Shown: piece after piece, positions 1 to 64,000 of the stretch
Layout: every line of letters begins with the position of its first letter
How positions within the stretch are numbered: position 1 is the first letter of the stretch
From: Spinacia oleracea
Lineage: Eukaryota; Streptophyta; Magnoliopsida; Caryophyllales; Amaranthaceae
Direction of reading: 5' to 3'
Length of the DNA stretch: 64,000 nucleotides
NCBI RefSeq assembly: GCF_020520425.1
Contig: NC_079487.1
Coordinates: 109,526,141-109,590,140, forward strand
The notes under the pieces: model-generated
Databases searched by the model: none
Seen by the model: only the letters and a program-made list of their open reading frames with translations
What the model was told of the DNA's origin: nothing
Translations under genes and position numbers: made by a program

Positions 1-2901
1 ATTGCAGCTCGGAGAATTGTTAAAGAAGATTGAGCAGGATCTGTTAGATGCGAAGTCCACTTTGAAGGAGAAGCAAGTAGCTTATGGAAATTATGTTAAA
101 AAGGTGTCCACTATTGAGAAATCAATTAAAGACTATGATAAAAGTAGGGGCTCCAGGCTCAAAGACTTAGAGAAAAAGATTAAGGCACTTAAGATTCAAA
201 TGCAATCATCATCCAAAGATCTCAAGGTATGTAATATGTTTGACCTTAATGATTATAATGGTTAGATTTGTTACACCTTGCAACAAGTCCTGTCATGATA
301 AATGGTTTTTTCCCGGAGCATATTATGTCTATAGATAACCCTTGTTCAATTCTTGCCCTTTTACACCTCAGTTTTTGCTTCCTGTTCTCAATGATAGGAA
401 GGTTTTGTAAAATGCTTAACATTATGTGCTAAAATTTGGAACTGGAATTTTTTCGTTTTTGGAGTTATTGTGTGTTTGAGTGGAGACATTGGATTTAGGT
501 GGGGGAGGAGGGTGGGGATTTGATGTGTTTGGTTGTTTTTTCATGTCCTTTTGTCATCTGATGTGGGCTTGCATTTATAGGGGCACGAAAATCAAAGAGA
601 AAAGTTGATAATGGAAATGGAAGCTGTAGCTGAAGAGCGTACTTCACTTGAGAGTCAACTTGATTCTTTGCAGACTCAAATCCAAAGCCTGGTCTCTGAA
701 ATCAATGAAGAGAAAGACAAGGTTACACAGTTATTTTATTTTCCACACCCATGACGTACAGTTTTAGCTTTATTCTATACAGCTTCTCAACTTATTTTTT
801 TTGCAGGTGGCTTCAATAAAGGAACATCATGATCAGGCTCTATCAGGTCTTAATGCAGCCCGTTCAAAGTTGAAGGAATGCGACTCACAAATAAGTTGTA
901 TTTTAAAGGAGCAGAAAAAGCTCCAAAATAAAATAAGTGAAGCAAGCCTTGAAAGGAAGAAGATGGAAAATGAGGTACTTTGTGTTCTTTAGCAAAAAAA
1001 TTTGTACTTTTGTTTGTTTTGCATTTGAACTGTCAGTTTCCTTTTTATTTTATGTATGACACGTTTGTTTTTTTATTTGATACTGTACTGAATACCTAAA
1101 CTATGTGATAAATAAAGTTTGCAATTTATGCACAATCTTTATAACTTAGCCAATGGCAGGTTCCATGCTTGGGAATGGTGGTGTTGTCTAATCTTTTTAT
1201 TGGGTTCTTTCACACAATAATACCTTTTTGATGCCTAAAATTTTAGCACTTTAATAATTTCTCGTACACAGGTTAGAAGGATGGAGGAGGAGCAGAAAGA
1301 ATGTTCTTTGAAGGTTGACAAATTAGTTGAGAAGCATTCTTGGATAGCTTCTGAGAAGCAGCTTTTCGGTAGAAGTGGAAGTGACTATGATTTCACATCT
1401 CGTGAGCCCCGGAGAGCGAGGGAGGAGCTAGAGATGCTACAGGGAGAACAATCAAGGTAAAGCAGAGTTCATATACAATCCATTTAGTTTATTATACTTT
1501 TGTATGGTTTTCTGTCGATGAATATTTCAAGGGCAACATTTTTGTCACTTCTTTCCCTTCCTCAGTCTAGAGAAAAGAGTAAACAAGAAGGTCATGGCAA
1601 TGTTTGAGAAAGCGGAAGATGAGTATAATGATTTGATATCTAAGAAGAACATTATTGAGGTTAGTTTTCATTTTCACTTGACTGTGATTTCTCTTGCAAG
1701 CCATTTTCATTCACTTCATTTTCCTACTTGCACAGAATGACAAGGCCAAGATTAAGAAGGTAATTGAAGAGCTTGATGAGAAGAAGAAGGAGACTTTGAA
1801 AGTCACTTGGGTGAAAGTGAATAGGTGAGTTTCTATTTTTTACGCAAGCTTATTTGCATCTATTCCAGTATCTTTCCAGCAAACTATTAGCTATCTTTTG
1901 TTCTCATTGTGCTTACTAGCCATCTTGTTGCATTGTCAGCGACTTTGGGTCCATCTTTTCCACATTGTTGCCAGGAACTACAGCAAAGCTGGAACCTCCC
2001 GAAGGTTGCAGTTTCTTAGATGGCCTTGAGGTCCGCGTTGCATTTGGAGGAGTTTGGAAACAATCATTATCTGAACTGAGTGGGGGTCAACGATCTCTGC
2101 TTGCATTATCTTTGATATTGGCTTTGCTTCTGTTTAAACCCGCTCCACTTTACATACTCGATGAGGTAAATAAGTCTTACCAAAATCACGCATGTGAAAT
2201 TAGAACCGCAAGACCTAGTACAGTGAGTAAATAGACATTGTTGTGTCATTTGCAAATTTTAAGTGCAACTTTTCAACCGTGTGTTTGTACAGTGTTTCTT
2301 AGTCAGTAGAAGTACAGTGTTTGTAAAATTAATTCATAACAGCAGAGAAGGCCAAAAGGAAAATTTTGAATGTCCTCAATTTAGTTGGTTGTGTCAGTTG
2401 GTACATGTCTCTGTTTAATTGGCCTCATTTGTACTTGCTTGATTGTTGTTCAAATGTTTGATGCTAACTGGTTGATAATGCCTATAAACTTTCATTTTGA
2501 ATATGTTGTCCTCGCATGTTTGTTAGGTTGATGCAGCTCTTGATCTGAGCCATACTCAAAATATTGGAAGGATGATTAAAACTCACTTCCCCCAGTCACA
2601 GGTTGAGCACTCTTTTTTCCCAGCTACATGTCTATCTTTTGCCTTTTGGTTTACATTACCTGAGATCATCAAATATGAATTTATTACTGTATTCTTTTGC
2701 TTCTTTACTGCTAAGCAATTGCAGGTCCTATTCAGTGTGTTTTTTTTTTCTTCCTGATGTTTGTTCTTTTTGGTTTGGTAGTTCATCGTGGTTTCTCTTA
2801 AAGAAGGGATGTTCAACAATGCAAATGTCATATATCGCACCAAGTTTGTTGACGGAGTTTCCACTGTTCAGAGAACTGTCACAGCTAATAAGCAGAAGTG
2901 A
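1..2901 (+). CDS. SMC2: SMC2 condensin subunit, 3' part (5' end outside window)
   Basis: Nine exons can be joined in frame: 2-226, 581-721, 807-974, 1272-1456, 1566-1659, 1736-1824, 1940-2165, 2527-2601 and 2782-2901, all with GT-AG introns, giving the last 440 residues and a TGA stop. The first exons encode Lys/Glu-rich coiled coil. Exon 7 carries the C-terminal ABC head with signature [17 protein letters not shown] and Walker B LYILDE, and exon 8 continues with [17 protein letters not shown], so an intron splits Walker B from the D-loop. The end [18 protein letters not shown] is typical of SMC2/CAP-E rather than SMC1, 3 or 4. SMC2 pairs with SMC4 as the ATPase core of condensin, which compacts mitotic chromosomes. 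The family is about 1,170 residues long, so the hinge and N-terminal head lie upstream. No frameshift or internal stop was seen in the exons. Confidence 0.93.
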
Positions 2902-4599
2902 TCCTTCAATGTTCATAAGAGGTAACACCCATTCTTCCATGTACCACATATCTCATTTGCTTCTTCACACACAAGTCATATGTCTGGAGTCTGAACTATA
3001 TTTGCATATACTAGTCTGTGTTTTTGGACTTAACAACTACCAGGTTTAGGATGATTGGGCTTTGGGGGTGATATTATATTGTTTATTTAACCTTTGGTTA
3101 TTTTCTTTGATAATTTCCTTTTGCTGGTGATGCCCTTCGCTCGAGAACTGATTAGTTTTATGAAGAAATACACTGTCATGGGTGAGTGACATCAATCTAT
3201 GAAGGAAAATAGCACATCCCTGAAGTCTACTGAATTGTTTTGTTGCTGGATCATTCTCTTAGGTCTGTTTGTTTGGTCCCAAAAGATAACTAGATTAGAA
3301 AGAAGTTTGCTTAAAATTTATTGTGGGCAGATTTTGTTAGGGAATTTGGCACAGAAAAACTCCAATTGATTTTGATTAACTAGTTGAAATATGGCGATAT
3401 AGATTCTCTTTTCAGTTTGGTCGACTATTTACTGTGTATTTCAGACTCATTTTCACCTGACGATCATATTTTTCACTTCCAGATAGATAAACAAAAAATG
3501 GTTGCTAACTTGCTACCAGCCTATCAGTGGGATTAATCTGCCACCAGCGCCTTCTGTCGGGGTTTGATGGATAATTATTCTGTATGTATATATGTAAATA
3601 GCCATTGGTAATATGCAGCCTTTGTAACCGATGAATCGGGATTGGTAGTATTTCAATATTGTCTATGTATTAAATTAGTACATCAATCTATAAAAATGGA
3701 AGGGTGGTAGAATTTGCTCTACAACAAAGTTTTATTCAATTATTTTTTGCAAAATCTATTCATTCAATCATTAAGATACCTAACTTTTTTTTGGGCGATA
3801 AATAAGTTATTGATTATTAGTAGGCGAGATTCTAAAATTTTAACACACCTTAATTTTGTATCAAATGACTTAGTTCTCAACAAATGTTTTAAATTTCGCA
3901 CCATAAATCTTTAAATTTACCAAAATGTATCGAATGCCTCTTCCTATCGACCATGTTTTCCTCTCATATTTATTTACATGCATCAAGAATTCAACTATTT
4001 TCTTAATTCATACATTAAATTATCAATGGATGAATTAAGAAAATAGTAATTCACTTAATAAAAACAAGTTCTTTTTCCAAACACAATGGTGGTTTTTTAT
4101 GAACGATTTCCCTACAAATAGCTAAATCGAAAACTAATTTTCAATTTACATTGGTTTAAAAACTAATTCCCATAGTACTGTTCACTAGGATCGGGTAAAA
4201 GCTTCGTTTAATTTTGAAAAAAAATTCAACATAAAACCGCTAATATACACTTGGATGCATGATGGACTCTGCTCGATATCCAGTAATTTACCATCAAACT
4301 AAAAAGTAAAATTGGGCTGTTACGAACGTTAAAAAAAAAAGAAGAAAAACAGAAGAAGAATTGGGCTGTTACAACTTACCAGTTTACCAGTCACCCACCA
4401 ACCTCGGTGGGTTAGTGGGTTTGTTGACACAACACATCAAGTGCCACTCTACTATTTCAAAAAAAGTTTGGATTTTTGTTAAAGAAAGAAATCGCACCTT
4501 TTTCTTCATTTTCACAACAATTCGCCAGTACTCACTCCTCATCCTCACTGCACAATATACGGAGTACTTCGGAAGAGAGAAAGTAGGGTAACAATTACA
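2902..4599. other. SMC2 3' UTR and intergenic region to the H-protein gene
   Basis: AT-rich non-coding DNA. The first several hundred bases are likely SMC2 3' UTR. Just upstream of the next gene, a 15-base direct repeat (aattgggctgttacr) occurs at about 4311 and 4360, separated by a purine-rich tract. The 5' leader of the H-protein gene probably begins near 4500. No further gene is supported. Confidence 0.5.
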
Positions 4600-7000
4600 A
4601 TGGCTTTACGGTTGTTCGCTTCTAGGGCCGCCTCACGACTTGGGATCTCTCTTCTTCCCAGATCATATGCTACTGGTATATTATTTTTTCATTTTCCCCC
4701 ATATATTAACTAAAAATCCCCGATCATATTTATTTCTTAATATGATTATTCATTGACATGCTTTCTAATTTTGTATTATTTTCTCGATTTGTAACTTTTT
4801 AATATAAGATCGTATCTGGGTTTTTGTTCAAATGCGATGTACTTCATCGTTTGTGCGTTTTTTGGTTAAGGGCTTTTGGTTATGAATCTTATTTTTTGTG
4901 TTTTGATTTTTTTTTTTTTTTGTAGTTGTGATTTTGTTTTGGATTATTTTTCTTATGAGATTAGTTGGGTAGATTATGATATCATTGGATTTGATTAAGA
5001 TGTAATGTTGAATGTAAAAAGAAAATTGATTTTGCACTATATGAAAGGTAACATGTAAAGTTGTAAACCTTGATTCCTTAGGTTAGATGTGCTAATATCC
5101 TATGTGATTTTGTCCATAAGATTGTTCTTTTGCTCAAAAGATGGTAGAACAATGAATGAGGTATTGTCGGTTTCATTGATATGGACTTTGGACTTTGGAC
5201 TTTGGAGTGGAAAGGGACATTTGTTCCTTCACTTGTGCTCTTGTTGGGTAGTGTAAGCCAAATGATCTTACATTAGTCGTTATCATGTCATTTTCAATCC
5301 AAGTTTGGTGAGATTTTTGTCAAGTATATAACGTATAACTTTTTTTGTTTTGTTTTTGAATTCACTAGGTTTTAGTAAGATTTCTAGAGTTTTATTGAAG
5401 AAGAATAAGATCACTTTGAGACCCTTTTTTAATACCTTTTTGTAGTTTGATGCTCAACTATATCAGTTTGGAAATTGGCCGTTTTTACAATGTAGTTATT
5501 GAAGCTGAAATGAGACCTTTTTTTAATGCCTTTTTCTTTTTTGGGAAAGAAAGTGTGCTTTTTTGTTAGAAACTGCTTGGTTTGTCACTGAATGTTCTTG
5601 AGGTCAGCCCCTTTAGGTTTTGTCAGGACAAATAGTTGTTACATCTTGTTGCCTTGCATGGTGGAGTAGTGTAGTATGTCACATTTTTTCCCTTCACTTG
5701 TTAAATGTGTTTGACAGTTTGTTAAAGAGGTACTCTATAGGCATTGAGGACTAGTGTGCATTTTCAAGAGCCTATTTGAGTCTTTGAACTTTATAAATTT
5801 AACACCACCTTGTGGGCATCATTTAAAGTAATACTTGCAGGACCAAGAAGAGCTTTAAATTCTTATGGGGTGATTTTGGTATGGGTTTTTCTATTTGTTT
5901 AGAGTTAGCGTGTTGGATCCTTTCTTTTACTGGCCTCACCCAACTTTGGCCTATTTTAATTTATATTAAAAACTTAAAAAGCATCGTATGAAGGGGAAAT
6001 TGTAGTGAGAGTCTGAGGAGAATTCGGTAAAAATAGTGGTGTTTTGGGATCTTTCCTATAAGTTGTAATGCTGAAATCTGAAAACGTGGTTAAGAGAACG
6101 TTGACCAATATGATGTTTTTTGTCTGATAAGAAAGCTTTTAATCTTCATCGGAAACAGATGAGCTTGATTTCATTTCATGCTTTTGATCTATAGAACTAC
6201 GTGTTTCTCCTGTTGTATAGCTTACTGTATAATCAACCAATACAGAGTAAACCTTTCTCCGTATTATGAAGTATCTGCTAGATTATATAGGGTTCTTTGC
6301 TGCATGATCCTGCCGTTATGAAGTTCAACACTCAGTATACAAATTCTGTCTTTTCCTCGTGTAATTTGTTCCTATCTTGCTTCCACCTTCACCATCTTTT
6401 CTGCAGATATCTGAAAAAATAGCTGAGTTTTTAAATGATAATAATATGGTCTTTACAGTTGTATACTTATTATATATAGCTTCCTCAAACCTTCTGCGCA
6501 ATTGTTTTACATTGCTGAGGTAAAGGATGATGATTCTGTTCTATCATGTATTAATAAAACAAATTAACATTAATTTTGAATTCTTAAGTAACAATTTGAA
6601 TTCTTGTGCAGTTGTTGGGGACTTGAAGTACACTGACTCACACGAGTGGGTGAAAGTGGAGGGTAATTCAGCTACAATAGGCATAACTGATCATGCTCAA
6701 GAGCATTTAGGTGATGTAGTTTATGTTGAGTTGCCAGAAGAGGGAGCTGCTGTTTCTCAGGGAACAGCTTTTGGTGCAGTTGAGAGTGTGAAGGCATCGA
6801 GTGATGTTAATTCCCCTATTTCTGGTACCGTGACTGAGGTCAACAATGAAGTCGGTGACTCCCCAGGATTGGTAAATTCTAGCCCGTATGAGAAGGGATG
6901 GATCATTAAGGTGGATTTGAGCAGTTCAGATGAGCTTAACTCCTTAATGGATGCTGATAAATACAGCAAATTCTGCGAGGAAGAAGATGGCAAGCATTAA
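4600..7000 (+). CDS. GDCSH: Glycine cleavage system H protein, mitochondrial
   Basis: Two exons, 4600-4675 and 6612-7000, joined by a 1.9-kb GT-AG phase-1 intron, encode 154 residues. Residues 1 to about 25 ([15 protein letters not shown]...) are Arg/Ser/Ala-rich without acidic residues, as in a mitochondrial presequence. The rest is a complete lipoyl-domain H protein with [26 protein letters not shown], and [16 protein letters not shown], in which Lys86 is the expected lipoylation site. The C-terminus [16 protein letters not shown] is typical of the family. H protein shuttles the aminomethyl group between the P, T and L proteins of glycine decarboxylase in photorespiration and one-carbon metabolism. 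The short presequence resembles the shorter Arabidopsis isoform (At2g35120 type, from memory). The start is the first ATG after a pyrimidine-rich leader. The gene looks intact. Confidence 0.95.
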
Positions 7001-8149
7001 GCTGAACCAAATCTAAGCATAATTTTGAATGGTTGTCTTGCTATTCAGAAACTATAAACGTTCTTGCTGGTATGAAACTATTAGGGAAAGAAACTATCAC
7101 CGAGAAGTAAAAATGTTAAAGCTTTGTTCTTCTATGTACTTGAGATCTTCATTCTTTTAGTCAGTGTTGGAGGAGACCTCAAATGAATGATTTTTTCGCA
7201 TGAATAATTCAGTAAATGAGTTGTGTTTGTGTTGATTTTGGGTTATTCACCAAATATTTTGAATAATTGCTTAGTATGATACATCCATCTAGTCGGATCG
7301 GTTCGGGTTGATTTGTGTTGTCAGCTATATTGATGAAAATGGGGGTTCAGTTACTTGATTTTTTGTGTAGCAATGTCCTAAAAATCTTGTTCCCCTGTCA
7401 GTAAGAAAATATTACATTTGATTGCTAATAAACATGTCGTAAGCTAGTATTTAATGTTTATTAGCAATGTCTATTGTACAACCATAACTATTTTCAGTAA
7501 TTTGCTCATTTGAGAGAGTTTCAAGCAAGCAAATGAGCTGGACAAAAAGTGATTGTACCTTTTTATAGCTATTCCCTCTATTCCTATTTGTTTGGTCTAT
7601 AGACAAAATATGCTTTAAGGATTAGGCAAAATTTTGCAAGGAAATTGGAGTAACGTTGTCTTTTTAACCTTTGTGAGTGTATGCAAGTGGGGAAAATAGC
7701 GGAGATCTATTATTATATTAAAAAAAATAGGGCAAGTGGGGGAAATAACAATTTTTTTGGGTTTAAATAACAAGTTTTATACTCACTGTAATACATAAGA
7801 TAAATAATTAAAGATTTTTTTTTAAGAAAATGAATTAAAACAAAATCCAATTTTTTCTAGGGCATTGGATAATTTTTAGAATTTGAAAGACATTAAGTAA
7901 TAAAAAAATTATTTATTAAAAGTTCAAAACTATAACTACTAAGAAAGAAAAGAAAAAAAAATCAAAAGTCTTAGAATATAATTGCTAAGAGTCGAACCAG
8001 GACCATCTTACACACCAAATGATTGGGGAAGACTATTCCCGCTCCAACCAGTGTTCCAGCCTTTTACTTTTCATATAGTTTGAGCGCTACAATATATATA
8101 TAATATTCAAGTTTGATAGTTTCAGAAACTTGTGAACTTCTTTGTTTTT
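7001..8149. other. Intergenic, AT-rich; possible MITE end and tRNA-like stretch
   Basis: H-protein 3' UTR followed by AT-rich DNA. A Stowaway-like end (tattccctctattcc) occurs near 7569, but no matching second end was found. Around 7985-8065, a box-B-like motif (reverse complement of gagtcgaacc) lies in a stretch resembling an old tRNA-derived SINE. Neither is secure. Confidence 0.3.
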
Positions 8150-8189
8150 GCCAGTACGGGTTCAGTTGAACCCACTGAACCGTACTGGC
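8150..8189. repeat. Near-perfect 40-base hairpin
   Basis: The left arm 8150-8166 (gccagtacgggttcagt) pairs with the right arm 8174-8189 (actgaaccgtactggc) with one bulged base and a 7-base loop. It lies about 20 bp from the start of a COG7-derived fragment, so it may mark the end of whatever element carried that fragment. Its function is unknown. Confidence 0.7.
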
Positions 8190-8209
8190 ACCGCCCCTGC
8201 CTGTGTGGC

Positions 8210-8372
8210 TATATCTTCAAATGCTTTCTCGCTTAATCCAACTGTATTGCAGAACTCCAGCCCAGATGATGGGCTCGGATATAATTTCAAGATTTCATGA
8301 AGAAACAAGAGTAAGGACTTAATTCGACTTTGGGAACCAAATCTATGTACAAGCCGCATTTTGCAGATGAGA
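8210..8372 (-). pseudogene. Duplicated fragment of the COG7 3' end
   Basis: This stretch aligns closely, in the same orientation, with 14686-14862, which is the 3' UTR and last codons of COG7. Shared blocks include atcttcaaatgct, ctcgcttaatccaactgtat and atttcatgaagaaacaagag. The copy differs by scattered substitutions and by a deletion of about 10 bases around the stop codon region, and retains only the final few COG7 codons. It has no reading frame of its own worth keeping. It lies 6.5 kb from the source, on the other side of the TFIIA gene, so it is a dispersed rather than tandem duplication. A transposon-borne or repair-mediated copy is possible. Confidence 0.85.
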
Positions 8373-9314
8373 ATCTATCGTAAATGGGTAAAAAATAGTG
8401 AGTGTTGAAATTCATGATTTACATATGACTCAGGCATCAAAGGTACGGAGTACTTCGTTGTGAATGTTTAAGTATGAGTTACAGTAGCTCTTAATAAAGC
8501 AGAGACTGTCTGATTTCTTCTTTAGATAGTCCTTAATTTGAAGAACTTAAACGCCCCCAATCCTTCTTTCAATCACATCATATGCTAGACATTTGCGATC
8601 CATAGTACGACCTATGCTATTTGACGCTTTGAGCAAAAATAATCCGAATCCAATAATCTGCTTATAAACTGAAAGCAAACATAAAATAAATAAAATTTAT
8701 GCTTAGTGAACTGAGAAATGCAAAAGTGAAATCTTCATACAATTAGGGTACAGGGAACACAAAGCAAAGCAATGGAATCAATAATGTTGCATGGAAATCT
8801 AATGGTAGAATACTAGAATGGTTTTGTATATTATTGACAAAATGTTTAATGCGTAGGTAGAATAAGTTATTTTGCGAAACAAAATTCTTGAAAGAGTTCT
8901 TGTTGATCTAAGATTAAACATTTAAGAGCATCCTAATTCCGAAAATGGGTAGACTTAAAGTAGTAGCTAATGTAACAGTCATGTTGAAAACTGAAATTAA
9001 ATGAGATAATAATAAAGGTTATTATGGGGGGATATTTGCAGCCAAGAAATACCACTGTCCCATGTAGGCAATGTTTCTGAAGATCTTTGTAAGATGTGCA
9101 TGCTAAAAAGGGTTAATATACATAAACTGAGAAATAGAAACATGCAACAATTCATCAAGTCTATAATATGGAATTATGAATGTAGAATTTCCACAAGTTT
9201 CAGTACCGTCAATAGCTCACTCCAAAAGTACATAGATCGAGGTACCAAAAACTACTCTACAACACAAGAATGTGATGAACTTTGTCATACCTGGTGATAT
9301 GCGGTCTGACCACA
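8373..9314. other. Intergenic, downstream of the TFIIA gamma gene
   Basis: AT-rich DNA, probably containing the TFIIA gamma 3' UTR nearest 9314. No coding region or recognisable mobile element was found. Confidence 0.4.
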
Positions 9315-12300
9315 CTATTGACTGAGAAGCTTAGAGTCGCATGCCACTATTTTAACTACGTTGACATTCTCCTGCAACTCCTCACTTTTGAACAGTGCAC
9401 CCTGTAAGATGAAGGTCCACACATTGTCGCAGAATCTGTAGGTGTGTAGATGCCCCTGCAACATAAGAATAAAGAGATAGTAAGAAATATTTACTGCCAA
9501 AATCAGCAAGACAGATGACCATTTTTTTATAGTGAACTGATCATTTATCTATAACCACCAAATGTTAGATTCAATAAATACAGAGCTGCATACCCCTCTT
9601 TAAATCTAATACAAGTATGAGCCTCTGATCTGAAAGTACAAAAATGGGACCCCAAAATCATCGCATTATTTGCTTCATCTAAAGTAACCTTTTCCGACAC
9701 AGGATCAGTAAAAGGTCATTACCGCTCTACTGCTTTTTCTAGTGAATTCAGTCTATACCCAAAAATTATTCAAAATAACATTAAGATCAATCCGAATATC
9801 ATACAGAGAGCTGCAGTAATTGTTGAGAACTTGAGATATCAAATAGACCTTCCCCACCAGAGCTAAAACTGCAACCTGCTCAGATCATTCTTCACAACAA
9901 GAGCATTTGAAGATTTAAGTACCACGAAACCTTGGCCTCTAATTCACAGAGAAGTAAATTTTACCACTTACCAAAGCATTACTCAGTAAACTCCGAAACA
10001 GGGGCCAAGTACCTACTCTTTCACTTGGTTTGCCTCTAACTCACATTCAAGTAGATTTAACCACTTACCTAAACATCACTCAGTAAACTCCGAAAAAATC
10101 CAAGGCATAACTAATTATCAAGACTTAACAATACTTTCTTTGTACCTAATCAACTGTCAACTAACCAATAATGTTTTCCGCAATTCTACCTTCAAAGGAA
10201 CTGTGTAGTCTGAAATGTTTAAGAAAATCTCCAGAAATTGATATCTAATTTCTAAAAATCAGCCTTTGCACTCCCATTACGTGAGGAAGAGAGACTCCCA
10301 GGCATATAATTTGAAGCATCTAATACTCCCTCCTTTTCTGGAAGATTGTTCCACTTGATTTTTGCACAGTATCAATTCAATGCATATTTGAATTGTTAAA
10401 AACTATAAAAGTTGATTTTTGAAACTACAATCTAGACTAATCAAACAAGGCCCCCGTGAATATGTTTTGACTTGTATATTACTCCCTCCGTTCCTTTTTG
10501 TTGTATCCGTTTCCTTTTTAAGCGTTTCTTTTTGTTGTATCCGTATCTATTTTTGGACATACATTTTATCCTAAAATATCCTTACATTTCTATCTATTTA
10601 CCAAAATACCTAAAGATTCTACCCATATTCCAACCTAAATATCCCCGCCCCTATTATTTAATTCTTTTCCCTTCCCCATATACCCACTCTCTCACCTCCT
10701 TTATCACCCATCATTATCACTCCTCTCTTTTACCTTATTTCTTTATTATTTTCTCTCTTTTTTTTTTTTTTTATTATAATCTCTTACATACAATCATTTT
10801 TCTTACACCCAATCTTTACACTTATACCAATACAAACCAAGATTCCAATTTTCTTAAAAACCCCCCACTTTCCCAAATGGATACAACTTAAAGGAACGGA
10901 GGGAGTAATTAATACAGTATTAGATTATATTTTTATTAGAATCTTTATAAAGATTCCAAGTGAAAAGAACTTTAGGGATGTAGGGAGTACTACTTTCAGG
11001 TTTCCACCCTCATAAAAGAATTTTTTAAAAGCTATAATTTAACCAGTAGTCAGATTAGTATAATGGGAACATGGAAAGACAATTAAGTGAATATGGAAAG
11101 ATAGTTAAGTGAATATGTATTCCATGTTTATTAAATGGGATAAACCAAAATAAACATTATTGAACTTTCGAATTAAGAGAGCATTATCCTACAACTCTCT
11201 CCGCTTCTTTACAAGCATATTTCAGAGCATCTCTTCACACTACATCCCTGCATTTCCAATTTTAGTGTTCAGTGGGGGGTTGACCTCCAAATACTCTAAC
11301 ACAAAAGTGGTTCTGTTGTTATACAGTTTTGACATTCTTTCACTAATACATTGAATACCAGCAAATCTTCAAATCTACCATAACAATTTCCAATATCACT
11401 AAAAAAATTGATAAATGAACCAACCATGACCTCATCCACTAACATTCAGTATTCAGCCAAGGTAGACAAACTCAGCTATATAGTACATCTCATCCACTTC
11501 GGCTCCAATAATTCGCCACGCAAAACCACACAAACTCAGCTATACTAGTTGTAATCGTCTCTAAGAGCATGTACATTGGGGCTCTTGGAGTGGCTCTCCA
11601 AGTAGCTCACCAACAAGAACTATCTCTTGGCTAACATTGGGGATCTTGAGTGGTTCTTGAGGGGCTCTTGAGTGGTTCTTGAGGGGCACTTGAGTAGCTC
11701 TTCATGGAGAGTTACTTCAAGATAGCTCTTGCCCAAGAGCCCTCCAAGAGTTGATTCTTGTTGAAAAGTGGGGAGTAACTTTGAAAAGTGGATAGAGATA
11801 ATTAATTATGGACCACTAAATGGTTAAAAAGAGATTGGAGAGCTCACTTGAGTAATCAACCAATGTTGAGTGTTTTTAGGAATGAATTCTTGAGTGTATC
11901 TTATAGAGAGGTAGTGGTAGAGAGAGAGTGGAGATCCCTCAAAGAACTATTTTGAAGAAGAGTTACTTTGAAGAGCCAACCAATGCACATGCACTAAGAA
12001 TTACAATAATAACTAAGCTCCAAATCTAGTACACGGGACCGCTCTTCTCAAAACTTCCATTTAAAGGCAGTACTTCATTCATGAATAATTCTCATTCACA
12101 AACTATTCTAATTTCCAATCAACTGAAATGCTGAAATCATTAGATCAAGTTCAATACCTTGATTGTTACTTTGGCCCTCAATTGAGCCTCAAGCGCTGCA
12201 GTAATCGACTATAATCACACAAAAAACAAACACAATCAATTACCTATTTTAAAAAATTGCCTATTGCCCCGAAGACAATGCGTCGAATTACAACCTTATC

Positions 12301-12423
12301 AAACTGAACAAGAACTTGAATCGCAAGCTCAGGACCGAGAGTACCACTCATAACCATCTCATCCAACGTCTCTGTCAAACACATTCCAAGTCTCGACATC
12401 CGATACAACTCGCATGTCACCAT
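9315..12423 (-). CDS. TFIIA-S: Transcription initiation factor IIA gamma (small) subunit
   Basis: Three coding exons on the minus strand, 12423-12295 (43 codons), 12208-12158 (17) and 9455-9315 (46 plus stop), encode 106 residues, the exact usual plant length. Key stretches are MCLTETLDEMV, PELAIQVLVQFDK, AKVTIK and GHLHTYRFCDNVWTFIL, ending VKIVACDSKLLSQ. TFIIA gamma pairs with the TFIIA alpha/beta subunits and stabilises TBP on the TATA box for RNA polymerase II initiation. Residue 39 is Val, the position changed to Glu in the rice xa5 resistance allele. All junctions are GT-AG. Intron 2 (9456-12157, 2.7 kb) holds several MITEs. The N-terminus (MVTCELYRMSRLG) differs at a few residues from the usual MATFELYRRSTIG, so mild divergence is possible. 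A 5'-UTR intron may end just before the ATG (acceptor gacgcag near 12436). Confidence 0.92.
10326..10987. mobile_element. Older Stowaway-like MITE, split by a second MITE
   Basis: The left end ctccctccttttctgg and the right end (reverse complement ctccctacatcccta) form imperfect terminal inverted repeats flanked by TA on both sides (10324-10325, 10988-10989). The subterminal cacttg / caagtg also pairs. The interior is interrupted by the better preserved Stowaway at 10482-10905. It lies in TFIIA intron 2. Confidence 0.7.
10482..10905. mobile_element. Stowaway MITE nested in an older MITE
   Basis: Terminal inverted repeats ctccctccgttccttt and its complement (aaaggaacggagggag) are flanked by the TA target duplication (10480-10481, 10906-10907). 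The 424-bp length is long for Stowaway. A spurious open frame runs through its pyrimidine-rich interior. It is inserted in the MITE at 10326-10987. Confidence 0.88.
11565..11994. mobile_element. Tourist/PIF-Harbinger-like MITE
   Basis: The ends gagcatgtacattgg and ccaatgcacatgcac are inverted repeats flanked by TAA on both sides (11562-11564, 11995-11997), the 3-bp target typical of PIF/Harbinger. The interior is rich in short repeats of ctcttgag / ctcaagag. It is 430 bp long and lies in TFIIA intron 2. Confidence 0.65.
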
Positions 12424-12916
12424 TGATTACAAAGATCTGCGTCAAATTCTCCAATTAATCAATTTCAACCACTAAACAATTCATCTTATTCGAGAAATTT
12501 CAACAGTTTCAAACAAATTATCACTCCAAATCATGCGAAAACGAACTTGAAAATTAACAAAGCTACGGAAAAAAATCATCAAGACACAATACATAACAAA
12601 GGAAGAAAAGAAATCGAAATTACATTCAACAACTACAAATATTTTCAAACAACTTAGAAAATAGAGCACAAAAAAGGAGAAACGAAATTATGTACCGAAA
12701 ATAGAAAGGATTCCAAATCAAATTCATCTAATTCAACAAATTTCAAGAATTTGATTTCAAGAATTTGTTTATGAACTAAAATATTAAGAATTCGGAAGAG
12801 TAGAAAAGTACGATCGAGTACGGTCGCTTCGCTCTGAAGTTGTAAGCTGTATATTTGGTGATGTTTTGAAATGTGCGATGAATCTATGTGGTACGAAAAT
12901 TGGAGAAATTTGGGTG

Positions 12917-12924
12917 TTTTTATA
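12917..12924 (-). promoter_or_regulatory. TATA box of the TFIIA gamma gene
   Basis: On the minus strand the sequence reads ccaaggTATAAAAAcaccc, a strong plant TATA context, about 490 bases upstream of the ATG. The start site would be near 12890, leaving a leader long enough to hold the 5'-UTR intron suggested by the acceptor near 12436. Confidence 0.55.
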
Positions 12925-12929
12925 CCTTG

Positions 12930-14819
12930 GAATTTCTGGATTTGGTGGTTATACAGCGTTGACCGACTTCTTTTTAATTATACGATAATGCCCTTGATGG
13001 GTTTACTGTTTTGATATGGGCATACCGCATATGGCTCCTCTCTTGGATGGATCCGTAAATGCGAGCCATGAGCCAAACGGCACCTACAAAGATAAAATTT
13101 ATTTTTTTCACCCGTTTCAACAAGGTTATTGTTCTTGCAACATTCAGGTATAAAATTAAAAAATAGTGAGAAAATAGAAAACTTCAGTAATGAAAGTTTT
13201 CCTAAACTTAATTTCAAAACAACGATCCTTCGTTTGGGAGTGAGCTTGAAGAATAGTCGGGGATCAAAATATCAGATGAGTCAGATGTGTGCCTTTGTTT
13301 GAGAGAAAATGCTCGCAAATACTCAAATAGTTGTGGAGATCACAAGTTCAACTCTTCCTGTCTTCTGGGGAGGTTTAGCCACCTAAATATACATCTCCAT
13401 ATTTCATTAAACGAGTTTTTTATGAAATGCCCCGAGTTTTCAATAAATTAATCAAATAACCCTTCCGTTTCAATAACTCATAAAATACCCCTATTTCAAT
13501 ACTTAATACCCAAAAACCTCATCTTATCTCTCATTCCTTCCTAAATGTGCATACCCTCAACTCCTCAAGCTAGTATTCTGTTTCACAAATCTATGTATTA
13601 GTGTACTAACCAAAATAATGTCAAATGATCAACAACTTACAACAAGTGATGCATATGAACATAAGTTCCATAAATCTAGAAAGATCAATAGATCATGATA
13701 ATAAGTAGTCATGAAAGACTTTGAAAACTTTCAAAAATATAATTTTGCCATAAAAATCTTTCCACAATTTTATAGGAGGATATCCATAAAATAAATATGC
13801 CAGGCGTTCCATAAAATAATTTTACCATCTCAACCTTACTTATCCACCATGTATTTAACGGAGTATTAAAACACTCCTTTTAATTTTTCAAACATATTTA
13901 GCGATATTATATAAAGATTGTATACTCAATCCATTATAATTACCAACACCATACGCAAAAATTCATCATATTTGAACATCTTCATCAACATCAATCGAAA
14001 ATCATAATTATCATAATTGAAGGACAAGAAGACTAGGGCGGTCTATTCTTATTTACCTGATTGTACTTATTTTTCCTAGGCTAATTTGCCAAAAATGACC
14101 TTTTATAGTTCAAAATTTGCGAGAAATGACCTTATAAAAAAAATTGGGTAAAGTCACGAGTAAAAATTCTTTGCGAGAGACAACTTGTTCCCACTTTTCG
14201 GCGTTAACTTTGATTTTACGTGCAGGTCACGTGTTGTCGAAGTTAGCTTATGTTCACCCTTTTCATCCACTTTTCGTCATTAACTTTCAATTTTTGTTTT
14301 TTTGTTTTTAGTTTTTATAGTTGGAAATTTTGGAGGAAAAAGGGTGAGAATAGCTGAAAAATGAAAGTACAGAGAAGTATGATGACGAGCCTGAGACAGA
14401 AAAAAATACAGAGAAGTATGATGACGAGCATGAGACAGAAAAAAAAGGGCCTATAACATTCCTGTATTGCTTGAGTTATCCTCCTTTAATAGAAGGAAAG
14501 TTCAGAACTATAATTCACAACACTATACAACTTGGAGTGACATTGTGCTCGAAATACATTAAGTACACAGTCATGGTTGACACCATATCACCCCAAGAAG
14601 CAAATAAATCAGGAATTACTGAAACAAAACTGAGGATTGCTGTGATTCTCGAAGTGATTGATGTTCATATGCATGGTGTAACACCTATATCTTCAAATGC
14701 TGTCTCGCTTAATCCAACTGTATTTGGAGAATTCCAGGGCAGATGATGGGCTCTGATATAATTTCAAGATTTCATGAAGAAACAAGAGTAAGGACATAAT
14801 TCAACTTTGGTCACCAAAT
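12930..14819. other. Intergenic, with old transposon-end sequences
   Basis: No gene was found. A stretch from about 13410 (atgaaatgccccgag ... ataaaatacccc) resembles the terminal repeat of the Mutator-like element at 27276-28771, so a degraded relative or single end lies here. From about 14080 another phrase (caaaaatgaccttttatag ... gcgagaaatgacctta) looks like a different TIR family. The small open frame at 14471-14746 overlaps the antisense of the COG7 3' UTR and is not supported as a gene. Confidence 0.4.
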
Positions 14820-17800
14820 CTATGGATCTAGATTTACACGCCGCATTTTGCAGATGAGGTTTGCTATGGGAAGGTCAAGCTGGGTGGTGGAATCTGATTT
14901 AATCAGATCTTTCAATTGATCTTTTGGGGTGGAAAGGCATGTCTGGAAGGTTGTAAGTATTGAAGGAATTGGCACTGATAAAGCGGAAAGAACATTTGCC
15001 AAATACTCTATATCAACGGAGAGTTGCTGAGCTCCACGCTCAGTAATGTATTGAATCCCTCGCAACTGCTCCACGTATATTGCAGTGGCACCCTCCGCAA
15101 CCTTGAAAGGTTTAGACATATTAATCAGCACAATTAAGCAGGGATGAAAAGGGGAACAATACTTAAATTGATTTAAAATTACCTTAAACATCCATTCAGT
15201 GGCAAAGAACTGGGCTTCATCTGCATTGGCATCATCACTAGAAATACCTTCTGCAAGGGGCTCCAATTGCTGGGGCAAGGTAAGGAGATATTCACCAATA
15301 CTAGTGATATACGATTGAGGGTATGAGCTGAAGCTCGGGAGAGGAAACGCGCTAGTCTCCTCTGCAGATGCCCATATCGGCATGCGTGACACATCACTGA
15401 GACGCTGTCGTACCTTTGATATCAGGACATCATATACAAGCTCATTAACAGTTTCTTCAAATGTGGAAACTCTATGAGATGCGAGTGGAAGTGCATGGAA
15501 CCGAGGGTCTTTAGACTGGCACAAGAATGACAAGTAGCTTTCGTAAGTAAGTTTATTATACACAAAAAAAAAGATAATAAAGCATCATTTTGAAGATACC
15601 AATGGAAACAAGACAAAGCACTGGACAGAAAATATAAATCTAATGCAATAAAACCCCTAAATTTTGAATATACCCTCAAACAGTAGCAAAAGATATTCCA
15701 AACACCCATCAGCAAAAAGAGCTAAAGATCATAAAGACCAATTCATAAGTGACGATCTGATGCCCCAAGACCTCTTTTCATTTCCTAGTATCTTCCAACG
15801 TAATTGAGCTAATAAACCAACCTACACTTTTGGTTTGAAACTTTTCAGTAGTTTCACACAATATTATCAGTTGAGACAACATTCAAACAGATAATCATCA
15901 GACGACGACTATCTTTCGTAGTAGCCATAGAAGACTCGACCCAAGCAATTCTTATGCCCACCCCATGTCTTTCTTGATAATAGGTTTTCAATCTTTTCAT
16001 ATAACTTTCAAACAACCACTCTCTCCTTGGATTAAATAAATACTATAGCATATTTTAATTTGAAAAAAGTATGATGAATTTGAAATAACTATACTTGCCT
16101 GCTCCAGAAGACTAACTAGCTTTCGAGCCTTTTCAGGAGCATCAGCTAATCGCACGGTAGCCATATCCAGTGCAGCTCCTCCAGCTAAATTTACACTCAC
16201 ATTTCCGTCATCAATGGATAATTGTCTCTGATTTTGGTCCTCACCAAATGCTGATACAGGTAGACTTGTACTTAACCTAGAAAGAGTAGCTCTCAGTGAA
16301 GCTTCAAAGACAGAGGATCTGCTTGTTAGACAATCAGCAACAGTAAGAATCTGCAAAGCCCCTTGTACCATGGACCATTCTTCCTCGTTCGTAATTAGGT
16401 CAGCTTTCCGAGGATTATGAGTTCCTTCCTTCTTGTCAGATCCAGAATCTCTCTTTATAATGTCAGATGTATTATCTACTCCACATACGGCTCTTAGTGA
16501 TTTCAATGTCTCATTAAGCATGGAAATGTACTGCAACATTATGTCATCGAGGGCAACAATTAGCTCATCTGCCTCAGAACCACCAGTAAAATTGATACAC
16601 CTCTCAACTGCAGCTTCAAGAAGCAAAATAACTTGAGGAACAGACTCCTCCATCCTCCTAACAGTTTCACTAAGTTCTATTCCTTGAGCACCTACTCCAC
16701 GAGCAACAGCTCCTCTAAGATCTAACTTCCCAATCTCAGAAGCAAGGATGGTGCGCTCCATTTGCCCGTATCTGTAACACAAGGTTTTAATTATCAATTA
16801 GAAAATAAGACTGAGGGTACAAGCTTCAATACAATGATTGGGAAGATATATGCAGTATAAGAGTAACAATTAACAAAAAAACCAGTCAAAAGAACCTGGC
16901 ATGCACTACGGACTACGTAGCTATACCTCAATCAATTGACACAAAATGTTGAAAGCAAGAAAAAGAGACTCGTTTTAGAAATTCAAAGCCTGCTTACTTC
17001 TTTTTAAACGTCTCAAAAGGAGAGTAAACTGCTTTCATTGTATCAAGTAGTACTTGCATCGCAGATTCTGAAAAAAGATGTTGAATGTTTCTTGCAAAAG
17101 TGTTCGTCACATTATGCAGTTCAATCATTGCATCAAGATGTTTGCTGTGAATCTTTCCTTTGGGCATATCACCAGATAACAAATCCAATGTCCCTGAAGA
17201 TGTGAATTAGACAAATTAAGTTACTTTGACTCGTTTGTTTACTTGAAGTACCTACGTCGAATTTTTGGTTGCTCCATGTATAAAAACATACATCAACCCA
17301 TGTCGGGTAGACTTGACAATTCGGTAAGGATTTGAAAGTGTTACTTGACACTTTGATTCTCATACAGACACCTTAATTAGCTTGATCAACATAAGTGTAC
17401 AGAAAAACTACAAAAAGAGATGGAAGGTGAAGGAGAAAGTTAAGCAACAAATGGGCTGAGATACAGATTGTGACTAAGAACTGACAACGAAGCAAAACTA
17501 AAAATGTGCGTTTAAGTATTTGTAATCTAAAAAGACAAGCAATAGTGTTTTAGAATCAGGAAGATGTTCAGTGTTCACTGAAGGCTGTGTCTCTGTACTC
17601 ATGTTCAATTGGTCAGGGTCTGTGTCAAACTGTAACTTTTTTTGTCTAAGCACGTCTATTCTCTGGATGCACACCCATAATCATGTCTGAATAACATAGG
17701 AGACAAAGATTACCATACAACAAAGAAGACACAAGTTATAAATTGCAGTTAAAAAAATAGACCCTGTATTCAGACATGAAGGTAGATAGTCTTTAAACAT

Positions 17801-20800
17801 CCTAATATGAAGGGGCTAACACTGTTAATGTGTAAGAGGAACTGTAGACTTATTTCTAGCACATTATTGCTAATGGAACACCACAGTAGGATACAAGTTC
17901 CCAGTTAGTAAATCAATGAGGAACAGCAGTTATCTCGTCTCGGAAAGTTACTTTCTAAGTAAAAGCATTAGGAAGTTGCTACTCAAACAAAACTCAAGCA
18001 AGACTTCCTTCATAGTCGTCAAGCCGTCTTTTCATCCTCCAATACAACTTTATTGGCTGGCACTGGCAATTTCCAAACAAAGATGAGGAGCTATCTATGC
18101 AGAACATGTATTTGATATAAATAGGGGTCACGGGACACGCTAAGAGTCTAAGATGCATTTTATATTACCTCGCCAATATTTCACATAAGCAGCCCATCAG
18201 AACTAAACTATATCATGTATTTAAGTCATGAATTTTCGTTCCTGCTACTATACTCAGAGCTCCAGAGGAACGGAACTTGAAAATATTATCATTAGACCTG
18301 TTAAATTCTTTTAAAATTTTACATTTTTACAATACAATATTTGATGTTCGGACGGAAAAAAAGGCCCCAAGTATAAACTAGAACTAAAAAACTGCAAACA
18401 GTCTAAATCTAAATTTAAGGAATAGAAGGAGCATATATTAAATGAAGCTTGAAGGATGAATAAAATGCAACCTTTAGCCAATGCTTTTGTTTCAGGAACA
18501 GCATCTCCAGTTGCAAGGTTGATGCGAGAAATGAAGCTTGAATTAACCGCTAGCATTGTCTCAATTAACAACTTCGGTACCAGTGTTTTATAATCATCAG
18601 GGAAGGCAATCATGCACCTGCGAAGTAACAGAATAATTTATATGGGACGAGAAATTCTGGTATAGAGAAAAGATATAATAAAAATGATAATGTTGAAACA
18701 ATTGCTCAACTAAGCAAAAAAAAAATCACAATAGGTGCTCGGTTGTATACTCGTGTGATAGTTCTCACTGGGATCAGTGGTAAGTGAAGATCTAAGCTCA
18801 CGGTAAAGAACTATATTATACATACAATCTAATAATCGGGAACTAATTCTCAGAGAATTGAATATTACGACGGTCAAGGACTCAAGTGAGATAGTACAAA
18901 GATGAAAAAGAACAATGACTTTTGGAGTTGTGTAAAAATAAAAAACACGTCATCAGACAGCATTACAAAAGATGACAAAACTAAGAAAGCAAAAGAAATT
19001 TGGCCTTGCATGTTTTTTCTTAGGGAATCTGCATAAACAGAAGCATGGTACAAGATTGAGAAAGGACACAACAATGAAATTATGAATTTACCATTTCCAT
19101 TCTTGCTCAAGACAGAGTAGCAGTTCATCATAAAAGCTTGGCAACCATGTGGAAAAAGAAACGGATGAATGATTTGATTGGAACTCATTTGTATTTGCTG
19201 AATGGTTTGTTTGGAACTTGGTGGTTCGCTGCCTGGACTCGAATTCATCCCAAAGTTGCTTTATGGATTTGAGGTGAACCTTAGTATAGTACACTTCTAA
19301 GGACTGGAATCTACCAATTCGCACAAGAATTCCTCGCATCTCCTGAGCAACATCAACCTGTATAATAGAAACAGAGAAGTATATGAGACGCGAGGTGGCA
19401 AGGTGCATAATAGGAGCAGATAATTGAAAACATATGAAGATACTTTACTTTACGATTAGACAGAGCATCCATCAATCGAGGCTGAACCATCGCGTCCAGT
19501 CTGTCCTCTAAGACCTCAAGTTGCTTCCTCACATTAGCAAATTCAGCAACCTAAAAAGTAATTACACGTAAAACAAAAAATATCTTATGTCCAGCATGAC
19601 TAGAACATATCCACAATTAGTAGGAGCTGCTTGAAGTCATACCTCTCCTACTGCAGACAGGCAGTGCCTCATGCTGGCTAACGTTTCCGCAGCCCGTGGA
19701 AGATCACCACTGGCGAAAACATCCTCCACAGTTGAGCTCAATTGGGTCAACCCAGCAGCATCCTATAAAATACACCAAACTTGCCTTGTTAAAGACTTGG
19801 CACTTCCTCAGTTTCTCAGACTCACCAACCAAATCATAAAGAACCTATCAATAAAGTCTAACCTGCAATGTCTTGTATGCAGCTTCCATCCTATATTTGA
19901 CAGTATCAACTTTTGCAAGAGCTGCAATAGAGTCTGCAGCAGAGCCTTCTGCCTGAAGAGAGTTAAGACTAAATAAAAAGGGCTGATGATTAAGCGACGA
20001 TTCTAATGAAGAAAGATATACACAGAGACACAGTGTTTCAAGTAATTAGCAAGATCTATGAAAGACCTACTATGGTCCCTTCACTTCAATGGTAGGATAA
20101 ATTTCTTGCACCACTCTCAGGCTATTGCTTAAATTCCATGACCTGAAGAAGATAGCCACTCTAGTTTGGGGCAACAACAAGAAAAAACACCATTTCGACC
20201 AAGATTTTAAGGTAGAGAGTCCGTTCAATGATTTCTGAACTAGTTAATAGAAATTAGAATTGCATACTCATAAAGAGGTCCCATTTATTATAAGCTATAT
20301 GACCCCACTGAACTCCTCGGTGATTAAAGAATTTTCTCCAGAGACAGTTGGACAGTTTTAACAGAAAACTGCCTGTCACCCTTAGAAACACCCAAACATA
20401 TCCCAAACTTCCCGCTCACCAAAAAACAATCCTGGCCTCCTCTTTCTTCGTCAACATAGGAAACACTAGTATTCATTCTTTCAAAGAATAACATTAGTTA
20501 GCATTTGATCATGGGCAGTGGCTCTTATTTCTTCACTTACTATGTTTTTATTAATTACTTCACTTCCATTTGATTTGGTCTCTGCATTAGTTGCCGAGTG
20601 GCAGTTGTCACTCACTTTTTGGGAGGCATGACATAGGTCTTCAAACATTGATCTATAGATCAAGACTCATTGATTTTAATTCATAGGGAAAGTTTGAAGT
20701 GTAGAGTGGCATTCCAAAAATGGCTGTAACCGGAAAGCTTCAATTAATAGGCAGCTGATCATTCACACATTGATGATTACCCTTTTTCTAAATGCACGTA

Positions 20801-21810
20801 AATCTAATGTTCTTGAGTTGTATTTTCTCGGATTCCAATTCGACCACAGATGCCATGTGCAAGCCTATTTATCAACAATATCCTTTTTCCAACAAATTCA
20901 AAAAGTGTAGTTGCAGGTTCTATTATCTACCTAGGAGGCTAGGATTGCAGCTTCTCGCCCCATTTTAATCATCACTTACTTCACTCATCATGATTTAAAT
21001 AGTCTCACCATGTCAACTACAATTCGATATGGTATGTGTCTAGCTAATTGCACCATATCCAATTCAGCTCTCATTTTCATCAATTTACACTTGTCGAAAT
21101 GTTGGCGCAAATTCACCTCAATCTTCCATAGCGCTCAACATTACACTATGTTCAAGCACTTTAATCATCATGATTCAAATAGTCTCACCAGATCAACTGC
21201 AATTCGACCCGGTCTGAGTCTAGCTAATTGCACCATATCCAATTCAGCTCTCATTTTCATCAATTTAACACTTCTCCAAATGTTGGCGCAAATTCACCTC
21301 AATCTTCCATAGCGCCAAACATTACACTATGATCAAGCACTTCTTCACACTCTCGAGTTATCTAAAACCTAAAATCTAAGTGTACTTGCATTTATTTCAC
21401 ATCCATCAATTTTGTCAGTAAATTAAAATATGCATGTCTAAGTATTGCAAAAATCTAAGTCATAAAAGTTTAATGTAAATTATCCCAAAATCACCGAAAT
21501 AGAAAAAAAACTATAAAAAAAAAACCTGCTTGATCTTGGTAAGGATGGTGGAGATGGAAGAGCGGAGAGAAACGGCGTCGTCGCGAATGCGGATGACATC
21601 ACGAGTGGCACGTGGAACACGGAGAATGGAGGCAGAACTTTGTTCTTCAAGAGAAGCGGAGATCTCTTCAGACATCAATTGAAGCTTCATTTCCAGATCT
21701 ACTAAGTGTTTCTCCAAAGCATCTGCCGGGTGACGAGCTTTCACGGCGTTGTTTATCCATTTCTTCGCGTCGAATTTCTCGTCGGAAAATGATCCCAAAT
21801 CTACCATCAT
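14820..21810 (-). CDS. COG7: Conserved oligomeric Golgi complex subunit 7
   Basis: Ten exons on the minus strand join in frame to 830 residues: 21810-21526, 19952-19863, 19762-19643, 19550-19449, 19357-19092, 18617-18472, 17193-16998, 16771-16099, 15515-15183 and 15101-14820. The start MMVDLGSFSDEKFDAKKW and the blocks RVPRATRDVIRIRDDAVSL, SFYDELLLCLEQEWKW, VARGVGAQGIELSETVRRME, DIMLQYISMLNETLKSLR and AQFFATEWMFK match plant COG7 (about 836 residues in Arabidopsis). COG7 belongs to lobe B of the COG tether, needed for retrograde vesicle traffic within the Golgi and for cell-wall glycan processing. Nine introns are present. Intron 8 has a GC donor (exon CAG followed by gcaagt at 16098), the rest are GT-AG. 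There is no internal stop or frameshift, so the gene looks functional. Confidence 0.95.
20988..21347. repeat. Two-copy 180-bp tandem duplication in COG7 intron 1
   Basis: The phrase agtctcacca begins at 21001 and again at 21181. Both copies continue through cacccatatcc-like text, ctctcattttcatcaattt and ttggcgcaaattcacctcaa, with few substitutions. The period is 180 bp. It is intronic and no function is evident. Confidence 0.85.
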
Positions 21811-22026
21811 TTTTGCAGAACTATAATTGATTGAGTGATCAAAATATGTGGAAATGTAGGTTGGTGAATGAGTGTGAGTTCATCTGAGAGGGATTTGAAT
21901 CTGTGGAAATAGGAAATTGGAAAATGAAGGGTTTTTTAGCTGGTGAGAAATGAAGGTTTAGAACAAGGTAGGTAAATCCGGTAACACAGACACTTGAAGA
22001 AGATCTGGAAAAAAAAAAAATTACTA
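21811..22026 (-). promoter_or_regulatory. COG7 5' leader and proximal promoter
   Basis: This stretch lies between the COG7 ATG and a Stowaway MITE that sits only about 215 bases upstream of the start codon, so the MITE is within the likely promoter. No clear TATA box was seen. Confidence 0.4.
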
Positions 22027-22353
22027 CTCCCTCCGTCCCGGAATACTTGACCTGTTTTTCTTATCGGGCCGTCCCTTAATACTTGACCTGTTTCTAAAAA
22101 TAGAAATATTCTAACAATATTATATTATTTCTCACTCCACCCCTATTAACCCACCTACCCCCTACTCCATACAAAAAATAATTAAAAATTCAACCCCTAC
22201 TCTCCCCCACCCCACCCATTTACACATTTCCCACTAACTACATTAAAATAATACCCCACTATCAACTACTACTTATTAAATTAAATAAGTCAATTCAAGA
22301 CCCTTAAACTCTGTGCCGGTCAAACCGGGTCGAGTATTCCGGGACGGAGGGAG
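22027..22353. mobile_element. Stowaway MITE in the COG7 promoter region
   Basis: Long inverted ends (ctccctccgtcccggaat and the complement attccgggacggagggag) are flanked by TA (22025-22026, 22354-22355). The next bases acttgacc / gggtcgag also pair. It is 327 bp long and well preserved, so a fairly recent copy. Confidence 0.9.
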
Positions 22354-22420
22354 TACTCCATACAACAATCAAAGGGAAAAGACTAGTCCAATACTCCAAT
22401 TCCGTCAATTAGTAAAACAT

Positions 22421-23512
22421 ACACCCGGTCACGCAACCGGGTCAAAACTACGTCGTTTTGATAGCTTTTACCAGAATTTTTTTTTTTAAAAAAAAATAAA
22501 TTGAAAAAGAAACAAAAACTACTTTCCGGATTTTTTGGGTATCTTTTGGAAGTTAAATTAGGATAAATATTTAAATCTTAAAAACTGTCAAATAAAAAGT
22601 GAATAAAAAAGGAAAGATTTAGGGAATCAAATACAAACCTCGTTGATGTCGTCAACACAAAACCAAAATAAAGAACATATTCATCTCCCGAAAATCGCAA
22701 ATTAGGTAACACAATTGCTCAAATTCGTAAATTTAATCTTCATCTATTCAAGTAAGTGTGTATTGATATATTATTTTAGTTTGGTTTTTGTATTTTTCTT
22801 TGGTTATTTACAACTAAACCCTAGCTTTTTTGTTTTTTGGGGTTCGCAGAAGAAAATGGATTTCCTTTTCAAAAAAGAACATGTGCTTTTATTCCTAGTT
22901 ATGTGCTTGTAATTGTAATTATGTACTTTTATGGGTAGTAATGTTTTTTTTGTCGTAGTTATGTGCTTATAGTTATAATCACAAGGTATCTACTTGGAAG
23001 TGACTAACTATGATATCAATTGGTAATTTGAGAAGGATTTTGTCCTTAAATGTTATTTTCCACAATTTTGCGTAATTCCGTGCTTTAACTAGTAATCTGA
23101 TTTGCGATGGGTGGTTGTTCTCTAATGTAGTTCATGGTTTGGAATTAAGAGTTTGGATTTGTTAATAGTCTGTCAAATAATGTGCTTTTAGTTGGAATGA
23201 CGTACTTTTATATATAGTTATGTACTTTTAGTTGGAATGATGTACTTTTATATAAAGCAAATGAATTATTTAAGTAAGGTAACTTTCTTACAGAGTATAT
23301 TATATTATGAAGGATTTATAATTGATAATAAAGAATCTTTGACTTTTTTATTTAATAAAAGTAACTGATTGTTTTTGTAAAGTAACCATCATATGCGGGG
23401 TGTTGGCGGGAAGGTAGTTATGTGATTTTAATTTTTTTTTTTGGCAAAAAATATCAAAACGACGTAGTTTTAACCCGGTTGCGTGTAGAGCTACACGCAA
23501 CCGGGTGCACCT
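22421..23512. mobile_element. Non-autonomous TIR element with palindromic end
   Basis: The left end (caaccgggtcaaaactacg, then tcgttttgat) is matched in inverse near 23453-23485 (atcaaaacgacgtagtttt, aacccggttg). At the right end, 23473-23506 is a palindrome with 16-base perfect arms (acccggttgcgtgtag) around two bases. The interior has no coding region but repeats a tagttatgtactttta-like phrase about seven times between 22880 and 23240. The superfamily could not be assigned and no clear target duplication was seen. Confidence 0.6.
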
Positions 23513-23974
23513 AATAATTTGCGCCAATTCCGTATGTTGATCGATTGACTCATAACGTTTGGTTCGCGACTTTTGGTAGTAGTTATTGATTTGGAATCCG
23601 GAATGAAACAATGGTGGTATGAGGTTGGAACTTGATTCTTGATATCATGTGTTTGGTTAAAGTCGGGAATGAATATGTTTTTTTTGTTTGATAACTAAAG
23701 ATTTGGAATGAGCCATACCCAACTTCCCCTAGATTTCTAAACCCCGTACCATGTGGATTTGAGGTATGGGTTTAGAAAATGAAATTTTATAAACTAAACA
23801 CAGGGTATGAGTTTTGCTCATAACAAATCCATACCTCATACCAAAAATATGTGAAACAAACACTGCTTAGTTCCTAACACAAAATAATTGTTGTTTAGAG
23901 TTGGTGTACAATAAATGTTGCAAAAAAAAGTTACTTTAAAGTGCTTAAAAAAGTTACTTTTAAAAGGGGTAGAT
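23513..23974. repeat. Possible degraded MITE and LTR flank
   Basis: ggtatgaggt (23616-23625) is inverted at 23833-23842, with partly complementary text between, suggesting an old hAT-like MITE, but the ends are not defined. The last 18 bases (23957-23974) are a copy of the polypurine tract of the Ty3 element that starts at 23975. Confidence 0.4.
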
Positions 23975-26836
23975 TGTAATCCCCCGTAATTTTATAAATT
24001 TTATTAATATATTTTAACGTATAGTTAATTATGTTTAAATAGAATTCGCGAATTTTAGAAATAAATATATAATTAAACGTATATTTATTTTATTACATTT
24101 GAAATATTTTAACGATTTATGCAATCTAAAATAATTTTAGAATTCTATGTCGAAAAGAATTTGGATTATGAAAACACAATTGAATTTAGAAAACAATCCT
24201 AACCATTTTTGGATTCAAACAAACTCAATTCTAATCCAAGCCCATTTGGCAAAGCCCAAACACTAAAACCCAAAACTCAATCCTCTATTTTCTATCTCAC
24301 GTGAAACAAAAATCACAGCAAACCCTCTTTCTCCATCACTATTCACGTGAACACCCTCAACCCTTTGCTGTACTTGCTGCTTACTACTTGCTGCCGCCCG
24401 GACGCCGTCGTCGACCACCGTCGACGTGCTCCCCCTTTTCCGGTACTCTCTCCTCCTCCCTCTTCTCTTTAGTTTTTCTTTTTCTTTCTTGTTGTTCTCT
24501 CCTCCTCACCGTGTTTTTCTTGGCTGTTCTATTTACTCGGCAGCCACCACCGAGCCGCAACCGCCACCTGCGCAGTCCGTCGCTTAGCCGAGACCACCCC
24601 GCGCTGCACCACTGGTGTCGCGGCTGTTGCCTTGCCCAGCCGGCTCCCCGCCCTCTCTTCCCTTCTTCTTTGCGTGCTATCACCACCAACGCACGCCGCC
24701 CACCAGTGCAACCACCACTCCACAACCTCCATGCTCGCTGCCGCGTGGTCTCCCGCCGGCCAACCTCTTTCTCCCTCTTGAATTGGTTCTTTCTTAAACC
24801 CTAAGTAACTAATTATTTTAATTAATTATAGTTGTTAATTTAAATTATGTTCTTGATAATAAATTTATAATTTTTATGGCTTGAACATGATTTTCAGTTT
24901 TGGGTTGCTAATTATAAACGAATTATTTTCAGTTTTGGTTAATTAAAAATTGAGTTAGGGTTTATTCATGATTTATTAGTTTGAATTAAGTTTTCTTGAA
25001 TTAAAGTTATGAGTTTTGTGATTTAAGTTATAAATTTCAGATTTTGCAAATTATATAATAAAGTTATTAATTTTCAGATTATCAAATTACTTTGAAATAT
25101 TAATTTTGATTGTTTAAAGTATGAAATTCAAGGTTTTTATGATTATTAATCATGGTAGGTTGAGTATGGATTGTTGAATTTGTTGTTTTGAGATACTAGG
25201 AACGTAGATTGACCTTGGTGAAGCTTTCAAATGAATTTATATTGCTGAAAATTTAAAGTACGATGGTTGCAAAAAGTTTTCAACGAATTTCAATCACTAG
25301 TTCAATAACTATGATGCTAGGAAAGCAAATGTTTAAGTTTTGATATTGGGGAAAGTTCTAAATATGTTTAGGATGCATTTAGAATGCTTTATTATGGTTG
25401 CCAATGATTAGGAATTGATTGAGATTACTTGTTGGTTGTTTAGGCGGAGAATTCTCTTTAGGCGACTTTTGAAAGTGTTAAAGTGGCCTATCAGTTTGTT
25501 TACACAAGGTACGTACATACCTGTGTGCTTGGAATGTGTGTTAATTGTTGAAACCATGTTGAATTGTTGATAAACTTGGTTATGTTGATGTTGTTGATGA
25601 ACTTAGTCAGGTTGAAATTGCATGTTTAATACTGTTGGATGAACATATTGAACATATATTGCATTTTGAGGATTATAACATGTTAGTATGGATGATTGAT
25701 GCAAACATGTTTGATTGGGAACACTAGATTACTTAGTATATAATTCAGATCAGTTGATTGTTGTTCCCTTTTAGCTTTTCACTACTTTATGAGGGCGGAG
25801 GACCTTGTTTAGTAAGTTGAAACCTTATACCCATATACAGGGGTTGATCAGTATTAAAGGAAAGATTGGAGTTAATTGGAATGAGTCTTGTTCGATGCCT
25901 TTGTGAGCACTTACTTAATTCCAAGATAAAAACAGTTGTAAATAAACGTGAGTTGTATGCTTTATGTGATTTTTGAGTCATAACAGGGTGTCAATTTGTA
26001 AATCATGTAAAGTGAAACTGAGTAGCAATAGCTTTAGACTGTGCACGTCTAAAGTGACGGACAAACAGGAGTTGGGGTTCATGGTGGTAGCCCATGGCCT
26101 TTCATTCGGACCGGATTGATCACCGCGTCCTATTTTTAGTCAAACGTTCCTCGATATCGCAGGTCACTGAAGTTACGGAGTCGCGCCCGTACCTCGTCTT
26201 CCTTAGTGAAGACTTCTAGCTAGAAAACTCGGTCCATTGCCATTTTAAATTAAATAATATTATTGTTATAAAGGTCTAGTCCAGTCAAGTATAGCTTTCA
26301 AGTCAGTATGTTTTGGTTTTCCTTGCTTATGTTTTATTTAGTATCATGTTAGGATTGTTCGGTTAATAGAATCATGTTAGGATTATCATTTTTTTTAGTA
26401 TGTAGTACTCAGCTTTGCTGATTACGTGCTTTTGCTTGTGCATGTTGATCATGGCTATGCCTTATTGATCCTGTGATGACCCAATCTTTGGTGAGAAGTC
26501 TCTAAGGATCAATAAGTATTGTCCATCTGCAGGTTTGAAGATGTTGCATCATTGGGATCGGGAATAGAGAGCTTGTATTTAGTTTTGATTTGCTAAGTTG
26601 ACTTGGGTTTGTTTAATTGGACTTTAAACTTGTTAGTTGATCTTATTTTTGTTGATTGGTTTTTGGATTAACTATGTAATCGATTATTTATAAACCTAAA
26701 GTTATTTATTATGTTTTCCGCTGCAAAATTCTGAATAAGCCGTTACGTTTTCACACGGGCGATAATGCCTTGATAATTCTCTACGTTTTACATAAAAATG
26801 TTATTTTAGAAAAGAGAGAATTGTCGGGGTGTTACA
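23975..26836 (+). repeat. 5' LTR of the Ty3 element
   Basis: TG...CA termini, 2862 bp. It contains a GC-rich pyrimidine-strand block (about 24380-24770) that yields a long but spurious open frame, repeated in the other LTR simply because the two are near identical. Confidence 0.95.
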
Positions 26837-26839
26837 AAG

Positions 26840-26853
26840 TGGTATCTAGAAGC
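26840..26853 (+). other. Primer-binding site, initiator-tRNA-Met type (imperfect)
   Basis: tggtatctagaagc lies three bases after the LTR. It resembles the common plant TGGTATCAGAGC site with an inserted/changed base, which fits a decayed or variant element. Confidence 0.55.
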
Positions 26854-27275
26854 TAAGGTTTTACTTTAATAAAATTTTAGGCGCCTAACTATCTAGTTAT
26901 TTAAAATAAATTTCTTAAACATCGAGTTTCTACGTATTATAATGTTCAAAAAAATTGGTACTTTTTTTTTGGGGGGCCGATTTCCTTTTATCTTGTTTGA
27001 AAGTATATGATATTTCTTATTTAAGTTCGAAATCAAATTATTATTCAAGTTAAAGTGATACTTTCGACATTTTTATTTTTCTTATTATTTATTATTCAAA
27101 AAAAAAAAAAAATGAGTACACTTTAAAGGAGTTCAATTTTTTTTAAAGTTGTTTCAAGAGTTAGAATTCGTTGTTTAGGAAATATAATTTTTTTCGAATT
27201 AATAACTTTATTTTCGAATTTATTCGCTACGCATTTCCTTAATTTATTTTACTTTATTTTTTATATTTTTATTTA

Positions 27276-28771
27276 CGGAAATTTCATGAAATGCCCTCGA
27301 ATTTTGCCATAATTCACCAAACGCCCATTAAGTTTCAATAATTCATAAAATACCCCTCACAATTCGTACAAATACCCAACATACCCTTACTAATAACGGG
27401 CAGTTAGTCCGCCGTTAGTCAAGTTTCCAATTCACCCAAAAGCCCCTATTCTGAAACTTATTTCACCAAATGCCTCTATTCTGAAACTTATTTCACCAAA
27501 TGCCCCAAATTTAAATATAGCTATTCTGATGTTCCGACAGCTAGTTTTTGTGTTTGAAAAGTTGTTCTTGGTCATGGTTGGCTATAAAAACCCATTTGCC
27601 GAATGGTTCTTGTATTTTAGATGTTATTTTACTTTACTTTGCTAATTTCATAAGATTTGTGTCATGAGTTTTCTTTCAAAATCATCTTCCACACCCAATG
27701 AGTCCACATATATTAGGGTACCTAACAAATTTTGTTATTGTGGTAGGAATGGAGGTTGAAGTGGAGAATTGTTCCATAAGCTCTTCTAGATAGTTGCTAA
27801 TGCTTTTTGGGTAGTTTTTTGCACATCTGTTTTGATCTTGCACATATTCATTGAGTAGAAAACAACATTAAATGTAGTTGGTGCAAAGATGTTTTGTAAG
27901 TGAGGCTAAAAACAGAAATGCTTCCCAGTTTGGTATTTTGTGCAGATTATGCAACATCAATTATGTATGAAATGTGAATTTGTTTCTCATTACTTCATGA
28001 TTACAATACAGTAAAATTACAAACATCAATATCCTCATTTGTATTAAAACTTTGACTACTTTTTGTTGTTGTTTTAGCTTCTTCTTCATTTGCTTCAATT
28101 CTTCTTGCATCTTACTGTTTCGCCTGTTTTCAATACTTTCTCCTTCGTCTAAGCTTCCCCCGCAATATCCTTTGTGTTGTTGCCCCTTGTTTTCTTGCTC
28201 AACTACTCCCTTGCACCATCTCAGATTGTTTTAAGGATCACACTTGTAGTACAACCTTTGTGGATTGAGTGTTGTATCAGAGCTTCGAATGACAAATTTC
28301 CTACCACAATAACAAAATTTGGCAGGTACTCTAATATATGTGGACTCATTGGGTGTGGATGATGATTTTGAAAGAAAACTCATGACAAAAATCTTATGAA
28401 ATTAGCAAAGCAAACCAAAATAACATCTAACTTACAAGAACCATTCAGCAAAGGGGCTTTTATAGTCAACCATGACCAACGGCTACCTTTCAAACACAAA
28501 AACTAGTTGCTGAAACATCAAAATAGCTATATTTAAGTTTGGGGCATTTGGTGAAATAAGTTTCACAATAGGGGCATTTGGTGAAATAAGTTTCAGAATA
28601 GGGGCATTTGGGAGAATTGGAAACTTGGCTAACGGCAGACTAACGGTCCGTTATTAGTAAGGGTATGTTGGGTATTTAAACAAATTGTGAGGGGTATTTT
28701 ATGAATTATTGAAACTTGATAGGCGTTTGGTGAATTATGGCAAAACTCGGGGGCATTTCATGAAATATCCG
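27276..28771. mobile_element. Mutator-like foldback element in the Ty3 internal region
   Basis: A 1496-bp element with very long inverted arms (about 27276-27748 and 28304-28771) begins cggaaatttcatgaaatgcc and ends in its complement. It is flanked by a perfect 9-bp duplication, ttttattta, at 27267-27275 and 28772-28780, the hallmark of Mutator-type insertion. The arms contain a tandem phrase (ttcaccaaatgcc) present two or three times. The 550-bp centre is non-coding, so it is non-autonomous. Related ends appear near 13410. Confidence 0.92.
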
Positions 28772-28972
28772 TTTTATTTATGTTATTATTCTATGTTATA
28801 ATTTTCTTATATTATCGTCCTTTTACTTTGTTATTTAAATTATTTCAATGCTTTAAGTTTATGAGAGATGGGTAGTATAAGAAGGGCATATAAGATAGAA
28901 TTATATGTGCATTAGTAGCTAGTCAATGATAAGAAGTTGATTGTTATGAACGTTCGTGTACTAATTGTTTAA

Positions 28973-29719
28973 GTGTTACATTTAAATGTGCATATAGAAT
29001 TGTTTGCTTCCACCAAATTTATTGCGTTATTGAACTTTGTCTATGATTTGGTTGGAAAATCGTTAGTGAGACATGGAATTGTTTATTTCAGGAATAAAAT
29101 ATTTCTTTCCAAGTACACCAACATAGGATCCTTCGAGAAACTTGATATAGAAACCCCAGATATTTACGTGAAGAAAATCATGTTTGGATGTGAATATTAT
29201 GCTAAAGTTCAAGGGCAACCTATCTTAATGAGAAAGGATATCATAGCAGCTACTATCATTAATTGCTTACCTAACAAATTTCCATACCTAGAACTCAAGG
29301 AAAAGTTTAAAGACATGCATTCTGATAATGGAACTCCAAACCTGGCTAAATATGGGACTTGGGATGGTAGATGGAAATATGATTTAGAAATTCTGACCAC
29401 CATTATTGAGGCGGCAGAAAGTGGGTTTAGAGACGGTAAAATCGTAGGGAGTCATGTTGGAGATGCAGTTACAGAAGAACTTATGGGAGTAAGTGTAAAT
29501 AATGACCTAGAGGAAAATGATGTAGCCGTGGAGAGTGAGAATGTAGGTGTTGAGGCAGAGAATCCTAACCTAGTGGCCCATGAGCCAACCATTGAAATTT
29601 CTAGTGATTCAGATGCAGATCTCGAAAGTGAGCAGGAGGTGGCAAATGAGCCTAATCAAGATGAAGATATGGAAGAAGATGAAGACCCTGAGGAAGAGTT
29701 TGATGATCTTGAGATCTAA
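28973..29719 (+). CDS. Unrecognised 248-codon open frame in the Ty3 element
   Basis: An uninterrupted frame lies between the foldback element and the gag remnant. It opens without an ATG (GTG at 28973), and the first Met is about residue 70 (IMFGCEYYAKVQG), so it may be the 3' part of a longer frame or be spliced. The C-terminal 90 residues are strongly acidic (DEDMEEDEDPEEEFDDLEI at the end). The N-terminal half has mixed hydrophobic and basic residues and no motif that I recognise. It stands out because the neighbouring gag and pol frames are broken. It could be a retroelement accessory protein, a captured host fragment or chance. No function is claimed. Confidence 0.45.
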   Translation: MLHLNVHIELFASTKFIALLNFVYDLVGKSLVRHGIVYFRNKIFLSKYTNIGSFEKLDIETPDIYVKKIMFGCEYYAKVQGQPILMRKDIIAATIINCLPNKFPYLELKEKFKDMHSDNGTPNLAKYGTWDGRWKYDLEILTTIIEAAESGFRDGKIVGSHVGDAVTEELMGVSVNNDLEENDVAVESENVGVEAENPNLVAHEPTIEISSDSDADLESEQEVANEPNQDEDMEEDEDPEEEFDDLEI

Positions 29720-30390
29720 ATTTCACTCCGCAAGTTTCAGGAGAAATGGATACGCAAGAGGCCACAAATATTTTGAAGTCATAAATAGTTAATTTAACTC
29801 TTTTATGTTTTAGAGAATAAGTAGCGAAGCTACAATAGTTTAAAGTTAAAGTTTATTGAAGTTTGAAATGTTCTTTATTATTTTCAAGGATGTAATAAAC
29901 CTTTATGGAGTTAGCAATAAAAGTTAAAATTTTCAAGGAATTATTCTTTATTTTATTTTGAGGATTCCATAATACCCCAACCCCTAGGTAGTACGTCAGG
30001 GATTAATTCTTTATTGTTTGCATACTCAATGTGAATTGTGGGTCAATTTAGTTGCCACAATAATATTAAATGATTTGAGTACATAAAGGAAGTGAGGGCC
30101 AATCTAGACCTCCATGACCAATATGATTCAAAATGTTATGCCTTATGTGCAGCGTGTGAATGCCTTTCGTGAATTATTGAGGATGATTATTTTTCAATGA
30201 TTATTGCATCTTGTAGACGATCGTTGCACCTTCGTAAACGATTGTCGTGCCTTCGTAAATGATTTTATGTGAATATTGTTTATTGAGGCGATCTCTATGG
30301 TCAAAGTAAATATTGCTTGATATAGAATGACATGTAAGTGATGTTTAGAACCTAAGATAGAGTGTATTAATTTCAGGTCGTGTTATAGAA

Positions 30391-30999
30391 TGACCAACAA
30401 TAATGACTTAGTTGTTGCTATTCGCCTCTTGACGGAAAAGATGATCCAAGAGAGAATTGAACGTCCCGATTCTGCTGGGGACATGTTTAAGAGACTAGCC
30501 AAAGTTAAGTCACCATACTTTAAGGGGGAAACTGACCTTACTTTTAGAGAACTAGGTTAGAGAGTTTGAGAAACTGTTTGGGGATATGAACTGTCTTGAG
30601 AACATGAGAGTGGGTCAAGTTGTACTGTACTTGGAAGATGAAGCTGATTTATGGTGGAGAGAAAATGGGGTTAGACTTAGCGCTGTTGAGAGATTCAATT
30701 GGGACTCGTTTGTTACTGCCTTAAGAAAACTCCTTTTATGAGAAAGCAAAAGGCACAAAAATTCATAAACCTTAGGATGGAATGGACTAAGTTTGTACAA
30801 GGCTAAGATAGACATACTGTGAAATTCAGAAAGTAAATGTAAGGAACCATATTGGAAGATTGACCTCGTATAGATGTTTTGGGAAGTCCAAGAACCTTTG
30901 GCTATTTCTGTAATGCGAGTGAGGAAATTGATGAATAGGGAGCGTGAACTATTTTTCTGTAGTGTGTTAAAGGTGAATAAAGAACTTGGAGTCAAAATC
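30391..30999 (+). pseudogene. Decayed gag of the Ty3 element
   Basis: An ATG at 30391 opens a gag-like frame (MTNNNDLVVAIRLLTEKM, then PYFKGETDLTF), which breaks near 30559. A second frame continues with MRVGQVVLYLEDEADLWW, typical of Ty3 gag, and breaks again after 30730. No CCHC zinc knuckle or protease motif follows, so a deletion joins gag to reverse transcriptase. Confidence 0.8.
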
Positions 31000-31002
31000 T
31001 AA

Positions 31003-32570
31003 GGTGTTGCCATTGTGAGTGGATTCATTGACGTGTTTCCGAGTGAAATTGCAAGTATGTTACCTGTTGGAGCCTTTGAGTTCACTATAAACTTAGTTCC
31101 TGGAACGACACCTATAACTAAGGCACCATATAGAATGACACCTCTCGAAATGAGCAAATTAAGACACAATTGCAAGAGTTGTTTCGTTAAGGGGTATATT
31201 AGGCCTAGTGCATCACCGTGGGGAGATCCTGTGTTGTTTGTTAAGGAGAAAGATAAAAGTATGGAATTATGCATCGATTTTAGGGAGCTAAACACCATCA
31301 AGAACAAGTATCCTTTGCCTAGGATAGATGACATATTTGACCAATTGAATGGCGAGAATGTGTTCTCGAAGATTGATTTGTGTTCGAAGTATCACCAATT
31401 GAGAGTAGCTGGTAAAGGCCTAAGACCTCATTAGGATTCGTTATTGTCATTATGGGTTTAGAGTAATGTCGTTTGGGTTAACCAATGCACCTGCCATAAG
31501 TATGGATTTGATGAATGAGATTTTCTACGAATTCCGAATTAAGTTCGTTATGATGTTATTGATGATATCCCTATTTATGCAAGGAATGAGAAAGAGCATG
31601 ACAAACACTTGAGGATTAATTGGAGACGCTTAGGAAGAATCTAGTTTTATTAGATGAAGTATACAAATCTTGAAGTCATATGTGTATAAGTGACACCGAC
31701 GAAAAAGTGAAGGACTAAATTGATTGAGAACTATGTTACGTAAGGGAATAAATCTAAGAGACGATTTGAGTGGTCCAGGATCGTTAGAAATCATTGTTGT
31801 CTGGAAAAGATGAAAAGAAATACATGAATTGATGCAAGAGCTAAGAGTTAAGCCCAAAAGTTATACACCCATGAAAAGTGTAATGAGGTTCGGTAACAAG
31901 GAAAAGTTGAACAGAAGGAGGTTCTGTAGATCATGCTAAGATTCAAGCTGTGAGTGAGTGACCTACTCCAAAGAACGTGTCCGATACTTGAAGTTTTCTA
32001 AGCCTAGATGACCATTATAAGAGGTTGTGAAAGACTTTTCGAAGAGAGCAAAACCAGTGACCAACTTGATGAAAAAGGAATCGAATTTCAAGTGAAGTGA
32101 GAAATGTGAGGAAGCTTTCTAGATTTAGCTGTTGTCGCGTCAATTGAAACCTTATAAGGCTAATTACCAAACCCATGACCTAGAGTTAACTGTTATGGTG
32201 TTATCTACGAATATTTGGAGACATTACCTTTATAGGGCAACATGTAAGATCCTTACCGAGAACAAAAGTCTGAAATTTTGGCAATACGGTCCAGTTGAAA
32301 CTTGGGGACAACATTGAAAATGAATATTGCTTTCCACCCTGCAACCGATAGACAGATTGAGATTACTAACGAAATATATGTTGAAAACCTGTGTTATTGA
32401 CTTTAAGGGTAATTGGAAAAACCACCTAGAGTCGATTGAATTTCTTGTAACAATAGTTACTATGCGAGCTTTAAGATGGAAACTGTTGAGGCATTGTGTG
32501 GAAAGAAGTGTAGAAATCCCAATTGCTACGATTTTAGTGAAAATATAGCTTTGGGGGCATGATTCGTTGA
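31003..32570 (+). pseudogene. Decayed pol (RT, RNase H, integrase remnants) of the Ty3 element
   Basis: 31015-31434 encodes the start of a Ty3 reverse transcriptase ([62 protein letters not shown]) and then frameshifts. 31440-31600 holds FGLTNAP-type text without an intact YxDD. 32130-32290 holds RNase H text (SRQLKPYKANYQTHDLEL, IWRHYLY). 32320-32550 holds integrase C-terminal text. Much of the middle and almost all the integrase core are lost. The element could not supply its own enzymes. Confidence 0.88.
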
Positions 32571-32898
32571 AGTATAAATATCCAAAGTCATTCCCTGGGA
32601 TGAGTTACGAGGGCGTAACTCGTTTTCTTTAAGAGGGGTAGAATGCGATAGAAATTCGCGCTTTTTACCTATTTTTATGGTATTTTTATGCATTTTTATG
32701 CTTATTTTTAGCAACTTATTCATGCTGATGCAAAGTACATAGATTCTCCGCATAAGAAAATGTGTTCGTGAATATTACAAGTAACTTTAAGTTGGCAAAA
32801 GAGTGCACATGAGTGGCACAAGTACTCCTCCAGTAAGAATAATTTGAAAACTTTTGAAAAATGTGTGAATTTTCGTGTCAAGTTTCGGGACGAAACTT

Positions 32899-32916
32899 CT
32901 TTTAAAAGGGGTAGAT
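32899..32916 (+). other. Polypurine tract of the Ty3 element
   Basis: cttttaaaaggggtagat sits directly before the 3' LTR, the expected plus-strand primer. An identical 18-base copy also precedes the 5' LTR at 23957-23974, which is unusual. Confidence 0.75.
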
Positions 32917-35778
32917 TGTAATCCCCCGTAATTTTATAAATTTTATTAATATATTTTAACGTATAGTTAATTATGTTTAAATAGAATTCGCGAATTTTAG
33001 AAATAAATATATAATTAAACGTATATTTATTTTATTACATTTGAAATATTTTAACGATTTATGCAATCTAAAATAATTTTAGAATTCTATGTCGAAAAGA
33101 ATTTGGATTATGAAAACACAATTGAATTTAGAAAACAATCCTAACCATTTTTGGATTCAAACAAACTCAATTCTAATCCTAGCCCATTTGGCAAAGCCCA
33201 AACACTAAAACCCAAAACTCAATCCTCTATTTTCTATCTCACGTGAAACAAAAATCACAGCAAACCCTCTTTCTCCATCACTATTCACGTGAACACCCTC
33301 AACCCTTTGCTGTACTTGCTGCTTACTACTTGCTGCCGCCCGGACGCCGTCGTCGACCACCGTCGACGTGCTCCCCCTTTTCCGGTACTCTCTCCTCCTC
33401 CCTCTTCTCTTTAGTTTTTCTTTTTCTTTCTTGTTGTTCTCTCCTCCTCACCGTGTTTTTCTTGGCTGTTCTATTTACTCAGCAGCCACCACCGAGCCGC
33501 AACCGCCACCTGCGCAGTCCGTCGCTTAGCCGAGACCACCCCGCGCTGCACCACTGGTGTCGCGGCTGTTGCCTTGCCCAGCCGGCTCCCCGCCCTCTCT
33601 TCCCTTCTTCTTTGCGTGCTATCACCACCAACGCACGCCGCCCACCAGTGCAACCACCACTCCACAACCTCCATGCTCGCTGCCGCGTGGTCTCCCGCCG
33701 GCCAACCTCTTTCTCCCTCTTGAATTGGTTCTTTCTTAAACCCTAAGTAACTAATTATTTTAATTAATTATAGTTGTTAATTTAAATTATGTTCTTGATA
33801 ATAAATTTATAATTTTTATGGCTTGAACATGATTTTCAGTTTTGGGTTGCTAATTATAAACGAATTATTTTCAGTTTTGGTTAATTAAAAATTGAGTTAG
33901 GGTTTATTCATGATTTATTAGTTTGAATTAAGTTTTCTTGAATTAAAGTTATGAGTTTTGTGATTTAAGTTATAAATTTCAGATTTTGCAAATTATATAA
34001 TAAAGTTATTAATTTTCAGATTATCAAATTACTTTGAAATATTAATTTTGATTGTTTAAAGTATGAAATTCAAGGTTTTTATGATTATTAATCATGGTAG
34101 GTTGAGTATGGATTGTTGAATTTGTTGTTTTGAGATACTAGGAACGTAGATTGACCTTGGTGAAGCTTTCAAATGAATTTATATTGCTGAAAATTTAAAG
34201 TACGATGGTTGCAAAAAGTTTTCAACGAATTTCAATCACTAGTTCAATAACTATGATGCTAGGAAAGCAAATGTTTAAGTTTTGATATTGGGGAAAGTTC
34301 TAAATATGTTTAGGATGCATTTAGAATGCTTTATTATGGTTGCCAATGATTAGGAATTGATTGATATTACTTGTTGGTTGTTTAGGCGGAGAATTCTCTT
34401 TAGGCGACTTTTGAAAGTGTTAAAGTGGCCTATCAGTTTGTTTACACAAGGTACGTACATACCTGTGTGCTTGGAATGTGTGTTAATTGTTGAAACCATG
34501 TTGAATTGTTGATAAACTTGGTTATGTTGATGTTGTTGATGAACTTAGTCAGGTTGAAATTGCATGTTTAATACTGTTGGATGAACATATTGAACATATA
34601 TTGCATTTTGAGGATTATAACATGTTAGTATGGATGATTGATGCAAACATGTTTGATTGGGAACACTAGATTACTTAGTATATAATTCAGATCAGTTGAT
34701 TGTTGTTCCCTTTTAGCTTTTCACTACTTTATGAGGGCGGAGGACCTTGTTTAGTAAGTTGAAACCTTATACCCATATACAGGGGTTGATCAGTATTAAA
34801 GGAAAGATTGGAGTTAATTGGAATGAGTCTTGTTCGATGCCTTTGTGAGCACTTACTTAATTCCAAGATAAAAACAGTTGTAAACAAACGTGAGTTGTAT
34901 GCTTTATGTGATTGTTGAGTCATAACAGGGTGTCAATTTGTAAATCATGTAAAGTGAAACTGAGTAGCAATAGCTTTAGACTGTGCACGTCTAAAGTGAC
35001 GGACAAACAGGAGTTGGGGTTCATGGTGGTAGCCCATGGCCTTTCATTCGGACCGGATTGATCACCGCGTCCTATTTTTAGTCAAACGTTCCTCGATATC
35101 GCAGGTCACTGAGGTTACGGAGTCGCGCCCGTACCTCGTCTTCCTTAGTGAAGACTTCTAGCTAGAAAACTCGGTCCATTGCCATTTTAAATTAAATAAT
35201 ATTATTGTTATAAAGGTCTAGTCCAGTCAAGTATAGCTTTCAAGTCAGTATGTTTTGGTTTTCCTTGCTTATGTTTTATTTAGTATCATGTTAGGATTGT
35301 TCGGTTAATAGAATCATGTTAGGATTATCATTTTTTTTAGTATGTAGTACTCAGCTTTGCTGATTACGTGCTTTTGCTTGTGCATGTTGATCATGGCTAT
35401 GCCTTATTGATCCTGTGATGACCCAATCTTTGGTGAGAAGTCTCTAAGGATCAATAAGTATTGTCCATCTGCAGGTTTGAAGATGTTGCATCATTGGGAT
35501 CGGGAATAGAGAGCTTGTATTTAGTTTTGATTTGCTAAGTTGACTTGGGTTTGTTTAATTGGACTTTAAACTTGTTAGTTGATCTTATTTTTGTTGATTG
35601 GTTTTTGGATTAACTATGTAATCGATTATTTATAAACCTAAAGTTATTTATTATGTTTTCCGCTGCAAAATTCTGAATAAGCCGCTACGTTTTCACACGG
35701 GCGATAATGCCTTGATAATTCTCTACGTTTTACATAAAAAGGTTATTTTAGAAAAGAGAGAATTGTCGGGGTGTTACA
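32917..35778 (+). repeat. 3' LTR of the Ty3 element
   Basis: The same length (2862 bp) and the same ends as the 5' LTR, with no indels between them. Differences by eye include positions equivalent to 24238, 24540, 25426, 25945, 25974, 26173, 26744 and 26809 of the 5' copy. Confidence 0.95.
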
Positions 35779-36119
35779 ATTTTAGAATTTTAGAAATACA
35801 TTTTAGAGAGAGAAAGAGGAGAGGTTTTATTTTCTCTCAACAGAAGAGAGATTTTTACAGAGTGAAAGAGTAAGAAATACATTTTCTCCTTCTTCTCTCT
35901 CTAATTTTTCTTTTGTATTGCTTCTCTTTTGTTGAAAATGAGTGAATGAAGGAAAATACTAGTTCAATTTGGCAGTTTTCGAAGCAAGAGAATCACAGGA
36001 GAGCATGATATTTTCCGAGGATTGAGATCAAATTTTGAAGATTTATTAAAAGATATTGATGCTGCTGATAAATGTTGATCAAGTGTTTAAGGTACGGTTT
36101 CTTGTTCTTTCGTCTAATG
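35779..36119. other. Unassigned stretch between two retroelements
   Basis: It starts attttagaattttagaaatac, then holds a purine-rich and a pyrimidine-rich run (35810-35930). There is no coding frame, and no LTR end other than the copia-type LTR that starts at 36120. Confidence 0.3.
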
Positions 36120-37575
36120 TGAAGGAAATAATGCCTTGGTCCAAGTTTGCATTTATTGCTAAGTCTAATAAATGCGGTTCAATATTAAATAAACAAATCA
36201 ATTATTCAGTGAGATCAAGTGATCTGAATGCCTATATAGAGCCCGCTTCAGTTCAAGTGGAATTAATAATATTAATGCCACAACTTACTCTTAACTGGAC
36301 ACCTAGGGTAACACACATAGTACATGAACGGATCAAGATTTAGGTGAATATAATATTCAGTAAATACTCTAATTATAGACATTCGGAAATGATGGATGTT
36401 GGTTTCAGTGGGAGCTCAACAAACCATCAAAAGGCAAGGACGAGAGTATTTGTCTGAAACAAAGATATTGTCGGAAACGGGAATATGGTTCGTATCGGAA
36501 ATATTATCGGAATTGGAAATATTACCATAAATGGAAATATTACCGCAAACGAAAATATTGTTCAGAAATGGAAATATTCTTGGAAAGGAATCTGAAATAT
36601 TACAAGAATGTGAAATATTGTTTGAATCGGAAATATTGTCGGAATCGGAAAATTTGCCAGAAACGAAAATATTTTCCTTCTCAAAAATATTTCCGGAATC
36701 GGAAAACAAATCGGAAACACGACGGCCGGCGAAAGTGCCAGCACGTGGGCCAACGCCTATGGAGCAGTGCCCATGGGCCAGCGCCACGAGGCCAACACAA
36801 CAGCGCCATGCCAGCCCACAGGCAAGCGCCAGGCCAGGCCGCTCCCATGGACCTTACGCCTATTTGGGCCGCGTGCTTGGCCAAGTTTTGTTTTCTTGTG
36901 TACCAAGTAAACTTTCTATGCAAGTTGTTTGGGCCATAAGTAAACCAATTTATGTTAGTATTAGAATAAGATTTCTAACGTAACCATAATTGCTAGTTTC
37001 CTAAAGTCATACCCAATTTTAATATCCTAATCCTAATAAGCTTAGGTTTTGTGATATTCTAGAATACTCCATGCACTATAAATATGACCCTAGGGTGACA
37101 TATTTTGAATACTTGAATACACAATAAATTCAATACTTTTGCCTATAACTCAAAGTGAGAGCCGGAGTTCATAAACCTTAAATTATATCCTAGTTGGTTG
37201 AAGCTAAGGCGGATCCGAACGTGTTGTGGACTATCTACGAAGGGCCACATTTGGAGCTCTATACTTGTTCTTGTTCGGTTCGGGAGCTACTTGGGAAGAC
37301 ACACATCACATAGTATGTATTCTGAACTATATGATAATTGATTATATGCAATTAATTTGGATTCTGGAAATTTATCGCTTTTTCGCATGAAATTAGATTG
37401 TTTATAACCTTAAAGTGGTATCACGAGCATCTAATTATTTTCTTAATCAATTACATTAACATGTATTAAATTTTATAAATTTGCAAAGAATTAAAGGGGT
37501 GAATTAATTTCTTGTAATTAATTGCAAATTCATGCGATTATTTAATTATATATTCGCAGGATTTTTGGCAATTTT
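36120..37575 (+). mobile_element. Ty1/copia-type LTR with start of internal region, truncated
   Basis: It starts TGAAGGAAATAATG and closely follows the element at 59666: shared text includes aaatgcggttca, agcccgcttcagttcaagtgg and a degenerate ggaaatattgtcggaatcgg minisatellite (36460-36720), then a GC-rich block and a primer-binding site tggtatcacgagc at 37416-37428. The internal region matches 61196-61275 and breaks off near 37575. It is more diverged than the right-hand copy, so an older insertion. The copia assignment rests on the primer site and general layout, since no coding domain is visible. Confidence 0.7.
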
Positions 37576-37614
37576 ATCAATTTTGATAAAAGTAAGGAAT
37601 TATTAGGGTGTTAC
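37576..37614. other. Junction remnant resembling an LTR 3' end
   Basis: The bases up to about 37614 end ttagggtgttaca, like the terminal bases of the Ty3 LTRs here (ggggtgttaca), but nothing upstream matches them. Probably a scrap of another LTR between the copia fragment and the Tat element. Confidence 0.35.
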
Positions 37615-40600
37615 ATGAGGATATCTTGGTGTCGACGTCTTTAGTTCGATATTCCATGTTTTGCAGAATGCTCTCGTCTTATCGCTTATAAACCGAGATC
37701 TGTTGTCGAATATAATCTCTGATGGTACACCGAACCTGCATGTTATGTTAGTCCAAATAAACGAGCATACTTCTTTGTCCCTTACTTGCTGGAACGCACT
37801 TAGAAAAGTAACTCGTTAGTGCGAACATAAAGAACTTTGTCCTGGGCCACGAGTAGTTTTCCAACGATGTCCATCCCCCATTTCATGAAAGGCCAAGGTG
37901 TAAAAGTAGGATGTAGTAATTCAGATGGTTTATGTGTCATACCTGCATGCCTTTGGAATTATTGCACCTGGCGACGTACCTCATGGCATCTTTGAACATT
38001 GTCGGCCAGTAGTACCCGTTCCTCTTGACTCTAGTTGATAGACCGACCACCTTCATGTCCTCCACATTCTCCTTCGTAGTATTGCTGGAGTAGCCCTTCC
38101 CATTATAATTTGTCTACTCATCTCATCATCGTCTCGTCGACCGATTTCTTAAACAAGGCGCCCTGCAAAATAGCATACCGTGAAGCTATAAAGAGGATTT
38201 TCTTGGCTTCGAGTTTGTCGTTAGGAAGGATTTCATGGAGGAGGTAATAGAGGATGGGTTTTGTTCAACTTTCTGTGTTTGTGGTTGTCAAGACGAGGTT
38301 ACTCTCTGGTGGATTTTCTTTGTGGACAGTGGGCGGTAGCAGGTGTACTAAAGGTGTGGTCGAGAAAGGTGATTTTCTGAGTGCCGATCCTAGGTTTGCA
38401 AGTGTGTCTGCTTGTGTGTTTTGGTCTCTTGGGACTTGTTTTATGGAAAATGGTTTGAATTTCGTGGTTATCTTTTTGGCTTTTTCGAGGTATAGGGTCA
38501 TTTTGAGGTATTTGGCTTCGTAATCTCCATTGATTTGGTTGACGATCAGTTGGGAGTCGCTGAAGAGGTTGAGTCCTATCGCTCCTAGGTTCTCTGCAGT
38601 CTCATTCCAGCGATCAGCGCCTCGTACTCTGCTTTGTTGTTCGTCGCCCTGGAGTCGCAACATATGGCCTGTACGTGCTATCATGTCCCCTTGTGGTGAT
38701 TTCAGCATGACGCCTAGCCCTGCACCTCGGAGGTTGGAAGAAGAATAGTGTCCATGTTCCGCCTTTGTCTACGTTGTTGATGTGTTCTACTTCGTCGTTT
38801 GCTACCTTTTCTAAGCCGGGGTTGAAGTCGGCCACAAAATCATCTAGGGCTTGCGGCTTTACTGTCGTCCTTGGCTAGTATTTGATGTCGAATCCTCCCA
38901 ATGCCATCGTCCATTTTTCCATGGGACCTGTCAGTTCTAGCCTACGCATCATAGACTTAATGGGGTAGTTAGTCATCACCACTATTTGGTGGGTTTCAAA
39001 GTAATGCCTTAGCTTTTTGGCAGCAGTGGCGAGTACTAAAATGAGTTTTTCTAGAGGAGAATATCTGGTCTCTGCGTCTAACAGAGACTTACTGATGTAG
39101 TAGATGGGTAGTTATTGTGTCTCGTCTTCTTGGGCTAGCACCACGCTGACTGCTACTATACTGACGGCAAGGTAAAGTTGTAAGACTTCACTTTCCTTTG
39201 GCTTGGACAGGAGGGGTAGCGAAATCAAGTACTTTTTATGGTTTTGCAAAGCCTCTTCATGGTCGTCAGACCAGTCGAATCCTTTATTTTTTCGCAAGAC
39301 ATCGTAAAACAGTCGACACTTGTCTGACGACCTCGAAATGAACCGATTTAATGCCGCCACTCGCCATGTGAAGCGTTGTACCTCTTTTATGTTTCTTGGT
39401 GACTGAATGTTGATGATTGCTTGTACTTGTTCTGGGCTTACTTCGATACCCCGCTGGGTGGCAATGTAGCCCAAGAAATTTCCTGTAGACACTCCGAAAG
39501 AACATTTAGTAGGGTTTAGTTTCATACCGTATTTTCTTAATATTTCAAAGGATTATCGTAAGTGCTCCGACCACATGGTCGCCTGCTTTCATCGATTTCA
39601 CCAACATGTCGTCGATGTAGACTTCCATCGTGTCTCCGAGCTGATATTTGAACATCTTATTAACCAGTCGTTGGTACGTCGCACCTGCATTCTTAAGACC
39701 AAAAGGCATGACTTTATAACAACATATTTTTCTATTTGTTACAAAAGCTGTTTTTTCTTGATCCTCTGGGTGCATGAGGATCTTATTATATCCAGAGTGT
39801 ACCTTGCCGTCTATGCACGGTAGGGGAAAAGGATCTTTGGGGCATACTTTGTTGATGTCGGTGAAGTCTATGCAAACCCTCCACTTGTCGTTCTTTTTGC
39901 TGACGACGATTACGTTTGCTAACCAATCCGGATATTTGACCTCTCGAATCTTTCCTGTTTCGATCAATTTTTGGACCTCTTCGTCTATGATCTTATTTCT
40001 TTCGGGTGCGAACTTTCATCACTTCTGTTTGACTGGTTTGAAGTTGGGGTCGACGTTGAGCTTATAGGTGATGACGTCTAGGCTGATTCTTGTCATATCT
40101 TCATGCGACCAGGCAAAGCAGTCCAAGTTTTCTCTTAGGAACGCCACTATTTGACTTCTGATGTTTACAGGGAGCGACGCTCTGATCCTTACGACATGGT
40201 ATGGCTTAGCCAAGTCTAATACGATCTCGTTGATCTGTTGATCGTCTGGCTCGTATGCTGTCATCCCTTGCTGTAATTGCGATATGGATTACTTCGATGG
40301 CTTAAGTGTAGTCTCCTAGCAGCGTTTGGCCTCACGTTGTTGTCCTTTGATTTCCATGACCCCCCCTTGGTCGGGAACTTGATTGATTGGTGGTAGGTGG
40401 ATGGGGTCTGCTTTCATCTTGTGGATCCAGATGGACAGTCTATATATGACGTTGAACTTGGTCATCATGTTGACGCCTTCTGCGTATGTGGGAAAAGATA
40501 TTTCCCCTACTGTGCGCATCGACTCTCCACTGAACCCTACCAAAACTGTTAACCTCCTGGCTATGTTCTTCTCAGCAAGCCTCATCTCTTGCAGAGCTTT

Positions 40601-43055
40601 AAGAAACAACACATTTTTGGAACTTCCATTGTCGATCAATATCCTTTTGATCAGAGCATTTCCGATGGGAAGTGATATCACCAATCCGTCGTGATGCTCT
40701 TGGTGTGTGTCGACTGAATCTGAGTCGTTAAAGGTGATTGATATGGCTGCAATGAATTTGTCGAGTGCGATCTCATCCTTGGTCTTCCCCTCTTTGATGG
40801 CTCCAGGTTCTCGATCCTCTGTTTATCTTTTTAGCTGCAGAAGAGGTTAGGCCACAAATATCTGAGTCACCAGAAATAACATTTACCACTTTATTATACT
40901 GTGGCGGTGCCGGTCGGTAGCTTCTAGGCGTTGGGTTGGCTTGGTTGGTCTTTTTCTTGTTGTAGGTCTCCTTTCCGTTGTCGCTCAGCAGCTCTTTTAA
41001 GTGCCCCCGCTTCAACATATATGCAACCTCCTTTTTAAGGGATATGCAATCTTCGGTTTTGTGGACGTTGTCGCGGTGGAACTCACACCATTTGCTCATA
41101 TCCTTCATGGAGTCTGGTTTGTCGCTCTTCATAGGCCATCTGACGTTTCCACCAATGTTTTGAAGGGAGTTGACGAAGCCTCGTTGAAACCATGCTCTAA
41201 GATGTCTGGGTAGTCGGTCCACTCATTCTTGTAACCCATTGTTAGTGTCATCATATTGATTGACATTTTGTACCTGGTTTTGGCGATTATATGGTTGGTG
41301 TCACCAGTTGTTGTTCCTCGGTGTGTATGACCTGCTGATCGCGGTGCCGTCGTCCGGGTGGCTTCATCATCTTCCAGGCGCATTTGGGCACAGACTCTGG
41401 ATCTGACCTCTTCGAACGTTGCACAAGGATACTTGGGGATTTCTCGGTACAACTCCGAATTAGGGATGAGACCTCTTTTGAAGGCTTCGATAGCTGTCTT
41501 GCCATCACATTTTATTATACTAATTTTTTCACAATTTAATCGATTGAAATAATTACGTACCGATTCGGTGGGAGCTTGGACCAACCGATAAAGGTCACTA
41601 GTTTGCTTCTCTAGTTGACGACTGCTGGGCGAACTGCTGGTAAAAGGCATTGATCAGGTCGGCAAGGCAGGAGATGGATCCGGGGGTGATGCTCATGAGC
41701 CACTCCAGTGTTTCTCCGTCTAGGGAACCTCTGAAAGATTTGCACATGACAGGTTCCACTAGGTCCCACGGGATGCCGATCTACCACATCCGTTGTTTGT
41801 AGACGTTGACATGTCGGTATAGGTCAGACGTCCCTTCATAAAGGGTGGTCTAGATGGGGATCCTCAACTGGTGCGGGACTGTCACTCTGGCGATCTCCTT
41901 GTAGAAGGGTGATGCAGCGTACCCGTTGGTCGGTTCGGTCTCCACCGGTGTTGGTGCCCCCGGCAGCTTGGATCACATCAGCTTCTGCATCAACGAACTC
42001 TGCTTCTCCAGAAATTTCAGGCGGCGGGTCAGGGGATCAGGTTCTGCACCATCGTTCTCCGCTGGCTCTTCTTCGTCGGATGGGGTCACGTCGTGTTCGT
42101 CGCCGAACTCGAACATCAGCTTTCGGGCCTTCCCGTTGGGTTTGAAGCGAGAGTGGTACCTAGAGATTTTTGCAGACTCTAGCTCCTTCTGGAGGGTTTC
42201 AACAGAAGCCTTTGAGGACACATTTTCAGATGCGAGCCGCTCGTTTTCCGCCTTTTGGCTAGCAAACTCTGCTTGGGCCTTGACATAGGCGGCCCGAATC
42301 TATTCGAGCGTCATATCTCCGGAAGATATTTTTGAGGGAACTTTTTCAAGGGAAACCTAGTTAATGTCCCCACAAATGGCGCCAAACTGTTTATGCCAAA
42401 TTTAGTCTAAGGGGAGACACTTGTCTTGGGTCAACACTAACTAAGAAATTGAATAACGAAAGCAAGAAAAGAGAGACACACAAGGAGACGGTGATGCAGA
42501 AAATTCAGGAATAGGGAGAAAAACCGCAGGTAGCAATGAGGTTACCAATCCACTAATATCCCTAATAATCTAAGTAAAAAAAAAAAAGAATGTTTTCCTT
42601 AATGAAAATACAATGATTGTTTAATGATTGCTAGAATAATAATGTTATATTGCTTGGATGCTTGAGTGCTTGAGTGAACGTGTCTTTTGCTTGGCATGGC
42701 CTCCTCTTTTTATAGCTTTTAGGGTAACTGATAGATTAGTTAGGAGAATCCTCGGAAAATAGGAGTTAGTTGTGGCCAACTTCTGCACGTCTTCCGCCCG
42801 TATGCAACAGCTTAATTGGTTGTTGATTGCTCCTTTGACCTGATCAAACCTCTTGACGGCGCTGAACCTTGGGTCTTGACCAACAATCTTAACCTAGCTT
42901 CTGGTCGTCTATCCCTTGTCGTCGGTCGCTTGAATCTACTCACGACCTTTTCAGGCGACACATCTTGACCTGCAGACACGACAGTACTGGGCGACACACC
43001 ATGATCATACGACAAAGCAATTACGTCGATCGTTAGTACAAAAAGTGGGATAACA
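37614..43055 (-). mobile_element. Tat/Ogre-lineage Ty3 retrotransposon, 3'-truncated and decayed
   Basis: On the minus strand from the right: LTR 42388-43055; primer-site region ttggcgccatttgtggggac; gag (41129-42221, e.g. TSDLYRLVQAPTESVRNYF); protease (40316-40684, RILIDNGSSKNVLF); reverse transcriptase (39545-39967, FGLKNAGATYQRLVNKMF and YIDDMLVKS); first RNase H (39112-39525); a second, archaeal-type RNase H (38265-38835, LFSDSQLIVNQINGDYEAK, VPRDQNTQADTLANLGSAL); and integrase scraps down to 37614. The extra RNase H is diagnostic of the Tat lineage. Frames are broken at several points and the 3' LTR is missing. Confidence 0.88.
42388..43055 (-). repeat. 5' LTR of the Tat element
   Basis: On the minus strand it starts TGTTATCCCACTTTTTG and ends AAATTTGGCATAAACA, directly followed by gtttggcgcc. 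The inner end is secure because of the primer site. The outer end is a guess from TG...CA termini, since no second LTR is available for comparison. Confidence 0.55.
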
Positions 43056-43431
43056 TAAATTACGGGAAGCGTTTGTTTATTATTTTCTCTCAAATAAGAA
43101 TATATGAAACTAACCAAATTAGCAAGCTAGCTAGGCGATTAATTAACGAGATGTTGTCACTAATGTTTAGTATTGAATTGGACATGTTGTTTACTATATA
43201 ATATACTTACATATAAGGTGTGTCAAGGTGTATCTAATAATTTTCACAGACCCGTAGCAATTAAAAGGCACTAGCAGCTAAATAATCTAATTAATAAAGT
43301 GGACTATATGATTTAACCAGTTTAGTATGAAACAATTTTTTGTTCTATAATCATTTACGAATTTAATTAAATATATACCACTAATGTATCATATATAATT
43401 GTATAATTCAATGTTACATACTCGTATATCA
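43056..43431. other. Intergenic, AT-rich
   Basis: No gene or mobile element was recognised between the Tat LTR and the tRNA-like foldback. Confidence 0.4.
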
Positions 43432-43642
43432 ACCAATTGAGGTTGGCATGAGTGGTTAAGGGCCTCTTGCTCCTTAACCAAGGTCTCGACATGGCCCGAC
43501 GCAGCTGGAAGATGATAAATAGTTGATTGCTCGAATGGTGTATGCGCATGTATTTTTGATTTTTTCCATTACCAAGGCTCGAACCCGAGACCTTGGTTAA
43601 GGAACAAGAGACCCCTAACCACTCATGCCAACCTCAATTGAT
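43432..43642. repeat. Foldback of two tRNA-like (SINE-type) arms
   Basis: The left arm 43435-43490 (caattgaggttggcatgag ... aaccaaggtctcg) is inverted at 43585-43642. The right arm, read on the minus strand, has a box-A-like tggcatgagtgg and a box-B-like gggttcgagcc, as in a tRNA-derived promoter. The left arm has box A but a disrupted box B (gacatggcccgac). The spacer is about 95 bp. Two head-to-head SINE ends or a tRNA-like foldback would both fit. Not an intact tRNA gene. Confidence 0.6.
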
Positions 43643-43945
43643 ATGTATATATATATATATATATACTCTTAAAAAAAAAAACTAAATTTGCAATTCATAT
43701 TACAATACTAATAAGAAGTACATATTTAAATATATTGGAAAAGAATCATGACATTTAATTGGAGAACATGCAAATTAAAAGCCAAAACATATACGGAGTA
43801 TTAATCAAAGCGGAGTACTACTCCGTAACATTAATTAATACATACTAAACCACAGTAGCCAGAAAATTGAAAACACAAACACGTACTACGTAATAATTAA
43901 CGTAATACTAAACCACACTTACACATTACTCGAGTTTTTAATTAA

Positions 43946-44272
43946 TTAGTCTCGGCAATACTTAGAGAAAAAAACGACGATGGCTTGGTAGTTGGGAAAT
44001 ATGTTAATTGATCTCTCCTCACTAGAGTACTGCTTCCGTACCTTTTTAATTGCGTCACATATATCATTGATTTGGTTTGTTCTTTTATTGAACTTGCTCA
44101 GAAACTTTTTGAGGTTAGCTGCCCGTGATGCTTCTCCATTACCCCATATTTGCACAAACCTATTTGCGGCCGAAGAACTCAACTTCGACTCCGGGAAGAA
44201 GACTGCAGCATCAACAACTCCACTCATCATCACCAGCCCTATGATAACAAAGCATCCCACCATATTCTTCAT
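43946..44272 (-). CDS. Small secreted protein of unknown function
   Basis: A single-exon frame of 108 residues. Residues 1 to about 22 (MKNMVGCFVIIGLVMMSGVV) form a clear signal peptide with cleavage likely near DAA. The mature part is basic, with two Cys (72 and 106) that could form one disulfide, and ends VVFFSKYCRD. A strong TATA box lies about 90 bases upstream of the ATG, and the leader is short and AT-rich, supporting a real transcribed gene. I do not recognise the family. It has none of the multi-Cys patterns of defensins, lipid-transfer proteins or RALF peptides. It stands alone between repeats, so it could be lineage-specific. Confidence 0.7.
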   Translation of the reverse strand: MKNMVGCFVIIGLVMMSGVVDAAVFFPESKLSSSAANRFVQIWGNGEASRAANLKKFLSKFNKRTNQINDICDAIKKVRKQYSSEERSINIFPNYQAIVVFFSKYCRD

Positions 44273-44360
44273 TTTATCTTCTTCAATTCTTTGACTTTGT
44301 TTATTAATTAATTAATTAATTGTTTAGAGGTTAATGTGTATTTCATTAGCTAGATAAGTG

Positions 44361-44372
44361 TCTATATTTATA
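44361..44372 (-). promoter_or_regulatory. TATA box of the small secreted protein gene
   Basis: On the minus strand the sequence reads cctcTATAAATAtagacac, about 90 bases upstream of the ATG at 44272, placing the start site near 44335. Confidence 0.7.
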
Positions 44373-46015
44373 GAGGAATTAAGATATTACTACTTGAAAT
44401 GAAACTAAAGGTGGTATTGTGGTAACTGGTAACTGGTAAGCTAAGTTGGTTTGGGAAAGTGTTGAGAAATTTTGGTTGCAACTTGCCAACTTGTATGCAA
44501 GTGAACAAGCATGGTACGAACTTATGCGGCAAGTGCAGCGAATTGAATGAGAAACAGCTAGAGGGCGGCTGAAAATACAATACGACCATCACGGGAAGCT
44601 AATAATACGGAGTACCTATTATGAGTCAAGTCCTTACAGAGAGTAATAAATAAATAAATAAATAAATAAATAGAAAAAAAAACAATGAGAAAAGTATTTT
44701 AATCAAATTAGAGAGAGAGTTTATTCTAGTGGTGGTTACTAGAGGAGTAGACACATTAAATAATTAGAAGGCGAGGTAGAAAATTTACTAAAAATGGAAG
44801 TCTAACTCCTAATAAAATACAGGCGGAAATGCTAAGTGTGACTCCTAAAAAAATATGAAGGGAGTAATTGTTAGGCGCGCTGAGACCGGCCGGAAAATGA
44901 TTATTTCCCTTGTCTTATACTTCTGAGTTAGGAACGATCACACAATTATTATAGTCTCTGTCTTCCTACAAAAAAAATGTTTGGTCCCCACACCCTTACG
45001 CATTCAATTAAAAAGAATACTCCACTAATTCTTATCACATCAAATTTTCCTAAATAACAATTAATAACCAACTGCCTAACCACTTATCCCTAAAACTTTA
45101 TGTAAATGTAAATATAAAGATTAATGTATGACTGATTGAGAATAATTTTTTTTTTTGTTAGAAATGATTTATTTATTTCTAAAGTATATGATAAATTGAC
45201 TTTTAGTTAAGGTGGGAGGACTCGAGGAGTAGTTATTTGGAGGGAAAGGGACAAAAAAGTTTCCCTTTTACCAGGGCAGGCTAAAGGGAGGTCCAGCCGG
45301 ATCTATAGTATTGGGCCACAAAATTTTGGGCCCTAAAAATAAATCATGTTGGTTAAACCCCCGAGAACAAATATTATATATTTAACAGCTGCATTGTTAT
45401 GTATTATGTAATCTTTGTCCCAGTTGGTAAGGATTCATAAGTGTGGTAGCCGAGACCAGGGTTCAATTCTTCGCTTTTATTTAATCTTCGATGTATCAAT
45501 AAAACAATACTAATACAATAACTATGTGTTTTTACATTAAATAATTGTCCGTAAAAATGGTAGGGGCCCAATATATGTATTTAACACATGGCCTCCAAAT
45601 TACCAGAGACGGCCATGCCTTTCACGTGATAGATTTGGGTCATGATTGTTCAATTAATCAATTAGCTAACTCAGTCACTTATAAAAGATAACACTATTGA
45701 ATACTGATCCAAAGAAGTGTATGTTAAAAAAAAAAAAATCCAAAGAAGTCAATGTAATATTCAAAATTAGTGTCATACATTCCTATTGAGCATTGTTATT
45801 GATGTGCAATATCGATCATATACCTAACCTTGTGAGCATTATTTCTCCCCTAGCTTTCTTTTCTTGGTTGCCTCTTCTGGTTCAGATTTTGGTTTAGTCG
45901 TTACACCACTCTTCTCAAGGCCTTCAAGTTTCCTTCTCTTTCATTTTCTCTATGGCTTTTGCTTTTGAAAGTCTTACAGCTACCTCTTTCTGCGTTTTCC
46001 TTTCAAGGTGATCTA
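44373..46015. other. Intergenic, with an AAAT microsatellite and scraps
   Basis: 44644-44672 is an (aaat)n microsatellite. Near 45850-46010 the minus strand reads as Lys/Glu-rich codons (KEVAVRLSKAKAIEKMKEK), a possible exon remnant that I cannot name. The segment has no complete gene. Confidence 0.4.
45412..45520 (+). mobile_element. Candidate tRNA-derived SINE
   Basis: The box-A-like cccagttggtaagg and box-B-like agggttcaattc are spaced about 40 bases apart, as in tRNA-derived SINE promoters. The region is bracketed by inverted gggccc-containing phrases (about 45340 and 45569), so it may sit within another small element. No poly(A) tail or target duplication was confirmed. Confidence 0.4.
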
Positions 46016-46079
46016 TAAATATGTAAATATCATGTCATATATCTATAGTAACAAAAAAGACATGAATAACGTAAGCTTT

Positions 46080-46800
46080 GATGTAAATAACATACATTAC
46101 AATATAAATAACACAGACATTTTGTGGACATAACACATATTAAACATGAATCGGAAAAAAAAAATGTTTACATGTATTATAATCTAAATAACATAAAATT
46201 GTACGTAAATAATATAAACTGTAACAGAATTAACATAAGAATTTTAGTGGAATAACACAGATTAAGCATGAATTGTAAAATAACATATTAACATGTGTTA
46301 TAATCTATAATAACATAAACTTCTACATAAATAGCATATACTGTAACAGAAATAACACAAGAATTTTACTACTCCCTCCATATTTATTTAAGGGATACAT
46401 TTGGCCGGGCACGGGTATTAAGAAGAAGAATTGAATGAAATAAACTTACAAAGTAATAAAACAAGCGGGGTTTGGTAGATATTTTAATAAGTAAAACAAG
46501 TGGAGACCATGTCATTTTAAGAGGTGAGAGGTGGGGGTAGGGTGTAGATAGATTATTTAATTAGATGGTGGGGTTGATAAGTTACTAAAAATAGCAAGTG
46601 TATCTCTTAAATAAATACGACCGGAAAAGGCAAGTGTATCCCTTAAATAAATACGGAGGGAGTATAATAACACATGTTAAGCATGAATCGTAAAATATCA
46701 TATTAACATGTATTACAATCTAAATAACATAAATCTCTACATAAATAACAAATACTGTAACAGAAATAACACAAGATCGAATTTTACAAAAATTGACGGA
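46080..46800. repeat. Tandem array of ~115-130-bp units, split by a MITE
   Basis: Units share the phrases aacagaaataacacaag, cacatgttaagcatgaatcg and acatgtattataatctaa. About four units were seen, the last separated by the Stowaway at 46372-46662. Copies differ by substitutions and small gaps. Non-coding. Confidence 0.75.
46372..46662. mobile_element. Stowaway MITE inside a tandem array
   Basis: The ends ctccctccatatttattta and the complement taaataaatacggagggag are flanked by TA (46370-46371, 46663-46664). It is 291 bp long. Inverted subterminal agggatacattt / agtgtatccctt supports the call. Confidence 0.88.
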
Positions 46801-47486
46801 AATTAACGAAAATTACGAACTGAAATTATATGTAAAGTAACGTACTTATCTGTTGCAATTGTGTTAAATGTGTTGTTGATGTCGTTCAACAACTGTTGAT
46901 TGATGGTGGTCGATGGCCTCATTTCATCATTTTGGAACTCTTTGATCCTTTCTTGTTGCTCTTCTTTAAGAATGCAATTGTCTCACCGTCTTTAAATTCA
47001 CAACCAGAACTACAATTGTTGCGCAATTGTTCAATTAAAAAGGAAAAACTCAAAAAATTAAGGTTTATAAGTCAAAAAATTCAAAAGTATGAATGTAAAC
47101 AAAAATTAGGAAGAAACTACAATATTTTTTTGAGAAATTAGTGTTACTCACCTTATGTTCCTCTTCAATTGCTTTTTTTCAGGATGCTTTTCAGGCTGGT
47201 TCCCTTCCATTTTTCTGAAAGTTGAAGAAATGTAAATGAAGAGGAGAGAGAAAGCTCACAAATCGCCATTTTGTTTATGTCACTCTATTATACATACTAC
47301 TGAATCTAACAACCAAACCACATTATTTCTTGTTTTAGATGATATCCAAGCCTAATTGAATTGTCGAATACAAAGCTTTGGTTACTATCTTAATTCCAAC
47401 CATGAAGATGAAATTGAAAAATAAGAGGACAGAGAAAGGGAATCTAATTTCCTTTGGTTTACTTCACTTTTTTATTATATTATGCA
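46801..47486. other. Non-coding, possible exon scraps on the minus strand
   Basis: Near 47150-47215 the minus strand has an ATG followed by EGNQPEKHPEKKQLK and a plausible donor. It may go with the Lys-rich piece near 45950, but the connection is not established. Confidence 0.25.
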
Positions 47487-47587
47487 CTTTTTTTTTTTGG
47501 CAGAAACTACGAACAGAAAAAACATTAACCCTGTCTCCTAGCATGACAAGCTAAATCATGCGCATTCCTTACCCTATTTCTATGACA
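47487..47587 (-). mobile_element. 3' end of the LINE, beyond the Helitron
   Basis: Read on the minus strand from 47587, twenty codons (CHRNRVRNAHDLACHARRQG) end in TAA at 47527-47525. They are followed by a short 3' UTR and a poly(A) of 11 (47498-47488). The wording is the expected C-terminus of a plant L1 RNase H domain, and it is in phase with the LINE frame that is cut at 57701. It is therefore the missing tail of the same LINE. Confidence 0.92.
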
Positions 47588-47596
47588 CTAGTTGTT

Positions 47597-47622
47597 GGAC
47601 CGCGCGCTAGCGCGCGCGGTCC
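47597..47622 (-). terminator. Helitron 3' hairpin
   Basis: A 26-base structure with ten perfect GC-rich base pairs and a six-base loop, five bases before the terminal CTAG. In Helitrons such a hairpin ends rolling-circle replication. It is the only strongly GC-rich palindrome in the surrounding AT-rich DNA. Confidence 0.9.
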
Positions 47623-48613
47623 CCCAAGATATTAAAATCGATTTGCAAAATTAGTTGTATAATTAGGTTGCCTAATTGAGTGATTAAGAATTAATTTAAC
47701 GAGCGTAGAATATAACTTAGTTACTAATCATAGTCACAATTGAATATAAATTGTGCTTGAAATATTGTGATTTTAGGTCAATGTTCAGTTTTTAAAAAAT
47801 AGATTTAGTTTCATTCAAAATATGGTTACAATATCTAACACAATTAGTGATTAATTTATTAGCCAATATCTATAACTTTATACTAAAACATACACCAAGA
47901 ATGAATCATTCTTGATGTAAATTTTCCCTTCAAAAATATTTTTCCTCTAAAAAATATCTACATTTTTTTTTTCCTATCCTTTTACATAAACTTCGTACGT
48001 ATTATGTCCTTGATAATGTACCAAAAACATACTTTATAGTCTATACTTATATAGAGTCCTACTCTCCTAGAACAATTAGTTTTCTTTGCTCCGGAAATAG
48101 GAAACCTAGTACTCCGTATATATATGTTTTTTATTAACGTTAACATCATTCAAGCAGGACAAGGAGTTCATTAGCATGATAATGCAAAGAATTGAATGAT
48201 ATATTTTCGCCAAAAATTAAACTTTAACAAAAAATTTAAGAAAAAACTCTCTTTCATTTTTAATTTGCAAAGACAAGGTCTGTCTTTCGAGCAGTTTCAG
48301 ATTACATGTCCTATTTGTTTCTTTGCCATCATCTTCTTGATTTAGATACATCAACTCAAAATGAGTAATATTCTTAAGCAAAAAACTGAATTTAGGTGAT
48401 ATGGTAGAATAGATGCCAATTAGGATGTAAAATGGAACATTGAAGGAGCCTTTCTCTGCCAGGTTCCCTAAGACCTTTCTCTGCACGCGTTCTCCCTCTC
48501 AACTGATTGATTTCACTCTGTATGCTTCCTACAATTCACAAAACATAACCAATAAATTATCAGTCGATATGCTTTTGACAAATGCAACATAATCCTGCAA
48601 GCTGCGCACTTAC

Positions 48614-49272
48614 CAAAAACAAAAGCATCCTTATTGCCAAATCAATTCTAAAACCAGGATTCTTCTCAATCATCCCATATATTCATAGCGGAAATCCTGT
48701 CTGACAAAGAATCAACACCGAGAACAGAATGAACTGGCCATGACATTGGCACTATCAATTTCCTGTATGCACAAGTAGCAGAACCCATTAGGAAGACAAG
48801 TTCCTAAACTTTTTCCGTCTTGAACTACTAATTACATTAACAAGATTGCTTATATTTCTCAAAAAAGAAAAGACGGCTTATATTTGCATTTTTGAAAAGG
48901 GGGGATATTAGACATACCCTTGGAAAGATTTGTGTTTGCAACGATTCATGAAGTCCATGGTATATTTCCCAAACCAAGCATCAAGTTCCCTTGCAAGTGT
49001 AGGAATCTTGGAAGCTGGTAAGATGTCCCAAACTTTGATAACTTGAGTGTTCTTGAATTCTTCCATTAGGATATCAATGGACCAAGCAAGGTAAAATTTC
49101 CATCAACCGGGTATTGCTCCAACAATTCAGCTACTACGCCGTAAGCAGAAACCTGTTGCTTCCTTAGAGTTGGTACGCCACCCATCAGCTATTTTCTTCA
49201 GAACTTCCTGTACAACTTTCTTCTAGATGTTTATCCTTGCTGTCGATATCTCGAATCATCAGTGAAAATAAC
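48614..49272 (-). pseudogene. UvrD-like helicase family gene, captured C-terminal exons
   Basis: Two exons with good splice borders, 49272-48918 and 48762-48614. The first reads IADGWR early and later VIKVWDILPASKIPTLAREL, then FGKYTMDFMNRCKHKSFQG. The second continues KLIVPMSWPVHSVLGVDSL and IEKNPGFRIDLAIRMLLFL. This wording is that of the plant UvrD-like / TPR-ankyrin-repeat helicase-like family (from memory). Frameshifts occur in both exons (around 49130-49200 and 48680), so it is not functional. The helicase motor domains are absent. It is cargo of the Helitron, in sense with it. Confidence 0.72.
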
Positions 49273-49938
49273 CTGCACAAAGAACAAAATTTACACCAAA
49301 TTTTCCTGTGGAAAGGTAGATCACAGATGAATTTACATACCTTCCATCTTGCATTCTCGAGTTTCAGGGAATCAAAGTTGCATATAATAGTATTAGTATT
49401 AGCATAAGGAAACTTCCGATCATACCATATTAATTTCAGCTAATGTCAAAATAAAGTGTAAACTTAATCACAACCCAGAAATTGAAAACAGTTTCTGAAA
49501 AAGATTCTCTGAAATATATAAAGAACGCATCTTGTGGGATAAACACAAAGATTATCCATTAAAATCTTACAATCTCGTTGTGCAAACTACATGGTCATAC
49601 ACTCTTCAATAAATTACAAACAATATCAAACTTGACTATATGTCTTCCCCTTGGATTTCTTTTGGCGCATAGGCTAATCAAGCAGTAGGAAACTGAAAAA
49701 AAAAATTGTAAGATGTATATTGCGAGTTCAAGATAAAAAAACTGCCATACCCTCCTAGCCAATAAATGATTTCAAAGTCTTTCACATTTGTTCATTATGC
49801 AGCGTGATTCTCTCTTAAAAACTATATCAATTTCAAATAATACTTGCTAGTAACATTCAGTCTCATCTCAAGACAAACCTACTACAAGCAGTGGCAATGA
49901 AACCACTATCCTACAAACAAAATAAGAAAATGCATTAT

Positions 49939-50041
49939 AGATATACTAAGGCCTATACTGCTTGGATCATTTTCAAGCTACTCAAAATTAGATATACTAA
50001 GGCCTATATTGCTTGGATCATTTTCAAGCTACTCAAAATTA
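49939..50041. repeat. Two 51-bp tandem copies
   Basis: The phrase agatatactaaggcctata followed by tgcttggatcattttcaagc occurs twice with period 51 and one difference (ctatactg / ctatattg). Within the Helitron, between two gene fragments. Confidence 0.9.
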
Positions 50042-50473
50042 AAGGTATTCATATATTTAAATCCCATATGTGAATATTTTTGATCAATGGTGAAGAAGAT
50101 TTGTTGGTTGAAGGAAGCTGAGTAGCTCAATCGTAGTACAAAAGCATAATCACTCGGTCAATAAATGTTACAGAGGAGGAAAAAGTAAAGACTTCAGATC
50201 TTTTCATTAAAATGATACATGTGAAAGTAAACTGATGTTTTGTAATGCCGAGAAGCAATGGTGGAAAAACGGAAATGTATTTCTCAATAACTATGATTTT
50301 TGAATAGTGTAAATAACATGACATTTTTTAGATCTCTCTGTAATAATTATTCGAAATATAGACAAAAGAAAGAGATCTTTAAGAAAACAGATTTTGACAG
50401 GTTCAACGTTCAACTAACATCTATACTCTAATAATTATTGTGAAGGACGTGGAGAGAGAAGAAAGAAAATTAC

Positions 50474-50778
50474 ATTAGCCTTGGCCTCCACAGAAGTACC
50501 ATGAGAAAGAAGCAGCTTAACAACTTCATTGCAGTCATTCTTCTCACGGCCATGTGTAATGGAGTCTCCCCAGACTGCAAAAAAGCACTGTAATGTTAGG
50601 GGTCAAAAAAAAAAGTCAACTGTTTGCTGCAACCTTATGCACAATTCACCAAAGTGCAAGCTCATACCATATTCCTTGCTTCCGGCTCAACCTTCTCCAA
50701 TCCCATCCATTTCAGCAAAACTTCAACAATCTCAACATCATTGTAGCCAGCAGCAACACGAAGAGGAGTTTGCACCAT
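50474..50778 (-). pseudogene. Ankyrin/AAA-ATPase (CbxX/CfxQ-type) gene, captured exons
   Basis: Two exons with GT-AG borders. 50778-50668 reads VQTPLRVAAGYNDVEIVEV and ends EPEARNM. 50574-50474 starts SGETPLHMA, then shifts frame near 50548 and continues NDCNEVVKLLLSHGTSVEAK. These are ankyrin repeats 2 and 3 of the plant ankyrin-AAA ATPase family like Arabidopsis At3g24530 (recalled, not searched). The frameshift and the absence of the AAA domain make it a fragment. In sense with the Helitron. Confidence 0.75.
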
Positions 50779-51453
50779 CTGTAATTATAAGAAGTAACAA
50801 GTCACTCAACGGTTGCTGAAATCATAACTTTAAACTTTATGAAACAAATCGCATTCACTTTAGAATCACAGTAAACAAGGTCAATTCCCTAATATAGTCA
50901 AAGCCCATTAGGATGTCATCATTGATTAACAGTTTACTAAATTTAAAAGCAACTATTAGCCTCTATTGATGTAGCGTGATTCTGCGGCACATTTCTTTTG
51001 GAACTGGACAACCTGAAAGTGAAAGCATCATATACTTTGCTCTTGGCTTTGCCTAAGCTTAGTAACTTTACAGTACATCCGAAAAATGCACCTCAAAATT
51101 TCCTCACAAAGATTACATGGACAAGATTAAATATCTTCAACAAAAGACCCTAATTTCATAACCAATTTATCAAATTTTGTTCTCCATTGGGTCAATTTTC
51201 GAATGGCGGCGCATCAAATGATCCATTTTCTTTTCATATCCAACACAAAGTAACGCATATTGCAACTTCAGCTAAAAAATTATTTTAAAAACAACATAAA
51301 TTGAAATGCTGATCCAATTTATTGAACATAAACCATAAACCCATCCCATAAATCACATCAAGAATCCTAATTTAGCACCGACATATTTTACATCATCAAA
51401 GAAAACAACAAGAACAAATATAACAGACATTTTTAACAAAAATCAAAGCAAGC
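50779..51453. other. Helitron interior, no gene seen
   Basis: AT-rich DNA between the ankyrin fragment and the 322-bp array. No exon was recognised. Confidence 0.4.
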
Positions 51454-53027
51454 GAAAAATGGCATTTTCGCTCCCAACTTTGAACTAAATAACCTAAGCC
51501 ACCATATGAAACCTTTTACATGTTTTATAAGCTTAGTTTTAACATTTTAAGACACATTCAAATGTACTTATTCACATTTAATGCTTATTGGGTCGTTATA
51601 GATCCTATTTTGCCTAAAATGGCATTTTCTTGCCCAACTTTGAGCTAAGGAACCAAACTTATCATTTAAAACTGTTTACATGTTTTCTGTGGCACATTCA
51701 AGGTTTCTAAGACTCATTCTAATGTACTTATGCACATTTAAGGCTCATTTGGTCGATATAGGTCATATTTAAGCTAAACTAAGGCATTTTCGCTCCCATT
51801 TTTTAACTAAATGACCTAAGGGCCGATTTTAAACTTATTACATATTTTATAAGCCTAGTTTTAACTTTCTAAGACATATTCAAATGTATTTATTCACATT
51901 TAATGCTTATTGGGTCGTTATAGGTTCTATTTTGCCTAAAATGGCATTTTCTCGCCCAACTTTGAGCTAAGGAACCAAACTTATCATTTTAAACCATTTA
52001 CATGTTTTATGTGTCACATTCAAGGTTTCTAAGACTCATTCTAATGTATTTATACATATTTTAGGCTCATTTGGTCGATATAGGTCATATTTAAACTAAA
52101 CTAAGGCATTTTCGCTCCCAGTTTTTAACTAAATGACCTAGGGGATGATTTTAAACTTATTACATGTTTTATAAGCCTAGTGTTAACTTTCTAAGATATA
52201 TTCAAATGTATTTATTCACATTAAAGGTTTATTTGATCGTTATAGGTTCTATTTTGCCTAAAATGGCATTTTCTCGCCCAACTTTGAGCTAAGGAACCAA
52301 ACTTATCATTTTAAACCGTTTACATGTTTTATGTGTCACATTCAAGGTTTCTAAGACTCATTCTAATGTATTTATGCACATTTTAGGCTCATTTGGTCGA
52401 TATAGGTCATATTTAAACTAAACTAAGGCATTTTCGCTCCCAGTTTTTAACTAAATGACCTAGGGGATGATTTTAAACTTATTACATGTTTTATAAGCCT
52501 AGTGTTAACTTTCTAAGATATATTCAAATGTATTTATTCACATTTAAGGTTTATTTGATCGTTATAGGTTCTATTTTGCCTAAAATGGCATTTTCTCGCC
52601 CAACTTTGAGCTAAGGAACCAAACTTATCATTTTAAACCGTTTACATGTTTTATGTGTCACATTCAAGGTTTCTAAGACTCATTCTAATGTATTTATGCA
52701 CATTTTAGGCTCATTTGGTCGATATAGGTCATATTTAAACTAAACTAAGGCATTTTCGCTCCCATTTTTTAACTAAATGACCTAGGGGATGATTTTAAAC
52801 TTATTACATGTTTTATAAGCCTAGTGTTAACTTTCTAAGACATATTCAAATGTATTTATTCACATTTAAGGTTTATTTGATCGTTATAGGTCATATTTTG
52901 CATAAAATGGCATTTTCTCGCCCAACTTTGAGCTAAGGAACCTAACTTATCATTTTAAACCGTTTACATGTTTTATGTGGCACATTCAAGGTTTCTAAGA
53001 CTCATTCTAATATATTTATGCAAATTG
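51454..53027. repeat. Satellite-like array of 322-bp dimeric units
   Basis: About 4.9 units with a strict period of 322 bp. The A half-unit (aaaatggcattttctcgccc) starts at about 51616, 51938, 52260, 52582 and 52903. The B half-unit (aaggcattttcgctccca) starts at 51454, 51781, 52103, 52425 and 52747. A and B are diverged copies of a ~160-bp monomer, sharing ggcattttc, acatgttttat and tcaaatgtattta-like phrases, so the array has a two-monomer higher-order structure. The middle units are almost identical, while the outer ones are more diverged. It begins just past the last exon of the EDR2-like fragment. Confidence 0.93.
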
Positions 53028-53087
53028 CTTCCTGAATTGTTAAGAGTAATAAACCCCAAAGAATGATTTGAGATAATGGTGTCAAAC

Positions 53088-54648
53088 CTTGAAAAAATCA
53101 TGCTGAGGGCGTGACAGAACTGGTTTGTCCTTGTCAGCATTAAGAAGTCTCTTTTCAGTAGAACTCAACTGAAGATCCTCCGGATTTACCACCCCCGACA
53201 AGATTTTAAGTCATTCTCTGTAAGGAACCACTGATTTAAGCTTCTCAGATTCATTGTCTATCAGTCTGTGTATTAGGAAACGCTTTTCTTTAGGATAAAC
53301 TGCAGTAAGTGTGAGTGTTTTAAGGAAAAAGTAGGTCAAAAAACAACTGAAACAAAGTACCTTGATGCTGTCTATGAAGTCTGATGGAATTTCTTGGTCG
53401 ATTTTGTCAGATAGCTTGAAATACAGCACCAGACTTATGCCTTCACCATCGCTGTCACCCAGGAACATTGAAGGATTTATTATTGATTTTGAGGTAACTA
53501 ATTGCATAGAAGACTTGCTGTATAAGGTAAAATATAAAAGAAGATGGGATTTTTTTGATGTAATGAGTAAATGAAGATGCTTATAAACAGATTGAACTTA
53601 CTTGAAGAAAGTCTCCCCCCGGACCCTAAAAACGGAGGGTGAAATTGCAGACCAAGAGCCTGGTAATGCCTTCTCATCACCATTTGCACAGGGAATGAGC
53701 AATCCTGCTTGGGGACGTAACATGTGTGCACCTGACCACAGGTTTGACAGGTTGAGTATTTTTCCATCTACCACCCGTATGTAATAATCATGCAACAATT
53801 AGTAAAAAGGAAATCATGCCAAATATGAAAGTGTACTTTAAACAAACAAGAATGTTATGGATGATCCTGCTGACCTCCGAAAACACTGATAAAATCATCA
53901 TCAGATTCAGATTCTAGTATGCTCACTGAATCAAACCATGCTTCTTCCTGGCAGACTCCTGCATACAGAAAAATATAATCCTTGATAAGACAATCAAGAA
54001 TTCCTGACTCCAATCATGAAAGTGAAAAAGTACCATTTTCATCGATATGGTTCCAATGCACCTGAGTTAAATGGAAGGATTTATTAGAAACCTCAGATCT
54101 CCTGCAAGTAGTGGTGCCTCCCTTGTCAAAGTCAATTTGAACAAACTCGCTCACCGATATGGGGTAAAAACACCAGGACCTACTCAAAAAAGAAAAGGGA
54201 GTCAAGACAAACATTAACATCCGTAAACATAATTGTAACCAGTTTAGGAGACGTCGAGACTGCAAACTGTAGTAAAAAACAAAAATTATTCCCTTTATCC
54301 CAAAAGTTTATAATCTTAAGGGATGCTTTCTTTCTTCAACTATTATTAACAATTCAGTTCAATAAGGGGCAATTCAGGAAATTTTAGGCTCTTTTGACTC
54401 TCGTTTTAGGTTGGGAAAAGGTTTGGGGTAATCATAAAGAGAAAGACAGCTGAAATTTTGGGACACCCAGAAGGCCAGAATGCAGAAAGCTATGTAGATT
54501 GTTTACCTTTCTGCAATTGCAAGTTCACATGTAGGAGAGATGGCTTTTGCTTGACTGCTGAGAACAGCATGTGGAAGAACACGGATTATCTTTAGCACAA
54601 TGCAGTCTTTACTGTTGTCATGCCACACAGAAGCTGAATAACAGCTTG
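53088..54648 (-). pseudogene. EDR2-like DUF1336 gene, captured and broken
   Basis: Exons on the minus strand join in phase: 54648-54507, 54179-54034, 53958-53875 ([19 protein letters not shown]), 53767-53602 (LRPQAGLLIPC, PGSWSAISPSVFRVRGETFF), about 53470-53361 (MFLGDSDGEGISLVLYFK) and 53265-53088 ([29 protein letters not shown]). The order and wording match the C-terminal domain of plant EDR2-like proteins (DUF1336/EDR2_C). Defects: the stretch normally between FRVRGETFFK and MFLGDSDGEG, about 60 residues, is missing; there is an in-frame TGA at 53213-53211 where the family has Arg; and the final exons are absent, with the 322-bp array in their place. Confidence 0.82.
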
Positions 54649-57224
54649 CTGAAGAAAAAGTAGGAGCTTGATATACAACAGCATTACAGATTTACAAGTG
54701 GCAATTCCCAAGCCTTGACATATCCTACAAGGCCGGATATTGAGGATGAAGCAAATGATAAATTCCCAGCAGAGCCTGCAGAGGCGACGTCAAATAATTT
54801 GCAATAAAGCAAAACATACTTTGGCAAATGATAAGCATGAGTGCATGACACACACTGCCTCAATTAATTAATTACCAGAAACTCCAAAATAAATAAAGTT
54901 AACTCCTTTAACTTCATTCACATGCAGACATTAATTAATCCAGTAGAAAATTTGTAGCGGCAAAAGGAATTGATTAACCCACCGCCAAAATGAACTTCAG
55001 CACTAAATAACAAATTTCAGTAGAACAAAACAGAAACTGGAGAAATAGAACAACAACAGAATTACCACTACAAAACAGCAACAATAGACACCAACATCCA
55101 CAACACAACACATTCAATCAAGACCTAATAATACCCTATTAAAACAAAATCAGGGAACATATAACCAGGCTTCTCTGTTTGTCCTTAGCATTCATCCCCT
55201 CATTAAAGGCTCGCTCATTCAGTCATTTTAACCTCTTGATAACTATCAGATTGATCCAACAAGAAATTTCATCCCCTCGACTCTACAAAAGGGTAAATTT
55301 CTCCCCGCTTAGTGATCAAAATTAGACATCACAAGACTCACAAGAACAAGACACTACAAACACGATTAAAACACAAAGTAATATAATAGCCCAGTTAAGG
55401 ACCATGCAGCGGCTCCTATTCAATCAGAGACCAAAGCAGCGGCTCCTTTTCAATCAGAAGAATTGGTTCTGTATTTTGTAAAGGCTGAGTCATACGGAGT
55501 AGTTTATTTGCTTTATACGGAGTATCATCTTTAGTATTGCAAGATACAAGGATGTGACTGCTAGTACGAAATGTTATACAAGTTCAAAGCAGAGTCTGCT
55601 CAATTAAGATTTAATAGTTACATATGCCATTACTAAGTGACTATCAAGTTACTATGCTTCCCATATAAGAAAGGTAACAAATTACCAAAAGTGCGAAGGT
55701 TCTGTATTTTAACTCCAGAATATTCAAACAGCCTAAGAAACTACTCAAAATAAGGAACCACTTTGAATATTATGGAGTTAGCAACTACTCCAGATAAAAG
55801 TGAAAAGGTTCTGCATTTTAACTAATAATAATGGTTCAAACTAAAGAACAAACATGATAGGTTAAAGATGATCTTTCAGCGACTTCTTCCATTTTATAAC
55901 AGAAAGATATTATCCATGCCATCTTATAAGCTACAATCCCCATGAAGTTGTATATAGAGTAATTTAAATAACTGAATTAAGAGGCCAAAAATTAAAAGCA
56001 TAAATCTGCACCCGCTTTTCTATGATGCTAATAGCAAGCTTGTAAACAACATTAGTTAATGTTCCCATAAGCTGATATCTATCACCTTCAGACCCAAGAT
56101 TAATACAAATCATTAACCTTAAAACTGATAATTAATTGACAATTCATATAAATTATAAATGTCACAAATTCAAATTACAATCTCAACCAAACCTTGACAA
56201 AGAATAATGCAAAATTTTGGTCAAAAACCTGAGAATAAGAAACTGGAATGGCAACTGGACAAGATTTTGGTGTCTTTACCCTACTGCACTGATATTTAGA
56301 TAAGCAACTATTTACTTGTGTCTTTACCCTAAATATTGCAGTAAGCACTAACACGTCGAATGTTGAATAAGCATTACCTAACTTCCTATACACCATGAAT
56401 TGGATTGCCTTCTTACTGGAATGATATGCAACCCCGCCTAACACGCATATCTTGCATACCACACCTAAAATTCCTCTAAAATAACCTAACCTCCTTTATT
56501 GATCCCATATTACAAAGCATATCACTATACAAAGATCAGATTTTCATAGCATATCATTATAAAGTGCAGATCAGAACCCCAGACATATCTTGTGGTTTTT
56601 ACGATTTGTCAAATAAAACCCAAACCATCAAGACCTCAAAAACAAACCCCATATCAGAAAGATGTAAACATAAACAAAGAGACGATAGCAAAACCTATAA
56701 TACCTGAACAAAAGCATGAGCATGGGTAACATCCAATGGCCTTTCCCTTCAAGACAGTATACATTCAAAGAAACAAAATAACAAAAACAAAAAACTGAAT
56801 TAATCATAATTAAAACGATAATCAAAAAAAATTCTTAGATTACCAATTCTAGAATTCGAAATATTGTCACAACAAACTTTACGATCGAAAAAAAAAAATT
56901 GAGTAGTACCTAAAGCAATACATGGAAAAGCCCTTGGTTCTGGAATCGCAAGATTGTTCATCTCCTACGCATCCACATAAATTAACAGCTACAATCAAAA
57001 ATAGAAAAAAGGCAACTGAAAATCAAAAATGAAGAAAATTGAACAAAAGTTGAATCAATTGAAATCAAAATGATCCGATTTAATCATAAAATTAACATAT
57101 TCATGCAACAAAAACGCTAAATCAATTTGCCAATTCAATTAAAAACCCTAATTCAGCAATTACAACCGAAAATAGAACCCTAATGTAACAAAACCAGAGA
57201 AGATAGAATTATACCAGGGAGGAA
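54649..57224. other. Helitron interior with one possible small exon
   Basis: Mostly AT-rich intron-like DNA. 56964-56910 (minus) is a plausible 55-base exon, in phase with the candidate first exon at 57291-57225, encoding DEQSCDSRTKGFSMYCF. No other coding piece was recognised. Confidence 0.35.
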
Positions 57225-57291
57225 GAAGACGAAGTGAGAGTGTTGATTGCAAGCTGGAGGAGGAGAGAAAACTCCGGCAATCGCAATCCAT
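57225..57291 (-). pseudogene. Candidate first exon near the Helitron 5' end
   Basis: An ATG at 57291 opens MDCDCRSFLSSSSLQSTLSL and ends in a good GT donor. It may be the first exon of the captured EDR2-like gene or of another gene. The phase to the next recognised exon (54648) does not fit directly, so an exon is missing or the pieces are unrelated. Confidence 0.4.
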
Positions 57292-57700
57292 AGCACATTC
57301 TTTTCTTCAATTTCTGATCTTCACATCCGTAGAAGACAGAATAATCTGGAAAGTACGTGGAGATAAAAAAAAATGGAAGAAAATGAAGAGGAGAGATCGA
57401 AGAAAATTAAGAGGAGAGAGCACCGGCATATTCACAGAGGAAAGAGAAAGGGTGAAGAAAGAGGGAGCAACTCATCAGGAGTTCTGGGAAACCCGCACAA
57501 GAACAAAGAGGAAGGGAAGTAGTGGAGGTGAAGACTGAAGAGGGAGAGATGGCACAAGATCAACGGTGGATGAAGAAGCGACGTGGCATAAGCTGGACAG
57601 AAGGGCAATGAGTAATAAAGACATATGAGTGGGGGCAAAAATGGCAGAACACTATTGCTGCAATAGTAACTCCAAGTTTACATGTTTTAAAGTGTTAGGA

Positions 57701-59665
57701 TTTTACAATAATACAATTTTGAATTTTCACAGCTAAACACCTAATTTCACTACAGATTGTTGCAACCTTTATCTTACAGCACGAGTAGTCCTTTAAGGCC
57801 TTGATACTATTAGAACAATCTGTATAGATAGTAACGGATTGTATATGGGACTCCACCACCTTTTTCATGCCTGCTAAAATAGCTTTCATCTCTGCTTGTC
57901 CAGCATTTCTAGCTTTCACCCTATAAGCATCTGATGTAACCCTTCTTCCATCTACTTCCAGAGTCCATCCTATAGCTGCTACACTTTGCTTGCTCTTTTT
58001 CCTTCTTTTCCAAGCTCCATCCACAAATGCAATCACGTTTGTCTCCCCATAATTTCCCTTAAGAACCAATAAATTTGTTGAACTCTTCATCCTCCTATGC
58101 AGTATCTTATCATACATTCTTTGTGCCTCAACTGTTTCTCTGATAAATATCTGACTTGAAGCTATCACTTGTTCTGGATCAGGGTGATTGTTTCTGAACA
58201 CAATGTTGTTTCTTTGCAACCAAATTGCCCATAACACAGCAACAAAGGCTAACACTCTCTGACTATCTTGACCATCTTCCTTCCAAAAAAACATTAAGAA
58301 ATTCTTTATCCACTCAGATATATCAATGTAGTGCGCACTCATTACATTAATTCCTAGTTGACTTGCTTTCCAAATTCTCCCCACAAATTGACAGTCTCTA
58401 AAACTATGAGAACAGGATTCCTCACATCTCAAACAGAACACACAACTACTGTCAACCTGTATGCTTCTTTTATTTAGATTATCTTTTGTGTCCAGTGCTT
58501 TGTTTATGATTCTCCATACAAACACTCTCCAATTTGGTTGTATCTTACCTTTCCACAACTTTTTCCAGAATACATTAGTATCCTTATCCTCACTAAACTC
58601 CTTCCTATTATAAAGAAGATGTTTGTATACTGCTTGTTAGAACTTAGAAAGGGGGGGATTTGTTAGAAAGTAAGTGTGAGTATTGTGTCCCACATCGGAA
58701 GATTATATTAAGCAAAGAGCTTCTAGTTTATAACCTAAGTGGGCTACTCCTCCTATTGACAATTGGTTTTAGGATGGAACCTCGCCTGGGCTATGTTAGT
58801 GGGCTTCTGTTTCCTCTTCGATTCCCCCTTCTGTTACAACACTGCTCTCACAGTAGGCTTCCCGTTTCCTTCATCTTTCCAGTGGATTTGGTCATCTATA
58901 TCTGTACTTGGTAGCTCAAGACTAAGAATCTCTCGCGCTGACTCTGCAGTAAATGTGCTCCATATTTTAGAGGTATTCCACTCTTTTTTATTTACATAGA
59001 ACAAGTCCTTAACAAGCAAAGTTTGACCAATATCATCTTCCCTTCTGCTCTTAAAACCGCACTCACCTGATGGTATTCAGTTTTCTTCTCTTATTCGTGT
59101 ATTGCCATGAAAAATAGCTTTGCAAAATCCTTTTTTCGCAGACTGAATACTCCCACACATACCCTTAAATCCCCAAGAAGATCTAGTTGGTATAGATTTC
59201 AAAAGGGTAGCTTCTACAAGTGTAGATTTGTAAGCTCCTTTCATTACCTTGGATACTAATAGATTAGGGTTATTATGAACCCTCATTGCTTGTTTAACTA
59301 GGTATGCCTTATTAAAGAGTTCCACATTCCTCAATCCCACTCCACCCAATTCCTTTTGCAGTTCTAATTTGGTTCTTCTAACCCAACACATTCCTCTCTT
59401 ACCTGAAGTTCCTTTCCACCAGAAATGCATAAGCATATAGTCAATTTGGTGTGTTATTTTTTTAGGAATCAGAAATGATGCCATAACATTTGAACACAAT
59501 GAAGCTAGGATGGCATTAACAAATAATAATCTCCCTGCCTGAGACAAACTTAAAAACTTCCAACTTCCAATCTTCTTCTGGACCTTATCTATCAAAGGAT
59601 GAAATGCTTGAGACGATCTACCATCAATTTCCACATTGCATCCCAAATATCTTCCAAGATAATTC
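57701..59665 (-). mobile_element. L1-type LINE, ORF2 C-terminal half, multiply interrupted
   Basis: On the minus strand: 59665-59077 encodes the post-RT region (GRYLGCNVEIDGRSSQ, SLSQAGRLLFVNAILASL, MHFWWKGTSGKRGMCWV, ELGGVGLRNVELFNKAYL). A single in-frame TGA lies at 59079-59077. The same frame resumes to 58847. Then a solo LTR intervenes, and 58634-57701 gives the zinc-binding region (VFCLRCEESCSHSFRDC) and RNase H domain (VIAFVDGAWKRRKKSKQS, AEMKAILAGMKKVVES, YTDCSNSIKAL). It is cut after Lys at 57701 by the Helitron and finishes at 47587-47525. The 5' side is cut by the copia-type LTR at 59666. The reverse transcriptase core lies outside the window or is lost. Confidence 0.93.
58635..58841. 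mobile_element. 207-bp solo LTR (TRIM-like) inside the LINE
   Basis: It begins TGTTAGAACTTAG and ends TGTTACAACA, and is flanked by a perfect 5-bp duplication ctgct (58630-58634, 58842-58846). Removing element plus one duplication rejoins the LINE frame. The cccacatcggaag phrase is common in short plant LTRs. No primer site or second LTR is present, so a solo LTR of a very small retrotransposon is the simplest reading. Confidence 0.9.
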
Positions 59666-61109
59666 TGAAGGAAATAATGTCCTTGGTCCAAGTATGCATT
59701 CTATGTTAAGTCTAATAAATGCGGTTCAGTATTAATTAACAAGTTAATAATTCAGTGAGATCAAGTGAGCTGAATGCCTAGCTAGAGGCCGCTTCAGTTC
59801 AAGTGGAATTAATGATATTAATCCACAGCTTACTCTTGACTGAACCCGTAGGGTCACAAAAATAGTACGTAAACGGATCAAGTATTTAATGGCATTAAAT
59901 ACTCCATCTATGGATATTCGGAATCGACGGATCTTGGTTTCAGTTGGAGCTGAGATCGTCACAGGCAAGAAATGAATACTCCGGAAACGATGATATTGCG
60001 GGAAACGGAAATATGGATCGTATCGAAAATATAAATATTATCCAAGTCGTAGATGTTGCCGGAAACGGAAACATGGTACGTATCGGAAAATATTATCGGA
60101 AATGGAAATATTGCCGAAATCGGAAATATTGCCGGAAACGGAAATATTGTCAGAATCGGAAATATTGCCGGAAACGGAAATATTGTCAGAATCGGAAATA
60201 TTGCCGGAATCGGAAATATTGCCGGAATCGGAAAATAATTCCGGAAACGGAAATATTAAATATTTGTTCGAAACGGAAATTAATTCCGGAATCGGAAATA
60301 TTAAATATTGTTCGTATCGGAAATGAATTCCGGAATCGGGAAATTAATCGGAAGCGTATCGTACGAATTAGCATCGGACGAGGCCTGCCAGACGAAGGCC
60401 CAGCACGAAGCCGGGCCATCGCCCAGCAAGCCAGCGCGCCACAACGCACCAGCCAAGGCTGCGCCAGGCCCACCGCAAGGCAGGCCCAGCGCGCGCCAAC
60501 GCTGCGGCAGCGTGTGGGCCTCGCAACAATGGGCTGCGAGCTCGCGGGCTGCGCGCGCGCGCATGGCGCCCCTCGTGGGCTGCTGTGCGTGCGTGTGTGT
60601 TGGTGTGCTATACGAATCCTAAAGCTATCAGGTTTCGACTAATGATTAAATTCCTAAAACTAAAAGGATGAATTAATTAAATAAGAATTCTATTAGGATT
60701 CTAGTTTAATTAATTCGTATCCTAATAGGATTACGATTCCCTTTCCATACCTCTATAAATAAAGGCCTAGGGTCATTATTTTATATAGAGTATTCAAGTA
60801 TTCAAAGTGATTTTTGAGAGCAAAAATTCAGTCATACAATTGCCTATACTAGCCGAAAATTCCAAGTACCTTAAGGGCGATCCTAGCTAGTTGGTCAAGC
60901 TTAAGGCGAATCCGGACGTGCTGTGGACTATCTACGGAGGGACGACACTTGGAGTCCTAAAGACTTGTTCTTGTTCGGTTCGGGCGCAGCTAGGGAAGGC
61001 ACGCAACAAAGTGTATGCATCTAAACTATGCTAAATGATTATGTGTAAATAATATGCTTTCCTGGCTTTATGGTTTTTCCGCATGATTTATGAATTGTCA
61101 TATGTATCA
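59666..61109 (+). repeat. 5' LTR of the copia-type element
   Basis: TG...CA ends. It contains a minisatellite of ggaaatattgccggaatc-type units at about 60090-60330 and a GC-rich block at 60380-60600. A TATA-like ctctataaataaagg at 60751-60765 is a good candidate for its promoter. Confidence 0.7.
60085..60330 (+). repeat. 18-bp minisatellite in the LTR
   Basis: Roughly ten units of ggaaatattgccggaaac / ggaaatattgtcagaatc alternate, decaying at both ends. A diverged version occurs at the same place in the LTR at 36120. Confidence 0.88.
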
Positions 61110-61904
61110 TAACCTAACAGTGGTATCACGAGCCTCTTATTATTTTCATAATCTAAATTGCATGAACATGGTTAAATATTACAAATTTGCAAGAATTAAA
61201 AGGGGTGATTAATTTTCGTAATTGTTAATTAATTGCAAATTGCGTTTATTTAATTATACGTACGCAGTTTTTCGGCAGTTTCTTTGTTACTCATCCAAAT
61301 CGAGTGATTTTTGTGTGAATTCCGCATGTAAAAGGCATTCTAAAATTTTGACAAAAAAAATCTTTTTCGGCCGAACCCAGAATTCTCAAATTCGAAGCCT
61401 AACTATGACTTTTCGGAGGTTTTAGTTTTTCGAATGCAAAATTTCGTAAATTTAAGATGTTAAATTAAATATTTGCGATTCTTGTTGATAAATCTTGAAT
61501 TTTTGATTGACCTACTATATATGTTTAACAAGTTTGAATGCCTAGCCTTGTTAATTATGCAATCTAATTTGTAATTATGATTAATTTGTTGAAAATTAGA
61601 ATAATTTAGAATTAATTTGATTTTCATAATTAATTATAATTTAATTAGATACCTATGATTAAAAACCACCATAAAAATTGTAAATTTATGTTAAATTTTA
61701 AATTTTTATGACCTAGACTTGAATCCATGTTAATCGGAAATCAATTAAATAATAAATTTTCGATTTTTCGCCCTAAAATTATGAAATTAATATTATTTAT
61801 TAATTTGTCATTAATTTTTAATATAAATTTTAAATTTTTATGCGATTCGCTCATATAACTTGCACGCACAAAGCAATGGACGCTACGTGTTACCCTTAAG
61901 GGGT

Positions 61905-62560
61905 GTTGTATAGTGAGGGCATGTGACGACGAGCAAGGGAGCTCGTCGCCCATGCGGTACGAATGCAATGAGCAAGGCCATGGTGCACGAGCACAAGGCA
62001 GCAACCCTGCCTTGTGTCGTGGGCTGTGTGCGATGGGCGAATGGGCGAGGGCGAGAGCAAGGCACGAGCAGTCGCGTGTGGGCAGCAAGCGAGCTGCGCC
62101 ACAGCGCGCACTGCCTCGCGCAAGCGTGCGGAGCCTCGCGCACAGCGAGCGCAAGCTCGCGTGCCACGAGTACTGCGCCAAGCATCGATCGCTCGCGCGC
62201 AGCAAGCGCTATTGTGCGTGCGACGAGCGCTGCGCCCAGCGATGGCTTGCGAGTGCTTGTTGCGACGTGCGACGAGCGCTGCGCCCAGCGATGGCGTGCG
62301 AGTGCTTGTTGCGACGTGCGACGAGCGCTGCGCCCAGCGATGGCAAGCAGCTTGCTTGTTGCGACGTACGACGAGCGCTGCGCCCAACGATGGGCTGCGG
62401 CAGCATGCTTGTTGCGTCGAGCGCTGGCGCGCGCAGCGAGCACCAGCTCGCGTGATGCCTTGCGATGGTGAGCAGCAGCGATGCGACGCAGCGCATGGGC
62501 TGCGCGCACATGGCCAGCGATGGCTGTGTGCGTGTGGCCCATGGGCGTGCGTTGCGTGGG
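61905..62560 (+). repeat. GC-rich tandem block in the retrotransposon leader
   Basis: The composition jumps sharply to GC-rich between AT-rich flanks. gacgagcgctgcgcccagcg recurs at 62222, 62271 and 62320 (and once changed at 62370), a period of 49-50 bp. Long open frames occur on both strands here in several frames, which is a composition effect (few A/T stops) and not evidence of genes. Confidence 0.85.
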
Positions 62561-64000
62561 ATTGTTGCGTTGCGATTAGATCGTTTTGAAATTTTAATTT
62601 GAAATTTTCAGTTTATGTAATTTTAATTAATTTTAAAATTAATAATTTAAATTATTTTCTTGGATTTTAATTTTGAATATTGTAATTATAATAAATTTTA
62701 TTTATTCTAATTATTTTACTAAAATTGAAATCATGAATTAATTTAAATACGACTGAAATTAAATTAAACTTTTTGGATTCAATTATAAACTTATATGAGC
62801 TTTAAATTTTAATTAAATTTGTATGTTTCCGGTTAGACTAGAAATACATTTTTATGTTTAAAATTAGTAAAGCATATGAATTTATTGGTTTAAGTGGGAG
62901 CCCTTTTTAGTCATAAACTCTTGATTAGGTCTACAAATCCTTAATATTAAAACAACTTGATTAGAATTAATAAGGACTGAATAATTTGTAGATTATTGGT
63001 GCCCTTGATTAATTGCTGCAAATGTTTACGTGATGCATAATGTGTTTTACTAACCAGCTATGTGGGCCATTCATGTTAATGAATGGGTGAATGGTATATA
63101 TTGTATATGTACTGTTTTGCAGGTTATGAAGTGACTAGTATGGCCCAAATAGGATAGAAAATATGGTCTGCGTACCATTAATTTGAATGTAATTGGTCTA
63201 AAGTACCAAAGCTGTTTTTCAATTCAAATATGGTCTGCGTACCATCAAATAGTTGTAATTAGTTTTAATTATAGCTTGTTCTATTTGAAGAAAATGGTGC
63301 CTCCCACGGAGATTTTCAATACAGACTTTGAAGTTAAAGCTTCAAGATGAAGTCGGGCCATACTAGATCACATTTATCTTATGCATGCTTTAAGTTATTT
63401 ATTACTTTAAATATGTCTTAAATATGCATGAGATCAAAGCTTGATTATGTTGCATGATTAAGGATTTTAGTTCACTTAAAATCTAACCAACATAGTAAGA
63501 GCCTTAAGTTCCAAACTTAAAAATTGAGTTAAAAGGTGCCATGCCAAAATATACACTTGCTTGGATATCCTTTACATCAATCTAGTAATAGTTTTCGCTC
63601 AGCGAGGTGTTACTTATTGGTCCTAAAGGGGCAAGGTACACAAATAACTGTGAGTACATGTTAGTTTTGGTGAAACTCAACGATATAAGTAAGGAGTCCT
63701 TTTATGTCGTGGCAAAATCGATAGGTTTACCTAATAAGTTCTTAGACGTACCTATCAACCAAAAATAGTTTCTAGACTATTAGCAAAAGGCTTTTGCTTA
63801 CCTAAAATGTTTTAGAATTGAGTCGACAAACTGTGCTTAATTCTTCAATGGTTTTAGGGTCTTGGAATCATTTTATTCACACCTGCCGGAACACATAATT
63901 CGAATAAAATGCTAATGACTTGTTTAAATTGCATGATTGCTTTCATTTTCAAGTTATTATTCATGATAAATGTTTAGACTTTGCATGCTTCAATGAATGT
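62561..64000. other. Retrotransposon leader or flank, no coding seen
   Basis: AT-rich DNA with a repeated phrase atatggtctgcgtaccat at about 63160 and 63229. No gene was recognised up to the window edge. Confidence 0.4.

Follow-up and report, generated by a model that had tools for sequence, protein, structure and literature searches.

A young non-autonomous Helitron family carrying gene fragments, one copy of which interrupts a LINE in the spinach genome

Introduction

In the window analysed here, a stretch of 64,000 nucleotides of the Spinacia oleracea genome (NC_079487.1, positions 109,526,141 to 109,590,140), a LINE reading frame breaks off within its RNase H domain and is resumed some ten kilobases away, which raises the question of what the intervening DNA is, where exactly it begins and ends, and which machinery may have brought it there. 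A preceding sequence-only reading of the window regarded it as a complete Helitron with its ends set by an empty site, and suggested that the termini may define a family.

Helitrons of maize and rice possess TC...CTRR ends, a 3' hairpin and an A/T target, and can carry several host gene pieces while the RepHel gene is absent. Such gene-fragment-carrying non-autonomous elements are described for both crops in the accessible part of the literature (PMC2575219), and 1,297 Helitrons, amounting to 9.05 Mb, have been predicted in spinach by HelitronScanner, according to the available text of that study (PMC6337768).

Results

The insert, its junctions and the empty site

Read on the minus strand, the junctions are GTAAAA/TCCTAACACTTTAAAACATG ... 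GGACCGCGCGCGCTAGCGCGCGGTCCAACAACTAG/TGTCAT, and the insert runs from 57700 to 47588, exactly 10,113 bp (Table 1). In the wider reading the LINE continues as ...ATT GTA AAA / TCCTAACACTTTAAAACATG ... GGGGGACCGCGCGCGCTAGCGCGCGGTCCAACAACTAG / TGT CAT AGA..., its RNase H frame being in phase across the insert (...NCIIVK / CHRNRVRNAHDLACHARRQG-stop). The sequence-only reading had given the frame break at 57701/47587, the in-phase resumption, the length, the TC start, the hairpin with CTAG and the flanking A and T, all of which are correct to the base; the stop and poly(A) that it placed at the end of the resumed frame are there as well, the latter as an A11 run 26 nt past the stop. The GC-rich 3' hairpin has an 11-bp stem with a folding energy of -18.6 kcal/mol (z -6.5), and none of 200 shuffles folds as well. 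Target duplication, which we looked for at both window junctions, is absent from either, and Rfam at its gathering threshold gave 0 matches across the window.

Table 1. Features of the spinach insert and of the LINE around it (window coordinates)
Feature	Position	Strand	Remarks
Complete non-autonomous Helitron	47588..57700	-	10,113 bp, 5'-TC...CTAG-3'; minus-strand flanks A (57701) and T (47587)
5' terminus TCCTAACACTTTAAAACATG	57681..57700	-	recurrent across the genome
3' hairpin GGACCGCGCGC-GCTA-GCGCGCGGTCC	47597..47622	-	9 nt from the 3' end
Upstream piece of the split LINE (zf-RVT, RNase H)	57701..58634	-	
Downstream LINE piece	47488..47587	-	RNase H (final 20 codons) and its stop; A11 after a further 26 nt
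5' module	56367..57700	-	element 1 to about 1334; common to six other loci with the same 5' end
MED16-like gene fragment (presumed)	54171..54667	-	83% to L048 over 515 columns
EDR2-like (PF07059) gene fragment	53065..54150	-	GT-AG introns, in-frame stop
Tandem array	51461..53026	-	4.9 copies of a 322-bp unit, a dimer of ~161-bp half-units
Ankyrin-AAA gene fragment	50364..51447	-	87% to donor-like L050 across 1,108 columns, introns included; reading frame shifted in the window copy
SEN1/UPF1-like helicase gene, 3' part (presumed)	48152..49377	-	three stretches, 78-83% to the end of donor-like L051
3' module, 157 bp	47588..47744	-	common to RepHel-bearing A/B (93%, 87%) and other Helitron ends

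For the empty site, 238 bp of the joined LINE flanks were compared with the whole assembly (894,210,420 bases in 242 contigs), and four matches were returned: both halves of the window LINE and two other LINE copies (C4:85472686-85472904 with 74% identity and C3:44066590-44066684 with 76%), each of which lacks the 10 kb and is ungapped through the junction. The empty site is therefore represented by related LINE copies of the same genome and not by an orthologous allele, and it bears out the claim of a complete element with ends set in this manner. That claim had been coupled with the remark that such a proof of ends is rare; we find it good and not specially rare, since the oyster study, in its accessible part, relied on the same kind of query (PMC7492417). 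Together with the empty site, the TC/CTAG ends, the A/T site and the 3' hairpin give the window element the canonical features of a plant Helitron.

With the flanks joined, the Pfam RVT_3 match improves from 34.3 bits to 43.1 and covers profile positions 2-122 of 123 instead of 2-104. The gain is of 8.8 bits only, and the window LINE copy is the only one interrupted, which could be taken to mean that ordinary genomic sequence makes up the 10 kb and lies between two separate LINE fragments, their agreement in frame being due to chance or to a rearrangement; the two relatives running ungapped through the site, and the presence of identical-ended 10 kb at five places with unrelated flanks, leave this reading with hardly any credibility. 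The LINE is older and diverged from its relatives, and the Helitron insertion into it is secondary. A search for the target duplication of the LINE itself gave no more than weak matches.

Ends of the element across the genome

The termini define a family, as had been suggested: many elements with the same ends were found, and the long element occurs at five other places. With the 5'-end query, 26 of the 40 scored matches (the best 40 of 183 candidates) start at query positions 98-100, the junction being at 100/101, and 21 of the 40 scored with the 3'-end query (the best 40 of 656 candidates) start at 86-88, with the junction at 88/89. The set of 3' ends comprises the window and 20 retrieved loci, among which the pair L018/L019 represents a single duplicated locus, while L027 and L028 have degenerate ends positioned by a loose motif. 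T is the next base in 21 of 21 cases, these two degenerate ends included, and CTRR is present at 19 of the 21 (CTAG in 17), L023 and L028 being the exceptions. Eighteen copies were viewed at the 5' side; one of them, L010, lacks the end, and all 17 recognisable 5' ends are directly preceded by A and, with the exception of L041, which opens with TT, begin with TC (16/17). A perfect 3' stem of at least 8 bp is kept in 14 of the 21 ends, and the close copies L017 and L022 have a shortened stem of about 6 bp.

Long copies and their age

At least six long copies, including that of the window, were recovered with the last 600 bp of the element as a query (best 40 of 843 candidates scored); in its output of 41 rows the first six are these copies, the seventh is the detached end of the sixth, and the remaining ones cover the terminal 157 bp or shorter stretches. 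Both ends are recognisable in five of the long copies (window, L009, L011, L017 and L022), and L010 misses its first 33 bp. L022, L017, L010 and L011 align to the window copy over nearly the full length, L011 with an internal deletion, and L009 aligns piecewise due to nested insertions, its 5' part lying outside the stretch retrieved. Substitutions were counted for the four former copies, L009 being left out: 12 in 10,097 sites for L022, 57 in 9,754 for L017, 89 in 10,061 for L010 (with the 5' flank left untrimmed in the alignment) and 203 in 8,780 for L011. With a generic plant substitution rate of ~7e-9 per site per year, the separation of the window copy and L022 may be placed on the order of 0.1 million years ago. 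Flanks differ between the copies, except in the duplicated pair L018/L019. The family is young and was mobile recently.

Gene-fragment cargo

The interior of the element is mosaic, and the four gene pieces recognised in it are all in sense orientation to the element. The first corresponds to L048, which we take to be a MED16-like gene, a name for which Pfam, NCBIfam and PDB gave no support. With its exons joined, the EDR2-like fragment matches PF07059 at 42.6 bits (cut-off 24.7); its close matches in the genome are the family copies, loci of the L042 type and further loci at C6:100.51M, C4:87.88M and C1:58.3M, and true genes may lie behind two short EDR2 matches of 75-82% identity. The ankyrin piece, translated across its frame shift, gives 53.7 bits for Ank, and its relative L050 is an ankyrin gene that also has an AAA-like part, at 20.5 bits slightly below the AAA cut-off of 21.2. 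The helicase fragment taken alone had no match in domain searches, and the matches came from L051 (AAA_11 116.3 bits, AAA_12 100.5 bits), presumably a SEN1/UPF1-like helicase gene. In Pfam searches with single exons the captured pieces were sub-threshold only, and joined exons were needed. Judging by similarity, L048, L050 and L051 are donor-like genes that may be either the actual donors or their paralogues. The host gene fragments, like the non-autonomous status of the element, are additions to what the sequence-only reading had proposed.

Pack-MULEs, too, carry gene fragments with introns, and it may be asked whether the insert was moved by some other mechanism, for instance as a cut-and-paste transposon of this kind. 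A search for inverted repeats of at least 20 nt joining both element ends gave none, and none was apparent by eye in the terminal sequences; the window site is without target duplication, the recognisable ends are flanked by A and T, and a RepHel-bearing relative has ends in common with the element, so that we give the cut-and-paste origin next to no weight.

Modules and tandem array

Six loci (L036-L041) match the window element from its 5' end, and in 6 of 6 the match breaks at ~1334; four of them (L036, L038, L039 and L040) have an additional ~1.4-1.5 kb after position 715. Element positions 2540-2935 are also found in four more loci, with 5' ends of the same type 4-15 kb away. Positions 3265-3791 and 4226-6174 recur at 95-97% in L042 and L043, an element that has a 3' hairpin followed by ACGACTAG/T and has its 3' end in common with the window element over 49 bp only. 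Between them, these two stretches take in the array, a portion of the EDR2-like piece and the end of the MED16-like one. Among the best 40 of 2,852 candidate regions, the 322-bp unit of the array has at least 254 matches; they are spread over all six large contigs and, among the matches listed, form short runs. A derivation of the array from the 5' end of the element, with which it has a motif of 12-14 bp in common, was rejected, as equally high scores were reached by 30 of 500 shuffles and likewise by 29 of 166 other pieces.

A candidate RepHel partner

The longest frame inside the element has 128 aa and the scanned frames are without a Rep or helicase match; the element has no Rep/helicase gene of its own and is therefore non-autonomous. 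An autonomous Rep/helicase element with common ends had been named as something to search for, and two loci, L021 and L012 (together referred to as A/B), answer to it, with the 3' 157 bp alike and the 5' end diverged. They are two copies, 97% alike, of an 11.5-kb element with ends of the same type as those of the window Helitron, and are the sole RepHel-bearing loci recognised among the 20 retrieved. In L021, an open frame of 1,459 aa scores 187.7 bits for Helitron_like_N and 213.1 bits for PIF1, and contains what we take to be the HUH and two-tyrosine motifs. Over the 157 bp of the 3' end, identity to the window element is 93% for L012 and 87% for L021. The 5' end of the RepHel element (TCTCTAACTCTTTAAAAGC...) scores 48 against that of the window element, the best of 2,000 shuffles reaching 38, which suggests that the two are related, if distantly. 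The frame of L012 is broken by stops and the Walker A motif of L021 is one residue off its usual form; therefore neither is a surely active partner. From these similarities, the A/B element is the candidate source of the mobilising RepHel protein. Matches to Helitron_like_N number at least 154 in the assembly (150 of 353 candidates scored), all those listed being above the cut-off.

Discussion

We are close to certain that the insert belongs to a non-autonomous Helitron family and is one of its young members; most likely it was moved in trans by the RepHel protein of a related element. The ends, the target site, the empty site, the multiple copies and the mosaic interior are all in place, as is a relative that bears RepHel and resembles the element at its ends. 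Of the three findings that the sequence-only reading had named as refuting it (related LINE copies with the 10 kb inside, a duplicated target at the junctions, a lack of other elements with the same ends), none was obtained. The persistence of a perfect hairpin stem in only 14 of 21 ends, the distant 5' end of the RepHel element, the want of a surely active partner and the abundance of further Helitron_like_N matches in the assembly were counted against this reading.

It would be logical to suggest the following course of events. The RepHel protein of a related element, with A/B as candidate, would nick the 5' TC of a parent copy, and one strand would be peeled off, by analogy with Helraiser, until the hairpin and CTAG bring it to a halt; the copy, probably passing through a rolling-circle intermediate and mobilised in trans, would then be inserted between A and T of the LINE with the target unduplicated. 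The parent would have gained earlier, between the ~1.3-kb 5' module and the 157-bp 3' module, genomic pieces from at least four host genes together with a short array of tandem repeats, presumably through read-through or through bypass of the end. Bypass of the terminator seems the most probable source of the mosaic, given that the relatives have the 5' module in common and then diverge.

Mobilisation by a RepHel family other than A/B, with the common 3' end acquired through end exchange, is a variant of this reading that deserves attention, though we think it rather doubtful. The 5' ends of A/B are only moderately similar to that of the window element, the abundance of Helitron_like_N matches provides other possible sources, and the L042/L043 element has cargo in common with the window element, yet merely 49 bp of the 3' end. 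A/B, however, stand alone among the 20 retrieved loci in bearing RepHel and have the 157 bp of the 3' end in common, and their 5' similarity exceeds all 2,000 shuffles.

Compared with the Helitrons of maize and rice, the spinach element is alike in its TC...CTRR ends, hairpin, A/T site and several gene pieces without RepHel, and is distinguished by its own ends and cargo, the sense orientation of the recognised fragments and the 322-bp array. Helraiser, a bat element (Helibat) that was reconstructed and tested in cells and for which a read-through capture model was proposed, has, according to the accessible part of that publication, TC/CTAG ends, a palindrome near the 3' end and an A/T target as well (PMC4778049). 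Its hairpin bypass, as described there (PMC4778049), is a possible capture route for the window element; unlike Helraiser, the spinach element is known from sequence alone and its partner is a putative one. Oyster non-autonomous Helentrons (HINE), in the available portion of the paper, carry satellite-like arrays and resemble our case in that rolling-circle elements spread short tandem arrays through a genome; they have TT targets and two modules, whereas the window element, with its gene fragments, is a plant Helitron of the canonical type (PMC7492417).

In the literature on spinach and plant Helitrons, as far as its accessible text goes, we found no description of the window family, the 1,297 predicted elements lying outside the comparison (PMC6337768). 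These belong to the same superfamily, and some copies of the window family may be among them; the family, its ends, cargo and partner are absent from the available text of that study (PMC6337768). We regard the window Helitron as representing a new family of a known kind of mobile DNA.

The Helitron family described here, in a crop genome, is very young and precisely bounded and has a candidate for its RepHel partner; its young copies with known empty sites can be used as presence/absence markers. Its interest lies chiefly in its youth, its modular cargo and the tandem array, as cargo modules common to several Helitrons bear on gene capture and on the spread of such arrays. The block of EDR2-like sequence and 322-bp array occurs in two Helitron-ended elements with differing interiors, and one may speculate that the family has been active recently and perhaps still is, that Helitrons trade cargo and scatter arrays over all six large chromosomes, and that larger satellites could arise from such arrays, among them the 324-325-bp satellite reported from the sex chromosome and published as SpSat04-324 / Spsat3; as a whole we regard this picture as unlikely, and offer it as a suggestion.

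Surveys of spinach differ in this respect: against the 1,297 elements predicted by HelitronScanner (PMC6337768) stands a repeat survey that, in its accessible part, reports a Helitron cluster in beet only and its absence from Spinacia, while its table has traces up to 0.010 in the columns beyond the first three (PMC7840529). The present data support the presence of Helitrons in spinach.

Cargo and termini of the Helitron

The tandem array carried within the main Helitron consists of 322-bp units, each of which is composed of two half-units of about 161 bp, and the same unit also occurs, among the matches listed, in short runs dispersed on all six of the six large contigs. It is possible that this array is linked to the reported 324-325-bp spinach satellite. 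Part of the EDR2-like gene piece of the main Helitron, together with the 322-bp array, was also found in a different element, which ends in GCGCACGGGCCAACGACTAG followed by T (loci L042 with L044 and L043 with L045). In L017 and L022, two very close copies of the main Helitron, the 3' hairpin is mostly gone, while CTAG and the adjoining T are retained at their 3' ends despite this loss.

Other features of the window

The LINE that hosts the Helitron holds a second insert, with termini TGTTG...TAACA and a 5-bp duplication, AGCAG, on both sides; it looks like a solo LTR or a small LTR element. The start of the 121-aa open frame resembles, as judged by eye, a signal peptide, and all matches of this frame to Pfam and NCBIfam were sub-threshold. 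The pattern of the tandem repeats lying past the LINE is also displayed by open frames in two fetched loci, L016 and L020.

Coordinates of the features in the window
Feature	Position	Strand	Size
Open frame	43946-44311	minus	121 aa
Tandem array	51461-53026		322-bp units
Second LINE insert	58635-58841	minus	207 bp
Tandem repeats, GGAAACGGAAATATT type	60056-60347		18/36/45 bp
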